A stretch of 64,000 bases of DNA from positions 1,674,001 to 1,738,000 of the forward strand of contig NZ_CP015820.1 in NCBI RefSeq assembly GCF_002007485.1. Direction: 5' to 3'. Both the position numbers and the translations under genes were made by a program. The stretch comes from Ditibartonella apihabitans (GTDB taxonomy: Bacteria > Pseudomonadota > Alphaproteobacteria > Rhizobiales > Rhizobiaceae). The notes under the pieces are model-generated. The model ran no database searches. It had not been told where the DNA came from and worked only from the letters and a program-made list of their open reading frames with translations. Every line of letters starts with the position of its first letter. The first letter of the stretch is position 1. Below, one piece after another: positions 1 to 64,000 of the stretch.

Positions 1-173
1 CCCCGTTTTGCTGCGTCTTCGGCATAAACGCCGCCATCGCCTTTATTCCCTTTGAGAGCGACAAAAAGGAAACCGGGCATAACTTTTCTGGAATCGGCGG
101 TCACGCCCTTAATTTCAACAGAGGGCACTATTGTTTTCTGGTGAACACCGCTTATCAGTTGATCAAGTTTCAT
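1..173 (-). CDS. murE: MurE N-terminus, cut by window edge (UDP-MurNAc-tripeptide synthetase)
   Basis: Only the first 57 codons lie in the window. Read on the minus strand from the ATG at 173, the peptide begins [10 protein letters not shown], continues with an ADSRKV motif and then a [10 protein letters not shown] stretch. This is the standard N-terminal Mur ligase signature of UDP-N-acetylmuramoyl-L-alanyl-D-glutamate:meso-diaminopimelate ligase, which adds mDAP to the peptidoglycan precursor in the cytoplasm. A GGGG-rich ribosome site lies just upstream. The gene follows ftsI by 18 bp, as expected in the dcw cluster. The ATP-binding and C-terminal domains are outside the window. Confidence 0.9.
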
Positions 174-191
174 GCGCTATCCCCTTTTCCA

Positions 192-1943
192 CTAGTCATT
201 GAACGACGTTTCAGGCAATTTCTGATTGCCGGAAGACGCAAGTACAGGAGCATATTCTTCTTTAAAGTCCGGCCTTACACCAAGGAAAGTTGCAGACCGG
301 TGAATGATCTTTTCAACCATCGGGGCTGCGTTAAAACCGGCAGTCGCGCCGAACTTTCCTTCTTCCGCCTTGGGTTCGTCAATAATTGTCAAAACAACAT
401 ATTGCGGGTCGTCAATCGGGAAAGACGCAAGGAAGGCGTTAAACCGTTTGGTTTTTGAATATTTGCCGTTTTCGACTTTTTCGGCAGTACCGGTTTTTCC
501 ACCAACACGATAACCTTCAACCTTGGCTCTGCGCCCCGAACCGATATCTCCATTCAATTTATAAAGATAACGCATGTCACGGCTCGTTTCCGGTGAAACA
601 ACCTGTTTGGAGTGTTCTTCCGCCTCCTCGGCTGTGCGTTTTAAAAATGTCGGTTCGATAAGCTTGCCGCCATTCATCAAGGCGCTTGCGCCGACCGCGG
701 TTTGCAATGGCGTTGTCATCATGCCGTGGCCAAAAGCAATGGTCATGGAATTGACAGTTTTCCAACGTCTCGGCTCAACCGGACGGGCAACTTCGGGAAG
801 TTCTGTCGTCATACGGTCAAGAAGCCCCATTCTTTTTAAAAATTCGCGGTGCCCGTCAATGCCGATTGTCAGTGCTTCTTTTGCCGAACCGATATTGGAA
901 GAAAAGATGAAAATTTCCCAAGCTGTTAACGGACGATATTTACCGTGGAAGTCACGGATGAAATGTCCACGTCCGGCAGCAAGCGGCTTTGACGCGTCAA
1001 TCACGCTATTCAACTGGAATTTTCCCGAATCGAGCGCCATTGCGGTGGTAAAACTTTTAATTGTCGACCCCATTTCGAAAGTACCGGCTGTCATCCGGTT
1101 GAGGCGATCTTTTTTAAGTGCATCGACCGGATTGTTGGGATCGAAATCGGGCATGGAAGCCATGGCTAGCACTTCACCGGTGTGGATATTGATAACCACC
1201 GCACCGGCGGCAATTGCCTGATATCTTTGCATAGCGTCTGCCAATACATCACGCATAATGGCCTGAACACGGATATCGATTGAAAGTTTTACCGGTTCAA
1301 GTGACGTTTCGTCGGCAAGTCCGGCTGCACGCAAATCGCTTAAACCCGCATTGTCGATATATTTTTCCATTCCTGCCGTGCCCTGATTGTCGACATTGAC
1401 CATGCCGAGAATATGGGAAGCTGTTGGCCCACCGGGATAGAAGCGGCGCACCTCTGTGCGAAACCCGACACCGGGAATACCAAGAGCCATAATCTGCTCT
1501 TTCTGACTTGGCGTGAGCCCGCGCTGAATCCACGCAAAACCGGTTTTCTTTTTAAGTTTTTTATAGGTTTCCTGCCAATCGAGATTGGGTAGAACCGTTG
1601 AAATCAATTCGATTGTTTCATCCACATCAATGATGCGGCGCGGTTCGGCAAAAAGCGAATAGGTTTTCAAATCGGTTGCAAGAAGCCGCCCGTTACGGTC
1701 AAGAATATCTGGACGGGCTGCCGATTGCTCGACTGCAGGGCCGGAGGCTTCTTCAATCTCGCCGCCTTTGATACCAAAATAGATAAGCCGGGCAAAAATC
1801 ACCGCATAAACGCATAAGAAACAGCTCACCACCACCATGAGGCGGCGGCGGGTTCTGCGTGAACGATATTCGGCCTTTTGCAACTCTTCATAACGATTGA
1901 GAGGTGCCTTCGGTTTACGCTTCAAAAACGGAATAAACTTCAT
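192..1943 (-). CDS. ftsI: FtsI / PBP3, septal peptidoglycan transpeptidase
   Basis: 583 residues, normal for the family. A basic cytoplasmic N-terminus is followed by one membrane anchor at about residues 35-57, then the periplasmic PBP dimerisation domain and the transpeptidase domain. The active-site motifs are all visible: SxxK as STIK at 293-296, SSN at 348-350 and KTG at 483-485. The enzyme cross-links septal murein during division. Its ATG overlaps the ftsL stop by 4 bp (ATGA), indicating translational coupling in the dcw operon. A long open frame on the opposite strand here is only a shadow. Confidence 0.97.
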   Translation of the reverse strand: MKFIPFLKRKPKAPLNRYEELQKAEYRSRRTRRRLMVVVSCFLCVYAVIFARLIYFGIKGGEIEEASGPAVEQSAARPDILDRNGRLLATDLKTYSLFAEPRRIIDVDETIELISTVLPNLDWQETYKKLKKKTGFAWIQRGLTPSQKEQIMALGIPGVGFRTEVRRFYPGGPTASHILGMVNVDNQGTAGMEKYIDNAGLSDLRAAGLADETSLEPVKLSIDIRVQAIMRDVLADAMQRYQAIAAGAVVINIHTGEVLAMASMPDFDPNNPVDALKKDRLNRMTAGTFEMGSTIKSFTTAMALDSGKFQLNSVIDASKPLAAGRGHFIRDFHGKYRPLTAWEIFIFSSNIGSAKEALTIGIDGHREFLKRMGLLDRMTTELPEVARPVEPRRWKTVNSMTIAFGHGMMTTPLQTAVGASALMNGGKLIEPTFLKRTAEEAEEHSKQVVSPETSRDMRYLYKLNGDIGSGRRAKVEGYRVGGKTGTAEKVENGKYSKTKRFNAFLASFPIDDPQYVVLTIIDEPKAEEGKFGATAGFNAAPMVEKIIHRSATFLGVRPDFKEEYAPVLASSGNQKLPETSFND

Positions 1944-2347
1944 GGCCGGACACTTCCTGTTGCGATATTATCGATATTCGCGTTGCCGTTGCGGGCAAGT
2001 AGCGAATTTTTTTCTTCAAGCTCGTCATCCTTAATGAGATTTTCGATCTGGTCTGGCAGCCGTTCCGGTATATCCTGCAACTTGATAATCTGGCGGGGTT
2101 CGGTTACCTGCAATCCGAGTTGGTCCTGATAACGGGTGGCCAATACCTGCATACGTTCTGGCTCTATCATCATTGCCCATTCGGCATGTAGCAAATTGAT
2201 GGTATTTTTTTCGGCAACAATTTGTCGTTCGATACGCTGGACTTCGCCAATGCGTTTCAGCGCGTCGTACTTCACCTTGTAGGTGATACCGGCTGCACAA
2301 ATCATAATGGCCACCAAAATCATATCAAATGTACGAAAAACTGTCAT
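1940..2347 (-). CDS. ftsL: FtsL-like bitopic division protein
   Basis: 135 residues: a very short cytoplasmic N-terminus, one hydrophobic span at about 8-24, then a coiled-coil-like periplasmic segment (about 25-70) rich in K, R, E and Q. FtsL has weak sequence conservation, so the call rests mainly on topology, size and position between rsmH and ftsI. It overlaps both neighbours by 4 bp, giving a tightly coupled rsmH-ftsL-ftsI unit. Its expected role is to scaffold the FtsQLB divisome complex. The tail beyond about residue 100 is polar and probably disordered. Confidence 0.88.
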
Positions 2348-3357
2348 TTTCTATTACCATCATTTCGGGCATCAAATCGGGCTAGTTCAGGAAGACCGAA
2401 TATTGATTTATCAAGAGGTGCTATGTCGGCATCCGTGCGAATACCAAAACGGAAACGCGCAGAGCGTGAACGGGGATTGGTTTCAAGCTCCGCTTCATCT
2501 GCGGTAATTCCGCTTTTGACTTTAAGAGTGAATGTCGGCTTTTCTGTTTCTTGAACCGGCAAATAGCGCGATTGCGCGCGCGCTTTTGACCGGAGAGCGA
2601 AAAACTTTTTGACCATGCGGTCTTCAAGTGAATGGAAGGTTACAACACCAAGCCGCCCGCCGGGTTTCAAAACCGCTTCGCCAGCTTCAAGCGCTTTGGC
2701 CAATTCCTGAAGCTCGTCATTAACGTAAATGCGCAAGGCCTGAAAAATTCTTGTTGCCGGATGGATATGCTCGCCGGGTTTGCGCCCCACCAATGTCTCG
2801 ACAGCATCTGCAAGATCAGAGGTACGCAAAAACGGTTTTTTCTCGCGTCTTTCGACAATCATTCGGGCAATACGGGCCGCATGGCGTTCTTCCCCGAGAA
2901 GACCGAAAATGCGCGTAAGGTCATTTACCTTCATGGTGTTCACGACATCGGCTGCACTGAAACCTTTTTCCGACATACGCATGTCAAGCGGCCCGTCTTT
3001 CTGGAACGAGAAACCGCGCTCTGCCTCGTCAATCTGCATGGAGGAAACGCCGATGTCGAGAATAACGCCGTCAACTTTATCGTCTGTCACGTGGCCGAGA
3101 TTGGAAAATTCTGTATGAACGAGTTTCAATCGTGGACGATATTCTTCAACCAGAGCTTCGCCGTCACGGATCGCTTCAGGATCCCGATCAAGTGCAATGA
3201 CATTGGCTCCTTTATCAAGGAGTGCACGCGAATAGCCCCCCGCACCAAAGGTACCGTCGATAATTGTTTTACCGGCGCAAGCATCCATTCCCGCAAGAAC
3301 AGGTTCAAGTAAAACAGGGATATGACGTTTAAAATCGGTATCCTTAACAGTTGGCAT
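2344..3357 (-). CDS. rsmH: RsmH (MraW), 16S rRNA m4C1402 methyltransferase
   Basis: 337 residues. The N-terminus has [10 protein letters not shown], followed by the SAM-binding motif [14 protein letters not shown] (about 34-47). A conserved [10 protein letters not shown] segment and the late [12 protein letters not shown] motif are diagnostic of RsmH. The enzyme N4-methylates C1402 of 16S rRNA at the ribosomal P site. It is the promoter-proximal gene of the visible dcw segment. No mraZ gene precedes it here; the next gene upstream is mntH. Confidence 0.97.
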
Positions 3358-3392
3358 CGTTATCTTTTAACAGTACGTTTAAAAATCGATTG

Positions 3393-3426
3393 GCGCATCC
3401 TGACCTTTCAATCGGTCAAAATGCGT
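3393..3426 (-). promoter_or_regulatory. Inverted repeat in the rsmH leader
   Basis: An interrupted inverted repeat lies about 35 bp upstream of rsmH: GCGCAT at 3393-3398 pairs with ATGCGT at 3421-3426, and GACC at 3402-3405 pairs with GGTC at 3414-3417, with a mismatched internal loop. There is no T-run, so it is a poor terminator for mntH. It may be a protein site or a leader hairpin for the dcw operon. The function is inference. Confidence 0.35.
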
Positions 3427-3481
3427 CAATCTTCTTTATCGCACAGTTATGCTTAACGAAGTGTTAGGATTGAACCCTCAT

Positions 3482-4795
3482 TCACGAAATTTCCGGTATT
3501 AAACCGAATGTCATGAAGAGCAGGACAAAATTCAGTATCAAAACAACAATTGCCGAAAGAATGGCAACAATCTGGGTAACAATTCCGTTGGAAAATTGCC
3601 CCATAATGGATTTGCGACCACTAAAATAGAGAAGCGCAATCATGGGGACAGGCAGCGAGATTGAAAGAATAACCTGACTGACAACCAGCGCTTCGGTCGA
3701 GTTGACACCGAGTGCCACAACGATAAAGGCAGGTATCATCGTAACCAAACGGCGAACCCATATCGGTATATAGAAGCCGACAAATCCTTGCATAACCATT
3801 TGTCCGGCCATAGTGCCGACAACCGAACTTGAAATACCCGAAACAATCAACGAAACAAGGAAAACACCTGCCGCACCGATACCGAGAAGCGGTGTCAATG
3901 TGTAATAGGCCTGATCGATTTCAGCAATGTCGTTATGCGCACCATGGAATGTACTTGCTGCCATAATGACCATGGCCATATTGACCATGCCCGCAATAGC
4001 AAGAGCAACGATAACTTCGCGGTTTGAGTAACGAACAAGCTGGCGACGATCCTTGTCACTCTGGACTTTGGCACGTGCCTGCGTCAGGCCGGAGTGGAGG
4101 TAAAGCGCATGCGGCATAACGGTAGCACCGATAATACCGACGGAAATAAGCAAGGCGTTGGCATCAGGCATTTCCGGTGTGAAAAGGTGCAAACCTGCAG
4201 CTTCCCAATCAACCGGCGCGATCACCATTTCAATAAGATAACAAAGGCCGATAATCGAAACCAGAATACCGATCAGAATTTCTGTCGGGCGGAAACCGCG
4301 GCTATCAATCATCAGAAGCGCATAAGTAACAATCGCGGTAATAATCATACCGACGATAAGCGGCAAATTGAACAGCAAGGCAAGACCGATAGCACCACCG
4401 AGAAATTCGGCAAGGTCGGTTGCCATTGCAGCGATTTCGCTGATAATCCACATTGCCACAACAACAGGTTTTGACAGATTGTCGCGGCAGAGTTCAGCAA
4501 GGTTGCGGCCGGTTACAATGCCAACTTTAGCCGACAGTGCCTGAAACAGCATGGCAATAAGATTGGCAAGCAACACAACCCACAACAACGTATAGCCATA
4601 GCCCGATCCGGCCTGAATATTGGTCGCAAAATTACCGGGATCCATATAGGCGATTGAGGCGATAACGGCAGGCCCAACCATGAGAAGAAATGTACGTCCG
4701 CCCTTTCGCTTGCCGGCAAGCATTGCAGAAATGCCTTCCGACGTCCGTTCGGTGAGCGAGGACTTACGGGAGAATTTATCATCTTGAAGAGACAT
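3482..4795 (-). CDS. mntH: MntH, Nramp-family Mn2+/H+ symporter
   Basis: 437 residues with about 11 hydrophobic spans. The Nramp metal-site signature DPGN is at 52-55 in the first membrane helix, and the matching helix-6 motif MPHALYLHS lies near residue 228. The protein imports Mn2+ (and some Fe2+) into the cytoplasm with protons and commonly supports oxidative-stress defence. The start is the ATG at 4795, 19 bp downstream of a candidate metal-responsive palindrome. It stands alone as a single-gene unit, upstream of and parallel to the dcw genes. Confidence 0.96.
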   Translation of the reverse strand: MSLQDDKFSRKSSLTERTSEGISAMLAGKRKGGRTFLLMVGPAVIASIAYMDPGNFATNIQAGSGYGYTLLWVVLLANLIAMLFQALSAKVGIVTGRNLAELCRDNLSKPVVVAMWIISEIAAMATDLAEFLGGAIGLALLFNLPLIVGMIITAIVTYALLMIDSRGFRPTEILIGILVSIIGLCYLIEMVIAPVDWEAAGLHLFTPEMPDANALLISVGIIGATVMPHALYLHSGLTQARAKVQSDKDRRQLVRYSNREVIVALAIAGMVNMAMVIMAASTFHGAHNDIAEIDQAYYTLTPLLGIGAAGVFLVSLIVSGISSSVVGTMAGQMVMQGFVGFYIPIWVRRLVTMIPAFIVVALGVNSTEALVVSQVILSISLPVPMIALLYFSGRKSIMGQFSNGIVTQIVAILSAIVVLILNFVLLFMTFGLIPEIS

Positions 4796-4814
4796 GCAAC
4801 AAAACTTTCTAATT

Positions 4815-4833
4815 GCGAATGCTTTGCATTAGC
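4815..4833. promoter_or_regulatory. Candidate Mur/MntR-type operator of mntH
   Basis: A near-perfect dyad GCgAATGC-TTT-GCATTaGC, 19 bp with arms of 8 bases around a 3-base centre, ends 20 bp before the mntH start. In alphaproteobacteria the Fur-family regulator Mur represses mntH/sit genes at dyads rich in GCAAA/ATGC. Position and symmetry are seen directly; the regulator is inferred. Confidence 0.55.
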
Positions 4834-4927
4834 TCTAACGATCTATCCGTCAATCGGGGTCATATAAAAATATTTGTGAATTCTATATTTGTGATTTCTA
4901 TAAAGGTAAAAAACGCAAAAGGAAAAT

Positions 4928-5320
4928 GTCAGTTGGTCTATAAGCCGGGTTCTGTATGGCGAAATTTGATTAAAAATTCCGCGTGACAGCCATTCATCTG
5001 GTACGGATGTTACCACCCGTCTCGTGCAACCTACCCGAATGACAGGCCCGGAAATCGGCTGCAAGCAAAGCTTGCGTGTCATTCCTATTCGGTCTTGCTC
5101 CCGGTGGGGTTTACCTTGCCACATCCATTACTGGATGCGCGGTGGGCTCTTACCCCGCCTTTTCACCCTTACCTGCATGAACAGGCGGTATATTTCTGTG
5201 GCACTTTCCCTGAGGTTACCCTCGCCGGACGTTATCCGGCACCGTTATTCCATGGAGCCCGGACTTTCCTCACCTTTCACCTTTCGGTATTGAGAAGGCG
5301 CGGCTGCCCGACCAACTGAC
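4928..5320 (-). ncRNA. rnpB: RNase P RNA, class A
   Basis: The catalytic RNA of RNase P, which trims tRNA 5' ends. Read on the minus strand, the 5' end GTCAGTTGGTC (5320-5310) is the exact complement of GACCAACTGAC at the 3' end (4938-4928), forming helix P1. Inside lie conserved blocks, including GAGGAAAGTCCGGGCTCC early and AACCCGGCTTATAGACC near the 3' end. The length of about 393 nt fits alphaproteobacterial RNase P RNA. Small open frames across this stretch are not genes. Confidence 0.95.
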
Positions 5321-5977
5321 GGGCTGCTTATAAAACAAAAACAAACGCCTGCAAACCATTAAAATTGCTTCATTGACGCCCCCTTCCCCGAGCCGCTCCG
5401 GAAAAGAAAACCGGGCCATTTTGAAAAAAGCCTGCAAAAACAAAAATCCCGAAAAACAGTATGCAATAACAGTCGTTCCGGTCACTCGATTGCATAACGG
5501 ACAAATGCCATAACACAGGATTCCAACGCAAAATCATAATTTATGACATTACAAAAGCCAACCGTGCCGCCCCTTGAATGTCCATTACATATTTTAAAAT
5601 TGGGCCTGAATATCGGTTAAGCTGTTTTTTAAATCAACCAAGAAAGATTGGCTGAAAGCAAACAAACCATTGATCGTTTATCGGGCAATTGCGCAACCAA
5701 GATAAAGTCCGGAGAGCCGTCACCGGACGAATCTCGCCCATATAAAAATCTTAGAAGTACAAAACTTTAAAAATTTTCCGTAAATGGCGCCTTTCTGGAA
5801 CAATCAGGACAAATCTATTTTCTATGAGAAAAAACCGCAATTTGCACAGCCAAGATCATAAACAAATAAAAAACACATGAGTAAAAAGCGCTCCATTTTT
5901 AAAAAATATAGTCAGGCTACCTCCCTTGAAGCATAGCCATTCAATTGTTTCGATTATATTTTTAAAAACTTTACGTT
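5321..5977. other. Intergenic stretch, no gene seen
   Basis: About 650 bp between rnpB and the 3' end of ampD. It is AT-rich with stops in all frames. Part of it must hold the rnpB promoter just above 5320. No convincing RNA, repeat or coding remnant was recognised. Confidence 0.5.
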
Positions 5978-6745
5978 TCAGGTGAGGCTTTTCAACGTGC
6001 CAAGCAGGCGATGAAGTGTGTCGATGGTTGAGACATCCGCAACACCATCAACCTTTTGCGGTCTGAAATGGCGTTGAAAGGCTTTGGTCACCAGTTGCGT
6101 GCGTTCGTCAAAAGAGCCGGTGATATCAATGCCGTAACCGTAAAGAGCAAGCATTGATTGATAGGCTTCAACCGGTCTGCCACTTTCGCCATTGGTCATG
6201 AATCGCCCACCGGAAATTGCGGCCGGACGCACGAAATGGCCAATACCGGCCTTAAAAAGTGTTTCCCAAGGAAATTTTTCACCCGGATCGGTTTTGCGAT
6301 GCGGGGCAATATCGGAATGGGCAAGTACATTCCTCTGTTCAATCGAATATTTTTCAATGATCGACTTGCAAAGTTTGATGACCGACTCAATCTGCTTTTC
6401 CGGATAATCGGGAAAGTTCAACAAAGGCCCGCCATTGACAATTTCAATGCCGATTGAATAGGAATTAACATCTGTGATACCGCGCCAGAAACTTTCACCG
6501 GCATGCCACGCGCGATAAGCCTCTTGAACCAGTTGCACGACTTTCCCGTCTTCTTCCACAACATAATGGGCTGAAACTTTTGCTTCCGGTGAACATAAAA
6601 GTTGTTCGGCACTTTCTGCGTTTTCCATGCCTGTGTAATGGAGAATAAGAAATTGCGGTTTGGCGCCGTCTTTACGCTCCTCAAAGTTGGGTGAAGGGCG
6701 CACAATTGCTCCCTGATAATCAGCTTTGAACTGTTGCATTGTCAT
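5978..6745 (-). CDS. ampD: AmpD-type N-acetylmuramoyl-L-alanine amidase with PG-binding domain
   Basis: 255 residues, no signal peptide. An Amidase_2 domain spans about 10-170: the first zinc ligand is in LHYTGM (about 36-41), ESFWRG and NSYSIGIEIV follow, and the last ligands are in the HSDIAPHRKTDPGEKFPW region. A PG_binding_1 domain occupies about 185-250. It cleaves the lactyl-L-Ala bond of anhydro-muropeptides in cell-wall recycling. The start overlaps the djlA stop by 4 bp (ATGA), so the two genes form one unit. Confidence 0.92.
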   Translation of the reverse strand: MTMQQFKADYQGAIVRPSPNFEERKDGAKPQFLILHYTGMENAESAEQLLCSPEAKVSAHYVVEEDGKVVQLVQEAYRAWHAGESFWRGITDVNSYSIGIEIVNGGPLLNFPDYPEKQIESVIKLCKSIIEKYSIEQRNVLAHSDIAPHRKTDPGEKFPWETLFKAGIGHFVRPAAISGGRFMTNGESGRPVEAYQSMLALYGYGIDITGSFDERTQLVTKAFQRHFRPQKVDGVADVSTIDTLHRLLGTLKSLT

Positions 6746-7455
6746 GCCGTAACAAACTCCTCACGCACGATAGCCCATGCGTTATTAATAGCCGCCAGAC
6801 GCTCATTGGCAATAGCCAGAAATTCCTTTGGTAAACCACGTGCCATAACCCTGTCGGGGTGGTGTTCGCGCACAAGATCATGGTAGCGTTTACGTGCTTC
6901 CTCGAAGCTTATACCTTTTTTGAGGCCCAAAACCAGCCACGGGTCACTTTCACCGATAACAGCGTGGCGCGCACTGATTGCCCTGAACTGCTCGCGAGAA
7001 AAACCGAAAATGTCGGAAACCTCACGCTAAAAAACGAGTTCGTCCTGATGGATTACGCCATCCGATTTGGCAATATAAAAAAGCCCTTCCAGAACATCTT
7101 CCAATAATTGTCCCTGACAATCGGATTCCTGACAGAGCCGGAACAGCCGCCGCGCATAAACATCAAAGCCGGCAATGTCCTGTTTGGCGAGATTATACAG
7201 GCGTTCGACATTATGAAACTCGTGGTCGGGAACCGAAAAAATTTCATAAAATGCTTTGACCTCGGCGTCACTTACAACGCCATCGGCTTTTGCCATTTTT
7301 GCCGATAAAGCAATCATGGAAACAGAAAAAGCAACTTGTCTGCGTGTTTCAGGATCACCTTCAAAGAAGTTACGCACACGTTCGACAATAGCATTCAACA
7401 CGTCGCCAGCAACGTTGTTAATAAGCTCGCCAATGCGTGTCCATAATGAAGGCAT
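6742..7455 (-). pseudogene. djlA: djlA (TerB + DnaJ co-chaperone) with in-frame amber codon
   Basis: Codons from the ATG at 7455 give a TerB-like domain (about 1-142) and, in the same frame further on, a J-domain with the HPD motif (EHHPDRVMARG). At 7029-7027 the frame is broken by a single TAG between DELVF and REVSDIFGF; both flanks match the continuous family sequence, so one Leu-like codon appears to have become a stop. Without it the protein would be 237 residues, typical for a DjlA-like DnaJ protein. The J-domain part could only be made by readthrough or re-initiation at an internal TTG. It lies directly upstream of, and overlaps, ampD. Confidence 0.85.
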
Positions 7456-7570
7456 CCGGTTTTCCTGAATTTGAATTTAATAAGCCTGTTCTATTTGATC
7501 GGTCACATTAACAGATAATTTGCCAAGGTCGATTACTGATATCTCAAAACGATAAGAATGAAATTGATCG

Positions 7571-7927
7571 TTACTGTGCTTTATCCCCGTCAACTGTGGA
7601 AGGACGATTCATCGCCTGACGCGCAACCTCCCCCGCTTCACGCGCAAAATTTTCTGCCTGTTCTTCACTCTGGCCACTTTGCAATGCAGATGCTTTTGCA
7701 TCTTCCATCAATTTATTGATGACATCCTGTTTTTGTGCCTCCGTCATATCCGATGGTGTAAGCGGCACTTTTGGCAAACTTATGGCTGAACCTTCAGGAA
7801 GGCTCTTTTCCCCGTTTATTTCACCGGAATTACTGAAAAAATATGAATATCCCCACCACAAACCGGCAATGACGAGAATGAGGAGAATAAAAAGACCAAT
7901 GATGCGACGCCAACGAAGTTTTTTCAT
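7571..7927 (-). CDS. Small single-span membrane protein, function unknown
   Basis: 118 residues. A basic N-terminus (KKLRWRR) precedes one hydrophobic span at about 9-31 that ends in WWGYSYFF. The remainder is a polar, Glu/Gln/Ala-rich segment (about 60-110), probably helical. The topology suggests an inner-membrane anchor with the tail in the periplasm. No domain is recognised. It is divergent from the lysozyme gene at 8017 and stands alone. Confidence 0.7.
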   Translation of the reverse strand: MKKLRWRRIIGLFILLILVIAGLWWGYSYFFSNSGEINGEKSLPEGSAISLPKVPLTPSDMTEAQKQDVINKLMEDAKASALQSGQSEEQAENFAREAGEVARQAMNRPSTVDGDKAQ

Positions 7928-8016
7928 ATTTTTTCCAAAAGTTTTTATTTATATGCCATTCTTTTACTATTTTTAGCAATGGTGAACAGTGATTTTAGAG
8001 CCCGATAGGTGTTGAA

Positions 8017-8847
8017 TTGTTGTTCAAAGATAATTTTAAAAAAATGGCGCGCACTTTATTCACGTCAATTGCTTCGGCTCTGTTGCTAACAAGCTGCACC
8101 ACCTTGTCTTATGATCTTGGTGATATTGTGCCACCATCCGGCACAGCGCCCAAGGGACCAATCAATGCCCCCCGCTTTGATGATCGCAAGCCTCATGACT
8201 GGACCGAGCTTACCCCGTGGCATTACCCGATTCACGGGACCGATGTTTCGAAATATCAACAGGCTGTTGACTGGGCAGCGGTCAAACATAGCGGCATTTC
8301 TTTTGCATTTATCAAAGCAACAGAGGGTGGCGACCGTGTAGACGACAATTTTCTCCACAACTGGGATGGGACAAAAGAAATCGGCATGCCACGCGGCGCC
8401 TATCACTTCTTCTATTATTGTCGTCCGGCTTCCGAACAAGCCAAATGGTACATCAGAAATGTACCGAAGGACCCGACTGCCCTGCCGCCCGTTCTTGATA
8501 TGGAGTGGAATGATTCTTCACCGACATGCAAAATCCGGCCGCCGGCAGAGACTGTTCGTAGTGAAATGAAGGTCTTCCTATCTATTGTTGAAAAATATTA
8601 TGGCAAGAAACCCATTATTTATACGACAGTTGATTTCTTTGATCGGAACGGCCTGTCGCAAATAAAAGGTTATTCGTTCTGGCTGAGGTCGGTCGCCGGT
8701 CATCCGCAAGAAAAATATGGCACCCATCCGTGGACATTCTGGCAATATACCGGAACGGGGCGTGTTCCCGGTATCAAGGGGGATGCCGACATCAATGTCT
8801 TTTACGGCAGCCGCGACGAATGGCAAAAATATGTTTCCGGAAAATAA
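8017..8847 (+). CDS. GH25-family lysozyme lipoprotein
   Basis: 276 residues from a TTG at 8017, preceded by TAGGTG; an ATG at 8044 in the same frame would also give a good signal peptide. Either start leads to a lipobox LLTSC, so the mature protein is a lipoprotein. The glycosyl hydrolase 25 domain (about 72-270) shows HGTDVSKYQ with a catalytic Asp, FAFIKATEGG, the acidic pair in VLDMEWN, and FWQYTGTG near the end. It should hydrolyse the MurNAc-GlcNAc bond of murein in the periplasm. With the MltB-type gene just downstream it forms a pair of same-strand wall hydrolases. Confidence 0.88.
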   Translation: MLFKDNFKKMARTLFTSIASALLLTSCTTLSYDLGDIVPPSGTAPKGPINAPRFDDRKPHDWTELTPWHYPIHGTDVSKYQQAVDWAAVKHSGISFAFIKATEGGDRVDDNFLHNWDGTKEIGMPRGAYHFFYYCRPASEQAKWYIRNVPKDPTALPPVLDMEWNDSSPTCKIRPPAETVRSEMKVFLSIVEKYYGKKPIIYTTVDFFDRNGLSQIKGYSFWLRSVAGHPQEKYGTHPWTFWQYTGTGRVPGIKGDADINVFYGSRDEWQKYVSGK

Positions 8848-8971
8848 AAAAACAGTCAGACAATAGGCAATTATTGTTTTGACTTACAAATGAGATGCGC
8901 ATGCCTCTTTATTTCTGTTAAAAAATGGTACAAGACATTTTAAACATCATAAAGTGCAGGAATGAGAATAA

Positions 8972-10216
8972 ATGTTCAAGACAAGACAGGCAATTCTGGC
9001 AGCTTCGACATTCTTGTTTGCGACAGTTTTCTGCCCGCTTTCACAAGCTGAAGAACCCGATGCGGCACCCCAGACAGATGATGTCGCAACCAAAGTAGCA
9101 CGCGAGGCCTGCAGCACGCCAATCGAAACATTCAGAGAGAATGTGGCCGATGAAGCCCGCAAAGCGGGTGTGAGCGAACACGCTATCGACGAACTCAAAA
9201 AAGCAACGATAGACCAAAAGGTTATTGAGCGTGATAACAAGCAGGCCATTTTCAATCTCACATTTGCGGAATTTTCAAAACGCGTCATCCCTGAAGCGCG
9301 TTTGAAAAAGGGCAAGGAAAACTTGCAGAAATATTCCGATGTTTTTGCAAAAGCGGAAGAAAAATACGGGGTTCCGGGACCGGTGATCGCAGCCTTTTGG
9401 GGGCTTGAAACCGATTATGGTGCAGTGCAAGGCAATTTCGATACGTTGAATGCCCTTTTCACCCTCTCCCATGATTGCAGGCGGCCGGAACTCTTCCGTC
9501 CGCAATTGATCGCGCTTTTGAAACTGTTCGATCAGGGCGTCGTCAATGCTGAAACAACCGGCGCATGGGCTGGCGAAATCGGTCAAATGCAACTTTTGCC
9601 GAAGGATTATCTCGAACGCGGTGTTGATGGCGATGGTGATGGTAAAATCGACCTTAAGGGGTCTGTTGCCGATGCCGTCATGACAGCTGCCCATATGTTG
9701 AGCGATCTCGGATGGCGGCGCGGTGAACCGTGGCTTGAAGAGGTGCGCCTAACGCGCGATGATTTGCCATGGCAAGAAGCAATCAGGCAAAATCGCAAAC
9801 CCCATTCACAATGGACCAGTTGGGGTGTTACCGGCCTCAATGACCCGTTAGGACCCGATAACGGGGATGCTTCGCTTATGTTGCCAATGGGCCGAAAGGG
9901 ACCGGCATTTTTAGCCTATGACAATTTCGATATTTTTGTCGAATGGAATAAATCGATTGTCTATGCAACAACCGTTGCCTATTTCGCTTCACGTCTCGCC
10001 GGTGCTCCGGCTTTTGATATAGGCCATCCCGAACCGGGGTTAAGCACCGAAGAGATGAAGCAATTGCAACAAAAGCTTGCAGACCGTGGTTATGATATGG
10101 GCAAAGTGGATGGTGTTTACGGTATATTGACACGCGACGCCGTGCGGACCGAACAGCTCCGTTTGGGACTTCCGGCCGATTCATGGCCGACAAAAGAATT
10201 GCTTGACCGGCTTTGA
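8972..10216 (+). CDS. MltB-type lytic murein transglycosylase with PG-binding domain
   Basis: 414 residues. A signal peptide covers about 1-26 (cleavage near SQAEE). The SLT_2/MltB domain spans about 45-345, with catalytic Glu in FWGLETDYG, followed by the conserved NALFTLSHDCRR and GQMQLLPKDYL segments. A PG_binding_1 domain closes the protein (about 350-412, ending LLDRL). It cleaves glycan strands to 1,6-anhydro products, the substrate class that AmpD processes. A strong terminator follows at 10262. Confidence 0.93.
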   Translation: MFKTRQAILAASTFLFATVFCPLSQAEEPDAAPQTDDVATKVAREACSTPIETFRENVADEARKAGVSEHAIDELKKATIDQKVIERDNKQAIFNLTFAEFSKRVIPEARLKKGKENLQKYSDVFAKAEEKYGVPGPVIAAFWGLETDYGAVQGNFDTLNALFTLSHDCRRPELFRPQLIALLKLFDQGVVNAETTGAWAGEIGQMQLLPKDYLERGVDGDGDGKIDLKGSVADAVMTAAHMLSDLGWRRGEPWLEEVRLTRDDLPWQEAIRQNRKPHSQWTSWGVTGLNDPLGPDNGDASLMLPMGRKGPAFLAYDNFDIFVEWNKSIVYATTVAYFASRLAGAPAFDIGHPEPGLSTEEMKQLQQKLADRGYDMGKVDGVYGILTRDAVRTEQLRLGLPADSWPTKELLDRL

Positions 10217-10261
10217 AGCCATATTCCACGCGGTCAAAAAATAACACATTCAACTCATAGC

Positions 10262-10287
10262 AAAACGGGCATCTCTGCCCGTTTTTG
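10262..10287 (+). terminator. Rho-independent terminator of the transglycosylase gene
   Basis: AACGGGCA-tctc-TGCCCGTT stem followed by a T-run, about 50 bp after the stop codon. Confidence 0.85.
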
Positions 10288-10865
10288 TTATGTCGTTCGC
10301 TGTTTTAGGAATAACATTTTCCAGATGAAATGAGATTTATCCGATCACCAGTTGAAGTCTTCATCTGTTCATTTCCGGAATTTTGAGCGTCTTCTTGCTT
10401 CATCATGAAAGCGTATTCGCCGAGCCCCGTCATTTCTATCGTTCTTGAATAGATGCATTATGCGTTTTCGCCGGCCGCACGGTAATTTACGACAAATTCT
10501 CTTATGCCCTTTTATTTTTTAAGCTTCATTGTTTCGGTCTGACAAAAAGCATTTATCCATTGTCATAGCAAAAAGACTTTAACAAAGTCGCATTTTCGAC
10601 GGGTCATGATTCCGGCAGCTCGAAAAAACCTTTTAAAATCAGTTTTTGAAGTACGCATGACTGACACCCATAAACCATCCAATATTTTACTGAAAAAATG
10701 CACAAGAAAAGGAAAAACGTCGTTCTATCTCAAGAACCTTGGCGGCGATAATGGAACGCAACAAAATATGGCAAAAGCAAATTCCAAGAAGCGGGAGGAG
10801 TTTTCAAAGCGTCAAAGGATAATTCAAAAAGCCAAAAGGATAAATTTATCCAAACAGAATTCAAA
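10288..10865. other. Intergenic stretch, no supported gene
   Basis: AT-rich, with short A-rich near-repeats around 10800-10870. A 128-codon open frame on the plus strand (10606-10992) runs through it, but it has no recognisable domain, is Lys/Asn-rich in its second half and reads across a strong opposite-strand terminator. It was not called. Confidence 0.4.
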
Positions 10866-10985
10866 AAATAAAACCCGACCGGAGCAAGCTCCGATCGGGC
10901 CTCAACCAAGGGAAATCCGTTGCGGGGGGTCTCGGTCTCCCTGGTTGTTAACCAATTTGTTGCATCTCGATAACGATGCCTCCCT
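10866..10985 (-). ncRNA. Candidate small RNA with three hairpins and terminator
   Basis: Read on the minus strand there are three stacked hairpins: CATC/GATG (10978-10963), then TCCCTGGTTG/CAACCAAGGGA (10947-10903) enclosing a loop with a run of six C, then a 12-bp stem (10899-10874) with an AAG/TTG loop followed by TTTTATTTTTT. The last is a textbook Rho-independent terminator that ends no annotated gene on this strand. The C-run could pair with Shine-Dalgarno sites. It contains only a five-codon ATG frame. It could be a small RNA or the leader of a lost gene. Confidence 0.55.
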
Positions 10986-11206
10986 GATATGAACGATCAT
11001 CACGACGATCACAAGACAAGGGCTGAAAAACCGGAATGAAAATAAGAATTTTTTGCTATAATTTTACTCAATATGATAAAAACATGTCGATTTTGTCTTA
11101 TATTGGAGCATATAATAACGAAAAATAGATATTGCATAGAAAATTAACCCGGCATTTCGGGCAATTCGAATCGCAGCCGCAAAACTTGCTTGGTTACCGG
11201 AGGGAG

Positions 11207-11437
11207 ATGGAGTTTCGCTCGTGGGTGGCCGCCTCCTTCACTTATGTTCTTCTTGGTCTTTGGCCTTCCTTCGCCATTGCCCTCTTTTGTCTTTACAATG
11301 ACAGAAAAACACAAAATGCGAAGAATCGGCGCCCGAAGAACCTGTTGTTTTCCGCCCTACAAGCCTTACCGGACAAGATCATGCTTGCCGCTCACGGAAA
11401 TATTGTGAACATCTTCATTAACAAAGAAGTGCGCTAA
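11207..11437 (+). CDS. Small membrane protein, hypothetical
   Basis: 76 residues from the ATG at 11207, chosen because GGAGGGAG sits directly upstream and because the longer frame to 11132 adds only a low-complexity extension. A hydrophobic span of about 20 residues (about 8-28, WVAASFTYVLLGLW then SFAIALFCLY) is followed by a basic Arg/Asn/Lys-rich tail. No family is recognised. It is isolated between the candidate small RNA and metF, on the opposite strand from both. Confidence 0.4.
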   Translation: MEFRSWVAASFTYVLLGLWPSFAIALFCLYNDRKTQNAKNRRPKNLLFSALQALPDKIMLAAHGNIVNIFINKEVR

Positions 11438-11516
11438 GGAAAACGGGCACAATCGGTCTTTCGCCCATCGTGACTATTTCTCAACGAGCAAGCCTTTGAC
11501 CCCTGTCATTCTATGT

Positions 11517-12437
11517 CTAGTCACCAGTCGACAATTCTGCCGTTTCTTTTTTAGGTCTGATACCAATAAGGTAACATATGGCATAGACGAGATCGGCCCG
11601 ATTAAGTGTATAGAAGTGAAAATCTTCAACACCATGTTCGACAAGATCAAGCACCTGTTCGGCAGCAACTGCGGCCGCTACAAGATCATGCGTTTTCTGG
11701 TCTTCTTCCAATCCTTCAAAACGTTGTGCCAGCCAATCGGGAATATGGGTGCCGTTGCGTGCACAGAAATTTTTAACCTGCCAAAAATTATGAATTGGCA
11801 AAATGCCGGGCAAAATCGGAATATAAATGCCCGCTTTGCGCACCCTTTCTATATAATCTTCATAAAAATGGTTATCGAAAAAACATTGGGTAATGGCTTT
11901 TGTTGCACCATTGTCTATTTTGCGTTTCAAAAGATCAATATCGGTTGCAAAATCGGGACTTTCGGGATGTTTTTCCGGATAAGCCGAAACAGTAATTTCA
12001 AAATCCGGATTAATTGCTTTTAAACCCGCAACGAGCTCAACCGCATTGGCATAACCTCCCGGAGTGGGATGATAACGCCCGCCCGCTCCGTTGCTTGGAT
12101 CACCGCGCAACGCAACAAAATGATGAATGCCCATAGAGGCGAATTGACGTGCCACACCGTCGACTTCTTCACGTGTTGCATCAACACATGTCAAATGGGC
12201 GGCCGCATTAAGGTGTGTTTCCTTGATGATACGTTCAACCGTCCGTCCAGTTCTCTCGCGCGTCGAGCCGCCTGCCCCGTAAGTTACTGAAACAAATTCT
12301 GGCTTTAACGGTGCAAGACGCTTGACCGTTTGCCAAAGCATTTCTTCCATTTTCTCCGTTTTTGGCGGGAAAAATTCGAAAGAAACCTTCAGCTTGTCGC
12401 CCAGATCGGGGCGGCGTGATAGTGATGGGGCAGACAT
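11517..12437 (-). CDS. metF: MetF, 5,10-methylenetetrahydrofolate reductase
   Basis: 306 residues, usual length. The TIM-barrel FAD enzyme shows SFEFFPPKTEKME at the N-terminus, SVTYGAGGSTR, then HLTCVDATREEV, HFVALRGDP, and ITQCFFDNHFYEDY. It makes 5-methyl-THF, the methyl donor for methionine synthase. It lies 28 bp downstream of the ArsR-methyltransferase gene on the same strand, so the two probably share a promoter and are controlled together. Confidence 0.97.
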   Translation of the reverse strand: MSAPSLSRRPDLGDKLKVSFEFFPPKTEKMEEMLWQTVKRLAPLKPEFVSVTYGAGGSTRERTGRTVERIIKETHLNAAAHLTCVDATREEVDGVARQFASMGIHHFVALRGDPSNGAGGRYHPTPGGYANAVELVAGLKAINPDFEITVSAYPEKHPESPDFATDIDLLKRKIDNGATKAITQCFFDNHFYEDYIERVRKAGIYIPILPGILPIHNFWQVKNFCARNGTHIPDWLAQRFEGLEEDQKTHDLVAAAVAAEQVLDLVEHGVEDFHFYTLNRADLVYAICYLIGIRPKKETAELSTGD

Positions 12438-12465
12438 TAATCGGTCTCCGTTAAGCTATTGTTTT

Positions 12466-13443
12466 TCAGGCTATCAACAAACGCGTGTCACGGGCGAGCC
12501 AAAGCTTGATCGTGAGGCCTTTTGTATTGCCATTTTGTTGTGGTTGAAAACTCAAAGTTTTTTCCAATATCAAACCGGCTTTATCAAGCCAATCTTCCAT
12601 TTGGGAATCAGAAAATCCCATACGTATATGGGCATATTTTTCACGTAAATATTCAAGTTCATGCGGAGCATAGTCGACAATAATGAGCCGCGCACCGGGG
12701 CGCATGACACGCGCGGCTTCAAAAATTGCACTTTCAGGGTCCGACAGGAAATGAAGTACCTGATAAATCGTGACGAGATTGAACGTTTCGTTCTCGACCG
12801 GCAAGTTAGCCACATCACCTAGTCTAACCTGCGCATTCGAGATACCGGCTTTATCCAGATTTACGCGTGCCACAGCCAACATATCACGATTGTTATCAAT
12901 TCCGATGGCACGCGTATAAAGGGGAGAAAATAATTTCAATAACGAACCCGTACCGGTGCCGATATCAAGCATGGACTGGAATGGCGTTGTTCCCACCAGT
13001 TCAACCATGGTTTGTTCGACAGTGTTGTCGGGTACATGAAGCAATCTGAGTTTATCCCAGTCATGCGCATTTTTGGAAAAATAGGCAGCCGCAGCGCGGC
13101 TTCTTTCTTTTTTGACTTCATCAAGTCTTGCCATATCGCCTTCGATAAAATTGTCCCGACGATCAATATGCTCAAGCACCGTGTTTAACATTTCCCGCCG
13201 TAATGAACAGGAAGACAATGAAAAATAGGCCCATGCGCCTTCCTGATAACGCTCAATCAGGTTGGCCTCCGTTAACAGACGCAAATGTCGGGAAACGCGT
13301 GGCTGGGATTGCCCTAGAATTTTGGTAAGATCGGAAACTGTCAAATCGCCCTTGTCCAATAAAAACAAAATGCGCAAACGCGTTGTTTCAGCAACCGCCT
13401 TCAATACGTCTACCATTTCGTTCAATGCCAATTGGCGCACCAT
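12466..13443 (-). CDS. ArsR-family regulator fused to SAM-dependent methyltransferase domain
   Basis: 325 residues. Residues about 1-95 form an ArsR-type winged helix (recognition helix in SQPRVSRHLRLLTEANLIE). Residues about 145-290 form a class I methyltransferase fold with motif I MLDIGTGTGSLL, VRLGDVANLPVE and YQVLHFLSDPE. This fusion next to metF is a recurring alphaproteobacterial arrangement; regulators of the SahR/SamR kind sense SAM or SAH and repress methionine-cycle genes. The methyltransferase domain may act as the ligand sensor. A perfect 20-bp palindrome lies 23 bp upstream and is a likely autoregulatory operator. The ligand is inferred. Confidence 0.88.
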   Translation of the reverse strand: MVRQLALNEMVDVLKAVAETTRLRILFLLDKGDLTVSDLTKILGQSQPRVSRHLRLLTEANLIERYQEGAWAYFSLSSCSLRREMLNTVLEHIDRRDNFIEGDMARLDEVKKERSRAAAAYFSKNAHDWDKLRLLHVPDNTVEQTMVELVGTTPFQSMLDIGTGTGSLLKLFSPLYTRAIGIDNNRDMLAVARVNLDKAGISNAQVRLGDVANLPVENETFNLVTIYQVLHFLSDPESAIFEAARVMRPGARLIIVDYAPHELEYLREKYAHIRMGFSDSQMEDWLDKAGLILEKTLSFQPQQNGNTKGLTIKLWLARDTRLLIA

Positions 13444-13465
13444 AACCGTGTCTCCACTCTTATAG

Positions 13466-13485
13466 ATATAAAGATATCTTTATAT
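13466..13485. promoter_or_regulatory. Perfect 20-bp palindromic operator upstream of the ArsR-metF unit
   Basis: ATATAAAGATATCTTTATAT is a perfect 10+10 dyad located 23 bp before the start of the ArsR-methyltransferase gene, in promoter position. AT-rich dyads of this kind are usual ArsR-family targets. Confidence 0.7.
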
Positions 13486-14012
13486 ATTTTGCAAATGTCA
13501 AGCAGAGAGATGACTTATGCCCACAAACACCTAAAAATTCCCCCTTCAACGCATATATTCAAGCGTTTGGACATGTCTGATGTCGAACCGGACCTTGGCC
13601 TCTAACCGGAATATCTCTCTGTGACGTGAACAGAGCCGGATGGGCTGGAAAACTTTGACCGACAATAAAACGAAGTTTTCGAGTTTTTGCGATAATAAAT
13701 TTTCTTGTCTGATTTCAAGAACCGCCCGCCGATCTAACCGGAGACTTTAATGTGGCAAATCCCGTTTGACAGCCGTAAGGGCGGTTGCCACTTCATCATT
13801 ATTTTTTAAAAGAAGCGGACTATTATTTTAAAGGAAAAGAATTTGCTATTGAACCAATATGCAGAAGGGCAAATCTCCCCTTTTCTTTGATGAAAAGCCG
13901 CACACGCCTTTCATAGTCCAATTGTTTTTACATTTTCACATCCAAGCTTATAACCTTAAGAACAATAAAAATCTGTTTGACAAAAAAACGGGTTTCAATT
14001 TTTTATTTGTCC
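13486..14012. other. Intergenic stretch between divergent ArsR and DUF2293 genes
   Basis: About 530 bp, probably holding both divergent promoters. A short open frame at 13859-14083 lacks any recognisable content. No RNA or repeat was identified. Confidence 0.45.
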
Positions 14013-14318
14013 ATGACAACAAAGAGACAACGTGCTGTTTTAAAGGAATTGACCCTGCTGGTCCCGCAAGCTCCCTATGCTGATAGCGAACCTATCCGGT
14101 CTGCCGCTTTAAGTGCACATTTGAGACATCTTCCTCCCTCCATTGCTGTGTGGCTCTCGATCGTTGCCTATATCCGCCATACCTATACCGATTATGATAA
14201 ATTGCGTGATGACGGTTATGACAAGGATTCGGCGCGTTTTTTTGTAATCGACGATATTAATGAAAAACTGACCGAATGGCGGGCAACGCGTTTCGTCGAC
14301 GTGGATGAAAAATTATAA
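14013..14318 (+). CDS. DUF2293 domain protein
   Basis: 101 residues from the ATG at 14013; the frame is open upstream to 13977 but the conserved part begins at MTTKRQRAVL. The signature is a compact helical protein with Arg-rich N-terminus, SAHLRHLPPSIAVWLSIVAY, HTYTDYDKLRDDGYDKDSARFF and DDINEKLTEWRA. DUF2293 is a conserved family of unknown function found widely in rhizobia. No operon partner is visible. The ribosome site is weak. Confidence 0.82.
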   Translation: MTTKRQRAVLKELTLLVPQAPYADSEPIRSAALSAHLRHLPPSIAVWLSIVAYIRHTYTDYDKLRDDGYDKDSARFFVIDDINEKLTEWRATRFVDVDEKL

Positions 14319-14550
14319 GAACTACCTGAGCGATTTAAGCGATATGAGCAACTTTCATGGGGGATGCGTGTATCACACGATAATGCGGGTTCATCACTCC
14401 TTTCCTGATCGCATCGTGATTGTTGAATATGCTATCTAAGATAATAAGCGAGGCTATTAAAGCTTGAGAATCCGCCCTCATGGTTTCACTGATGAAAAAT
14501 ATCAGCTTTCGGACCGATTGCGCGCGTTTCAAAAGACAACCGAGGCCGGA

Positions 14551-14580
14551 AAAGAAAAAGGGCGGTAAAGCCGCCCTTTC
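14551..14580 (-). terminator. Terminator of the L,D-transpeptidase gene
   Basis: On the minus strand AAAGGGCGG-cttta-CCGCCCTTT followed by TTCTTTT, 25 bp after the stop codon. Confidence 0.85.
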
Positions 14581-14604
14581 AAATGAACTACTTATCGTTA
14601 AAAA

Positions 14605-15309
14605 TTAACGGACAATCACTTTCGAACCGACATCGACACGCTCAAAAAGATCGACAACATCTTTATTCAGCATGCGGATACATCCTGCCGAAACATTTTT
14701 GCCAATGCTTGATGGTTGCGTCGTCCCATGGATACGGAAATAGGTGTCGTTGTTTCCTTGGAAGAGATAGAGCGCACGGGCACCCAACGGGCTGTGTAAT
14801 CCTCCCGGTACCCCGTCAGCAAAGCGTTTATATTGCTGCGGCTTGCGCTGCACCATATCGGCTGTCGGAATCCAGCGCGGCCATTTACGCTTGAAGCGTA
14901 TTTTCGCCTCACCTTGAAAACCGAGACCGGCAGCACCGACACCAACGCCATAACGGATCGCCTGTCCGTTACCGGTAATAAGATAGAGATAATGGTTTTC
15001 CGGTTCTACGATAATCGTACCCGGTATCTCGTCACTCGGATAAGACACAACTGTGCGTTCGAATTGTTCCGGTATCTTGACCGTGACCGGCGGAATCTTG
15101 AATGGTTCGTCAGGAGTTTGCTCATACCGGTCATAAACCGATTGCGTACCAAGCAAAGTTGAGGTCACGACCGGTTTTGAAGGCGCGGCTTTGACACTGC
15201 TATTTGATGAAACCGTCGGTGGTGGCGTTGTCGCACATCCGACAAGACCTACTCCCAAAACACCCAGAATTGCTGCAAGCCCTAATTTTTGCTGCCAGAA
15301 ATATTTCAT
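14605..15309 (-). CDS. YkuD-family L,D-transpeptidase lipoprotein
   Basis: 234 residues from the ATG at 15309 (MKYFWQQK), chosen because it gives a compact lipoprotein signal with lipobox VGLVGC; an in-frame start at 15345 is less likely. After a Pro/Ser/Thr-rich linker the YkuD domain covers about residues 100-234, with the active-site motif HGTTQPSSIGKNVSAGCIRM (His and nucleophile Cys). Such enzymes form 3-3 cross-links or attach proteins to murein. It is a single-gene unit with its own terminator. Confidence 0.93.
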   Translation of the reverse strand: MKYFWQQKLGLAAILGVLGVGLVGCATTPPPTVSSNSSVKAAPSKPVVTSTLLGTQSVYDRYEQTPDEPFKIPPVTVKIPEQFERTVVSYPSDEIPGTIIVEPENHYLYLITGNGQAIRYGVGVGAAGLGFQGEAKIRFKRKWPRWIPTADMVQRKPQQYKRFADGVPGGLHSPLGARALYLFQGNNDTYFRIHGTTQPSSIGKNVSAGCIRMLNKDVVDLFERVDVGSKVIVR

Positions 15310-16170
15310 TTTCAGTCTAGAAACCTCGTGATTGCGAAACGCCATAATGTGCGTATTTTTTCGTACAACGTGGTTAATAGATAGTTAACATAATAAAAAG
15401 TATTTTCAGATTATAACCACCATTTTTAAAGCTATTTAAGCTCTTTAAAGACAACTTTTCCGCGTAGAAAGACAATTATGCAACAGTAAATGAAGTGGTG
15501 CGCCGCTTTTAGTGAGCAAATTTCAACCCCGAAAACTTCAAAAACACTAACGCGGTCAAGACGAATCAATTGGCGGTTAAAAACACCGTTAAAAATCGTC
15601 TTCCCGTTTATTATGGCAATTGCCTCCACGTCCGCCCCAAATCCGATTTTTGATTTGCTATTTCATTATTTCATAGCTCGATTTATCAAATTAACTCCAT
15701 TAAAATGTATAAAAAATATATTATATTAATAGATAAATTACGTTTATATAAAACTATTAACAATATACATTATAATATTAATCACATAAAATATTCTTTA
15801 ATTGATATATATTTAATAATAAAATATTTTTAGAATATAAAAAACTATTAAGCTATAAAAGATAAGCTCTCTTTGTTGATAAAGCGGGTTAACGGTCGAG
15901 ATTAAAAGAAATTTTCCATTGATTGCATCTTTAATCGGGCATTGTGTTCTCCTATTAGATTAAGGTGACACAATTGGAATATGATTGAGCATAGTTGTTT
16001 TTAACTGGTTTTCGCCGACGAATAGCGAGCCTCTTCACTATCATCTATATTGATTTGAACAGATGTGGCAGACCCCCATGGGAAATCTGCGCGACAAATC
16101 TCGTGAAACGGTTTTAATCCGAAAAATTATTTAATCCCATCCCGATGTGAGCTTGTCCGGAAAACCGGAA
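15310..16170. other. Long AT-rich intergenic stretch
   Basis: About 860 bp. The block 15690-15860 is almost pure A/T (many ATATTA runs). A 65-codon minus-strand frame at 15432-15629 has no recognised domain or clear ribosome site and was not called. No RNA gene was seen. Confidence 0.45.
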
Positions 16171-16202
16171 AATAAAAAGAGCCATAACATATATGGCTCT
16201 TT
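16171..16202 (-). terminator. Terminator of tam
   Basis: AAAGAGCCATA / TATGGCTCTTT 11-bp stem with T-rich tail on the minus strand, 45 bp beyond the tam stop codon. Confidence 0.88.
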
Positions 16203-16246
16203 CAATTCGATTCATGATAGCAACACGCAGATTTTGATCTTGACCT

Positions 16247-17011
16247 TTACTTGACCAAAACCAAAAACAGGCGGGGAAAGCGTAACAGCACTTTGCCGTC
16301 ATATTGCGTCGGATAGAGTTTTTTGATGCGTTCCAGATAAAGTGCCAGATAATCCTGTTTTTCTTGCTCGTTAAGTGGTGCCAGAAATGGCCGTAAAGCT
16401 GCACCTTTAACCCAGTCAACAATTGCTTCGTGATTTTCCATAATCGGGTTATAGATTGTCTGCCAGAGATCGATATAATGCACGAGCGGTTTTAATGCGT
16501 CATAATAGACCGAGACATTCGGCAATTTTTCGCGTGCCACCGAACCGATGCGATCATTCCACCTTTTGTCTTCCGCCACGTGAATCATTGCACGGTGAAG
16601 CGGCTCGAACAAGTTGTCCGGCATTTGTACAGCAAGCGCCGCACCGTTTTTCATAGATGATACGAGGCGCTTCATCTGTTCGATATGATCAGGCAACCAT
16701 TGGAAGACGGCATTGGAAAACAACAGGTCAACATCTGCATCCGGCGACCATTTCTCGATATCCTGAACCGTAAATTCGATCTTCGGCAAACGTTTCTTGG
16801 CATTGGCAATCATTTCCGGAGAAGAGTCAAAACCGGTTATTTTGGCCTTTGGCCAATGTTCACACAAAACTTCGGTAGAGGTACCGGGACCACAACCGAG
16901 ATCGACAATGTTTTTAACCTCTTTCAGAGGGACAGCATTAGCGAGGTCATGTACCGGCCTCAAACGTTCATCCTCGAATTTCAAATATTCTTTTGCTGAC
17001 CAATCTTGCAT
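16247..17011 (-). CDS. tam: Trans-aconitate 2-methyltransferase
   Basis: 254 residues from the ATG at 17011, preceded by GGAGAA; an upstream in-frame ATG at 17032 lacks such a site. The protein begins MQDWSAKEYLKFEDERLRP, characteristic of Tam. SAM motif I is VDLGCGPGTSTEVL, then FTVQDIEKW and the FSNAVFQWLPDH segment. Tam methylates trans-aconitate, a by-product that inhibits aconitase. It stands alone, followed by a strong terminator. Confidence 0.93.
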   Translation of the reverse strand: MQDWSAKEYLKFEDERLRPVHDLANAVPLKEVKNIVDLGCGPGTSTEVLCEHWPKAKITGFDSSPEMIANAKKRLPKIEFTVQDIEKWSPDADVDLLFSNAVFQWLPDHIEQMKRLVSSMKNGAALAVQMPDNLFEPLHRAMIHVAEDKRWNDRIGSVAREKLPNVSVYYDALKPLVHYIDLWQTIYNPIMENHEAIVDWVKGAALRPFLAPLNEQEKQDYLALYLERIKKLYPTQYDGKVLLRFPRLFLVLVK

Positions 17012-17028
17012 CGGTATTCTCCATTGTC

Positions 17029-17286
17029 TCATCTGTGCAGTGAGATAAGTTTATCACTTTTCGGGTTCAAGACACCCATAAAGTCAAAAATTCTTTCTAT
17101 CCTGTCATCCCGCTTATATGATTTTTCACATAGTCTTTTCATGTCGTCAATCTTTGTAAGGCTGTAAGGCCTATCCGGTTCGAGCGCTATGCCATCGCGG
17201 CTGAATGTGCTACCCGCCTTTAAAAACACCGCTTTCCGGTCATTGCCATGGACGTTATTTGACCAATTGCCTAATTGACTTGCCAC
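17029..17286 (-). CDS. Unrecognised small protein, possibly frameshifted at its 5' end
   Basis: 85 residues from a GTG at 17286, with gene-like composition but no recognised domain. The frame stays open further upstream with no ATG, while an ATG at 17339 (MDEKAQK) lies one base out of register; adding one A to the A5 run near 17320 would join the two into a protein of about 102 residues. This could be a recent frameshift, or the small ORF may simply use the GTG. It lies directly before tam on the same strand. Confidence 0.35.
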   Translation of the reverse strand: MASQLGNWSNNVHGNDRKAVFLKAGSTFSRDGIALEPDRPYSLTKIDDMKRLCEKSYKRDDRIERIFDFMGVLNPKSDKLISLHR

Positions 17287-17339
17287 TCGAACGTTGTGCT
17301 CCGTCTGTTCTTTGAAGATTTTTGCGCCTTCTCATCCAT

Positions 17340-17529
17340 CTGACAAAGCAAGGATATTACAATCAGACAAGCTCGCTGGTTAAGTGCGGTGCTCATTACC
17401 AATTACAATCCGTTGTTAGATCTAGCGGTTATTTCCCCTTCCCATGACCATTGTCGTGAATACGGCCTGAAGCAATGCCCCCTCTTAAGCAATCATGAGA
17501 TGATATTTTATAAAAAATTTTAACTTCAT
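17340..17529. other. Gap with nothing recognised
   Basis: Short non-coding stretch upstream of the 17029 ORF, ending in a terminator stem shared with ettA. Confidence 0.4.
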
Positions 17530-17530
17530 A

Positions 17531-17557
17531 AAAAAGCGGAGGTCAGCTCCGCTTTTT
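17531..17557. terminator. Terminator after ettA
   Basis: AAAAAGCGGAG-gtcag-CTCCGCTTTTT, a symmetrical stem able to act in both directions; on the minus strand it lies 60 bp beyond the ettA stop. Confidence 0.85.
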
Positions 17558-17616
17558 AGTAATTTCAAATTGGAAAACAGGTTTCTCGCCACGGTATTTT
17601 AACCGGAACGGTCAAG

Positions 17617-19266
17617 TTAACGCGTTAAACGTTTATAGGTAACCCGTTTCGGATTGACCGATTCAGGTCCAAGACGGCGTATCTTATCGGCCTCGTAATC
17701 TTCAAAATTGCCTTCAAACCATTCAACATGGCTATCTCCCTCGAAAGCCAACATATGCGTTGCCAGACGGTCAAGAAACATACGATCGTGACTGATAACA
17801 ACGGCGCAACCGGCAAAATTTTCGAGCGCCTCTTCAAGTGCTGCCAGCGTTTCGGTGTCCAGATCATTGGTCGGTTCATCGAGCAACAATACATTGCCGC
17901 CTTCTTTCAGAAGTTTTGCAAGATGCACGCGATTTCTCTGACCGCCCGAAAGATTGCCAACCTTTTGTTGCTGGTCGCTTCCCTTGAAGTTGAACGCACC
18001 GCAATAGGCACGGCTGTTCATCTCGTATTTGCCGAGTTTGATGATGTCGTTACCGCCGGAAATTTCTTCCCAGACTGTTTTATCCGGATCAAGTGCGTCA
18101 CGGCTTTGGTCAACATAGCTCATTTTCACTGTGTCACCGATACGAATTGTTCCCGAATCCGGTTTTTCCTGACCGGTTAGCATTTTGAACAAAGTTGTTT
18201 TACCGGCACCGTTGGGGCCGATCACCCCGACAATACCACCAGCCGGCAATTTGAAAGAAAGATCGTCAATCAATACATGTTCGCCGAACCCTTTGGTCAA
18301 ATGTTCTACTTCAATAACAACCTGCCCCAGTCTTTCGCCAACCGGAATAATAATTTGCGCTTCACCGGGGCGACGATCATTGGCCGCCTTGACCAATTCA
18401 TCATAAGCCTTGATACGCGCTTTCGACTTTGCCTGACGGGCCTTCGGGCTTGATGCAATCCATTCCTGTTCACGCGTCAAAGCTTTCTGGCGGGCAGCTT
18501 CTTCACGGCCTTCCTGTGCAAGGCGCTTGGCTTTGGCTTCCAGATAAGCCGAATAGTTGCCCTCGTAAGGTATGCCATGTCCACGATCAAGCTCCAGAAT
18601 CCAGCCGGTGACGTGATCTAGGAAATAACGGTCGTGGGTGATGATGAGAACAGCCCCCGGATATTCGCGCAAATGCTTTTCAAGCCATGCTGTCGTTTCG
18701 GCATCAAGATGGTTGGTCGGCTCGTCAAGCAAAAGTAGATCAGGCTGTTGCAGCAGCAATTTACATAAAGCGACACGGCGTTTTTCACCACCCGACAATT
18801 TTGAAACATCGGCATCTGCAGGCGGGCAGCGCAATGCATCCATTGCCATTTCTACCTGCGAATCGAGATCCCAAAGGTTTTGACTATCGATGATGTCCTG
18901 AAGTTTTGCACCTTCATCAGCGGTTTCATCAGAATAATTCATCATCAATTCATTATAGCGGTCAAGAATTGCCTTTTTATCGGCAACACCTTCCATCACA
19001 TTGCCGCGCACATCTTTTGACAGATCAAGCGCCGGCTCTTGCGGCAAATATCCGCAGGTTGCTCCCTCTGCAAGCCAGGCTTCACCGGTGAATTCCTTGT
19101 CAATGCCTGCCATAATCCGCAAAATTGTCGACTTACCGGCACCATTCGGCCCCAGAATACCTATTTTTGCATCCGGATAAAAAGACAGATTGATATTGTC
19201 CAAAATCTTTTTATTGCCATAGGATTTGCTCAGACCAGCCATGTGATAGATAAATTGCCGCGCCAT
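17617..19266 (-). CDS. ettA: EttA, ABC-F energy-dependent translational throttle
   Basis: 549 residues, normal for EttA. Two ABC domains: Walker [10 protein letters not shown] near 39 with [12 protein letters not shown] and [12 protein letters not shown]; and [10 protein letters not shown] near 340 with [12 protein letters not shown] and [12 protein letters not shown]. The inter-domain linker typical of ABC-F is present (about 245-320), and no membrane segments are seen. EttA binds the ribosomal E site and gates the first peptide bond according to the ATP/ADP ratio. The start ATG at 19266 gives [17 protein letters not shown], the usual N-terminus. Confidence 0.97.
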
Positions 19267-19847
19267 ATATTTTCCATTCCTTGATTACTGCGCTTCATGA
19301 AACGCCTTCATCGACATTTCCTACGGAAATGCGTTCAAAACAAATTCTTTTCTGATCTTTTAACCGAAAGAGTTGATCTCGGCAATCTTTAGCCGCTGCA
19401 ATCTTTAGCAGCAGCAATCTTTAGCCCTGGCAGAACGAAATTAAAAAAGTAAAACAAAATTAAAGAAGCAAACAATTTTAAAAGCCAAAACTTGTTTCCA
19501 AGTTCTGTTTTATGATTATGCTCATCACATCATGCGCGACCTGTTCACCTGATATGCCCATGATGCACGGCTTCAAATTGGCAAACAGAGCTTTTGAACT
19601 GGCGGTGGCGATGATCTCGCATTCCGGAATGATTAAAGCCGAGTGCGAATTTTTTCGTCACTCGGCTTCCCCTCTGGCAATAAGCAAAACGCTTTTCAAG
19701 CGTTTGCTCCCCGTATTGATTTAAAACTTGGCAAATTATACCAACTTTTTATATTTTTGATATTAACATGAAACAATATTGCTTTATTTTACTCACTGAC
19801 GCAAGTAAAAACACCAAGCAACGGGAGACCCTTCCAGTTTTAAACCA
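19267..19847. other. Intergenic stretch with a 16-bp repeat array
   Basis: About 580 bp between ettA and the 19848 gene. Apart from the tandem repeat at 19382 and an isolated short frame at 19512-19724 with no recognisable content, nothing was identified. Confidence 0.45.
19382..19429. repeat. Three tandem copies of a 16-bp unit
   Basis: GCAATCTTTAGC plus four variable bases, starting at 19382, 19398 and 19414. It lies about 115 bp upstream of ettA. Similar short arrays occur elsewhere in this window. Confidence 0.85.
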
Positions 19848-20432
19848 ATGGCTGAAAAATCCTTACAGAAAAGCCAGTCACAGCCGCGAAAAAAACCGGT
19901 CATTTTTGACCGGGACGGTAACACAAACGTTTTTTTCGAAGCAAAAAACACCTTGCTTGTACCCGATTGTTTGTTTGAAATGTCCGCTTCACTCGCCACA
20001 GTAGATAAAACAGTTTATCGGATTAACCGTAAATTGAAGCTGCAAAATGCTCCGGAAGACAGAAACATAGTGATCTATGCCCCCTTTCCATTGGGCTTAT
20101 GGGCAATTCACACATTCACTCGCGGACATTCGATAAGACTCGTTCTTGATAAACAGAAGAGTTATAGTTACTGGCGTTTGTTACTATTGCGACTAATGTT
20201 AAAGAATGAAAAGCGACGCATGGGGTCAGATGTTTTTAGCCCTCTTATGATGCGGCTCTTACGGGACATTTTATCGGTTGCCGATTATTACGCTCTCACA
20301 ATCGGTGATTGGCTCTCTTTTCCGGACAAGTTACCACCGCAACTTTTCGGATTATCGAAGAATATTTTTTGGCTCACCGACAAAACGTCCCCTCGTGAAA
20401 TTTGTGATTTTGTCAACTCGCCCCCCTTTTAA
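19848..20432 (+). CDS. Hypothetical protein, 194 residues
   Basis: The frame starts at ATG 19848 (MAEKSLQKSQ) and has gene-like composition. The N-terminus is basic. A central segment about 72-120 is mixed hydrophobic/basic (IVIYAPFPLGLW, then SYWRLLLLRLML), and the C-terminal third contains ADYYALTIGDWLSFPDKLPP. There is no signal peptide, no clear membrane span and no recognised domain. It is the first of three unrecognised genes in 19.8-21.8 kb. Whether it is functional is uncertain. Confidence 0.5.
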   Translation: MAEKSLQKSQSQPRKKPVIFDRDGNTNVFFEAKNTLLVPDCLFEMSASLATVDKTVYRINRKLKLQNAPEDRNIVIYAPFPLGLWAIHTFTRGHSIRLVLDKQKSYSYWRLLLLRLMLKNEKRRMGSDVFSPLMMRLLRDILSVADYYALTIGDWLSFPDKLPPQLFGLSKNIFWLTDKTSPREICDFVNSPPF

Positions 20433-20548
20433 ACTCGGACAAGTTTTAAAATCGGGCAGCTTTTAATTGTCAACTTTGTGTTGGACGAGCGGGCTTTATT
20501 GCGGTATCGCAAATGTTAAGCTCGCTAGATATAAATGAGGAGAATTTG

Positions 20549-20889
20549 ATGCGCTTTATTGCTGCACTCATCATAATTGTTTTTTTCAAACAAATCTGTT
20601 CGCTCAGGAAACGAACGTAAAATGTAGCGATTTGGCGGGATTAGGTCGTACGGTCATGATGGTTCGCCAAAGCGGTGTTCCTATTGATAAAGCAACAACT
20701 CTTGTTCTTAACGGATTAAAGGAAAGATCGGCCGAAGATCAGAAGATTCTTGATCCGGTTTTCAGAAAAATCGTCGAGCTTGCCTATGAGGAAAAGCAGT
20801 TTTCGACCAATCGTGAACGGATTGATGCCGCCGGAAATTTCGAGCAAACGATCTTGAAGCGTTGCGAAAGGAGACTTCCGAGAAGTTAA
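20549..20889 (+). pseudogene. Small secreted protein split by a frameshift in a T-run
   Basis: ATG at 20549 has a good AGGAG site and opens a signal peptide MRFIAALIIIVFF, but the frame ends at TAA 20618-20620. One base out of register, the sequence continues the signal peptide and mature part without a break: QTNLFAQETNVKCSDLAGLG, then a helical polar segment to the TAA at 20889. The switch falls in a run of seven T (20580-20586); eight T would restore one frame of about 113 residues with cleavage after LFAQ. The family is not recognised; two Cys in the mature part (KCSD, KRCERR) may form a disulfide. Confidence 0.72.
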
Positions 20890-21152
20890 GAAAACTGCAT
20901 GATCATTTTCCGAATGAACGGAAATATCTAAGCTCGTCACCGTTATCTTCATTTCGCTCTTTTCCTGAGATGAAAACAAACAGACTTGAAGCCAAGGACA
21001 TTTCACAGGACAAGGCAAGCGATAGAACGTACCAACCGTTGTTTTCATGAACGGTCGTTCCAGTCAGTGTTCAGGCCGCATTTCTTCCGCCGATTCTCAT
21101 TGAACGGGCAATTTCAGCGCAGATATGACCTACAGTTTGAATTGATAACCGG

Positions 21153-21186
21153 AAACGGGGTTAGACTTTAAAGGAAAACCCCGTTT
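21153..21186 (-). terminator. Terminator overlapping the stop of the 21161 gene
   Basis: AAACGGGGTT / AACCCCGTTT stem on the minus strand. The 5' arm lies inside the last codons of the gene (Lys-Thr-Gly-Phe) and the loop contains the stop codon. The downstream T-run is short. Confidence 0.55.
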
Positions 21187-21793
21187 TCATTTCTCTCTCA
21201 TATTGTTGTTTAATTGCTAAATAGTCATGATCTTCAAGATAGTTCGGGAAGTCTTTGCCATTCGTGTATGCCAGTCGTGATTCCTCGTTGATCCGGTCAT
21301 GGACATTTTTAAGCAAATTATAGAGTTCACTATCAATATCGAAATTCTTTGCCGCAACTCCGTTGCGTCTGGCTGAAGCTTCATAATCAGACACGATGTG
21401 CGCTCGTTTATCATTCCAAAGGAATGTCTGCTTTTCCTTCACCCCTGCCTTATCTAATGACTTTATACTGGCTTCTTGTGCAGCAGCATAATCACCTGAT
21501 TTATTATATTCAGCCCAAAAAGCATCAAGCGTTTGCTTCTCAAGAAAGAAGGTAGCATTCGCTTTATCTTCCTCATTATACAATCCATCTTCATTGAGAA
21601 GAATAGAGGCTAAATCCTCTCGTGAAAGACCTTCAAACGACTTCGGATCAGAGGTCAAATTAAATTTTACGGGTTTAGCTTCTTCTTTTTGCCCGGACGC
21701 ATCAGCTTTCGTTAAAGTTGACGTTTGAGATTTTCCTTCGGTTATCTGTCGGAGTGAAATATTTGTATATTTTGTATATGAAGTATTTATCAT
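21161..21793 (-). CDS. Hypothetical protein, 210 residues, unrecognised
   Basis: A complete frame from ATG 21793. The N-terminal 50 residues are polar and Thr/Ser/Lys-rich, without a signal peptide. From about 50 on it is helical and rich in Glu, Asp, Asn and Lys, with motifs LSREDLASILLNEDGLYNEE and ELYNLLKNVHDRINEESR. No domain is recognised. A disordered N-terminus with a helical C-terminal body would be compatible with an exported or regulatory protein, but that is only inference. It is a single gene with a terminator overlapping its stop codon. Confidence 0.65.
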   Translation of the reverse strand: MINTSYTKYTNISLRQITEGKSQTSTLTKADASGQKEEAKPVKFNLTSDPKSFEGLSREDLASILLNEDGLYNEEDKANATFFLEKQTLDAFWAEYNKSGDYAAAQEASIKSLDKAGVKEKQTFLWNDKRAHIVSDYEASARRNGVAAKNFDIDSELYNLLKNVHDRINEESRLAYTNGKDFPNYLEDHDYLAIKQQYEREMKTGFSFKV

Positions 21794-22226
21794 GTTACAA
21801 ACCTTGAATTGGCATGTACTGTCATCATATCAGCCAACTGCCCGATAGCATTTTTCATAAATGCAATTATTACTATATCATGAATTATGATTATTAGCAA
21901 TTTTATGGCATTCGTCTTTTTATGATTTCAATAAATGCAAGACATACATATATCTATCATAAATCTTCTTCATTTTTCCAAGACCTTTAGACACGAATAT
22001 TGCTAAAGAACTTGACTAGATGCATCAGCACCCGATTGCAACGAGGTGACTTTTTTAAACCAGTGAGATGATTGGAAAATCATATGTGAAGCCACATTGT
22101 GTAGCTCACCAGTAAAATTGCGCCTAAACGATAACTTGTTTCAGAGCAAAAACATTTCCATTTTGCCCCGACCGGAACGAACCCTAAAATGGAATAAAGG
22201 CCGGAAGAATTTATCCGGAATTTTTC
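21794..22226. other. AT-rich intergenic stretch
   Basis: About 430 bp carrying the promoter side of the 21161 gene and the 3' side of pncA. No RNA, repeat or gene remnant was recognised. Confidence 0.45.
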
Positions 22227-22838
22227 TTAAAGAGCGCCCATTAACAGTTCGACACCGGAATCATTCATGGTTTTCAGCATAAGATCAAGTGAACCGTTGA
22301 GATCAATACCGGCACAGGCAGCAAGCGCTACCGACACTTCAAAGCCACAATTTTTGGCGTCCAGCGCTGAATAAGCCACACAAAAATCGGTTGCAAGGCC
22401 GCAGAATGTAAGCTTGTTAATGCCACGTTCCTTCAGATAGCCGCGCAACCCTGTCGGGGTTTTACGATCATTTTCAAAAAAAGCCGAATAACTGTCAATT
22501 TTCGGATCCATCCCCTTGCGAATGATCATTTCTGCCTTATCCACAGGCAAAGACCCGTGAAGCGCTGCACCTTCCGACCCTTGGACGCAATGATCCGGCC
22601 AAAGTGTTTGCGGGCCATAATCGACTGTTATTGTGTCATAGGCAGAAAAACCCGAATGGTTCGACGCAAAACTTTGATGGTTTTGCGGATGCCAATCCTG
22701 AGTAAGGATAACATGGTCGAAGCGCATCATAAGCGCGTAAACAGTTGGAAGGATAAGATCACCGTCGGGAACAGCGAGTGCACCACCGGGTAAAAAATCA
22801 TTTTGTACATCAACAACAATAAGTGCCTCGGTAGCCAT
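22227..22838 (-). CDS. pncA: Nicotinamidase
   Basis: 203 residues of the isochorismatase-like hydrolase fold. Catalytic Asp is in IVVDVQNDFLPGG (about 10), metal ligands are in TQDWHPQNHQSF, active-site Lys in IIRKGMDPKIDSYSAF, and nucleophile Cys in GLATDFCV (about 149). It converts nicotinamide to nicotinate for NAD salvage. It is transcribed away from ugd, with a 90-bp shared upstream region. Confidence 0.95.
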   Translation of the reverse strand: MATEALIVVDVQNDFLPGGALAVPDGDLILPTVYALMMRFDHVILTQDWHPQNHQSFASNHSGFSAYDTITVDYGPQTLWPDHCVQGSEGAALHGSLPVDKAEMIIRKGMDPKIDSYSAFFENDRKTPTGLRGYLKERGINKLTFCGLATDFCVAYSALDAKNCGFEVSVALAACAGIDLNGSLDLMLKTMNDSGVELLMGAL

Positions 22839-22928
22839 TTTTTCTCCCCTTAATTCCCCAAGTGACAGTTGCAGTCACAGGAAAACAGTCATATCAAACA
22901 AGAACAATATTTTGCAAGGAAGACTTTG

Positions 22929-24227
22929 ATGAAAATTACCATGATCGGTAGCGGTTATGTCGGGCTGGTTTCAGGTGTTTGTTTCGCCGAATTCGGATTT
23001 GATGTGACCTGTGTTGACGCCAATCCTGATATTATTGCCCGATTGAACAAAGGGGAAGCGACTATTTTTGAACCCGGACTGGACGAGATGATGGTCAGAA
23101 ACATCAAAGAACAACGTCTGTCATTTTCAATCGATCTTGAAAATAGCGTCAAAGAAGCTGACGTCATTTTTCTGGCCGTTGGCACGCCATCGCGTCGGGG
23201 CGATGGTGAAGCAGATTTACACTTTATAGAACAGGCTGCCGATCAAGTAGCACATGCTATGAAGGATGGTGCCGTTATCGTCATTAAATCGACTGTTGTT
23301 GTGGGCACCAATTCGCGCATTCGTAAACGTATAGAAAAATTGCGTCCGGATATTCATTTTTCAATGGTTTCCAACCCCGAATTTTTACGTGAAGGCTCGG
23401 CTATTGAAGACTTTATGCGCCCTGACCGGGTTGTTGTGGGTGTCGAAGACGAACGCGGACGCGAAACAATGCGCAGGCTTTATCGGCCGCTTTACCTAAG
23501 GGAAACGCCACTGGTCATTACCTCGCTCGAAAATGCCGAACTGATAAAATATGCGGCCAATGCCTTCCTTGCAATGAAGGTCACTTTTATCAATCAGGTT
23601 GCCGATTTATGCGAAAAAACCGGCGGCAATATTCAGGAAGTCGCTCAGGCAATCGGCATGGATAAACGTATCGGTTCCAAATTTTTACATGCCGGTCCCG
23701 GTTTTGGTGGCTCGTGTTTTCCCAAAGATACACGCGCCTTTGCAGCGACAGGCCTTCATTACAATGCCCCCCAACAATTGATTGAAACAGTTATTTCAAT
23801 CAACGAAGAACGTAAGATAAAAATGGGTGAACGCATTATCAAAGCCGCGAAAGAAAGAAACACCGATACAGTTGCCGTTCTTGGTGTAACGTTCAAACCC
23901 AATACCGATGACATACGGGAATCTCCTGCTTTGAGCATTATCAAAGTTTTGCAGGAGGCGGGCTTGACGGTACGTGCGCATGATCCGGAAGGGGAAGAAC
24001 AGGCCAAAAAAGTTCTTGATAATATTGTCTGGTGTTCCTCTCCCTATGAAGCTGCAAAAGGCGCCGGCGTACTCACAATTATTACGGAATGGAATGCCTA
24101 TCGCGCACTTAATCTGAAAAAACTCGCCGAACTTATGCCACAGGGGAAAATTATAGATTTGCGCAATATCTATAAAAAGGAAGAATTTCAAAATATAGAT
24201 CTGGACTATATATCCATTGGCCGTTGA
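22929..24227 (+). CDS. ugd: UDP-glucose 6-dehydrogenase
   Basis: 432 residues from ATG 22929 (MKITMIGSGYVGL), chosen over the frame start at 22869 because AAGGAAG sits just upstream and the Rossmann motif should begin at the N-terminus. GSGYVGL binds NAD; the catalytic Cys is in GPGFGGSCFPKDT; the C-terminal UDP-binding domain includes VLGVTFKPNTDDIRESPA. The enzyme makes UDP-glucuronate, precursor of UDP-galacturonate and other envelope sugars. The adjacent GT39, GT2 and LAB_N genes suggest the product is used for lipid A or LPS decoration. Confidence 0.96.
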   Translation: MKITMIGSGYVGLVSGVCFAEFGFDVTCVDANPDIIARLNKGEATIFEPGLDEMMVRNIKEQRLSFSIDLENSVKEADVIFLAVGTPSRRGDGEADLHFIEQAADQVAHAMKDGAVIVIKSTVVVGTNSRIRKRIEKLRPDIHFSMVSNPEFLREGSAIEDFMRPDRVVVGVEDERGRETMRRLYRPLYLRETPLVITSLENAELIKYAANAFLAMKVTFINQVADLCEKTGGNIQEVAQAIGMDKRIGSKFLHAGPGFGGSCFPKDTRAFAATGLHYNAPQQLIETVISINEERKIKMGERIIKAAKERNTDTVAVLGVTFKPNTDDIRESPALSIIKVLQEAGLTVRAHDPEGEEQAKKVLDNIVWCSSPYEAAKGAGVLTIITEWNAYRALNLKKLAELMPQGKIIDLRNIYKKEEFQNIDLDYISIGR

Positions 24228-24341
24228 TCAGGTTTCTGTTGTTATCCATAACCGGCCCTATTGCGTGTCCGGTCAGGCAATTATAGTTGAAGTTTTATAA
24301 GAAGACTGTCTGTTGAATTGTAGAATATAAGGATGGGGCTA

Positions 24342-25814
24342 ATGGCAAAATATAAACCGGATTACGGCAGTGCTGCTGTTTGCTTCATCATACTCTATTT
24401 TGCGTTCGAAACATTCTTTGTCACTGTTTTTTCACAAGGCGCCGGACTTGATGATGCCGAGCTTGCCTCCAATATCAGTTTCTGGAATTGGGGCTATGGC
24501 GGCTCCCAACCACCACTCTATACATGGATTGCTTATGGAGTCGAGCAAGTCTTCGGACTTCATTTCTACTTGTTACAAGTGATCAAATTCGGTCTGCTTG
24601 CCACAACTTTTCTTGGTGTTTATCTTGGCCTCAGACTCCTTGATGTCCGCCCAGTTGTTGCCGGAGCATCCATGCTTGCAATGTTTCTGCTTCCGCAGAT
24701 TGGATGGGAATCACAACGCGCCCTCACCCACTCCATCATGGGCACGGCAGGATCTGCTTATTCATTTGCCGCATTTTGTTTTTTTATACGTAAACCGTCT
24801 TTTTTCAGGGCAATTATTCTCGGACTTGCCTCTGCTACTGCAATTTTAGGGAAATACAATGGCACACTTTTTCTCGTAGCACTTTTCTGCGGCACGGCTC
24901 TAACGCGCGAATTTCGTTACGCTTTGAAAAATCGCTATTTCCCTTTAGCCATTGTCACCACTTGTGCGGCAATCGCGCCTGCCTTCATCTATATGTTTGC
25001 CCATCCTGCCAGTGTTGTTGCGCGCGCCAATAAGCTTGCTATGGGCAAAACAGGAAACTTTTTTTCCGATCGTCTGAGCGGATTGGCCGACTTCTTTGTT
25101 GCCTCATTGGGTTTTGTTTCCGTTGCCCTTATTCTTGCCCTCATCCTTGCCGGCTTACACAGCTTCTCCAATTCAAAAGTATCACAATTGACAACGAGAG
25201 AAGAAAACAGGGCCGAACATCTTATTTATCATATCCTGCTTTTCGGAATTTTGCTCGTTCTTGCACTTGTTCTCGTGCTCGGTATTACCAATGTTAAAGA
25301 TCGTTGGCTGCAACCTCTGCTTTTCCTTGCGCCTGCCTATTTCACACTCGTCCTCTCGCGACTGTGTTATTCTTTAAAATATGTGCGCGCTTTCGGTCTG
25401 ATAGGAGCGATCGCAGCATTGGTTGTACCTTTTATTCTCTATATCAACATAGCGACTGCCTATAATCGTTTTGACCCGCCCGAACAGCTCTTTGATTATA
25501 AAAAACTTGATCGGGCACTTCGCACGGAAGGCCCGTTCAAAATGGTCTTTGCGCGCCATCCCCAATTACCGGGAAACCTACGTTTGATTGACCCGACGCT
25601 CAAAACCGTTCACGTCGGTTCTCCATTTATTAGCGAAAAACTCGTAACGCCACTTATGGTTTTGTGGCCCGGCAATGGAAAATTGCCTGAAGATTTGCGC
25701 GACGCTCTCATTGAAGCCGGTTTACCTGTCGTCGGCAAAACCGGCGAAGTGAAAATCGGGTTTATTGGCGGAAGCGACGTCAAACGTATCGTTTCCTACC
25801 TGTATCTCCCCTGA
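24342..25814 (+). CDS. GT39/ArnT-like polyprenyl-phosphate sugar transferase
   Basis: 490 residues from the ATG at 24342, which has AAGGATGGGG upstream; the ATG at 24333 is too close to the ribosome site. About 10-12 hydrophobic spans. The first periplasmic loop carries the acidic pair GAGLDDAEL typical of GT39/PMT enzymes, followed by WNWGYGGSQPPLYTW, which matches the ArnT/RgtA-type consensus. Such proteins transfer a sugar from a polyprenyl phosphate to lipid A or LPS core on the periplasmic face. Given ugd next door, galacturonate or another uronic-acid-derived sugar is a plausible donor; this is inference. Confidence 0.88.
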   Translation: MAKYKPDYGSAAVCFIILYFAFETFFVTVFSQGAGLDDAELASNISFWNWGYGGSQPPLYTWIAYGVEQVFGLHFYLLQVIKFGLLATTFLGVYLGLRLLDVRPVVAGASMLAMFLLPQIGWESQRALTHSIMGTAGSAYSFAAFCFFIRKPSFFRAIILGLASATAILGKYNGTLFLVALFCGTALTREFRYALKNRYFPLAIVTTCAAIAPAFIYMFAHPASVVARANKLAMGKTGNFFSDRLSGLADFFVASLGFVSVALILALILAGLHSFSNSKVSQLTTREENRAEHLIYHILLFGILLVLALVLVLGITNVKDRWLQPLLFLAPAYFTLVLSRLCYSLKYVRAFGLIGAIAALVVPFILYINIATAYNRFDPPEQLFDYKKLDRALRTEGPFKMVFARHPQLPGNLRLIDPTLKTVHVGSPFISEKLVTPLMVLWPGNGKLPEDLRDALIEAGLPVVGKTGEVKIGFIGGSDVKRIVSYLYLP

Positions 25815-25906
25815 CTTATATTTCGCTTGTCTTGTCTTACTTGACTTGCGCCCGACACCACAAACAGTGTTTTCCACTCTAGAAGGGGCTGCTGTCCGCA
25901 CTTTGT

Positions 25907-25936
25907 AAAAAGAATAAAGGGCAAAAAGAATAAAGG
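25907..25936. repeat. Direct 14-bp duplication with 16-bp period
   Basis: AAAAAGAATAAAGG occurs at 25907 and again at 25923, separated by GC, in the gap between the convergent GT39 and LAB_N genes. Confidence 0.85.
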
Positions 25937-26023
25937 CCGCTCACCTGCTTATCATAAGAAGTTTTTTACGTTTCACGGAAAAGGCGCATTAAAAACTTTC
26001 AGCTTTTGGTACTGAAGTTCAAA

Positions 26024-26353
26024 TCATTCCGCCATATGTTTGTGTTTCTTTTCGCGATAGATCAAGGAAAGATTGCGAATATAAACAATCAGGCCCAATC
26101 CCTGACCGGCAATAAATACCGGATCCTTCTGGCGAATTGCATAAATGAATAAAAGGACTCCACCGCCGAGCGAGAAAAACCAGAAAGCAACCGGCATAAC
26201 GCTTTTCTTTGCTTTTTCCGAGGCAAGCCACTGCACAACGAAACGCATCATAAAAAGCGCCTGCGCGACAAAACCCAGCACAATCCAGCCATCCCACTGG
26301 GCAACAAAGACATCATGGAGCCATTGGGCAAATTGTGAGAATAAATCGCTCAT
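26024..26353 (-). CDS. LAB_N (lipid A biosynthesis N-terminal domain) membrane protein
   Basis: 109 residues from ATG 26353 (MSDLFSQF), preceded by AGGAGCG; the frame upstream of it lies within the GT2 gene. Three hydrophobic segments, with GWIVLGFVAQALFMMRFVVQW and VMPVAFWFFSLGGG typical of the small LAB_N family. The start overlaps the GT2 stop by 4 bp. In rhizobia a LAB_N protein (RgtF) works with the GT2 enzyme RgtE to make dodecaprenyl-phosphate galacturonate; the pair here has the same make-up. Confidence 0.88.
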   Translation of the reverse strand: MSDLFSQFAQWLHDVFVAQWDGWIVLGFVAQALFMMRFVVQWLASEKAKKSVMPVAFWFFSLGGGVLLFIYAIRQKDPVFIAGQGLGLIVYIRNLSLIYREKKHKHMAE

Positions 26354-27081
26354 TTTTCGCTCCTGGCACTTATTTCTGTTACCTTGGGAACAACTTTGCG
26401 CCTGCGGCGCAGCCACCAGACACCATAAAGATCCAATATTCCCCGAAGCCCGCGATCAAGAATGCCGTAATTGGAATGCCCATGGGCACGCTGGCGATCA
26501 ATCACATCAATATGCGCGGTTTTGTAACCTTCCCGCAGAACCAGCGCCGGAAGATAACGATGCCAACCATCAAAGAATGGCAATTGTCGAAATAGATCGG
26601 TGCGAATTGCTTTCAACCCGCATCCTGAATCACGCGTATTGTCTTTCAAAATTGCCTGCCGCAATTTATTGGCAAGTTTCGAGGAAAGCTGTTTCAATTT
26701 CGTATCGGTACGTTTCAAACGTTGCCCCGCTGCAAGACCATATTCCGGCCCTGCTGCAATAAGCGCGTCGGCAAGCTTCGGTAAATAGACCGGATTGTTT
26801 TGTCCATCTCCATCAATTGTCAGAACAATATCGCCGGTGGCGGCAAAAACACCCGAACGCACCGCAGCACTTTGTCCAGCTGAACGGTCATGCCGGATAT
26901 GGCGCAAGGGCTTACCTTCACTCATGCGTTTATATAAAACCTGAGGTGTATCATCACTCGAACCATCGTCCACAACCAGAATCTCGTAATCGCGGCCTTG
27001 CATGGCATTATCGACTTCATCAAGCAAAAAGGCCAGATTTTCAGCTTCATTACGACAGGGAATAACGACAGATAGTTTCAT
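26350..27081 (-). CDS. GT2 family polyprenyl-phosphate glycosyltransferase (DPM/ArnC/RgtE-like)
   Basis: 243 residues. Begins MKLSVVIPCRNEAENLAFLL; nucleotide-binding acidic residues are in VVDDGSSDDT (about 36-45), the DxD-like motif is VLTIDGDGQN and the acceptor-loop region follows with DSGCGLKAIRTDLF. A short hydrophobic stretch lies near the C-terminus (GILDLYGVWWLRRRRK). Predicted to load a sugar onto polyprenyl phosphate on the cytoplasmic face, supplying the GT39 enzyme. It is translationally coupled to the LAB_N gene. Confidence 0.9.
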   Translation of the reverse strand: MKLSVVIPCRNEAENLAFLLDEVDNAMQGRDYEILVVDDGSSDDTPQVLYKRMSEGKPLRHIRHDRSAGQSAAVRSGVFAATGDIVLTIDGDGQNNPVYLPKLADALIAAGPEYGLAAGQRLKRTDTKLKQLSSKLANKLRQAILKDNTRDSGCGLKAIRTDLFRQLPFFDGWHRYLPALVLREGYKTAHIDVIDRQRAHGHSNYGILDRGLRGILDLYGVWWLRRRRKVVPKVTEISARSEK

Positions 27082-27930
27082 TTATATAACTTTGTTCCGA
27101 TACTACGCGCAACTGAATAGCATTGAAAACCGCAAGTGTCCATGAAGCGCATGGTTACATGTGGCTGAAACTGTTAAAAACCTTATCGAGCTTACCTTTC
27201 GCATTTCCATAGCAATCACTGTTTTCGAGTTTTTCCGGAGCCAAACGTCTTTTTACTATTTTGGAATTGAAACAACCTGCTTTTTTGTTTTTTTGATTTT
27301 CTTTCATGGTGAAGTTCTGAAAGCCACTTGATCAATCCTATCAATCAAAAAGTTTCATTTGGAACGCCGTACAAAAGCGGAATTCGCGTAATTCGGAGAA
27401 AAATTCGAATAGAGAAATTTGAATTCGGAGAAGTTAAAAGCTTGAAAAACAAAGAGGCTCATTGCCTTTCTTTTGCTCCCCTTTTTTCTTGTTCAACTTG
27501 ATATGAATTTCCGCTGGCATCTAATATTGAGAGCAATCTATCCGACTATTTATCTGCTTTTCTGCCGCCCGGTTTTGTACGAAAATCTTGAGAAAACAAA
27601 TTCTTCTAAAGCCATTATAGTCTCACCCGCGATAATATCGGATTTCCCGATGCATGATTTTAACAACACAACATTGTTCTTATAACTGTCATTTTAGAGC
27701 TCTTGATTGGCGGTTTTCAAATTTGCTAAAGCCTGCTTGCCAACAGAGTTTTCGCTTGTTGAAAGCTAACTCCGGTTTTGGTTATGTGATAGAACACAAA
27801 AACCTGTGCCCCCCTTATCGCCAATTTGCATGTTTACCAATTTTATTTATCGATATTCGACGGTAATCTGGACATAATCAAAAAGTATAATATATCTTGT
27901 TCTATAAAGCTTTTTAGGGAGAAATTCTAA
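27082..27930. other. Long intergenic stretch, nothing recognised
   Basis: About 850 bp, AT-rich, with only short unsupported frames (such as 27473-27685 and 27654-27866). Its right end supplies the AGGGAG ribosome site for the small ORF at 27931. Confidence 0.45.
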
Positions 27931-28047
27931 GTGTTTCCAATACATTTTCTGGTTTTTTTCTTCCTGTTAGCATTCGTCGATTATCTTGTTTATTTACTTT
28001 ATATCTTTTTAACTCGTTCACCTTCGAAAAAACAAAAAACGGCGTAA
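27931..28047 (+). CDS. 38-residue membrane miniprotein (GTG start)
   Basis: GTG at 27931 preceded by AGGGAGA at suitable distance. The product is MFPIHFLVFFFLLAFVDYLV followed by YLLYIFLTR and a basic end SPSKKQKTA. It is a single hydrophobic helix with a Lys-rich cytoplasmic tail, arranged as a typical small inner-membrane protein. Its stop lies 7 bp before the start of the next membrane protein, so the two probably form a bicistronic unit. No family is recognised. Confidence 0.55.
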   Translation: MFPIHFLVFFFLLAFVDYLVYLLYIFLTRSPSKKQKTA

Positions 28048-28054
28048 AGTTGAA

Positions 28055-28534
28055 ATGTACAAGCTGACTGGAACATTGATACGGCAAAAATTTACTGTTT
28101 TAGGAGGAATCGGCGTTATTATGGTGCTTTTAGCGCCTGTCGCAGGTTCATTCGTTATCACCAGCAGTTCTGAGGCCCTTGCAGAGGCGCTGTTTTTTGA
28201 TAGGCACATCCCCGATTTCACGTGGATTTATATGATTTTAGTATTTCTGCTGTTTACCGGCCTGATATTCATCATTATTGGTCGTGAATTTTATTGTTTT
28301 GCGCAGGAAGAGACCATCACACCATCATCTCCGGATACGCATTTACCCGATAATAAGCCTTTGCCCACTGCCCCTCGTAATCCCGCTCCCGCTCAACATC
28401 CCGCGCCGCTACCAGAGGTTCCCCCTTCTTTCATACCGGAAAATCCCTCGCCGACGCCTGAGGCCGAGCCCGTTCCACAAAGAGAGTTTGTTACAACAAT
28501 GAAAGATGATTTGCCGCCGACAAACAAGCTATGA
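28055..28534 (+). CDS. Two-span membrane protein with Pro-rich tail
   Basis: 159 residues from ATG 28055. Two hydrophobic spans (about 14-34 and 54-77) are separated by an extracytoplasmic loop containing SSSEALAEALFFDRHIPDF. Residues about 88-150 are strongly Pro/Ala/Glu-rich with repeated PAP/PxP motifs, likely extended and disordered. No domain is recognised. The upstream miniprotein at 27931 is its likely partner. Function is unknown. Confidence 0.6.
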   Translation: MYKLTGTLIRQKFTVLGGIGVIMVLLAPVAGSFVITSSSEALAEALFFDRHIPDFTWIYMILVFLLFTGLIFIIIGREFYCFAQEETITPSSPDTHLPDNKPLPTAPRNPAPAQHPAPLPEVPPSFIPENPSPTPEAEPVPQREFVTTMKDDLPPTNKL

Positions 28535-29119
28535 AAGTGCAATAATTTTGAAATTAATTTTTATAGTTATGACAAGACGTTTTCTCTACTTTTAAATATA
28601 AAACGGGAAAAATGAGAATTTTGCTGATTTATCAAACGTCGTTTGAATAAGCATATTCTTTCTATTTTTTGAGTAATCGAATGAAATAACCTTCAATTTA
28701 TTCGATTGGCTTTATTCTTTGAATGATACTGAATTTTCTTTTTTCAAATTTTTATTCTCCCACTCTTCCGTTTTGTTATTTGAGCGTAGGAAAATGCCCT
28801 TAACCAATATTGTTCGACGAGACGAAAATTCATTTCATGTAGTTATAGGACAAGCAAAAAATAAATTATCCGCTTTTGGGCAAAAACCGATCTAAAACGA
28901 ACACCCTAATGTCGAGGTTAGAATACTCTCTCATTGAATTTATTTTATTTTTTAAATGTTCAATTGATCTTTCGCTTTAAACTTTTCGAAATATCATTTT
29001 TAAGGAAATTTAAAAATCGTCATTATTTCCTTCATTGCCATAAATATAAATATTATTTTAATATTGAATATAACTATTATTATTTTTTTAAATAATAATC
29101 AAATATAGATACAATTTTG
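28535..29119. other. Very AT-rich intergenic stretch
   Basis: Nearly 590 bp; 29000-29150 is almost pure A/T. No gene or RNA was recognised. It borders the MocR remnant. Confidence 0.45.
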
Positions 29120-29404
29120 TTATTTATTATAAATATTATATTTTACTTCATTGGCAACTATATGAGAAATGGTCCCGCCTGCTTGTTCATAAAGTTCGGG
29201 CGAAAAGCCGCAATATCCCATAATCAGGCCGTTCTCGCGACTATTCCGGCAATAGTGCGAGATTGCGCGAACGGCAAAACCGGCTTTATGCAATTTGGGC
29301 TCCAATGCTACATCGTTGATATTTTTGTCAAGTATGAGAGCTAAATGAAGTCCTTGTCGTGGCGGGTTGAGATGCATGAGACTTGCCGCTTCTCCGCTTT
29401 CCAC
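29120..29404 (-). pseudogene. MocR-family (GntR-aminotransferase) regulator, C-terminal remnant
   Basis: The 94-codon frame contains only the last part of a MocR/PdxR-type regulator: a GLHLALILDK strand followed by a FAVRAISHYC segment and the end motif NGLIMGYCGFSPEL. The winged-helix DNA-binding domain and most of the aminotransferase fold are missing. The remnant starts 28 bp from the 5' boundary of a PPOX remnant on the other strand, matching a common divergent MocR-PPOX pair that has lost its middle. Confidence 0.75.
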
Positions 29405-29432
29405 CCTATTTTTCTGAGCATTCCTGTTCTTT

Positions 29433-29705
29433 TTGACGATCTTGTTTGAATGGCGGAAATGCTGCCCGTTGGAACCTCACGATAACGAGGAAGATTATGC
29501 CAACCGGATTTGGGCCGGTGTTATTCCGGTCACGACAATTGTCGGCAGCTTTCGACCTGACGACCGTCTTGAAGACGGGTTAACTCCGCCGGAATCATTA
29601 AATGTCTGGATGAGTGGAAAAAGACTGGGACGATGTCTTAAGCGAAACGGAACAGATTTATATGAAGCGCTTGCCCCAAACGAAAGCCAAATGACCTCTC
29701 TTTGA
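29433..29705 (+). pseudogene. Pyridoxamine 5'-phosphate oxidase-like (PPOX) protein, C-terminal remnant
   Basis: The reading frame carries a C-terminal PPOX/FMN-split-barrel motif: DYANRIWAGVIPVTTIVGSF with PDDRLEDGLTPPESL. The N-terminal barrel with the FMN site is absent, and an in-frame stop lies just upstream at 29415. The gene is divergent from the MocR remnant; together they mark one deletion that took both 5' ends and the shared promoter. Confidence 0.72.
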
Positions 29706-29758
29706 TTGTCAAAAGCAGTTTGGCAGTGGTACAAATTCGCACAAACTTTCCGGCGTAT

Positions 29759-30817
29759 TTAATCTTTCGGAATATTCAAATGCCAATCGGGATGATTACG
29801 ATTGAACCGGATAGAAGAATAAAGAGCGGTCAGAATGAACACCATTCCGATAACACCGGTAACAACTTCCGGTATGTGAATAATGGTCTGCAAATACATG
29901 ATAAAAGCCAACACCAGAATGGCATAAAAAGCGCCGTGTTCCAGATAGCGATATTGTGCAAGTGTCCCTTTATCGACAAGAAGAATTGTCATCGAACGAA
30001 CATAGAAGGCACCAATCCCGAGACCGATTGCAATAACAAAAAGATTGGTGGAAAGCGCAAAAGCGCCGATCACACCATCGAACGAAAAACTCGCATCCAA
30101 CACTTCAAGATAGACAAAGGCGCCAACACCTCCCTTGTACACATTTTCCATTGTGTGTTTTCGTGCATCCATCAAAACGCCCAAGCCTTCGACTGCGATG
30201 AATGCAAGCAAGCCATAAATTGCCGAAACCAGAAAAGTATGGTCATCTTCCGGTTTTACGAGGCTGGAAAAAATAAGCACAAGAACAAGTGTAATGGCAA
30301 TCTGGATACCGTGGATTGACGCATATTTTTTGGCGCGCCCTTCAAGAAATAAAATCCAGTGCGTATCTTTTTCCGGATCAAAAAAATATTTAAGCCCCAC
30401 CATAAAAAGAAAAGTACCACCAAATGCGGCAATGCCGACATGCGCGTCTGTCATGATATCAGCGTAATGTTGCGGCTCCCAGATGGCCAGTTTCAGTGCC
30501 TGCAAGGGGCTGATCCACGCGGCAAAAGCCACCACAGTCAATGGAAAGATCACCCGCATTCCGAAAACCGCAATGACAATGCCCCAGGTAAGAAAGCGAT
30601 GTTCCCAAACCGGGCTCATATCACGCAAGATACGCGCATTGATAATGGAATTGTCAAATGAAAGCGAAATTTCCAAAACGCCAAGCACACAACAAATAAA
30701 CAGATATTCGAATATGCCACTTGTCGAACCTGTTTCGACATAGCCGAGCCACATGCCGAGGCTCAGACCGACAACTGTAAAAATAAAAGCGCCGGTAAAA
30801 TAGCGTAAAACGCTCAT
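29759..30817 (-). CDS. DUF475 / TerC-like integral membrane protein
   Basis: 352 residues with about 9 hydrophobic spans. Features of the family: EISLSFDNSIINARIL in an early helix, and EVLDASFSFDGVIGAFALS in a later helix, each with conserved acidic residues inside the membrane. DUF475 belongs to the TerC-like superfamily, linked to metal (often Mn2+) export or tellurite resistance. A GAGG ribosome site precedes the ATG at 30817. No yybP-ykoY riboswitch was recognised upstream. Confidence 0.9.
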   Translation of the reverse strand: MSVLRYFTGAFIFTVVGLSLGMWLGYVETGSTSGIFEYLFICCVLGVLEISLSFDNSIINARILRDMSPVWEHRFLTWGIVIAVFGMRVIFPLTVVAFAAWISPLQALKLAIWEPQHYADIMTDAHVGIAAFGGTFLFMVGLKYFFDPEKDTHWILFLEGRAKKYASIHGIQIAITLVLVLIFSSLVKPEDDHTFLVSAIYGLLAFIAVEGLGVLMDARKHTMENVYKGGVGAFVYLEVLDASFSFDGVIGAFALSTNLFVIAIGLGIGAFYVRSMTILLVDKGTLAQYRYLEHGAFYAILVLAFIMYLQTIIHIPEVVTGVIGMVFILTALYSSIRFNRNHPDWHLNIPKD

Positions 30818-31592
30818 TCTATTTCCTCTTTTAAGCAGCCTTGAAAAGGCTCTTGGCGTTTACCGGTTCAGGACTAATAGTCCTCAAACAAATCCTATAT
30901 GGAAACATAAGAGTGAAAACGCAAGGGGCTTTTACCGACAATCCGGAAAAGGTTAACAGCTTCTCTTGAAAAGATAATTTCCTTTATCTGTTAAATTTCC
31001 TGAAGAATAAAACGACAGCCCCAATGGTGCCTGCATGATTTCTTTCATCGCTTAAGCGGAGAAAATTGTTTACCAAAAAATCACTTCCCCGTATGGCATG
31101 GGCTTTTCATGCTTAACGACCTCGTCAAGCGCGGCATTTTTTCCAACATAGGACATTGTTACAAATGATATCGGGAAAGCGGATCTCAAACTAAAATATA
31201 GCCTGACATCAATTTTCTTTTCAATGAAAAATTTACAAAAATTTTTTCATAATTCAAATGATAAATCAATTTTAACTTAACAATTCAATTATTTTTATAA
31301 ATTTTTTATTATCTCTTTTTTTCTTTTTCACCACTCAAAAAAATATCTCCGTTATGAGATTATTTATAATAAATACAATTCAAGACGAATTTTATTTCAC
31401 TACATTATTTTTTCTGATTTATGATTATAATCCGAAGCGAAAATAAATATGCTGATAAGGTATTCATGTTGTCAATGATCTGTTAACATTCTGTCTTTGT
31501 TGTCGACACTTCCCACTTATTTCAAAAACGCTAGAATATCTGAATATTTGAATATCTGGAATAAGACATTTCACATTTACGGAGACGAGACT
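30818..31592. other. Intergenic stretch between divergent DUF475 and YceI genes
   Basis: About 775 bp holding both promoters. A dyad AGGACTA/TAGTCCT lies near 30870-30885 in the DUF475 leader. The rest, especially 31190-31460, is AT-rich without recognised features. Confidence 0.4.
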
Positions 31593-32216
31593 ATGTTTAT
31601 CAAGAAAACAATCATTGCTGTTATGATGACAGTTCCAAGTGTTTTTTTCGGAAATTTTGGAGCTGAGGCAGCAAAGCTTGATATTCCGACGGGTGCTTAT
31701 GTATCGGATGCTGGCCACACAAATCTGTTGTGGAGCATCAAACATTTCGGCCTTTCCAATTATTATGGTCGTTTTGACAAAATCGAAGCAAAACTCGATC
31801 TTGATGCCAACGATGTCGAAAAATCGGTTTTGCACGTTACGATCGATCCGAAATCGGTTGATACAAATTATCCCAAAACGCCCAATGATTTTAACGAAGA
31901 GATTGCTGGCGAGATGTTTTTTGATGCAGAAAAATTCTCCACTATTACTTTCCAATCTACAGCAATCAAATTGACAGGCGAAAAAACCGGTCAGGTTACC
32001 GGCAATCTGACGTTTCACGGTGTGACCAAGCCCGTTGTACTTGATGTCACGTTAAACGGTACCATCGCTTCCCATCCGATAACAAAAAAACCGGCCCTCG
32101 GCTTTTCGGCAAAAACAGTCATCAAGCGTAGCGAATTCGGCGTAAGCGAGCTTGAAGGACCGTTGAGCGACGATGTCAATCTGATTATTGAAGCAGAATT
32201 CAAGCCTGCCGAATAA
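31593..32216 (+). CDS. YceI-family periplasmic protein
   Basis: 207 residues from ATG 31593, preceded by GGAGACGAG; the frame reaches back to 31497 without a ribosome site. The signal peptide ends near GAEAAKLDIP. The YceI lipocalin-like barrel shows DAGHTNLLWSIKHFGLSNYYGRF, TIDPKSVDTN, FFDAEKFSTITFQST and GNLTFHGVTKPVVLDV. YceI proteins bind isoprenoid lipids in a beta-barrel. A single gene with a strong terminator. Confidence 0.94.
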   Translation: MFIKKTIIAVMMTVPSVFFGNFGAEAAKLDIPTGAYVSDAGHTNLLWSIKHFGLSNYYGRFDKIEAKLDLDANDVEKSVLHVTIDPKSVDTNYPKTPNDFNEEIAGEMFFDAEKFSTITFQSTAIKLTGEKTGQVTGNLTFHGVTKPVVLDVTLNGTIASHPITKKPALGFSAKTVIKRSEFGVSELEGPLSDDVNLIIEAEFKPAE

Positions 32217-32266
32217 ACTGTTTATTACTTAAACGGGTGCAGACCAAAGGGAGCACATTTGTCTTT

Positions 32267-32312
32267 CAAAACCGGCAAGAGGTGCTATGCCTTGAAGCCG
32301 GTTTTGTTTTTC
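32267..32312 (+). terminator. Terminator of the yceI-like gene
   Basis: CAAAACCGGC / GCCGGTTTTG stem with a long loop that can itself pair (AGG/CCT), followed by a T-run, 50 bp after the stop. Confidence 0.85.
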
Positions 32313-32511
32313 GACTTTTCTTTGTGTTATTAAGATAAGAACAAATGCCTGTGTCTATTTCTTTCCCATCAACATCAGGCAAGTCAGGCCGGACAGCAGC
32401 CAAGAGGATTGATAGTGATACGGTTGTTTTTTTGAGAAAGCCTATAGCTCAATCCGGTTAGAATTCCTATCTATGCATCATTACCGACAAGCGAAATTGA
32501 AGGACCACACA

Positions 32512-32813
32512 ATGACAATCCGCTCCCGTGCTATTATCGAAACCGAGAATGCCAGCAAATATCTCCAACAACTTGCAAAACATTGGAGTCATAAATTTCC
32601 CGATTCGACATTTCGGAAAAGGAAGCCCATATTCCTTTTTCGGATGATGTGACTGTTGATATGTTTGCTGAAAAAGCATCGCTGGTAGTGCAGATCACAA
32701 CACCTAACGAATTTGAAGCAATCAAGATCGAAGGTATTTTTGACCAACATATTTTACGCTTTGCATTCAAAGAGCAACTATCAATCGACTGGCATCGTGA
32801 AACCTTGCCCTAA
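32512..32813 (+). pseudogene. DUF2218 protein gene with a frameshift
   Basis: ATG 32512 starts a DUF2218-like sequence (RSRAIIETENASKYLQQLAK, HWSHKFP), but the frame runs into TGA at 32650. The family sequence continues one register over: FDISEKEAHIPFSDDVTVDM, EFEAIKIEGIFDQHILRFAF, KEQLSIDWHRETLP, to the TAA at 32813. The break is around 32600-32607 (CCCGATTCGAC) and fits loss of one base. Intact, it would be about 100 residues, normal for the family. DUF2218 has no assigned function. Confidence 0.82.
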
Positions 32814-33227
32814 TATTTGACAACAGATTGAAGTTAAAAGGGGTAGCGATTTCTTAGCCGCTCCTTTTTTGCTGCCCTGCACGGGTTTCTGTGTCCGGAT
32901 TTCCACTTTTCTTTCGCCGACATAGTGACTTTCACGTTTTTTCCGATGTCATTTTTGAGTTTCGCATAGCGGCGTTTTCGCACTTTGAAAGAGCATCCTT
33001 CCGGTCGATAATCTTGCCACCGGTTAAAACCCTACCCTATCCGATATTTTCGAATTCAAGCAATTTCGAATTGAAGCAGTCTTCGTGAACCGGAATAGAG
33101 ATTTGGGTGGTCGGCAAAAAGCAATCGCCTTTGGCATTGCAAAAGTCGACAACAATTTTCGGACTTTTTGTCCTGAATAGAAACGCCACCAATCTTCAGC
33201 TTGTATTTTAGGTGACTTTCATATTTG
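32814..33227. other. Short intergenic stretch
   Basis: About 410 bp. A weak terminator-like stem with a T-run lies at about 32837-32870 after the DUF2218 frame. Nothing else was recognised. Confidence 0.4.
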
Positions 33228-34189
33228 CTATTTTTTTTGGTCACGCCCCGATAAACGCCGCTCTTCATAGGCTTTGACATTGGTATAAGCCAGAGAAAGA
33301 AGAGGATGCGGAATACCGAAACGTTTTGCGCGATTTAATAAATCGCCCAAAATGTGATCACCTTCTGTCGGGTGGCCTCCTTCAATATCGCGCAACATGG
33401 ATGCGGTTGCCAAAGAATGGGTATCTTTGAAAAAATACCAATATTGTTGCTTGCCCCCTCGTGAAGAGGAAAGCCGGCAGCCTTTGCTATCTGGCTATTT
33501 TTGTTCAGAAAATCCATCATAGCTTCTTGTCCGCCCGGAGCACGATTGATTTCACCGACATTGGCTCGCATCAAACACGTCATTCCGGCAAGCGTAGCAA
33601 GACGGACCCACTTGTCCCACATGCGCTGCATGGCGTTCGGTACCGCGCGCACGTCCACCCCTTTGGCTTTGTCGAACAGGCTTGCAAAAAGCGCGGCACG
33701 TTGATCTTCTCCACCTTGTTGGGGACCGAAAACGCCAAATGCATCGTCATTCAAGTGCAACACAACCCCATCTGCTGTGAGTGTTGATTGAATGATAACC
33801 GAACCCGCCATGACATTATTATGATCGAATTCATTATTCAGACGATCAATATGGGCCATGCCATTCAAGGCTGGTATAAGAACGGTGTTTTTGCCCATTG
33901 CAGGGCGTATCGAGTTGATTGCACTCTCAAGATCATAGGCTTTTGCCGTGAGAAAAACATAGTCGTAAACTTTGCCTTGTGCAATTTGGACGGAAAGTTC
34001 TTCATCCGTAACGGTATTGACTTGCTCGGTTACGTTACCGGCCGGACTTTCAATACGCAAGCCATGCTCGGCAAGTATATGTTGCCTTTTCGGGCGAACC
34101 AGAAAAGTAACGTCTTTTCCCGCCTCTACCAGACGACCACCAAAATAGCCGCCGATACCACCTGCACCCAATATCAGAACTTTCGGCAT
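33228..34189 (-). pseudogene. 2-dehydropantoate 2-reductase (PanE/ApbA) with C-terminal frameshift
   Basis: From ATG 34189 (after GGGAG) the protein starts MPKVLILGAGGIGGYFGGRL, the NADPH motif of the PanE/ApbA family, and continues through MWDKWVRLATLAGMTCLMRA and EGASNN. At about 33443-33448 the frame leaves the family sequence; the next frame resumes as YWYFFKDTHSLATASM, LRDIEGGHPTEGDHILGDLL to the stop at 33228. One missing base explains it. The lost part includes the conserved Met-Asp-Glu-type end of the active-site domain. If panE is truly inactive, pantoate must come from another reductase, from IlvC, or from the host; this could also be a paralogue. Confidence 0.85.
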
Positions 34190-34259
34190 TTTGTAGATCT
34201 CCCATTCGTTTTTCAATAATTTGGTATGTTGTAACGGCCAAATAAAAAAACCGCAAACA

Positions 34260-34288
34260 AAAACCCGGAGGGGTTCCCTCCGGGTTTT
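34260..34288 (-). terminator. Terminator of the 34312 gene
   Basis: AAAACCCGGAGGG / CCCTCCGGGTTTT, 13-bp stem; on the minus strand it is followed by TTTTGTTT. Confidence 0.88.
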
Positions 34289-34311
34289 CAAAAATCGTAA
34301 CGATGATGAAA

Positions 34312-34614
34312 TTACATATTATGATTTACTGGCGAACCATCACCAAAGTTATGCATTTCCTGATCACTCACACCATGCCGGGAAACAGGAGAGTTCAGAT
34401 GACGCCCCGGATAGTAGGAGTCCTCAACCGAACCATCGCCACGATAGAAGTAGGCTTTTTCTTTACTATTACCTTTGAATTGGTCACCCTCAACATTGCC
34501 AGAATGACCGATGACATAGTGGTTAACCCGGCTACCATCGCCAAAACCGTTACCAGCGAAAGCACTGCTAGCACCTAATAACAAAGCAGCAGCAACAAGC
34601 ATTAATCTTTTCAT
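34312..34614 (-). CDS. Small secreted protein, unknown
   Basis: 100 residues with a clear signal peptide (MKRLMLVAAALLLGASSAFA, cleavage before GNGFGDG). The mature part is about 80 residues, rich in Gly, Asn, His and Ser, and contains a repeated motif: NGFGDGSRVNHYV near the start and HNFGDGSPVNHNM at the end. No Cys is present in the mature part. The duplicated FGDGSxVNH motif with its His could be a ligand- or metal-binding element, but nothing is established. It has its own strong terminator. Confidence 0.7.
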   Translation of the reverse strand: MKRLMLVAAALLLGASSAFAGNGFGDGSRVNHYVIGHSGNVEGDQFKGNSKEKAYFYRGDGSVEDSYYPGRHLNSPVSRHGVSDQEMHNFGDGSPVNHNM

Positions 34615-35545
34615 AATAAACTCTCCTTCTTATTTTTTTCGGAAAACTGCCATCTGAAAACAGGTTTCCGATTTCGGGATTGTTTCGACTATCTTTCGAA
34701 ACCCCTTTTTATGAAGTTGAGTTAAGAACGCTTGGACAATGATGCCAGTCACATCTCTGTGGGGTGATCACGAAACCGTGATAGATAATTAAAAACCCTT
34801 ATTTTTCAAACTGTTAAATATTAAAAAACATGCATTATAATAATCGTCCGACATTTCTTTCGCTTATGTTTTTTCTCTCACGCTTTTTCCCTTTCAGGTT
34901 TTTTCCCCTGTTAAAAAAATCGGGACTCATTTCAAAACATTTTCCAATCTTTCGGTTTTTTAATCTCAAGCCGGATAACCCATAGGCGCTTCGTCACCTT
35001 CAAGCTTTAAGCGCAGTTTTCGCTTGAAAAATTCTTTTTCTAACGCAAGCCGCGTCTTTCAATTTGGTAAAACCCGTTCGGGAGGATTTTATCAAGATCT
35101 CTCATGTGAAGGCGTGAATAATCATAGCATTTCATTGTAAACACATGGAAAAATCAAAGTACGAAATTAGGAAAAATATCGATTTGATCGCATTTATTAT
35201 AATCGGAAAGCAAAAGGCTTATGAAACTCATGTGCTCTGGCAGGATTTAATAGCAAAATCTGAAATCAATAATTCAACGCCTCTTTATCGATATTCAACC
35301 CGTTCATGAAAAAAGGAATCTGATTTGGAGTCATAGCCTCAAATTGTTGTTTTCATAAGTCTACAAGCAAACGATAAGCTGTATGAATCCGTCTATAATT
35401 ATTATAAATTGTTAATTACGAGCCATAAACAACAAATACCATAATAAAACCTGTTTTATCGTCTTTTAATTTAAGAAAATTGGATGCATAATACAGGGAT
35501 TGGCAATGTAGTATTTCAGAAGACCCAACGTTCGGGGGCGCGTCA
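34615..35545. other. Long AT-rich intergenic stretch
   Basis: About 930 bp without a supported gene. The stretch 35150-35420 is particularly AT-rich. No RNA gene or coding remnant recognised. Confidence 0.45.
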
Positions 35546-36102
35546 ATGGGTAAACTACAAATTACACCGGGTGAGATTATTTCCTTTTGGCTCGATGCCG
35601 GGAAAGATAAATGGTTTGGCCAGGATGAACAATTTGACGCGCTCATACGCGAGAATTTTCTGACACTTTGGCGTGTTGCTCTTTCGGGACGCTTGAAACA
35701 TTGGCTGGAAAGCGATGAAGGCCTTCTGGCTCTAACGATCATATTGGATCAATTTCCCCGCTACATGTTCCGTGGCGACCCCAGGGCTTATTGTAGCGAT
35801 AATGATGCCCGTAAAATCGCACAGCTTGCTCTTGAAAAACGGACCGATCAAAGAATCGCTCCCGAATTGCGCGGCTTTCTTTACATGCCTTTTGAACATT
35901 CGGAAAAAATTGCCGATCAGGAAAAAAGTATAGAACTGTTTACCGCACTAAAAATGAAACCTTGTTGCAGAGTGCCGAAATTCATTGCGACATCATCAGG
36001 CAATTCGGTCGCTTTCCTCAACGCAACAAAATTGTTGGCCGCAAGACCAGCCCTGACGAACAGATTTTTCTTGATAAAAATAATAATAATAACCGGAATT
36101 AG
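35546..36102 (+). pseudogene. DUF924 protein gene with a frameshift in an A-run
   Basis: The first 136 codons match DUF924 (ISFWLDAGKDKWFGQDEQFD, LTIILDQFPRYMFRGDPRAY, ELRGFLYMPFEHSEKIADQE). After FTAL the frame turns nonsensical, while the +1 register continues with NETLLQSAEIHCDIIRQFGR, FPQRNKIVGRKTSPDEQIFL and ends at the TAG at 36102. The switch lies in CTAAAAATG near 35945-35955; six A instead of five would restore it. Intact length would be about 185 residues, normal for this helical family of unknown function. The end of the restored frame is an AAT microsatellite (Asn repeat). Confidence 0.85.
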
Positions 36103-37090
36103 CAGCTTTCGGCCAAAACGTAAAAGACTACCAATCAGAAAATGAATGAACTATTTTCATGGCAGTCAAAGACCTTTGCCCATTGTCACACGGCGTCTCC
36201 CATCGGGCTATTCGGCGCATCACGCTTATGCTCGACGCTGAATTTAACTCTGAAATTATCAATAAATCTGGTTGCAGCTTTACAGTAATAAAATTCTAGA
36301 GTCCCGAACGACTTGGCAGAGTTTCCGCTATAAAAATATGGTCACTCTTTAAAATTGGCATTTCAAAATAAAATTTTTCGACAGAATATTTAGATGAGAA
36401 TCTGCCGATATGATGCCATCGTTTTCAACATTGGCTGCCATAAATTTCGAACATGGTTGTGATGGTTCTGTTGTCTTTAAATCTACTGTCTCTAAATTTG
36501 TCAGATTTTTCATGCATTACCCTGTTTCAAACCGGAGTTCGGCTCACTGCACAAAAATTCCAAAACTTGATTATGTATGGTGAAGACTAATGCGTAAAAA
36601 TATTTACCGGCCGATTGGTCGAATTCACCGGAACGATAACCGGCAAAATCCACGTCCTTTACGAAAAGTGTTCGGATATAAACCCCCTTCAATCAGAGCA
36701 GATACAAAATCCCGCCCATATCGGAAAGACAAGATCCGGCTGTTTTTCACTACCAAATGTGGTCAGCTTTTACGGGGAATATTTTCAATAGATCAGCGTT
36801 CTTTTCCGAAATTCCGGCAATCAACGCTTGAGCATAAATTTACGTGTTTAAACAAAGAGAAGCGCTTTATTGTTGAATCATTTTGTCAACTCATTGTTTA
36901 TTTTTTATTAACTTTAAAATACCTTTTAATTTCAATTAGTTAAAAATGATTTTTGTTTCAATACCATATCATGTGTAGAGTAATGAAAAACCTTTCACTT
37001 TAGCTATCGCTTGTTAGTGCCTTGATATCTGACGGGAAAAAGGAATAAAAACATTGAGCAATGGCTCTTTGAAAGATTGTGGATGATAGA
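36103..37090. other. About 1 kb without a supported gene
   Basis: Contains only unsupported frames (36590-36943 plus, 36510-36692 minus) with no recognised content. It may include remnants too degraded to identify. Confidence 0.4.
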
Positions 37091-37122
37091 AAGGCTGAAG
37101 GTCTCGACTGACCTTCAGCCTT
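37091..37122. terminator. Terminator after the S24-like regulator gene
   Basis: AAGGCTGAAGGTC / GACCTTCAGCCTT, a perfect 13-bp stem with a 6-base loop, 38 bp beyond the stop codon; T-rich flanks on both sides. Confidence 0.85.
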
Positions 37123-37159
37123 GTTTTCAGACGTATTTCGAACCGGAAATATCAAGTTG

Positions 37160-38206
37160 TTAAAGTGCTTCTCCGGAAGATGATCCGGAAAAAGTAATTT
37201 TGTGAACCGACAGCACCTTATCATGAGGGAAAACCAGTTTTTGTGGCGGATTGAACTGTTCAAGAACCAATTCTTTATCGTTGTGATGGGAAAACATTTT
37301 GACAAATGCTTTCGGTGCCTTTGAACTGTCGTCTTCAAGCACTTGTGCAACAACAAAGTCGCCCTTTTTGACACGCCGCAACGGGTCACAAAAGACAATT
37401 TCTCCATCTTGATAACGTGGCCACATGGTTTCGCCTGATACTTCCAGCGCATAAGCATTGATCGATTGATTGAGTTGTGGCGGACAACCGACTTCAAACA
37501 ATATGTTTCCATCAAGGTCGAATTCACCATGCTCACCGGCAACCTCTTGCCCATAAACCGGTAGCAGCCGATTTTGTTCGAAATCTACGAGGCTATCTTC
37601 CACACTGGCGAAACGATTTTCCTCATATGCTTCAAATGGTTCATCTATAAGAACCGGTTGATATTGTGTTTTCATGGCATTTTCTCTTGAATGTTTTATA
37701 GCGTGTTCCTCATTTTTATCTATCGCTTCAACTTTTTCGCAACGGACCCTGTTATCAGCTTTTTTTGCAGCCTGCTCTGGCGATTGTTTCACTGGCTCGG
37801 CTTTGCTCTTTTCTGTTTTCTCATGTTCGGACATCTGCATGATATTGGCCGCCAATTGGCCTGTGACCATTTCCGGCGGTATCCGTACCGTGACGCTTTC
37901 ATTATGGGCTTCCCTGCGATTAACAAGAAGTCTTGTACGCGCATCAGGCAATGCCAATGCCCAAACCTCGTCCGAGCGAATTGATGGCTTGCCCAAACCG
38001 ATCAATATACGAGCTAATTTTTCTGTGAGGGCAATCGGGAAATAATCTCGTGAAAATTTTTCTTCATCTTCATAAAGTTCAATCGTAGCTTTGCCATCAA
38101 CGCCCAGACTTTTTGCCATTTCTTCCATGGACAAGCCTGCACGTTCACGCAATTCACGCATTTGCGTGGGCGCAGAAAATAAGTCACGTCCCATGTAAAC
38201 GCCCAT
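37160..38206 (-). CDS. XRE-type regulator with S24/LexA-like C-terminal domain
   Basis: 348 residues from ATG 38206 (AAAGGA upstream; the frame is open further but without a start site). An N-terminal HTH_3-like domain covers about 15-70 (MRELRERAGLSMEEMAKSLG). Residues about 128-215 form a charged, Lys/Glu-rich linker. The C-terminal S24-like fold begins near 225, with YALEVSGETMWPRYQDGEIV and a Lys in KAFVKMF (about 303). The residue that should be the nucleophilic Ser in G-D/E-S-M is Thr260, so self-cleavage is doubtful. Such proteins usually regulate stress or prophage genes; no prophage is visible nearby. Confidence 0.85.
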   Translation of the reverse strand: MGVYMGRDLFSAPTQMRELRERAGLSMEEMAKSLGVDGKATIELYEDEEKFSRDYFPIALTEKLARILIGLGKPSIRSDEVWALALPDARTRLLVNRREAHNESVTVRIPPEMVTGQLAANIMQMSEHEKTEKSKAEPVKQSPEQAAKKADNRVRCEKVEAIDKNEEHAIKHSRENAMKTQYQPVLIDEPFEAYEENRFASVEDSLVDFEQNRLLPVYGQEVAGEHGEFDLDGNILFEVGCPPQLNQSINAYALEVSGETMWPRYQDGEIVFCDPLRRVKKGDFVVAQVLEDDSSKAPKAFVKMFSHHNDKELVLEQFNPPQKLVFPHDKVLSVHKITFSGSSSGEAL

Positions 38207-38870
38207 CGTTTTCCTTTCTTTTATCGAAAATAAGTGTCTTCGTTGAGGCTTTGTTGTCTGCCAAAGCTTTAAGTGCCCAGTCCCGCATAATTCGAGCCGT
38301 TCCGGTTTTCTTTTCGATTGCTGTATTGAAACGGGATGAGCGCAACTATGTTCCAAAAGAGTTTATTATAAGGCTCCTCTCTCTAAGCCTTATTCGAAAG
38401 CAAATCATTTGAAAGCTTCACGGAAATTGAGCTAGAAAGCCGATACAATTTTTAACATAGGCTGGTGCGTTCATGCCCCGGTACGTTCATACGTATGACT
38501 GTAAGAAACTTTGGTGACAGTAAGAAATACCGGTTCGTCAACGGCAATATCCAATCGGGCATAAAAGCCTTTTGAAGAAAACCCGCGTGGATTTAACGGA
38601 GAAATGCGGGAAAACATAATTTTAACTTCCATGCCTGCTTTCAAAAATAACAGTTGGAGAATTTCTTTCACATAGATAGAAACAACCGGCTAAAAGAGCT
38701 CATCCTGCCGATGCAAAGAGTAAAAGTGAAAAGAGTAAGAGCGCAAAAAACCACTGATTGAAAAAACTCATTATTAATAGAGCCGGATCGGTCATGTTAA
38801 GCCGGTTCGCTCAGGCAATATCCGATAGAGCCGAACTCATTATTAAGTGGTTCTATTGGAACAACCAATT
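38207..38870. other. Intergenic stretch with one doubtful small frame
   Basis: A 66-codon minus-strand frame (38471-38671, likely start at 38632, MEVKIMFSRI) has codon use like a gene and contains GFYARLDIAVDEPVFLTVTK, but no family is assigned with confidence. Otherwise a purine-rich segment near 38710-38740 is the only feature. Confidence 0.3.
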
Positions 38871-38899
38871 AAAAAAGGCTCCCTCATTTCGGAGCCTTT
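38871..38899 (-). terminator. Terminator of sodC
   Basis: On the minus strand AAAGGCTCC / GGAGCCTTT followed by TTT, 17 bp after the stop. Confidence 0.87.
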
Positions 38900-38915
38900 C
38901 TTTTAAAGAGCTAAT

Positions 38916-39491
38916 TTAACGGATAACGCCACAACCGAAGCGTGCTCCACCGCCGCCAAACGGTTCCGGATGATCGGAGTAATTGTCATGTCCGGCATGG
39001 ACCATAAGCGAATGCCCACGTACGTCGGAAAGCTTTTTCAACTTAGGTGCCAGAACCGGAAGAGTGGCATTGCCATTTTCATCTACATAAAGAGGCGGCA
39101 AGTCACCGAGATGCCCGTTGTCATCCCATGGTGTGGAATGTTGGTTTGTCTCCTTGGGGTCAAGATGTCCACCGGCACGACCGGCAATCTCGAATTTGCC
39201 ATTTCTACTAATCAAGCCACAGTCTGGATTTGTGTGAACATGAAATCCGTAAAGACCCGGCTTCAATTCTTTTAAATCCGGCGTAAAGACGAGACCGTAC
39301 GGACTTTCGGTAATAGTAACATTCCCCATTTGATGTCCCAGCCCATTCTCTGTTGCCCGATATATCTCGACCGACAAAGATTGAGGAGATTGCGAAGAGG
39401 TCTTTTCACCACTTGCAGCAAACGCAGCAGGTGATAGCGCGAAGGCCGTCAGTGGCAGAGAAAGAGCCAAGACAGACATACATCTTTTCAT
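38916..39491 (-). CDS. sodC: Cu/Zn superoxide dismutase, periplasmic
   Basis: 191 residues. The signal peptide ends near [10 protein letters not shown]. Copper ligands and signature [10 protein letters not shown], then [17 protein letters not shown] with zinc ligands, [15 protein letters not shown], and [31 protein letters not shown] with the last ligand and the disulfide Cys. It dismutates superoxide in the periplasm and protects against oxidative bursts from hosts. A single gene with its own terminator. Confidence 0.97.
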
Positions 39492-40337
39492 TGAAAAACT
39501 TCCTTAGACAACTAGATACCCGAAGGTAATGAAAATTTTGCAAAATACCTTCAACGCGGCAAAGGGTGCGCGACCAAACCACCCCCGGCGCAGCAATTTT
39601 ACACAGCGTTTTAGCTATATTACTTTCTATCCGCATAACGGATAACGCATTATGCCCATGCCGTTTGCAGACGATTTGTTATAGCGCCTTACCTCCCATG
39701 TTTCAAATAGGGGATCGTTCACATCTGCGAATTTTTAACAAAAATTTTAAATTTTTATTCTAAAAAGGAGAAAAATAATTATCTCAAGCACGCATTTTAC
39801 GGGATTTCTTGAAATAAAAATCTTAATATTTCGGTAAAATCCTGGCAAAACAAACATTTTCCTGTTCTCCCTTTTTACAGAAAATTACATAAAAATCAGT
39901 ATTTTAGGTAATTATTTTATTTGTTTTTTCGATTTTTCTTCCGGCCCATTCGGGCGACAGGCTTTCACAAAAATGTTAGAATGGCGAAAATTTCATATCA
40001 ATATGAAATATTTATCTTGGTTTTTTAAAAACGGTCGAAAAGAAAAATAACCGATAGGCCATCAGGTCCAGCGTTGACCACTATATAACAACTCCGGCTA
40101 TTCATGACATTCAGCAATTCTCAATAGAAATGAAATGATTTTTGCTGCATTTCACGTTACAGTTAAGCCACCAAATTCTTATGAATTTATGTCATTTCTT
40201 AAAGTTTCGTTGATTGACATACTTTTTTGGGCAGCAAATTTGCAGGTTTCAGAAAACTTGCAAAACACATTGCAACCTGACAAGATTTGATAAGGACGGT
40301 TTTTTGAAAAGTCCGTTTTCTATTTCCCGATCACATT
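39492..40337. other. Long AT-rich intergenic stretch
   Basis: About 850 bp, mostly AT-rich, between the sodC promoter side and the 3' end of the ABC operon. A short hairpin GGAC/GTCC with T-run occurs near 40292-40322. No gene was identified. Confidence 0.4.
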
Positions 40338-40392
40338 TTTAATCAATTGCCGGTTTAATCAATCGCAAGTTTAATCAATTTCGAGTTTAATC
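40338..40392. repeat. Tandem repeat, 16-bp period, 3.4 copies
   Basis: TTTAATCAAT plus six variable bases begins at 40338, 40354 and 40370, with a partial fourth copy (TTTAATC) at 40386. It lies 40 bp beyond the 3' end of the ABC operon. Confidence 0.88.
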
Positions 40393-40430
40393 TTTTACCA
40401 AAACGGAAAACATCTATTCGTTGGACCAAA

Positions 40431-42047
40431 TTATAATTGTGCTCCCAAAAGCGATTGGTGAAGTGCATTTTTCTTACCCGGAATAGCAGCAATCAGTTCT
40501 CTTGTATAAGTTTCGCGCGGATGAGTGAATATTTCTTCAACCTTGCCGCTTTCCACCTCGTGACCATGTTTGAGCACTGTTACACTATCGGATATCTGGC
40601 GAACGACAGACAAATCGTGGCTGACAAAAATATAGGTAAGATTATAGTCGTTTTGTAAACGCTCGAGTAGCGCCAATATTTGCGCCTGAACGGTAACGTC
40701 AAGTGCCGAGACTGCTTCATCCAGAACAACGATTTCCGGATTGAGAACCAAAGCACGGGCAATAGCCACACGTTGGCGTTGACCACCTGAAAGCCCTCGC
40801 GGCAGCCGGTCAAACACAGTCTTTGGCAATTCCACCTGATCGAGAAGCTCCAGAACGCGCGCGCGTCTTGCCTCTTTGTTCTCATGGGGGTAATTCAGCA
40901 AAGGTTCTTCAATGATTTTACCAATCGTATAATGCGGATCAAGCGAGCCGAACGGGTTTTGCGAGACAAGCTGGATACGGCGGCGGAAATGGCGCAACTC
41001 TTCGCCCTTGAGGTGAATCATATCGCTACCGTCTATCGTAATTGTTCCACCGCCAGGTCTGATAAAACCGCAGAGTGCGCGGATAGTGCTTGTTTTTCCG
41101 GAGCCGGATTCTCCCACAATTGCATGGGTTGTTCCACGATTGACCTTGAAGGAAAGGTTCTCAACGGCGCGAAATGATTGCTTTCCTGCATAATCAATGA
41201 CAAGGTTTTTCACCTCGACAATTGTTTTTCCGTCACCCGATCTCTTGGGGCGTGGCGAAACAAGTGTTAAAGACGGATCATTGGCGACCAGTTTTTTGGT
41301 ATAGTCCTGCTGAGGAGATGATAGAACAATCTGGCTTTCTCCCGCCTCTTCAACACGCCCTTTATTCATGACAATAATCTTGTCAGCCCTGTCGGATGCA
41401 ACACCAAGATCATGCGTGACCATGAGGAGCGACGCTCCGGAATTCAATCGGATATCGTCAATAAGATCGAGAATGCGCTTCTGCACTGTTACATCAAGTG
41501 CCGAAGTAGGCTCATCTGCAATAATGAGTTGGGGTTTTAGTGCAATTGCTATGGCAATCAGAACACGTTGGCGCATTCCGCCCGACAATTCATGCGGATA
41601 TTGTTCGGCTCGCAATTCCGGTTCATCAAGCCCTACTTCGCGTAACAGTTCAATCACACGGGGTTTAATTTGACGCGGCGGACAAGCTTTATGAATGCGA
41701 AAAATTTCGCCGATCTGGTTACCGATTTTCATAAGCGGATCAAGAGAAGAAGACGGGTCTTGCGGAATAAGACTCATGACTTTACCGCGCAAAGCCTCGA
41801 GGCGAGATTTTGAAAAACGCCCGAGATCTTCTCCATTCAGCAAAATTTTTCCATTCTCGATACGTGCATTTTGTTGCAGAAGTCCGAGTATTGCTTGCGC
41901 GGTTGTCGTTTTTCCGGAACCGGACTCGCCAACAAGAGCCAAGGCCTCGCCACTTTCGAGCTGGAAAGAGACATTATGCGTGACTTCGTTCCAGCGTCCC
42001 TTATCAAAATAGGAAACAGAAAGATTTTGAACATCAAGAAGCGGCAT
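40431..42047 (-). CDS. Double ATP-binding subunit of peptide/nickel-class ABC importer
   Basis: 538 residues from ATG 42047 (MPLLDVQNLSVSYFDKGRW), which starts 2 bp after the permease stop. Two complete OppD/OppF-class ATPases are fused: domain 1 with GESGSGKTTT, LSGGMRQRVLIA and ADEPTSALDVT; domain 2 with GESGSGKTSTIR, LSGGQRQRVAIA and LDEAVSALDVT. Fused DppDF proteins drive uptake of peptides, nickel chelates or related solutes. It is the last gene of the SBP-permease-permease-ATPase operon. Confidence 0.93.
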   Translation of the reverse strand: MPLLDVQNLSVSYFDKGRWNEVTHNVSFQLESGEALALVGESGSGKTTTAQAILGLLQQNARIENGKILLNGEDLGRFSKSRLEALRGKVMSLIPQDPSSSLDPLMKIGNQIGEIFRIHKACPPRQIKPRVIELLREVGLDEPELRAEQYPHELSGGMRQRVLIAIAIALKPQLIIADEPTSALDVTVQKRILDLIDDIRLNSGASLLMVTHDLGVASDRADKIIVMNKGRVEEAGESQIVLSSPQQDYTKKLVANDPSLTLVSPRPKRSGDGKTIVEVKNLVIDYAGKQSFRAVENLSFKVNRGTTHAIVGESGSGKTSTIRALCGFIRPGGGTITIDGSDMIHLKGEELRHFRRRIQLVSQNPFGSLDPHYTIGKIIEEPLLNYPHENKEARRARVLELLDQVELPKTVFDRLPRGLSGGQRQRVAIARALVLNPEIVVLDEAVSALDVTVQAQILALLERLQNDYNLTYIFVSHDLSVVRQISDSVTVLKHGHEVESGKVEEIFTHPRETYTRELIAAIPGKKNALHQSLLGAQL

Positions 42048-42049
42048 TT

Positions 42050-42907
42050 TCACCACCTGCCCTTCGCACTGAACAAGCGGCTGATGCGGTTGAAACTCAA
42101 AACCAGAGCAATGGTGACAAGCCCGGGAATTGTCGTCAACCACCAACCGGTTGCGATATAATTGCGCCCTTCGGCGATAATAAGTCCCCATTCGGGAGTG
42201 GGCGGCTCGACCCCGTAGCCGAGAAATCCCAATGTCGCAATTTGTAATATGGCATGACCAAACTGTAATGCCGCGTAACTGACAACAGTATAAAAAGCAT
42301 TGGGCAGAATATGCCGGCGGATAACAGCAAAAAATGTTGCCCCTGAACCATAAGCCGCCTCGATATAATCAAGGCTTTTAATGCGCGACACCTCGGCCCG
42401 CATAAGCCTTGCAAATCCTGCCACAGATGTGACACCGACAGCCACAGCAACCTGTAAACTCCCGAAACCTGTCAGGGTAATGACGCTCAACGATAAAAGG
42501 AGAGATGGTATAGATAAGAGCACGTCGACAACACGCATGATAATCGTGTCAACAAGGCCACCGATACTTCCCGAAACAAGGCCTAAAAATCCACCGACAA
42601 CGAAGCCGAAAAGCACCGCAGCCAGAGCTCCGCTTAAAGAATGGACGGAACCATAAACAACGCGCGCATAAAGATCGCGTCCCAGTTCATCCGTCCCGAA
42701 AATATGAGCAAAACTCGGGGCGCTCAGATGGTCACCCACCTCTTCGATCGGACTATAGGAGGTAAAGACCGAAGGCATGATGACAAACAGAAACGCGATA
42801 ATAAGAATAGCGAAAGCGATAACAAGTCCGGGCTTTATCGATGCCATTTTAAGCCTCCTCGGCTTTTCCGGAAAATGCGACACGCCAGTCAATGTGTTAT
42901 TGCTCAT
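42050..42907 (-). CDS. ABC importer permease, DppC/OppC type
   Basis: 285 residues with about 6 spans. Contains the OppC signature FGTDELGRDLYARVVYG and the EAA-loop motif YIEAAYGSGATFFAVIRRHI that contacts the ATPase. The N-terminal 20 residues are cytoplasmic. It overlaps the upstream permease gene by 4 bp and precedes the ATPase gene by 2 bp, so the three are tightly coupled. Confidence 0.93.
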   Translation of the reverse strand: MSNNTLTGVSHFPEKPRRLKMASIKPGLVIAFAILIIAFLFVIMPSVFTSYSPIEEVGDHLSAPSFAHIFGTDELGRDLYARVVYGSVHSLSGALAAVLFGFVVGGFLGLVSGSIGGLVDTIIMRVVDVLLSIPSLLLSLSVITLTGFGSLQVAVAVGVTSVAGFARLMRAEVSRIKSLDYIEAAYGSGATFFAVIRRHILPNAFYTVVSYAALQFGHAILQIATLGFLGYGVEPPTPEWGLIIAEGRNYIATGWWLTTIPGLVTIALVLSFNRISRLFSAKGRW

Positions 42908-43848
42908 CTATCGCCTCCGGTTCTTTGTCTCAGTCTCGGGTCGATCAGCGGGAAAAACAGATCAATGACGAGATTTATAAATACGAAAGCGGCCGACGAG
43001 ACCACAACAATGGCCTGAAGAACGCTGACATCCTGCGAACGGACAGCCTGTTCGGTTATTTTGCCGATGCCATTCAAACCGAAGACTGTTTCAGTCACCA
43101 CCGCTCCGCTTATCAATTCGCCGAACAGCAATCCTGCTATTGTTAAAACCGGAAGTGCACTATTGCGCAGGCAATGACAAACCAGAATACGGAAATGCGA
43201 AGCACCTTTGGATTTCAATACCATAATAAACGGGCTCAACTCGATTTCATCAAGCGAGCGCATCAGAATTTGTGCAAGTGGCGCTGAAATCGGAATGGCT
43301 AAAGCCACAACCGGCAATATCATCGCTTCAATGGGGCCGGGAACAATGACAGAGATCCACCCCAGATAAAAAGAAAATATTTGCACAAATACAATGCCAA
43401 GCCAGAACAATGGAATAGCAAGGAAAAGACCAGGAAGCGCGAAAAACAAATTTCTTAAGCCTTGGAACGGTGAGAAACTGAACAATAAAGCAATCAAAAA
43501 AGCCAGAATAAGTGCCACCAAAAATCCCAAGCCGGCTAGTTTCAGCGTGGCAGGAAGATTTGTTTTAATGAGATCGGAAACTGGAACACCCGCTTGTACC
43601 GAAAAGCCCAGATCACCGGTTAGAAAATTTCCTATTGTTTTGAAATATTGAATAATTTTGGGTTCATCAATACCGTAATTCGTGCGCAGATTGGCAATTT
43701 CGCTGGCATTCAGCCCATATTCCGGATTGAGAAACTTGATTAGAATTGCGTCACCGGGAAGAATTTGCAACAAAATAAAAGTCGCAGTGAATGCCGCCCA
43801 GAGCACAACAATGGCTTGTAACAGACGATAAAAACCGATTTTGAGCAT
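42904..43848 (-). CDS. ABC importer permease, DppB/OppB type
   Basis: 314 residues from ATG 43848 (MLKIGFYRLLQAIVV), preceded by AAGGG; the frame extends to 43923 without a site. About 6 spans. It has the OppB-type opening LLQILPGDAI, and an EAA-loop region LKSKGASHFRILVCHCLRNS. It pairs with the DppC-type subunit to form the membrane channel. It is separated from the substrate-binding gene by 247 bp with two hairpins. Confidence 0.92.
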   Translation of the reverse strand: MLKIGFYRLLQAIVVLWAAFTATFILLQILPGDAILIKFLNPEYGLNASEIANLRTNYGIDEPKIIQYFKTIGNFLTGDLGFSVQAGVPVSDLIKTNLPATLKLAGLGFLVALILAFLIALLFSFSPFQGLRNLFFALPGLFLAIPLFWLGIVFVQIFSFYLGWISVIVPGPIEAMILPVVALAIPISAPLAQILMRSLDEIELSPFIMVLKSKGASHFRILVCHCLRNSALPVLTIAGLLFGELISGAVVTETVFGLNGIGKITEQAVRSQDVSVLQAIVVVSSAAFVFINLVIDLFFPLIDPRLRQRTGGDR

Positions 43849-43880
43849 TATCAAACCCTTCAGGTTTTTCTGATCCCGTG

Positions 43881-44029
43881 CTTTCGCCTTTTTATTTTCG
43901 GCGAAAGTCTTTTGAAAAAACACACCCGATTTTTAAAAAGAACAGACTGAACAATAGATTTCCGACCAAAGATGCCGACATTGCCATTTTGCCGAAGGTT
44001 TTGTTTGAAACTGCGACTTCGGCAAAATG
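43881..44029 (-). promoter_or_regulatory. Two hairpins between the SBP and permease genes
   Basis: CATTTTGCCGAAG (43985-43997) is perfectly complementary to CTTCGGCAAAATG (44017-44029), and CTTTCGCC (43881-43888) to GGCGAAAG (43900-43907). On the minus strand both lie between the SBP stop and the first permease. Such intercistronic stems often protect or partly terminate the upstream message, so that binding protein exceeds transporter; this is inference. Confidence 0.65.
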
Positions 44030-44095
44030 ATCAGCTAGTGCTTTGCTTTTCCATTAGAAAAACTATCCGGAAATGCCCTATTGTTCATTATTCCG

Positions 44096-45724
44096 CTATT
44101 TTTCTATCCAGGTGTTATAGAAGCTCGGACGACCAACAGATTCAAAACCGACACCCTTGACTTTCGGCGAGCCACCATAAACTTGCGGTTCTTCAAAAAT
44201 CGGAATGGCATAAGCCTGATCAAGAATATAATCGGTTGCTGCAATGAGTTCCGCATTGCGTTTGACCGGATCGGTCTCAGCCGAGATATCTTCCAGTTGC
44301 TTGTTCAGCTTATCATCAACGAAGCTAACCACTTTGTCGCTCAGACCACCTTTTTGTAAGAGTGCATCACGATTTTTGGGATAAAACAGGCTTTTCAAGA
44401 CATCGGGGTCGGCGCGTCCGACCATATGCGGTATAACCGGTGTTTTTTGCGGGTCGAGATTGTCAATCACAGCATTGGTTCCGTCATAGGCTTTGACATT
44501 CAAAATAACGCCGACGCGCTTCCATTGCTGGGCAATCAATTGCAGCATAGCTTTACTTTGTGGCTGCTGGACGGCTTCATATGCTCCAAGAACAAGCTTT
44601 TTGCCGTCTTTTTCACGAATGCCGTCCGGCCCCTTTTTGAAACCGGCTTCGTCAAGAAGCGCCTCGGCTTTGGCCTGATCGAATTGAAGTTTTGCGCTTT
44701 GGTACGAGTAACCGAACGCGTTATGCGCCATAATCGACGTCGCTAAAGGATAATTCGAAGAATAAAGCGTTTTGAGAATTTCCGGCCTGTTGGTGGCATA
44801 ACGGAGCGCCTGTCTTACCTTCAAATCGCTGACAAGCTCGTTATCGGGGCGGAACATAATAGAATTGTTGATGCCGCGTGTGCCCACCGAATAGACGATG
44901 TTTCCCGACTTTTTCACACGCTCTTCGTCATAGGCCTGCAACTGCCGGATAAAATTGGCTTGTCCGGCGATCAAAGCACCAATACGCACACTGTCTTCCG
45001 GAACAGTCAGATATTTCAATTCGTCAAGATAAGCGCGCCCCTGATGCGCCGATTTTTCCGGTGCCCAGTTATAATCCTTGCGAACTTTCAGAATGATTTC
45101 TTTGCCGAGTGTTTCACTTTCAACATAGTATGGACCCGTGCCGATAATTTTGGTTGCATTTCCCATAGCATCAAAGGAAAGAGCCAATGTTTTCGGTGAG
45201 ACAATTCCGGAATTGATTGTTGAAGTTGCCTGTAGAAATCCCGGTGAAGGACGCTTGAAATAGAAGCGCACAGTCAAAGGATCAACAACTTCACTATGAT
45301 CATAATTGTTGACCACTTCCGAAACCGGTTGATGCAAATCTTTATTGCCTAGGCCATAGGTATCGAAGTTTTTGGCAACAATTGCAGCATCAAGCGGAGT
45401 ACCGTCAGAAAAGGTAACGCCTTCGCGCAACTTGAATTCATAAACCGTTTTGTCGTCATTGAACGACCATGATTTGGCAAGCCATGGTTCGATTTCAAGC
45501 GTTTGCGGGTTCTGATAGGTCAACCGATCGGTGATCTGGTTTAAAATTCCGCCATTTGTGTAGGTACCGGCAAGAGGTGAATAAAGATTGGTATGGACCT
45601 GCTTGTCGAGATAAATCAGTGTTCCGCCTTTTACCGGTTCTTCTGCTTTAAGCGCCGACATGCCGACAGAAAGGACAGAAACAACAGATGAAGCAATAAG
45701 CAATTTTTTTATCAAATTTTTCAT
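44096..45724 (-). CDS. Family 5 extracellular solute-binding protein
   Basis: 542 residues. The signal peptide ends near SALKAEEPVKGG. SBP_bac_5 features: GGTLIYLDKQ start, AGTYTNGGILNQITDRLTYQ, EIEPWLAKSWSFNDDKTVYEF, LREGVTFSDGTPLDA, IIGTGPYYVES and the late LRYATNRPEILKTLYS. Members bind peptides, nickel chelates, opines or sugars; the substrate cannot be read from sequence. It is the first gene of a four-gene importer operon and is followed by two hairpins. Confidence 0.93.
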   Translation of the reverse strand: MKNLIKKLLIASSVVSVLSVGMSALKAEEPVKGGTLIYLDKQVHTNLYSPLAGTYTNGGILNQITDRLTYQNPQTLEIEPWLAKSWSFNDDKTVYEFKLREGVTFSDGTPLDAAIVAKNFDTYGLGNKDLHQPVSEVVNNYDHSEVVDPLTVRFYFKRPSPGFLQATSTINSGIVSPKTLALSFDAMGNATKIIGTGPYYVESETLGKEIILKVRKDYNWAPEKSAHQGRAYLDELKYLTVPEDSVRIGALIAGQANFIRQLQAYDEERVKKSGNIVYSVGTRGINNSIMFRPDNELVSDLKVRQALRYATNRPEILKTLYSSNYPLATSIMAHNAFGYSYQSAKLQFDQAKAEALLDEAGFKKGPDGIREKDGKKLVLGAYEAVQQPQSKAMLQLIAQQWKRVGVILNVKAYDGTNAVIDNLDPQKTPVIPHMVGRADPDVLKSLFYPKNRDALLQKGGLSDKVVSFVDDKLNKQLEDISAETDPVKRNAELIAATDYILDQAYAIPIFEEPQVYGGSPKVKGVGFESVGRPSFYNTWIEK

Positions 45725-46477
45725 TTCGGTGCAGTCCTTCGGTTTGTTGCGCCTTTTATATTCCCGACTTCCGCAATCAGTAATTTTCGACTTTGCTCGT
45801 CATCACTCATTACTGGTTTTCTTGTCGTTTGTTTTCTTCTAGCCGGTCAGCTTACCCTTTCACCTGAAAAATCGGTTTCACATAAACCGAATTTGTCCTT
45901 TTCAGGCGCTTATTCACGCAGCCAGATAGCGAAAATTCACTTCCCGCAAGAATAAAGCTTCAATTGATTTTTTGAACGGATGCGACTTTTGAACTTTTCA
46001 AAAACTTAAAAAATAATTCTTATTTTCAGTAAATGATTGGAAATTAATACTCGTAAAAATTCACGCTTATGAGAATTTAAAAATTCCATTTCCAATTGTT
46101 CTGTCTGAATAATTTTCCTGCCTTTTTTAAAAATCAGTCAGTACTTGCCGAATAGAAGCCGTTAACGATGGCAAGCCGATTTTTCTCTATATTTTTTTGA
46201 CGTTTATCGGACGGATAGGTCTTTATTACCGGCAATCCAAGTTTTAAAAAATTGATCGCTTGATTTGTCGCCCCTCATAATCTCGCATTCTTTTTTAAGT
46301 TCATGTGCGTTGCCGTTTTTTTGAAGCTCCGGAGCCTTACGTTGTTTTCGAAGTTTCAATCCGATAACGCCGAAAGATCAGCCAATATTTTTTAAAAACC
46401 CTTTAAGAGTGAGGAAATTTTATCCAAAAATAACAGTATTCAGTGTAAACTTGGCTCGGCGGCGCAGGCGGCAATAT
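45725..46477. other. Intergenic stretch between divergent SBP and VOC genes
   Basis: About 750 bp, AT-rich, probably holding both promoters. No operator, RNA or gene remnant was recognised. Confidence 0.4.
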
Positions 46478-46524
46478 GCTAGTTTTTCAAAACACAACAC
46501 GCTAGTTTTTCAAAAAAACAACAC
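46478..46524. repeat. Tandem duplication of 23-24 bp upstream of the VOC gene
   Basis: GCTAGTTTTTCAAAACACAAC-type unit at 46478-46500 is repeated at 46501-46524 with slightly different A-run length. It ends 11 bp before the VOC start, so it sits in the leader. Confidence 0.85.
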
Positions 46525-46535
46525 AGGGTAAATTA

Positions 46536-47516
46536 ATGTCTCACTCCGCCAAAGCTCAAAAAACCGGCATCGCTGAAAAAAAGACCAAGTTTGAAAAAAA
46601 CGGGAAACAGGCCGAAGCGGCATTATCTGGTGAAAGAGCATCGAGGGGTAAGGTTGTTCACCCCGTAAAAGGGATCGACCATGTTTTTATTCTGGTAAAT
46701 AATCTTGGAAAAAGCGCGGATAGTTTTCGCCAATTGGGCTTTACTTTGTCGCCACGTGGTCTGCACAGTAAAGCACAAGGAACAGCAAATTATACAGTTA
46801 TGTTCCAAAATGATTATTTCGAACTTTTGGGAATTGTTGAAGAAACCGCAGCCAATCGGCAGAAAAAACAGGATCTCGAAAATTATGGCGAAGGCCTTTA
46901 TGCCATTGCCGGACGCATCGACAATGCACTACAGGCTGCTCAAAACCTCACCGAATTGGGGTTTGGTGTCACAGAGGTTCAGAATTTTTCAAGACCGGTT
47001 GATCTTGCGGGCGGAAAACAGGGCGTAGCGGCATTTTCAACTGTCGCATTCAAGAAAAATGAAGTTCCAAACGGTCAGGTTTTTATGTGTGAACAGAAAA
47101 CCCGCGATATGGTTTGGCGCTCTGAATTGATGACCCACGAAAATGGCGCCATTGCGCTTCAATCCGTTATTCTTCTATCATCCGAGCCGGAAAAAACTGC
47201 AAAACGCTATGCACGTCTTTTCAAAGACGGGAAAATAGCTGAAAATGACGGAGAGATCATTGTATCGACAGGAACAAATTCGGCAATCATCCGTGTCATT
47301 CCGAAAGAGGCCGACAGCCGCCTCTCTTCCGGTTTCGAAATTGGAAAAATAGCAAACCATGCTTATGCAGGTCTTGGCATTTTTGTAAAAAATCTGGATG
47401 AGACAAAGACTGTTCTCAAGAAAAATGGCGTTATATTTGCAGATCGAAACGAAAAAACGATTGTCATTCCTCCCCGATTTGCTTCGGGGGCAATCATTGA
47501 ATTTACTGAAAAATAA
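46536..47516 (+). CDS. VOC-superfamily (glyoxalase-like) protein
   Basis: 326 residues. A Lys-rich N-terminal tail (about 1-42) precedes a Glyoxalase_3-like domain: GIDHVFILVNNLGKSADSFR, LGFTLSPRGLHSKAQGTANY, MFQNDYFELLGIVEE. The later half holds a second VOC-like module (about 175-325), ending in VIPPRFASGAIIEFTEK. VOC folds use metal ligands such as the His in DHVF and Glu in ELLG. Substrate unknown. It stands alone, with a tandem duplication in its leader. Confidence 0.85.
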   Translation: MSHSAKAQKTGIAEKKTKFEKNGKQAEAALSGERASRGKVVHPVKGIDHVFILVNNLGKSADSFRQLGFTLSPRGLHSKAQGTANYTVMFQNDYFELLGIVEETAANRQKKQDLENYGEGLYAIAGRIDNALQAAQNLTELGFGVTEVQNFSRPVDLAGGKQGVAAFSTVAFKKNEVPNGQVFMCEQKTRDMVWRSELMTHENGAIALQSVILLSSEPEKTAKRYARLFKDGKIAENDGEIIVSTGTNSAIIRVIPKEADSRLSSGFEIGKIANHAYAGLGIFVKNLDETKTVLKKNGVIFADRNEKTIVIPPRFASGAIIEFTEK

Positions 47517-48406
47517 TAACTTCTCAAGCTCGTCAAACACATATCGCGTTCGGAACGCCTTGCTTTATCAATAAAAATCCGTTCCGGACGATGATTTGTT
47601 TTCAATACCGAATTTTTTATCACTTTTAAACAAGCTCGGATGAATATCGCTTTTTTTCAAATCCGGTTCTCCGGTCACCGGTTGTGCTTGCTCAAATCTG
47701 AATGCGATATGTTTGACACTTGCCGGCATTACCGAAGCGTTTTTCAAGGTGTAAGCGGGAGGCTCGCACCACCACGCCACAATTTACTGGGAAAAATTGC
47801 CGGTTTTTCATATCAATGCAGGAAAAATCAAACTGGTCGCGCTTTTCCCCCCGCGCTTTCTCCCCCGTGCTTTTTCCCCGTATTTTTTCCCCGTGCTTTT
47901 TCCTATGAACACTCAAAGCATCGAAGACAAAGTCTCTTGACAAGGGTTACAAAATATTTAAGTTGATAAAAATATCATGTATTTTTGCATTTTTTCCAAA
48001 TGTCCGGTTTTTTGAACTATCGGCAGATGGGAAAATGGAAAAATCAGGAATGAGCATGACTTCTCTTCAACTGTCTGAAGCAAACTCGGAAAATGAAACT
48101 GCTTGAAGCAAAGCAAGATCAATGTCTGGAACTATCCGGAGCCGTTTTTTGAGTTCGTTTCAAAAGAGTAAGAGGCGAGCATGAGTGTGTTGATCAAGCC
48201 GGACTGCGGGTCATGTCGAAAACAGGTTGTTGAACTGTGGCGAGGTTATAAAATGATGAAAAATCGGGCAACTTGGCAATTCGAGAATGACAATATTCAA
48301 ATTGTCGAATAACGATTTTGTTGTTCGGGTTACATAAGATTTGGGCTGGAAGCGGTTTGACTTCGAGCTTTCGGGTAAAGCGTATAGTTTCAGGCACAGC
48401 ATTTAA
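47517..48406. other. Intergenic stretch with C/T-rich repeats
   Basis: About 890 bp. Besides the array at 47849, it is AT-rich without a supported gene. A minus-strand frame over 48194-48817 is a shadow of the tonB gene. Confidence 0.4.
47849..47903. repeat. Imperfect array of CCCCG-T-rich units, 13-14 bp period
   Basis: Four units of the form CCCCGtgCTTTTT, with the G of each CCCCG at 47853, 47867, 47880 and 47893. The array is strongly strand-asymmetric (C/T on plus). Confidence 0.8.
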
Positions 48407-49174
48407 ATGATGAATTATGATACACATGAATCGAATAACTTTCTGCTTTGGACAGGAGTTACTATTATCGTTCTCGCTATCTATGCGGGGTTGATCTCTT
48501 GGGCCATGGCCATGCGCGGAGACCCCAATGTTGTAAGAGGCGGACAGGAAGCGATTATGCTCGACTTTGCCGAAGAACCTATGGCTCCCGATGTGGAAAA
48601 CATTTCCGAGGTTATCAAAGAAGAAACGGTTCAGGAAAAGGAAGAGGAAAAAGAAGAACCTAAGGAAGAAGCGGAAAAGCCTGAACCTGAACCACAAAAA
48701 TCCGAAATGGTGGAAGAAGTCAAAAAGCCCGAGCCGAAAAAGGAAGTAAAAAAACCGAAGCCAGAAACGCGTAAAGCCGAACCGAAAAAAGACGTTAAAA
48801 AAGCCGATGTAACGCAAAAAGCATCCGGTCCCGAAATTGTTGCAAAGAAAGGGCCAACCTATGCGGCTCCTACGACCAATCGTGTGTTTGGTGGTGACGG
48901 ACGGCTTGTTTCATCGTGGCAGAATAAAGTTCAGCGTCGCATCGCGCTCATTGCTTCACGTACGACAAAGCCAAGAGCATCGAGCCGTTCGACAACCTAT
49001 GTCACTTTCAATTTTGACCAGAAAGGCAACATAACCAGCGCGCGAACCTCACGGTCATCAGGCGATGCTGCAATTGATAATCTGGCCTTGCAAATCGTCA
49101 AAAAATCAAGCCCTATTCCTACCCCTCCGGAAGGCTGGAATAGCGCGCTCACTGTACCGGTCGAGGTGCGTTAG
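48407..49174 (+). CDS. TonB-family energy-transducing protein
   Basis: 255 residues. One N-terminal span at about 14-36, then a long Glu/Lys/Pro-rich rod (about 55-150), typical of TonB. The C-terminal domain (about 165-255) shows SWQNKVQRRIALIASRTTKP, TYVTFNFDQKGNITSARTSR and the ending IPTPPEGWNSALTVPVEVR. It transmits proton-motive force to outer-membrane receptors. No exbB, exbD or receptor is adjacent, so it is an orphan. Opposite-strand frames here are shadows. Confidence 0.9.
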   Translation: MMNYDTHESNNFLLWTGVTIIVLAIYAGLISWAMAMRGDPNVVRGGQEAIMLDFAEEPMAPDVENISEVIKEETVQEKEEEKEEPKEEAEKPEPEPQKSEMVEEVKKPEPKKEVKKPKPETRKAEPKKDVKKADVTQKASGPEIVAKKGPTYAAPTTNRVFGGDGRLVSSWQNKVQRRIALIASRTTKPRASSRSTTYVTFNFDQKGNITSARTSRSSGDAAIDNLALQIVKKSSPIPTPPEGWNSALTVPVEVR

Positions 49175-50152
49175 CATTTAACCTTTCCTTGATCTTTCTC
49201 GCCTTGCCTTTTGATATGTTTTTGGAAGTGTCACATTGAAAACGGAACGTTTCCAAAGCCGCTCTGTCATTTTTCACTATCAAAATTTGTTTCTCTATAA
49301 CGGGTACCTTTTCCCCCGTCACAATTTTTCAGTGCCTGTTTTTCAGGGCTGACAAATTTTTGGTAATTTTGGTAACAAGACAAATGCCCCTAGGGACATT
49401 CTGGTTGCTTCCCCTCCACTTAGGCCCCTTCCAACTCTTCGCACATAAAACGGAAGAGTGCCGTTTTATCAGTTTCAATATATCCCTGCTGCCACTGCGC
49501 CTCACCACAAAAATTGTCGCTTGATCATATCAATTCGAAGACAAACATGCTTCTGATGCGGATCAATATCCGGCAACAATGGTCATTTCATATATTTTTC
49601 GATTGGCTTAAAAGGCTTAGCTAGTTTGCCACCAAGCTTTTGTCTTGTTCTTAAGTCGTGCTCACGGCAAATTCCGGATTTGGTTATTTGCCTATTTTCA
49701 ATTTTTAACTTCATTTTTCTGTTGCTTCAAATCTGATATTTTTCCTCGCGCTTTTTTGCTTTTTCAGCTCTTCTTCAACAATCGTCTCATCACTAATCAC
49801 CTGATTTTGACTTAATAATCCGGAGTTTTTATCGAATTTTCTTTTCGGTCTAATTATTTTCAATTATAGTACAACGTCGTTTTTCTGGTGCCAGCGGGGT
49901 TAGCGTCTCCCGTTTCAACATTGGGTTGATGGGGCGTTACATTTGCTTGTTTTTCAGGTAACAAAAATATATATACATTAAAAAATGGAGATCTGGTAAA
50001 TATATTTTAATTTTATAATTATTATAATTTTAGATTATATTGTATTTAATGTGTTTAAATATTTTTATATTTGAAAATTATTTAATAATTATTTAGAAAT
50101 GTTGATCCAGTCATAAATTCATCATGAGTTTTCAATTTGGGACGAGGGTATA
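49175..50152. other. Long intergenic stretch
   Basis: Nearly 1 kb; 49960-50110 is extremely AT-rich. A dyad CCCCTAGGGAC occurs near 49386. No gene or structured RNA recognised. Confidence 0.4.
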
Positions 50153-51475
50153 ATGGATCTGATTTCGCGCGTTCAACGACTGCCGCTCGGAAAGTTTCAC
50201 TATCGATTATTGCTGGTAACCGGTTTAGGCTGGATGTTCGATGCTATGGACACTGGTCTTATCGCTTTTATCATGCCGCGTTTGTCAGAAAGTTGGCATC
50301 TGGCGGCTGCGGAAAAGGCCTCGGTTGTCAGTATCGGATTTGTCGGAATGGCTATCGGAGCCGTATTGGCCGGCGGCATTGCCGACAGAATTGGCAGAAA
50401 GACAGTTTTTGCGGCAACACTTGTCGTTTATAGTATTGCCACCGCCTTATGCGGTATTGCCCCCGATCTGAAATGGTTATTGGTGTTCCGGTTCATTGTC
50501 GGTTTTGGTCTCGGCGGACAATTACCGGTTGCTGTCAGTCTCGTCAGCGAATATGTACCGGCTCGGGTACGCGGTCGTTTCATCGTTTTGTTAGAAAGTT
50601 TCTGGGGAGTGGGCTGGCTTCTTGCTGCGCTTATCGCCTTTTTTGTCATTCCGGCTTACGGTTGGCAGATAGCCTTCATCATTTGCGGAATACCGGCACT
50701 CTATGTGTTTCATATCTGGCGTAAAATTCCTGAATCTATTCCCTATCTGATTAATCGCGGGCACATTGAAGAAGCTCATAAAATCGTATGCCAACTTGAA
50801 AAAGAAGCTGGTGTTCCGGTTGTGGAAAAAATCGAAGTTGCCCCTGTTGCCGAAAAGCACAACGTTTCTTTCACACAATTATGGTCAAGCGGTCTTGCCA
50901 GACGCACAATCATGCTTTGGCTCATATGGTTCGGCATTGTCTATTCCTATTACGGTATTTTCACTTGGCTTCCGAGCCTATTGGAACAGCACGGCTTCAG
51001 CATTGTCAAATCATCAAAATACACGTTGATCCTTATTTTGGCCCAGCTTCCCGGCTATATGGCCGCAGCCTGGTTGATTGAAATACTCGGTCGCAAGGCT
51101 ACTTTGTCCGGCTTTATCGCTGCTTGTGCAATATGCGCTTATTTCTTCGGGCAAGCGTCATCGGATGGCATGATCATTTTGTGGGGCTGCCTGTTGTCGT
51201 TTTTCAATCTCGGCGCATGGGGTGTTCTTTATTCATATACGCCCGAACAATATCCAGCCAATATTCGCGCTTTCGGCTCCGGTTGGGCTTCCGCTATCGG
51301 CCGGGTTGGCGGTATTGTTGCCCCGATGGTCGTTACCCATATGATGGCTGTAGATAAAGAAGCGTTTTCCAGTGTATTCATAATGTTCACCGGAGTACTT
51401 CTGGCGGTTGCAATCGTCATCATTGTGTTGGGTGAAGAAACGCGAGGCCGCACACTTGAATCCATCAGCCGGTAA
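50153..51475 (+). CDS. MFS transporter, NiaP/SV2-like
   Basis: 440 residues, 12 expected spans. The first helix region LGWMFDAMDTGLIAFIMPRL and the loop GGIADRIGRKTVF fit the AAHS/NiaP-type branch of the MFS. The central GFGLGGQLPVAVSLVSEYVP, ARVRGRFIVLLESFWGVGW is highly characteristic. The C-terminal half has YSYTPEQYPANIRAFGSGWA. NiaP carries nicotinate; other branches carry aromatic acids, so the substrate is uncertain. A terminator follows. Confidence 0.88.
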   Translation: MDLISRVQRLPLGKFHYRLLLVTGLGWMFDAMDTGLIAFIMPRLSESWHLAAAEKASVVSIGFVGMAIGAVLAGGIADRIGRKTVFAATLVVYSIATALCGIAPDLKWLLVFRFIVGFGLGGQLPVAVSLVSEYVPARVRGRFIVLLESFWGVGWLLAALIAFFVIPAYGWQIAFIICGIPALYVFHIWRKIPESIPYLINRGHIEEAHKIVCQLEKEAGVPVVEKIEVAPVAEKHNVSFTQLWSSGLARRTIMLWLIWFGIVYSYYGIFTWLPSLLEQHGFSIVKSSKYTLILILAQLPGYMAAAWLIEILGRKATLSGFIAACAICAYFFGQASSDGMIILWGCLLSFFNLGAWGVLYSYTPEQYPANIRAFGSGWASAIGRVGGIVAPMVVTHMMAVDKEAFSSVFIMFTGVLLAVAIVIIVLGEETRGRTLESISR

Positions 51476-51566
51476 TCCGGCTGTTACTGGAACCTTTAGC
51501 CAAGCTGTTACCGAACCAGATAGTGCGGCTGTTTCTGGTTAAGAACATTTTTCAATTCGGTTCGGG

Positions 51567-51622
51567 AAACGGGCAATCATATAAACGGAACAACGCCCTT
51601 CCGCTTTGTTTGCCCGTTTTTT
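51567..51622 (+). terminator. Terminator of the MFS gene
   Basis: AAACGGGCAA at 51567-51576 pairs with TTTGCCCGTTT at 51609-51619 followed by T-run; a smaller internal stem CGGAA/TTCCG lies in the loop. Confidence 0.7.
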
Positions 51623-51675
51623 CTTATCCGTTTTTATCTGGCCCGTTTTCATCTGTCCCGTTTTTTTGGCCCGCT
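51613..51675. repeat. Imperfect CCCGTTTT array, 13-15 bp period
   Basis: Five CCCG/TCCG boxes followed by T-rich spacers, with the G at 51616, 51630, 51645, 51660 and 51673. It begins in the descending arm of the MFS terminator. Confidence 0.8.
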
Positions 51676-51679
51676 CATT

Positions 51680-52330
51680 TTCCTGAAAATTCGGTTTCTT
51701 TCGTGGACAAGATTAATGTCGCTTCAATATTTCTTTAGCCCCTCATCTCTGTGCGTGTTTCCCCATAAATTCTCTGCATCATTTACAAGCTCTTTATCGG
51801 TTTCTTGACGTTATTTCTGCTTGTATTTTATTCGTGGATTTACTTTTTCTGCACTCATGCATTCGTCTATTCCCACCTCATCCGTTTATTCCGGCCTCTC
51901 TTTATCGCCATTGGCTCTCTCCAAGCGCGGGCTTTCCTGTTCGGATCACCTTGAAAGCTTATTTTTCATCCCCTTCCCTCTTCCTATGCCCCATCATATT
52001 TCCCTTTTCCAAAGTTCGATATTTCGCTTGTCCAAAGTCGTTATATTTTCCTTTCCCTTAAGTCCTATATTTTTTTCACCAAGCAACAATAAAGAACAAC
52101 GAAAACAGCAATGATTGTTTAAGGGAAGCCGGCGCCGGAAACTAGAACCGGCGTTTCAAACAGGTCTTTTCAATCGTTAAACTTGAAATGCGTTTTAGAT
52201 ATTTAATGCTGGTGAAGCTAAATTCTCATGATTTTGAGTTTAATTTGGAATGCCCGCTTCAAAAAGATCAAAACGAAACGTCCATTTCCGGTTCAACGTC
52301 CACGACGATCCGAGGGGTAAAAAAAATCCC
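51680..52330. other. T-rich intergenic stretch
   Basis: About 650 bp, very T/C-rich on the plus strand up to about 52080. Short frames at 51821-52114 are low-complexity and not supported. Confidence 0.4.
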
Positions 52331-52353
52331 ATAATCCGCCTTTGACGGATTAC
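52331..52353 (-). terminator. Terminator of the Fe-alcohol dehydrogenase gene
   Basis: On the minus strand TAATCCG / CGGATTA, then TGGGA and a run of eight T. Confidence 0.7.
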
Positions 52354-52389
52354 GAGATCATTTCAATGTAATTCATGAAAAAGCGTTCA

Positions 52390-53544
52390 TCAGAACGCCT
52401 GTCGATAAAGTTCAAGAGCATCCGCTTCTGTTACTTCAACCGGATTGTTGACAAGCAACCTTGTCTGCTTCATTGCATCGCTCGCAAGCAGTGCCAAACT
52501 GTTATCTGTAACACCGACTTCCTTCAAATGGCGTGGTGCGCCGGTTTCCCTCATCAATTTTTCCATAAACTCGACAAAGGCTTTTGAACGCTCTATCTCG
52601 GTGCCTTTTGTGTGCGTCCCAACAACATCACCCAGTTCGGCATAAAGATGAGCCGCTGCTTTCATATTGAACCTTAAAACCGGCCCGAGCATAAGCGCAT
52701 TGGTAAGGCCATGCGGCAAATGATAATGACCACCCAAAGGATAAGCCAAAGCGTGAACCGCACCAACCGGCGAATTTGCAAAAGCTTGGCCCGCCAAATT
52801 AGCTCCCAGCAGCATTGCCTCACGAGCTTCTTTATTATGCCCGTCATTGCAAGCAGTCACAATATTTGCCGATAATAGCTTCAGTGCTTCACGAGCAAAG
52901 GCGTCCGATAACGGGTTCTTTTTCAATTTTCCGGTATAGGCCTCAATGGCATGAACCATCGCGTCGATACCAGTAGCAGCCGTTTGCAGATTCGGCAAAC
53001 CGACGGTTAATTCACCATCAAGGAGAACTTTATCCGCATAGAGCTGATTGGCAACAACGCCCATCTTTGTGGTTTCACCTGTGGTGAGAATTGTAATATT
53101 GGTAGACTCCGAACCGGTTCCGGCTGTTGTCGGTATCTGGATAAGAGGAAGCCGCTTGCCCTTTACTTTTCCAATACCATAAAGATCTTGCAATTTTTGT
53201 TCCGACCGTATCAGCACTGCAGAAAGTTTGGCGACATCCATGGAGGAGCCGCCGCCAAAGCCGACGACGATATTAATACCGGCCGCTTTGGCTTTTTCCA
53301 CACATTCAAGAACAATATTTTCTGGCGGGTCAGCAACAACTTTGTCGAAAACTGCAACTTTGAAGCCGGCTCGTTCCAATGACAATTTTGGCTGTTCAAG
53401 AACACCCGCCTTATGAAGACTACCATCAGTGACAATCAGTACTTTGCGTTCTTCGTAATAGTGTTCAACAAATTCTCCGAGCTTGTTTGCACCACCCCAC
53501 TTCACAGTAATTGACGGCACAGCCTCGAAACAAAATTCCTGCAT
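52390..53544 (-). CDS. Iron-containing alcohol dehydrogenase, 4-hydroxybutyrate dehydrogenase-like
   Basis: 384 residues from ATG 53544 (MQEFCFEAVPS), immediately after AGGAGGAAAAT; an ATG 15 bp earlier lies within that ribosome site. Type III ADH features: NAD site VVGFGGGSSMDVAK, PTTAGTGSESTN, metal ligands in GIDAMVHAIEAYTG and HALAYPLGGHYHLPHG. It lies 112 bp downstream of a succinate-semialdehyde dehydrogenase-like gene on the same strand. The pairing suggests oxidation of 4-hydroxybutyrate to succinate semialdehyde and then succinate; the substrate is inferred from context. Confidence 0.88.
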   Translation of the reverse strand: MQEFCFEAVPSITVKWGGANKLGEFVEHYYEERKVLIVTDGSLHKAGVLEQPKLSLERAGFKVAVFDKVVADPPENIVLECVEKAKAAGINIVVGFGGGSSMDVAKLSAVLIRSEQKLQDLYGIGKVKGKRLPLIQIPTTAGTGSESTNITILTTGETTKMGVVANQLYADKVLLDGELTVGLPNLQTAATGIDAMVHAIEAYTGKLKKNPLSDAFAREALKLLSANIVTACNDGHNKEAREAMLLGANLAGQAFANSPVGAVHALAYPLGGHYHLPHGLTNALMLGPVLRFNMKAAAHLYAELGDVVGTHTKGTEIERSKAFVEFMEKLMRETGAPRHLKEVGVTDNSLALLASDAMKQTRLLVNNPVEVTEADALELYRQAF

Positions 53545-53656
53545 ATTTTCCTCCTCCATTTCCGGAATGCAAATTCAACCATTTTTTAAACGAGCCACAT
53601 AAGAACAAATGCAGCCCGTTTCATATGCTTGAATTATGTGCCGGGCAGAACAACTT

Positions 53657-55099
53657 TTACAGAGCACTGCATATATATTTGATTTCCATATATTCTTCTA
53701 TTCCATATTTGGAACCTTCGCGCCCGAGGCCGGATTGCTTAACGCCTCCGAACGGGGCAACTTCATTGGAAATCAAACCGGTATTGTGGCCGACCATACC
53801 ATATTCAAGCGCTTCACTCACTCTGACAGCACGACTGAAATCGCGCGTATAAAAATAAGCTGCAAGTCCGAAAATCGTATCATTTGCCATGCGGATTGCT
53901 TCATCTTCTGTTTTGAATTTAAACAATGGTGCAACCGGTCCGAATGTTTCTTCATGCGCAAAACGCATATCTTGTGTGACACCCGTTACAATCGCCGGTT
54001 CAATAAAAAGACCACCTAGTCTTTTACCGCCATAAACAAGCTTTCCGCCTTTCTTCACCGCATCTGCGATATGTTCTTCCACCTTTTCCAATGCATTTTC
54101 TTCGATCATCGGCCCGATATCGGTTCCGGGTTTCAGTCCATCGCCGATTTTCAAAGCCTTGACTGCCTGTTCGAGTTTTTTGGTAAAGGCATCATAAACC
54201 CCTTCCTGAACGAGAAGGCGGTTGGCGCAAACGCAGGTTTGACCGGCATTACGATATTTCGATGCAATCGCACCTTTAACGGCTTCATCAAGATCTGCAT
54301 CATCAAACACGATGAAAGGTGCGTTCCCGCCAAGTTCAAGCGAAATACGCTTGATCGTCGGTGCACATTCGGCCATCAGTGTGCGCCCAACTTCTGTTGA
54401 ACCTGTGAATGACAGTTTCCGTACAATATGGCTATCAGTAAGCACTTTACCGATTGTCGACGACTTACCCGTAATAACCTGTAAAACACCAGCCGGTATT
54501 CCTGCGCGGTTGGCAAGCTCGCCCAAGGCAAGAGCAGTGAGCGGTGTTAGACTGGCTGGCCTTACAATCATCGTACAGCCTGCTGCAAGTGCAGGTGCGG
54601 CTTTGCGCGTGATCATTGCAGCAGGAAAATTCCACGGTGTAATCGCTGCCGTTACCCCGACAGGTTGTTTGATGACAGTAATACGTTGTTTGTGCTGAGG
54701 CGAAGGAATGGTATCTCCGTAAGTCCTCTTGGCTTCTTCAGCAAACCACTCGACAAAGGAGGCAGCGTAAACAATTTCGCCGCGTGCTTCTTTCAAAGGT
54801 TTACCTTGCTCGCTTGTCATAATCATAGCCAGATCATCGGCGTTTGCAATGATGAGGTCAAACCATTTGCGCAGGATTTGCGACCGCTCGGAAGCTGTTT
54901 TTATTCGCCATTTTTCGAGTGCTGCATTTGAAGCCTCAATGACTTTTTCAACTTCGCCAGCGGAAAGTGAAGGCACATGACCAACCACCGCGCCATCTGC
55001 CGGGTTGGTAACGGCGATTGTTTCATTGCTTTTTGCAGAAAGCCATTTGCCGTCAATCAGGCACTTGTCTTTCAACAGCTCTTTATCTGAAAGTTTCAT
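53657..55099 (-). CDS. Succinate-semialdehyde dehydrogenase-like aldehyde dehydrogenase
   Basis: 480 residues, normal for GabD. ATG 55099 is preceded by GGAGGAATAG. Motifs: ITPWNFPAAMITRKAAPALA, general-base Glu in ISLELGGNAPFIVFDDADLD, nucleophile Cys in RNAGQTCVCANRLLV, and GYGMVGHN-type end region. In the cofactor-binding strand the usual Lys-Pro-Ala is Arg-Pro-Ala (MIVRPASLTP), a conservative but unusual change. First gene of a two-gene unit with the Fe-ADH. Confidence 0.9.
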   Translation of the reverse strand: MKLSDKELLKDKCLIDGKWLSAKSNETIAVTNPADGAVVGHVPSLSAGEVEKVIEASNAALEKWRIKTASERSQILRKWFDLIIANADDLAMIMTSEQGKPLKEARGEIVYAASFVEWFAEEAKRTYGDTIPSPQHKQRITVIKQPVGVTAAITPWNFPAAMITRKAAPALAAGCTMIVRPASLTPLTALALGELANRAGIPAGVLQVITGKSSTIGKVLTDSHIVRKLSFTGSTEVGRTLMAECAPTIKRISLELGGNAPFIVFDDADLDEAVKGAIASKYRNAGQTCVCANRLLVQEGVYDAFTKKLEQAVKALKIGDGLKPGTDIGPMIEENALEKVEEHIADAVKKGGKLVYGGKRLGGLFIEPAIVTGVTQDMRFAHEETFGPVAPLFKFKTEDEAIRMANDTIFGLAAYFYTRDFSRAVRVSEALEYGMVGHNTGLISNEVAPFGGVKQSGLGREGSKYGIEEYMEIKYICSAL

Positions 55100-55751
55100 T
55101 TATCTATTCCTCCTGAACCCAACACGCTTCCGGTTTTCTCGGGCCTTAAGCTTCCACGGGAAAACAAGCTATTTCGTAATTAACGTAGGTGTATTCTTTA
55201 TAAAGAGCAAGGACAGGACCGTTCAATAGATTGTTTACATATTAATAAATTACTCGTCTTGTCACCGCTCCTTCTATCAAGGAACAACCGGATTTTTCCG
55301 CCCCCTCAAGAGGAACGGAAGAACAAATTATCCGCACAACCGATCTACTTAAAAAAGATTTTTTCCTTGTATTTTCTTGCTACCGGATGTCCGGTAAAAA
55401 ACAAAATCCAACGGCTCCACTTCTGAAATAAACTCCACCACACAGAGTTTCCTCAACATTAATACCGGAACGAATATCGAATTAAAAGATAACCTTCTAT
55501 TGAGAGCATAAAACTTGCCTTGACCGGTTTTTGGCTAACTACCCCTTTTTCAGGTTTTCCAGCATTTACTTTGATTTTTCAGTCGTTCGTCGCCGTTTCC
55601 GGTTTTTCATAAAACTTGCCGAATAACGAAATAAATACGAAACTGCACAAGTATTTCTATTTATTAAAAATGATAAATATTATAACGTTGAGTTTGACCA
55701 ACTTAATCAGCATTGAACCCCATTGGCAAATTGGCAGACAGGCGAACATAA
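55100..55751. other. Intergenic stretch between divergent gabD-like and YrbL-like genes
   Basis: About 650 bp including both promoters. No conserved site, repeat or remnant was recognised. Confidence 0.4.
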
Positions 55752-56384
55752 TTGAAAATATCCGGCATTGTCGAACTGAAAAATACCACGCCCTTGTTTG
55801 ACAATGGTCGCCACCGGGTTATCTTTCAGCATCCGCAAAATCCCGATCTGATTATCAAAATTGTTCGACACAGATGGGCCGAAAAATATGAAAAATACAA
55901 CGCATTTAAAAAACGTTTCAAACCGTTACGCGAAAACGTCTATAACATCTTCGAATTTCTCGAAACTATGCGGCTGAACTTCGATACCAATCTCAGAACT
56001 CCGCATATTTTGACAACATCGGGAATCGTACGAACCGATCTTGGTTGGGGAATGGTTTGCGAAATCGAAAAAGACAAAGATGGTTCACCGGCAAAAACCA
56101 TTCATGAAATTGGTGACAAGATTAGCAATTATATAGGCGAGTTGAAAGATCTGAGCCAATGGGCAGAAACTTCACCTGTTGTTCTCACAAGTTTTCATAC
56201 CGACAATATGGTTCTATCCTGGCGTGACGATCATTATGAATTTGTCATGATTGACGGTATAGGCGAACGAAATATTTTACACTTGCGAAGCTATATCCGC
56301 TCTTTGAACCGGAGAGAGAACAGAAAACGCCTTCATAAAATGCTCAATGAGCTCAATCTTTATGATTCAGTTGTCGGAAAATAA
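55752..56384 (+). CDS. YrbL-family protein (protein-kinase-like fold)
   Basis: 210 residues from TTG 55752; GACAGGCGA lies upstream. The family pattern is visible: PLFDNGRHRVIFQHPQNPDL, IIKIVRHRWAEKYEKY, then a central VRTDLGWGMVCEIEKDKDGS and VVLTSFHTDNMVLSWRDDHYEF with MIDGIGERN. In enterobacteria yrbL is a PhoP-regulated gene. The fold resembles a small kinase; the DGIGERN motif occupies the position of a metal-binding Asp. Function is not established, and no phoPQ is nearby. Confidence 0.82.
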   Translation: MKISGIVELKNTTPLFDNGRHRVIFQHPQNPDLIIKIVRHRWAEKYEKYNAFKKRFKPLRENVYNIFEFLETMRLNFDTNLRTPHILTTSGIVRTDLGWGMVCEIEKDKDGSPAKTIHEIGDKISNYIGELKDLSQWAETSPVVLTSFHTDNMVLSWRDDHYEFVMIDGIGERNILHLRSYIRSLNRRENRKRLHKMLNELNLYDSVVGK

Positions 56385-56814
56385 TAGCGCAAGAAGCAAA
56401 TTCTCGACATTTTTCATTCTGTTCGCATGTTCATTCATAGTGCTTAACAGAATTTGGTATCTGCCTATTTTCTCCGGCGGTTTTTGAGCAACCATTTCAG
56501 GCAAATTATGGAAATAATCCATAACTATGAGCAGCCAAGTGGGATTGTTTATTGTTAGAACCAACTTACGAAACCGACAACCAAAACGCTTTCATCAGGC
56601 AGAGATTACGCAGTCATTATTTTTTGATGTGATATGCTTTTCCAATCAAAATCACGTCGCAATGACCACATGGCCAATCACGAAAAATAGAAAAGAGCGC
56701 GCGCCCGATATTGGCGGGCACTGCGCTCTATAAAAACTGACCCCTAAATTTTAACTGGATTTTGCGGTTTTGAATAAAACACAACGCAACAAAAAAGGGG
56801 GAAATACAAAAGAC
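56385..56814. other. Intergenic stretch
   Basis: About 430 bp between convergent genes. A GCGCGC-containing hairpin (AGAGCGC/GCGCTCT) at 56693-56730, followed by an A/T-rich tail, may be the terminator of the YrbL-like gene. Confidence 0.45.
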
Positions 56815-57012
56815 TCATTTTACAGGAATTTTCGGTTTCCAACCGCGCCCGTAACCGAATGACATAGCACAGGCAGCAACTTCAACTTGGCGGATGAGCA
56901 TTTGACGCTCGTCCAGAAGCCTTGAAATCAAGGTTTTTACATCACCATTATAATCAGCAATCAGATGGTCGATTTCGTCTTGTTGATAGTTTGTTTGTCT
57001 AACTTCACTCAC
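56815..57012 (-). CDS. Small conserved protein of rhizobial type
   Basis: 65 residues from GTG 57012, preceded by AAAGGAGTGAG. Helical and polar, with DEIDHLIADYNGDVKTLISR, LLDERQMLIRQVEVAACAMS and the ending FGYGRGWKPKIPVK. A pattern of small rhizobial proteins ends similarly in (S)xGFTRGWRP; the match is by eye. Role unknown. It is in the same direction as the restriction-like operon upstream but separated by 680 bp. Confidence 0.55.
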   Translation of the reverse strand: MSEVRQTNYQQDEIDHLIADYNGDVKTLISRLLDERQMLIRQVEVAACAMSFGYGRGWKPKIPVK

Positions 57013-57693
57013 TTCTTCTCACTCCTTTTGCACGTTTGTGATGTTCCCATCAAGAACGAGAGTCAAGGATTTCATAATCAAATATGAAGAGAGTCACCGG
57101 CTTTTAAAATCGGAGTTTTTAAGACCGGTTTTTGAACTATTAGAGCTTTGCTCCGATCTACCTGTGAAGCACACTAATTGAGACTTTTCTCGCCTATAAC
57201 AAAATTTATTTTGTTTTTTAAAAAACGCCGCCTAACCCAAAACTTTCGGCATTTGAGAGCGTAAAAAAAAATGGGTAGAACAGCAAATTTGCCTAATAAA
57301 AATGTTCAGATATATCAACCGGAACTGACGGAATAAAACGAAAAACCGTCCCTCTATTTACCCATGAGACTATATCGCCACCTTTAACAAAATTTTTTAT
57401 AAGAAATTTGTTTGTCGTGAAGGTCTATAGGCGATGAAACGGTGCATTAAACTGGCGTCGGATACCAGCAATAATAAAATTTGGACTTTTATGGCTAGGC
57501 TGGAACCTTATCACCTAAAGCAAAACTCAATCTGATTAAAAATACTAAGCTATAAAAATTCGGCATCAAAATCCTCACTTAAAACTAACACCTTTCATTT
57601 TTCATGCTTATGCCGTTTGTAACTCATAGCTCCATTCACAAGAACGAAGTTTTCTAGCCAGTCTCGGCCAAACATTAAAATATTGAGAGATAA
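57013..57693. other. Intergenic stretch downstream of the methyltransferase-helicase-nuclease operon
   Basis: About 680 bp with no supported gene; several imperfect T-rich repeats near 57105-57150 (TTTTTAAGACCGGTTTTTG). No tRNA or direct repeat that would mark an integration end was found. Confidence 0.4.
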
Positions 57694-58884
57694 CTAATCT
57701 TCTTCGTCTATTAGCTTCAAGCGTCCTTCTTGAGGCTCATATTCATAATTCGGCAAAGACTTATCTCTAATCTTCTCTATCACTTCATCTATGATAGGCA
57801 ATGGTACCAAAAACCATTCTCTCGGGTAGATGGCTTTTCCAAAACGGTCAATAATTTTTGCATCAAATTGAGCCTTACGAAAAACCCTATGCAATAGTTT
57901 TTCTGTCTTTGTTCGACTGATATTATAAAGTTCATAGGTCGCTACAATCTCAACATCGTCCATTAGATAAGTCGGATCATGTTTAGCATCAGCTATCCGC
58001 TTCTCGACCGAACCACCTGTTACGCCGATTTTGTGGATCATATTGCGGTTTTGCTTAATCAACGGAAACTGAGAATTTGAACGCAAAACATAAATCGTCC
58101 CACTTGCAAGATCATCAGCTTCAATCTCGCCACTAAACAGTGGCCCAGCCTCCGGTTCGGTTATACGGCGTGAAGTCTCATCTCTGTAAAGAGCACGTTG
58201 CAATGAACGAAGTAAAAGATCACTTTCTGTTTCATTGGAAAATATCACGCGTGAGCGACGATCCGGGCGTCCATATTCAGTGATGAAAGGCTTACCAAGC
58301 TCTGCGACATATGCTAATTGCCCATAAAGAATAAAAAAAATCTCCTTTGCGGATTTCTGCATCTCGTTGAAAGGGTCTTGTTTTCGCACAGCATTTGCCA
58401 AATCTCTTTGTACGGCATCAAAAAGCGGCTTAAACTCACCAAAATCGGCAACCGGCTTACGGCTTGCAATTTCTTCAGGCTGTGTTTTTTCCGCGTATGG
58501 GCGAACATAGCGTAGATTTTCAATACTATCTTCAGATGGTGGTTCAACGCCAAGCTCAGTCAATAAAGCATCATCATCAAGTTTTATTGTTTCTATTTTC
58601 TCAAAGGATGTTTCATCCAAAAGGTGATACTCATCAAAGGGAAGCAAAAACTCACGCCAATGAGCATCCTCGCATAGCCTGTCTAGTCGAACAGCATAGA
58701 GCCGTTCAAATATGTCGTTTTGTTCTCCATGACGCGGTACGCGCCCATGTTCATCAAAAAAACGTACAATATCTTCAAAGCCGGCAATCACCCGCTCTTC
58801 TACAGCACTATATGTTTTTTGTTTGTCTTCTTCCCTTTCAACCCCTAGAGCTGCAAGAAGTTCATCATCAGAGAGTTTATTCAT
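57694..58884 (-). CDS. T5orf172/GIY-YIG-like nuclease protein of a restriction-type operon
   Basis: 396 residues. The C-terminal domain (about 258-372) is GIY-YIG-like in the T5orf172 manner: GTIYVL (262-267), HKIG (284-287), then GGSVEKRIAD with Arg296, Glu328 in TEKLLHRVF and His332, closing with REWF. These are the expected catalytic Tyr/Lys-Tyr/Arg/Glu positions. Residues 4-16 (LSDDELLAALGVE) and 102-114 (LDDDALLTELGVE) are an internal repeat. Residues 41-72 resemble the C-terminal tail of the helicase. It overlaps the helicase stop by 1 bp (TGATG). Probable DNA endonuclease of the system. Confidence 0.82.
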   Translation of the reverse strand: MNKLSDDELLAALGVEREEDKQKTYSAVEERVIAGFEDIVRFFDEHGRVPRHGEQNDIFERLYAVRLDRLCEDAHWREFLLPFDEYHLLDETSFEKIETIKLDDDALLTELGVEPPSEDSIENLRYVRPYAEKTQPEEIASRKPVADFGEFKPLFDAVQRDLANAVRKQDPFNEMQKSAKEIFFILYGQLAYVAELGKPFITEYGRPDRRSRVIFSNETESDLLLRSLQRALYRDETSRRITEPEAGPLFSGEIEADDLASGTIYVLRSNSQFPLIKQNRNMIHKIGVTGGSVEKRIADAKHDPTYLMDDVEIVATYELYNISRTKTEKLLHRVFRKAQFDAKIIDRFGKAIYPREWFLVPLPIIDEVIEKIRDKSLPNYEYEPQEGRLKLIDEED

Positions 58885-60938
58885 CAGCTTTTTGCCTTAT
58901 TTCTGGCGAGCCAGGCAACACCCTCGGCCATGCGCTTTTCCCACGGGTCTTGCGCTGTTATACTTGGCAAACGGCCTCTTTCCTCCTTGAATTTCAAGGC
59001 ACGTTCTGCCAAAGCGCGTGCGTCATCATAAGTTAAATTGATTTTCTTGGCCGCAACAATCTCAGACACGGTCTTCAAAGTTTTTTCATTCATGGTCTTG
59101 GATAAAATAGCATAAGCTTCCTCAAACGGGTTGATATGGTCGATGAGGTCAATATCGAGATTCCGGACATCAAGCACATATTTACGCACGCCGTCAACGA
59201 ATGCAGTATTAGCGGGCAGGTCATTTGCTGCCCCAGTCTGCTCGGCAATATGTTTCTTGCTTTGCTGGACGAGATTGAACGCTGCTATAGCAGCTTGCCG
59301 GATAGCCTCCTGATCTTCTGGATCCTCATTTGGATAACGATCTTTGACAATTTTTCCCATCCGTCCGATCGTCAATTCTTCCGGTATAATATCATTATTA
59401 AACAGTCCTTGACCGATTGCCGTCTTATCGGCAACGAAATCGGCAATAAGCTCGTTTAAATCTTCTGCAACGATGCGCTTTGCTTCAGGACTTTTGGGTT
59501 CAATTAAACCGTTGAGTTCAATATGAAACTGACCGGAAGATTCGTTAAAGCCGACATTAGGCTTATCGGTACTGTAACCATCTTCACCATAATCGAACCC
59601 TTCAATTGGCCCCTTTTGCTTTGCGGTAAAATTGAAGCGTGGTGCCAAAACTTGTTCCATCAACAATGAAAGCGCAATGGCTTTTATAGTGTCATTGACC
59701 GCCTCATGCACTTGTTCGTCAGCAGCATCCGGTTGTGCGATAAGGTTGGTAAAACGAGCTTTGCTTTTTCCAGGTGCGTCGCGAGTGGCGCGACCAATAA
59801 TTTGCACAACCTCTGTCAGGCTCGAGCGATAGCCAACTGTCAAAGCATGTTCACACCATATCCAGTCGAAACCTTCCTTGGCCATGCCCAAAGCAATAAT
59901 AATGTCGACATAATCGCGGTTATTCGTTTGTTCGGGATTTTTTAATGAGGAAACAACGAGGTTGCGCTTTAAAGGATCATCATCAACCAGATCGGCTATT
60001 TTTAAAATGCGACCATCAGGCCGTTTAACTAGTTGAAAGCCTGTCTTTTCATCCACGCCAAGCCATGTCCCAAGCGCTGTCAAAATATCTTCAACCTCAG
60101 TATTTTTGCCTCGCTTGGTGCTTTCTCGCGAATTAACATTGGGAATATGGACAATCGTTTTCTCATCCGGATTCAGAACATCCATAATCGCATCAAGATA
60201 GCCATTCGTATAAAAATAATAGCCAAGATCAAGCTCTTTCAAATATTCATAGCCGTTTAGCTGTTCGTAATAAGTATACGTAACAGAAGCAAATTTTTCT
60301 TCGTCTTCAGGCGAGAGCACCGGTACTGAATCACCCCGAAAATATGAGCCCGTCATAGCCACCAAATGCGCACTGTCACGGGCAATCAATTCGCGTAATT
60401 GCGCACCCAACCGGTTGTTTTCACTGTCTGCCGAAACGTGGTGGAATTCGTCAATGGCAATCATACAATTGTCAAAAGCAGCAACACCTTCATTGTCAAA
60501 AGCAAAACGAAATGTCGCATGTGTGCAGATGAGAATCCTATCTTCACTTTCCAAAAATTCGCCGACTGCTTTAACCTTGGATGTCGATGTTTCAGAACCC
60601 GACGCATTGCAAAGGTTCCATCGCGGCTCTACGACCCAGTCGGTGAAAAAGCCATATTTAGACAAAGGCTGATTTGCAAAAGACCCGCCTATGGAACGCT
60701 CTGGCACACAGATGATGGCTTTTTTGATACCTTGATTATAAAGTTTGTCGAGAGCGATAAACATCAAAGCGCGGGATTTACCAGATGCGGGGGGCGATTT
60801 GATGAGCAAATATTGTTCTCCACGCATGTTATAGGCACGCTCCTGCATGGGTAGCATGCCAAATTCATTGGCTTTTTTGGAAATGCCATTATGCGCCATG
60901 CGCACCTGTACGGCGGGTACAAATTTTTTGGCATCCAT
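58884..60938 (-). CDS. SF2 DEAD/DEAH-type helicase of a restriction-type operon
   Basis: 684 residues from ATG 60938 (GGGGAG upstream). Motif I SPPASGKS (48-55), motif II DEFHH (163-167), motif III MTGS (195-198), and motif VI VVQIIGRATRD (378-387) are visible, so both RecA-like lobes are present. Residues about 390-640 form a helical extension. The last 40 residues (FKEERGRLPSITAQDPWEKR) resemble a helicase-associated module. No nuclease is fused. It lies 105 bp after the methyltransferase and is coupled to the nuclease gene. Likely an ATP-driven translocase on DNA. Confidence 0.88.
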   Translation of the reverse strand: MDAKKFVPAVQVRMAHNGISKKANEFGMLPMQERAYNMRGEQYLLIKSPPASGKSRALMFIALDKLYNQGIKKAIICVPERSIGGSFANQPLSKYGFFTDWVVEPRWNLCNASGSETSTSKVKAVGEFLESEDRILICTHATFRFAFDNEGVAAFDNCMIAIDEFHHVSADSENNRLGAQLRELIARDSAHLVAMTGSYFRGDSVPVLSPEDEEKFASVTYTYYEQLNGYEYLKELDLGYYFYTNGYLDAIMDVLNPDEKTIVHIPNVNSRESTKRGKNTEVEDILTALGTWLGVDEKTGFQLVKRPDGRILKIADLVDDDPLKRNLVVSSLKNPEQTNNRDYVDIIIALGMAKEGFDWIWCEHALTVGYRSSLTEVVQIIGRATRDAPGKSKARFTNLIAQPDAADEQVHEAVNDTIKAIALSLLMEQVLAPRFNFTAKQKGPIEGFDYGEDGYSTDKPNVGFNESSGQFHIELNGLIEPKSPEAKRIVAEDLNELIADFVADKTAIGQGLFNNDIIPEELTIGRMGKIVKDRYPNEDPEDQEAIRQAAIAAFNLVQQSKKHIAEQTGAANDLPANTAFVDGVRKYVLDVRNLDIDLIDHINPFEEAYAILSKTMNEKTLKTVSEIVAAKKINLTYDDARALAERALKFKEERGRLPSITAQDPWEKRMAEGVAWLARNKAKS

Positions 60939-61043
60939 TATAAAGCTCCCCTATTTATGAAATATATTCCAAAACACTTAGCACCTTTCATAATATGAAA
61001 GTGTGGATCAACTTTTATAACAAAAACATAATGCATGAACATT

Positions 61044-63794
61044 TCAATGTTTTAGTTTTTTCGTCATTGTTGTGTACATTTCAAACAGTTTTTCCAACCG
61101 TTCGGTGTCGTTTTTAAAGCGCCGGCCAATATAAATGCGTTCCAAAATTTCATCATTGCGGTCATGCGCTCTGCGCAGGTCATCCGGCATAGTCTCCGGA
61201 TTATAAAGGTCAGCAATGGTTGCAGGAAAATGGGCCTCGCGCGCCAGCAAAATATCTTCTGCTGCTTTTGTCAAATCTGCCTTGTTTTGCTTTGTCAATT
61301 CTGGCACGGGAAAGGTATTCCAGCCAAGTGTATTGGAGTAAGAAAAATCCGTTCTCATTCGCACACAAACTGTGCCAATCCATACCCAATGCAAGCGTGA
61401 TGCTATCAGCGCCATATTCCATAATGGCGCATCATAAAGTGCGAAGTTTCTGTCGCCAATTATAATATTACTTTGAACAAGCCCTATAGGGAGGTAATCC
61501 CTGTGTTCCGAACTGACACGTGGAACAATTATAGAACTTTTTACTGCTTTTTTATGTCCTTGAAATCTATGGGGATTTTTAGCTAATAAATGAGCGCTCG
61601 GGTTACTGCTAGCCAAGCGTGTCTTTTCGACACATGAAATTCGCTTCTTAATTTCTTTAACCTGCAAAGCGTCACTTAACTGATTATCGGGAATCCAAAT
61701 ACAATATTTTAATTCACCTCTTATAAACTCTGATGAACCATAAAATGGATAAATAAATTTCTTACATCTGGCGTCTTTTAGTTGAAGTTCTTCAACTTGT
61801 TGTGTGGACAACAATAAATAGCCGCCGTCATAGGGTTTATTGCCATAATCCATAATACTCAAATTAGATAATGGTTTTGATCTCTTTTCCACAATCACAT
61901 TACCTGCCGCTACGAGATAAGCGTTGATATGCGGCACTTGACGGGCAATGGGCGTGCCATCGGTACTTTCTTCGTAAAGCATAGGTTGACGCTTATTTTT
62001 TTCGGCAAGCCCCACAATTACTACCGTAACACCGGCATTGTGGCTGGCAAGGTTAGACCATTTGAAGGATGTATAGGCAAAGGCAATTTCGCGCCCTTCC
62101 TTAAACAAAAGTGGCCATAAAATAGGCACCTGTTGCCCTTGACAGATAGAATTGGTCGACACAAAGGCACTTTGTGTCTCACTATGTTTTGCATAATCGG
62201 CCGCTTTTAAAAACCAACATGCAACATAATCTAAAGATTTCCAATTTTTTGCGCGAGCACCAAAAATGGCTTTCATATCTGCCTTTTGTTCTGCGGATTG
62301 CCATGTGCTGCCAACATAAGGCGGGTTGCCGCAAATATAGGTTTCACCACCTTCATTTTCAAAATTAATCTGTGGTTGTTCCAATGGTGTTTTAAATAAA
62401 TCATCACCTCGCAATTTCACAGTGGTACCGGTGGATGGGCAAACGCTTAACCAATCCACCCGCAGTGCATTGGCACAAGTGATCCAGTTTTGGGCATCAA
62501 GTGGCAAAAACTCTGCTAAAGCCAACTTCTGCCCACGGTAGAGCACATCACATTGATATTCAGCAATAATCAGCGCCAAACGTGCCACTTCGGCCGGAAA
62601 ATCAAGCAATTCAATGCCACGAAAATTGGTAAGCGGTATTTGGCTTTTGCGCCCGCTTTCATCGCGCCTTCTATTAATTTCGGCCTCTATTTCACGCATT
62701 TGTTTATAAGCAATCACTAAAAAGTTGCCCGACCCACAGGCCGGGTCGAAGACGCGAATGCGCGCTATACGATTACGCAAATTCAACAATTTTCGTGAAT
62801 TATCACCTGCCTCCTGCAATTTTTCCCGCAGGTCATCCAAAAATAGTGGGTTCAACACTTTTAGTATACTAGGCACCGATGTGTAATGCATGCCCAAATG
62901 ACTACGTTCACCCTCTTCAGCAATGGCCTGCACCATTGAACCAAAAATATCAGGATTAATCCTTTGCCAATCAAGATTTCCTGCCGCTATTAGATATGAT
63001 CGGGCAATGCGCGAAAAATGCGGGACTTCAAGATTGCCCGCAAAAAGCCCGCCATTAACATAGGGAAACACGTTGGCAAAAGGTGCAACATGTTCGGTTT
63101 TTCTCTCACTAATCTTGATGTTCATCGCTTCAAATATTTTTTGAATGATGACATGCGTGTCAGACGAATCCCTGGCGCTCATCTGTTGGACTGAATTGGT
63201 AAAAAGCCCGCTACCATTAAAAATATCCGTATCTTCGGCAAAAAAACAAAAGATCAGCCGCGCCATAAAATGGTTTAAGTCATGCCGACGGGCATCCGTG
63301 CCCCAATCAGGGTTATCTTTCAACAGTTCAATATAAAGCTTGTTAAGGCGACCAGTTGCTTTCACGTCAATAGGGTTATTCTTGATTTCCTTCAGAGTGG
63401 AAATACCGGCAAGCCCTAAAAAAAAGCCAAAATGGTCAGCCAATTCTTGAAAGTTACCAACAACGATTTCGCTCGACGTCAAATCCTCAGCGTTAAAGGT
63501 GTCACCGTCTGTAGCAAGTATGAATTTAACTTTGCCCGCAATGGTTTTAGGGCTTTGTTTTAGCGCTTGAAACGCGGCTTCCACTTCACCGTTATTGGCT
63601 GTTGCAATATGGATATTGTTGCGTTGTAAAACACCGTTTTCCACATCGGAACTGTTGGTTGAACCACTGCGCAATTTTTTAATCGTGGTTTCCTTATTGC
63701 CGAAGGCTTCAAGAAAAGAAAAAGCAAACTCTTCCCTGTCGAATGGTGCTTGTGACAGCTCTTCAACTGCTTGTTCAATTTCAACGGGGTTCAT
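61044..63794 (-). CDS. MmeI-class adenine-specific DNA methyltransferase without nuclease domain
   Basis: 916 residues. The MmeI-like N-terminal and spacer regions occupy about 1-300 (FAFSFLEAFGNKETTIKKLR, HFGFFLGLAGIS). HLGMHYTSVPSILKVLNPLF leads to SAM motif I FDPACGSGNF (349-358) and the amino-MTase motif NPPY (490-493). A target-recognition domain (about 620-820) and a C-terminal helical end follow. In MmeI itself an N-terminal PD-(D/E)XK nuclease with an ExK motif is present; none is seen here. It probably makes N6-methyladenine and identifies self DNA. First gene of the three-gene operon. Confidence 0.9.
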   Translation of the reverse strand: MNPVEIEQAVEELSQAPFDREEFAFSFLEAFGNKETTIKKLRSGSTNSSDVENGVLQRNNIHIATANNGEVEAAFQALKQSPKTIAGKVKFILATDGDTFNAEDLTSSEIVVGNFQELADHFGFFLGLAGISTLKEIKNNPIDVKATGRLNKLYIELLKDNPDWGTDARRHDLNHFMARLIFCFFAEDTDIFNGSGLFTNSVQQMSARDSSDTHVIIQKIFEAMNIKISERKTEHVAPFANVFPYVNGGLFAGNLEVPHFSRIARSYLIAAGNLDWQRINPDIFGSMVQAIAEEGERSHLGMHYTSVPSILKVLNPLFLDDLREKLQEAGDNSRKLLNLRNRIARIRVFDPACGSGNFLVIAYKQMREIEAEINRRRDESGRKSQIPLTNFRGIELLDFPAEVARLALIIAEYQCDVLYRGQKLALAEFLPLDAQNWITCANALRVDWLSVCPSTGTTVKLRGDDLFKTPLEQPQINFENEGGETYICGNPPYVGSTWQSAEQKADMKAIFGARAKNWKSLDYVACWFLKAADYAKHSETQSAFVSTNSICQGQQVPILWPLLFKEGREIAFAYTSFKWSNLASHNAGVTVVIVGLAEKNKRQPMLYEESTDGTPIARQVPHINAYLVAAGNVIVEKRSKPLSNLSIMDYGNKPYDGGYLLLSTQQVEELQLKDARCKKFIYPFYGSSEFIRGELKYCIWIPDNQLSDALQVKEIKKRISCVEKTRLASSNPSAHLLAKNPHRFQGHKKAVKSSIIVPRVSSEHRDYLPIGLVQSNIIIGDRNFALYDAPLWNMALIASRLHWVWIGTVCVRMRTDFSYSNTLGWNTFPVPELTKQNKADLTKAAEDILLAREAHFPATIADLYNPETMPDDLRRAHDRNDEILERIYIGRRFKNDTERLEKLFEMYTTMTKKLKH

Positions 63795-64000
63795 TCAACT
63801 AACTCTTCTTATCTACTCAAACGCGTCTTCTACAGTTTGCGGGATGTAGCAATTTCTTACCACAATAATCTATATTATTAACGCCCGTAGATAGCGGCAT
63901 ATTGACATTTTTGTAAATGGAAATCCTGAGTAATTCTATTTCAAGCTCTACGCTTTCCAAAAATGCTAAATGTCATTTCTCTTCTGGCAATGGCAATAAG
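63795..64000. other. Upstream region of the methyltransferase operon
   Basis: About 200 bp without a gene up to the window edge; must contain the operon promoter. No operator or repeat was identified. Confidence 0.4.

Follow-up and report, generated by a model that had tools for sequence, protein, structure and literature searches.

Three genes lie on one strand near the end of the 64,000-nucleotide stretch of Ditibartonella apihabitans DNA analysed here (the window; contig NZ_CP015820.1), and they raise the question of whether they form a defence system, whether that system is a new one and how it would act. The original prediction had read the genes correctly: coordinates and Pfam agree on a DNA methyltransferase with an NPPY motif, an SF2 helicase and a GIY-YIG-like gene, with a single base shared between the latter two (TGATG, helicase stop and GIY-YIG start). 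Its proposal that the system was undescribed does not stand. The same triad has been published as DnmA(YeeA)-YeeB-YeeC of Bacillus subtilis, an MmeI-type methyltransferase without nuclease motif, an SF2 helicase and a T5orf172/GIY-YIG protein (PMC7261158 and PMC9973331). From its sequence, the window locus probably belongs to this kind, and its products would together form a split restriction-modification system resembling Type I. The features are collected in Table 1.

Table 1. Features of the triad and its insertion site (window positions; those beyond 64000 continue the same count)
Feature	Position	Strand	Basis
Accessory segment, with the triad as its sole content	57160..64000, beyond window to about 64284-64442		synteny breaks against sister species
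YeeC-like GIY-YIG (T5orf172/MUG113) protein, 396 aa	57694..58884	-	Pfam; one-base overlap with helicase gene
GIY-YIG domain, residues 262-373 (Y265, K285-I-G287, R296, E328, H332)	57766..58101	-	
YeeB-like SF2 helicase/translocase, predicted, 684 aa	58884..60938	-	Pfam DEAD, motifs, structure model
MmeI-type (DnmA/YeeA-like) adenine DNA methyltransferase, predicted, 916 aa	61044..63794	-	Pfam, 5hr4 match, PADLOC
MmeI_N domain, residues 1-160, without PD-ExK nuclease residues	63315..63794	-	Pfam MmeI_N (109 bits), alignment
tRNA-Met adjoining the accessory segment	64446-64522 (continued coordinates)		tRNA scan

The methyltransferase matches the Pfam families MmeI_N, MmeI_hel, MmeI_Mtase (399.8 bits), MmeI_TRD and MmeI_C, with NPPY at residue 490 and the target-recognition domain at residues 631-833. 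Methyltransferase and target-recognition domains are combined in a single chain, a trait of type IIL enzymes such as MmeI, to which it aligns from residue 90 onward only (5hr4; E 1.2e-140). The N-terminal PD-ExK cleavage site of type IIL enzymes is absent: none of the columns that read D, E and K in nuclease-bearing relatives holds one of these residues in the window protein. This loss has a counterpart in gene content. We scored 207 methyltransferase loci for the PD-ExK residues and, given room, for a downstream helicase gene, and the two are mutually exclusive among the surveyed loci. The helicase follows in 128 loci without the residues and in none with them; it is missing, with room, from 44 loci with the residues and from a single locus without (126, 0, 42 and 1, respectively, when near copies are removed). 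In that single locus (L159) the C-terminus of the methyltransferase is altered and shortened. One locus scored as carrying the residues (L279) has an ORF that begins 940 residues early, its true N-terminus being the part that carries them, and the 17 loci set aside for lack of room include one (L202) with an unreadable N-terminus. The helicase-linked methyltransferases form one clade, which implies one evolutionary switch, and on the tree the nuclease/helicase association counts as one change and one independent pair.

The two partner proteins retain the residues expected of a motor and a nuclease. The helicase is recognised by Pfam DEAD (30.7 bits, cut-off 26) and has predicted motifs at residues 49-55 (Walker A, PPASGKS), 163-167 (DEFHH) and 379-386 (QIIGRATR), whose residues do not vary in two alignments, one with 17 and one with 38 relatives. 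The motor domain of its structure model resembles SF2 helicases, no solved relative was found at E <= 0.01, and a plasmid record gives the name YeeB to a 65.1%-identical helicase. The GIY-YIG protein matches MUG113 (54.6 bits) and T5orf172 (45.6 bits), with no solved relative at E <= 1. The active-site set of Tyr, second Tyr (or Lys), Arg and Glu is represented by Y265, K285, R296 and E328, all invariant among aligned relatives, and the replacement of the second Tyr by Lys is also found in R.Hpy188I. Since MmeI_N is kept without its D..ExK residues and the GIY-YIG protein keeps the expected invariant residues, the sequence agrees with the suggestion that a translocase and a GIY-YIG protein, each encoded separately, stand in for the nuclease.

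The three genes also stay adjacent in other genomes, a check that the original prediction had proposed. The helicase is present in 16 of 299 Pseudomonadota genomes; the GIY-YIG gene adjoins it in all 16, and 15 also have an MmeI-type methyltransferase on that strand no more than about 8.3 kb away (hit to hit), the exception (G195) starting at a contig end. This co-occurrence exceeds chance. As a control of the genome survey, B. subtilis matches the MmeI_Mtase family. Helicase and GIY-YIG genes share a strand with a gap of at most 20 bp in 123/123 relatives and are never apart. The triad is widespread, its relatives falling by record titles into Pseudomonadota, Acidobacteria, Bacteroidota, Bacillota, Cyanobacteria, Verrucomicrobia and Planctomycetes. 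The idea that this genome has another copy was rejected, the helicase search having given a single one. The triad genes presumably share one transcript; promoter-like matches in the region are not in excess (11 against a shuffle mean of 13.9), and a terminator scan gave 9 against 7.4 in shuffles.

A Type I-like mechanism is likely for these proteins, judging from their domains and residues. The methyltransferase would read one asymmetric site via its target-recognition domain and methylate one adenine per site, marking host DNA. Where a site is unmethylated, the enzyme would recruit the coupled helicase-GIY-YIG pair; the helicase would travel along the DNA on ATP and the GIY-YIG domain would cut, the restricted target being unmarked foreign DNA such as that of phages. 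As the methyltransferase alone has a recognisable target-recognition domain, none of the three proteins should be dispensable for cutting. A requirement for two unmarked sites in opposite orientation is a feature of cutting by Type III and Type ISP enzymes, and the same is expected here because the enzyme would mark only one strand of an asymmetric site. Identity between related copies of the methyltransferase is 52-58% over residues 601-800 (target recognition) as opposed to 70-93% over residues 1-600, as expected if specificity changes.

A different conclusion was drawn for B. subtilis, where plasmid uptake is unrestricted, three phages are unaffected and methylation alters gene expression (PMC7261158 and PMC9973331): the locus would be a restriction relic, with a methyltransferase active as an orphan regulator and helicase and GIY-YIG genes that no longer restrict. 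This is unlikely for the window locus. All ORFs (9/9) are open in three related copies, neither the helicase motifs nor the GIY-YIG residues are damaged, and decay of the methyltransferase and helicase is spoken against by their low dN/dS (0.06-0.11 and 0.04-0.05, respectively, with dS saturating and not computable for the GIY-YIG gene). According to the mBio paper (PMC7261158/PMC9973331), B. subtilis YeeB and YeeC are without C-terminal stretches found in the Vibrio crassostreae copies, and in V. crassostreae deletion of the dnmA or yeeB homologues reportedly raises sensitivity to some phages (Piel, cited in PMC9973331).

Next comes a methylation-linked, BREX-like defence without cutting, in which unmarked phage DNA would be blocked or unwound by the helicase, the GIY-YIG-like domain doing no more than bind DNA or nick it. 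PMC9973331 describes T5orf172 as a mostly uncharacterised domain predicted to bind DNA, and residues 163-244 of the window protein, in its middle, resemble small beta-barrel domains; Foldseek returned nothing at E <= 0.001 for this protein, the weak matches in mid-protein being eIF5A/EF-P-like. Such a system is nevertheless rather improbable, as no aligned relative departs from the catalytic-type residues, not even those of just 27-36% identity. An ordinary type IIL/IIG enzyme cutting alone beside two unrelated neighbours, as the PADLOC label REase_MTase_IIG (968 bits) would have it, is highly improbable and was rejected, since the PD-ExK D, E and K are absent, the same two genes, helicase and GIY-YIG, recur as neighbours across 128 loci, and DnmA, of the same kind, reportedly showed no endonuclease activity (PMC7261158).

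The proposed split restriction-modification system has a variable part in its relatives. The gap between methyltransferase and helicase genes is at least 300 bp in 53 of 128 relatives (57 such gaps less four with broken methyltransferases, L068, L132, L271 and L288) and contains varied cargo genes. Among the 93 slot ORFs scanned, 7 of them from three of the broken-methyltransferase loci, are RhuM, Schlafen-AlbA, DUF1016/YhcG and other PD-(D/E)XK, Mrr and PIN nucleases, and a reverse transcriptase; RhuM and nucleases are the recurring families. We tentatively propose that DnmA-YeeB-YeeC may be a restriction chassis in which helicase and GIY-YIG genes stay locked together, the methyltransferase-helicase junction perhaps serving as a swap site for changing DNA- or RNA-attacking effectors, a second line upon restriction failure. 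The slot is empty in the window copy (105 bp).

At the insertion site of the triad, one sister species carries SIR2-HerA, and in sister species the site otherwise holds an acyltransferase gene or a stretch of some 260 bp; the SIR2-HerA occupant was counted in favour of the preferred reading. Horizontal acquisition is not supported by odd base composition, the G+C of the triad (about 0.40-0.45) being like that of its flanks. Most of the helicase is present in 152 plasmid records, and IMG/VR contigs do carry it, near copies being included among the viral rows; a search of 50,697 phage records gave no match with at least 80% coverage.

The triad is named in the literature and not by PADLOC 2.0.0, which has a strong model for the methyltransferase alone, reaches at best 22.9 bits on the helicase and has no model matching the GIY-YIG protein; the original prediction's proviso that a defence database might already name exactly this triad thus did not come true. 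PADLOC labels the methyltransferase a complete type IIG enzyme, and as the library recognises this protein alone, annotation may credit such genomes with a one-gene restriction enzyme that is unable to cut by the known route. To the published triad our analysis adds the residue/helicase split, the invariant motifs, the tRNA-Met site and the variable gap cargo. The clean separation of nuclease-bearing from helicase-linked enzymes makes the old proposal of a Type I-like MmeI derivative testable by three-gene reconstitution, and working defence could be told from relic with the help of a well-conserved copy from an organism other than B. subtilis. No biochemical study of the trio was found in the literature searched, most subscription journals and bioRxiv lying outside its scope.

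Among known systems, DISARM and BREX also pair a methyltransferase with a helicase or ATPase, but the DrmMI and PglX models fall far under REase_MTase_IIG on the window methyltransferase, and PADLOC gave no match to DrmA/B/C or to PglZ and its partners on the three proteins and a YrbL-like neighbour. MmeI (type IIL, 5hr4) shares the methyltransferase, spacer, target-recognition and C-terminal domains; it cuts via its own N-terminal PD-ExK, whereas the window locus has no such residues and two extra genes. Type I systems (EcoR124I HsdR/M/S) differ in that the window triad places recognition within the methyltransferase and its nuclease in a separate GIY-YIG gene, the Type I nuclease being a PD-ExK domain on the motor; the accessory segment has no HsdS gene or HsdR with its own nuclease, and no such domain was found in the three proteins. 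Type ISP enzymes, e.g. LlaGI, methylate one strand and translocate on ATP, features that the triad would by analogy share, but they are single polypeptides with their own PD-ExK nuclease. The closest likeness is to DnmA-YeeB-YeeC, for which 368 neighbourhoods have been analysed (PMC7261158, PMC9973331). These papers credit Morgan 2009 with first noticing the triad and proposing a Type I-like action, and Makarova 2011 with linking it to defence islands. Measured against these published descriptions, domains, strand and gene order are equal: the window methyltransferase is of MmeI type without PD-ExK, the SF2 helicase gene is directly downstream on the same strand and the T5orf172/GIY-YIG gene directly past it. 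What differs is the organism and the location at a tRNA-Met site.

All three ORFs of the methyltransferase-helicase-nuclease set put forward in the original prediction are present where they were placed. The product of the first carries five of the five MmeI domains (Pfam) and aligns with MmeI itself (5hr4) at E 1.2e-140, the alignment beginning only at residue 90. The second encodes an SF2 helicase (motifs Walker A, DEFHH and QIIGRATR), which occurs in one copy in its own genome; counting that one, 3 of 71 genomes in the genus have it. The helicase gene has one base in common (TGATG) with that of the third protein, which includes a MUG113/T5orf172 domain (GIY-YIG superfamily, Pfam) and whose best-named match is from Bartonella apis (94% identity). 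A small beta-barrel domain is predicted ahead of the GIY-YIG domain, at residues 163–244, where EF-P/eIF5A, CarD and Tudor-like folds match weakly.

Features located in the window and in compared contigs (L-numbers)
Feature	Location	Strand	Remark
Methyltransferase gene	window 61044-63794	minus	
Residues 601-800	window 61395-61994	minus	mostly target-recognition domain
Helicase gene	window 58884-60938	minus	
GIY-YIG gene	window 57694-58884	minus	
Predicted beta-barrel	window 58153-58398	minus	
RNase P RNA (class A)	window 4925-5319	minus	sole Rfam match in window at gathering score
tRNA-Met	64446-64522		continued coordinates; adjoins site
tRNA-Met-linked site, Bartonella-like genomes	window 57160-64000; L302 4718-7556; L300 13500-14618; L303 4300-4620; L078 13179-19285		
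Example methyltransferase-helicase slots	L097 12793-13803; L100 4939-6012; L090 12748-14064; L151 12781-14472; L062 3747-10797		
Early-ending methyltransferase	L159 434-3004		without nuclease residues

We compared 207 methyltransferase loci: the window, 2 from the genus, 20 from a phylum sample, 24 from a class sample, the best 80 of 545 relatives on genome contigs and the best 80 of 197 on viral contigs. None combined a helicase gene with the PD-ExK nuclease residues of the N-terminal MmeI_N domain, scored as D, E (Q allowed) and K at the columns of D65, E75 and K77 of locus L071. Loci without the residues had a helicase in 128 cases and under 2.5 kb downstream of the methyltransferase in 17; loci with them had no helicase despite room in 44 cases and no room in 10; in 7 the N-terminus is missing. 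After removal of copies at 97% identity these became 126, 17, 42, 9 and 6, and the combination of residues and helicase stayed at zero. One locus (also one after this removal) has neither residues nor helicase despite room: in L159 the methyltransferase stops short, unrelated genes come next and the 9.9 kb downstream hold no helicase, so that it is possibly a decayed copy. In a methyltransferase tree of 130 loci, from which the first 150 residues were left out, all 79 rows without the residues lie to the same side of a single branch (SH-aLRT 99), and the switch therefore took place once; the helicase state needs two changes. With one switch on the tree, the association is thus old and stable, and is not statistically independent evidence.

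That the genes stay together elsewhere was borne out. The helicase occurs in 16 of the 299 genomes of one Pseudomonadota sample; the GIY-YIG gene adjoins it in all 16, and in 15 of them an MmeI-type methyltransferase is encoded on the helicase's strand no more than about 8.3 kb away, the sixteenth, with no methyltransferase match, beginning at a contig end. In two further genomes of the sample the GIY-YIG protein finds a match but the helicase does not: in G168 the match lies near a contig start, and in G131 it is weak and has an internal stop. The helicase is downstream of the methyltransferase on the same strand in 128/128 helicase-bearing loci, and its junction with the GIY-YIG gene is at most 20 bp, mostly an overlap, in all 123 loci that have the latter. 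Four of the five others end near the helicase; the fifth (L218) has a short helicase, then an ORF labelled by eye as transposase-like.

The slot between methyltransferase and helicase genes measures at least 300 bp in 57 of the 128 loci (53 without 4 broken methyltransferases). In those 53 it holds other genes, whereas no cargo genes were seen between helicase and GIY-YIG genes. Among the matches listed for same-strand slot ORFs of at least 100 aa (93 of 95 scanned) are RhuM (PADLOC candidate PDC-S05; 9/93), SLFN_AlbA_2 (6), DUF1016_N (DUF1016/YhcG; 4), PDDEXK_4 (3) and one each of Mrr, PIN, Uma2, FRG and reverse transcriptase; two ORFs are methyltransferase pieces. On the far side of the GIY-YIG gene, 87 of the 90 ORFs in matched stretches were scanned; among the matches listed, phage integrase is the commonest Pfam family (4/87), and SIR2, DRT, HamA and AbiE occur singly amid housekeeping genes. 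Since the counts are those among the matches listed, we claim that certain families recur in the slot, and not overall enrichment.

Comparison of the window's copy with the copies in genomes G356 and G354 gives a dN/dS of 0.06–0.11 for the methyltransferase and 0.04–0.05 for the helicase, at dS values above 1; the GIY-YIG genes are 61–67% identical and their dN/dS is not computable. Related methyltransferases share 52–58% identity over residues 601–800 against 70–93% over residues 1–600, a divergence which suggests turnover of the sequence specificity; identity is also low (56–62%) from residue 901 onward.

The flanks match sister genomes up to about 57160 and resume at 64284–64442. The site was compared in seven of them (G356 and six others; G323 and G363, although located, were left out). 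G356 carries the triad, G340 a SIR2-HerA pair (PADLOC 315 and 642 bits), and G341, G342 and G301 an acyltransferase ORF of 372 aa (Pfam scan on G341 only). In G358 the site spans about 260 bp, and in G355, where the left flank aligns poorly, about 0.7 kb. The contents of this tRNA-Met-linked site thus alternate between species, from triad, SIR2-HerA or acyltransferase gene to almost nothing. That a known defence system occupies this site in one sister genome supports, without proving, a defence role for the triad.

PADLOC 2.0.0 labels the methyltransferase REase_MTase_IIG (968 bits) and has no adequate model for either partner: the window's helicase reaches 22.9 bits at most, 17 helicases give weak PbeA or Cas3 matches, and the window's GIY-YIG protein has no match. 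By its type IIG model the methyltransferase passes for a complete restriction enzyme in spite of the missing nuclease residues, and type IIG systems may be overcounted by such calls.

The claim that the system is undescribed was wrong: PMC7261158 and PMC9973331 already present the triad as DnmA-YeeB-YeeC of Bacillus subtilis. As described there, DnmA (YeeA) is an MmeI-like methyltransferase without endonuclease motif, with target GACGAG; downstream of its gene come yeeB, which encodes the helicase, and yeeC, the T5orf172 gene. The papers credit Morgan 2009 with noticing the triad and with a Type I-like hypothesis, and Makarova 2011 with the link to defence islands. They report that loss of dnmA did not impair growth, that plasmid transformation was unchanged, that the motif is not depleted in phage genomes and that the single-gene deletions made no difference to how three phages killed or plaqued; in V. 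crassostreae (Piel study, cited in PMC9973331), deletions of the dnmA and yeeB homologues reportedly gave higher sensitivity to some phages. That B. subtilis tolerates yeeB and yeeC without dnmA would fit a complex needing the methyltransferase to cut, and also a dead system. The mechanism guessed in the original prediction, host protection by methylation and cutting of unmethylated DNA after translocation, is close to a published proposal.
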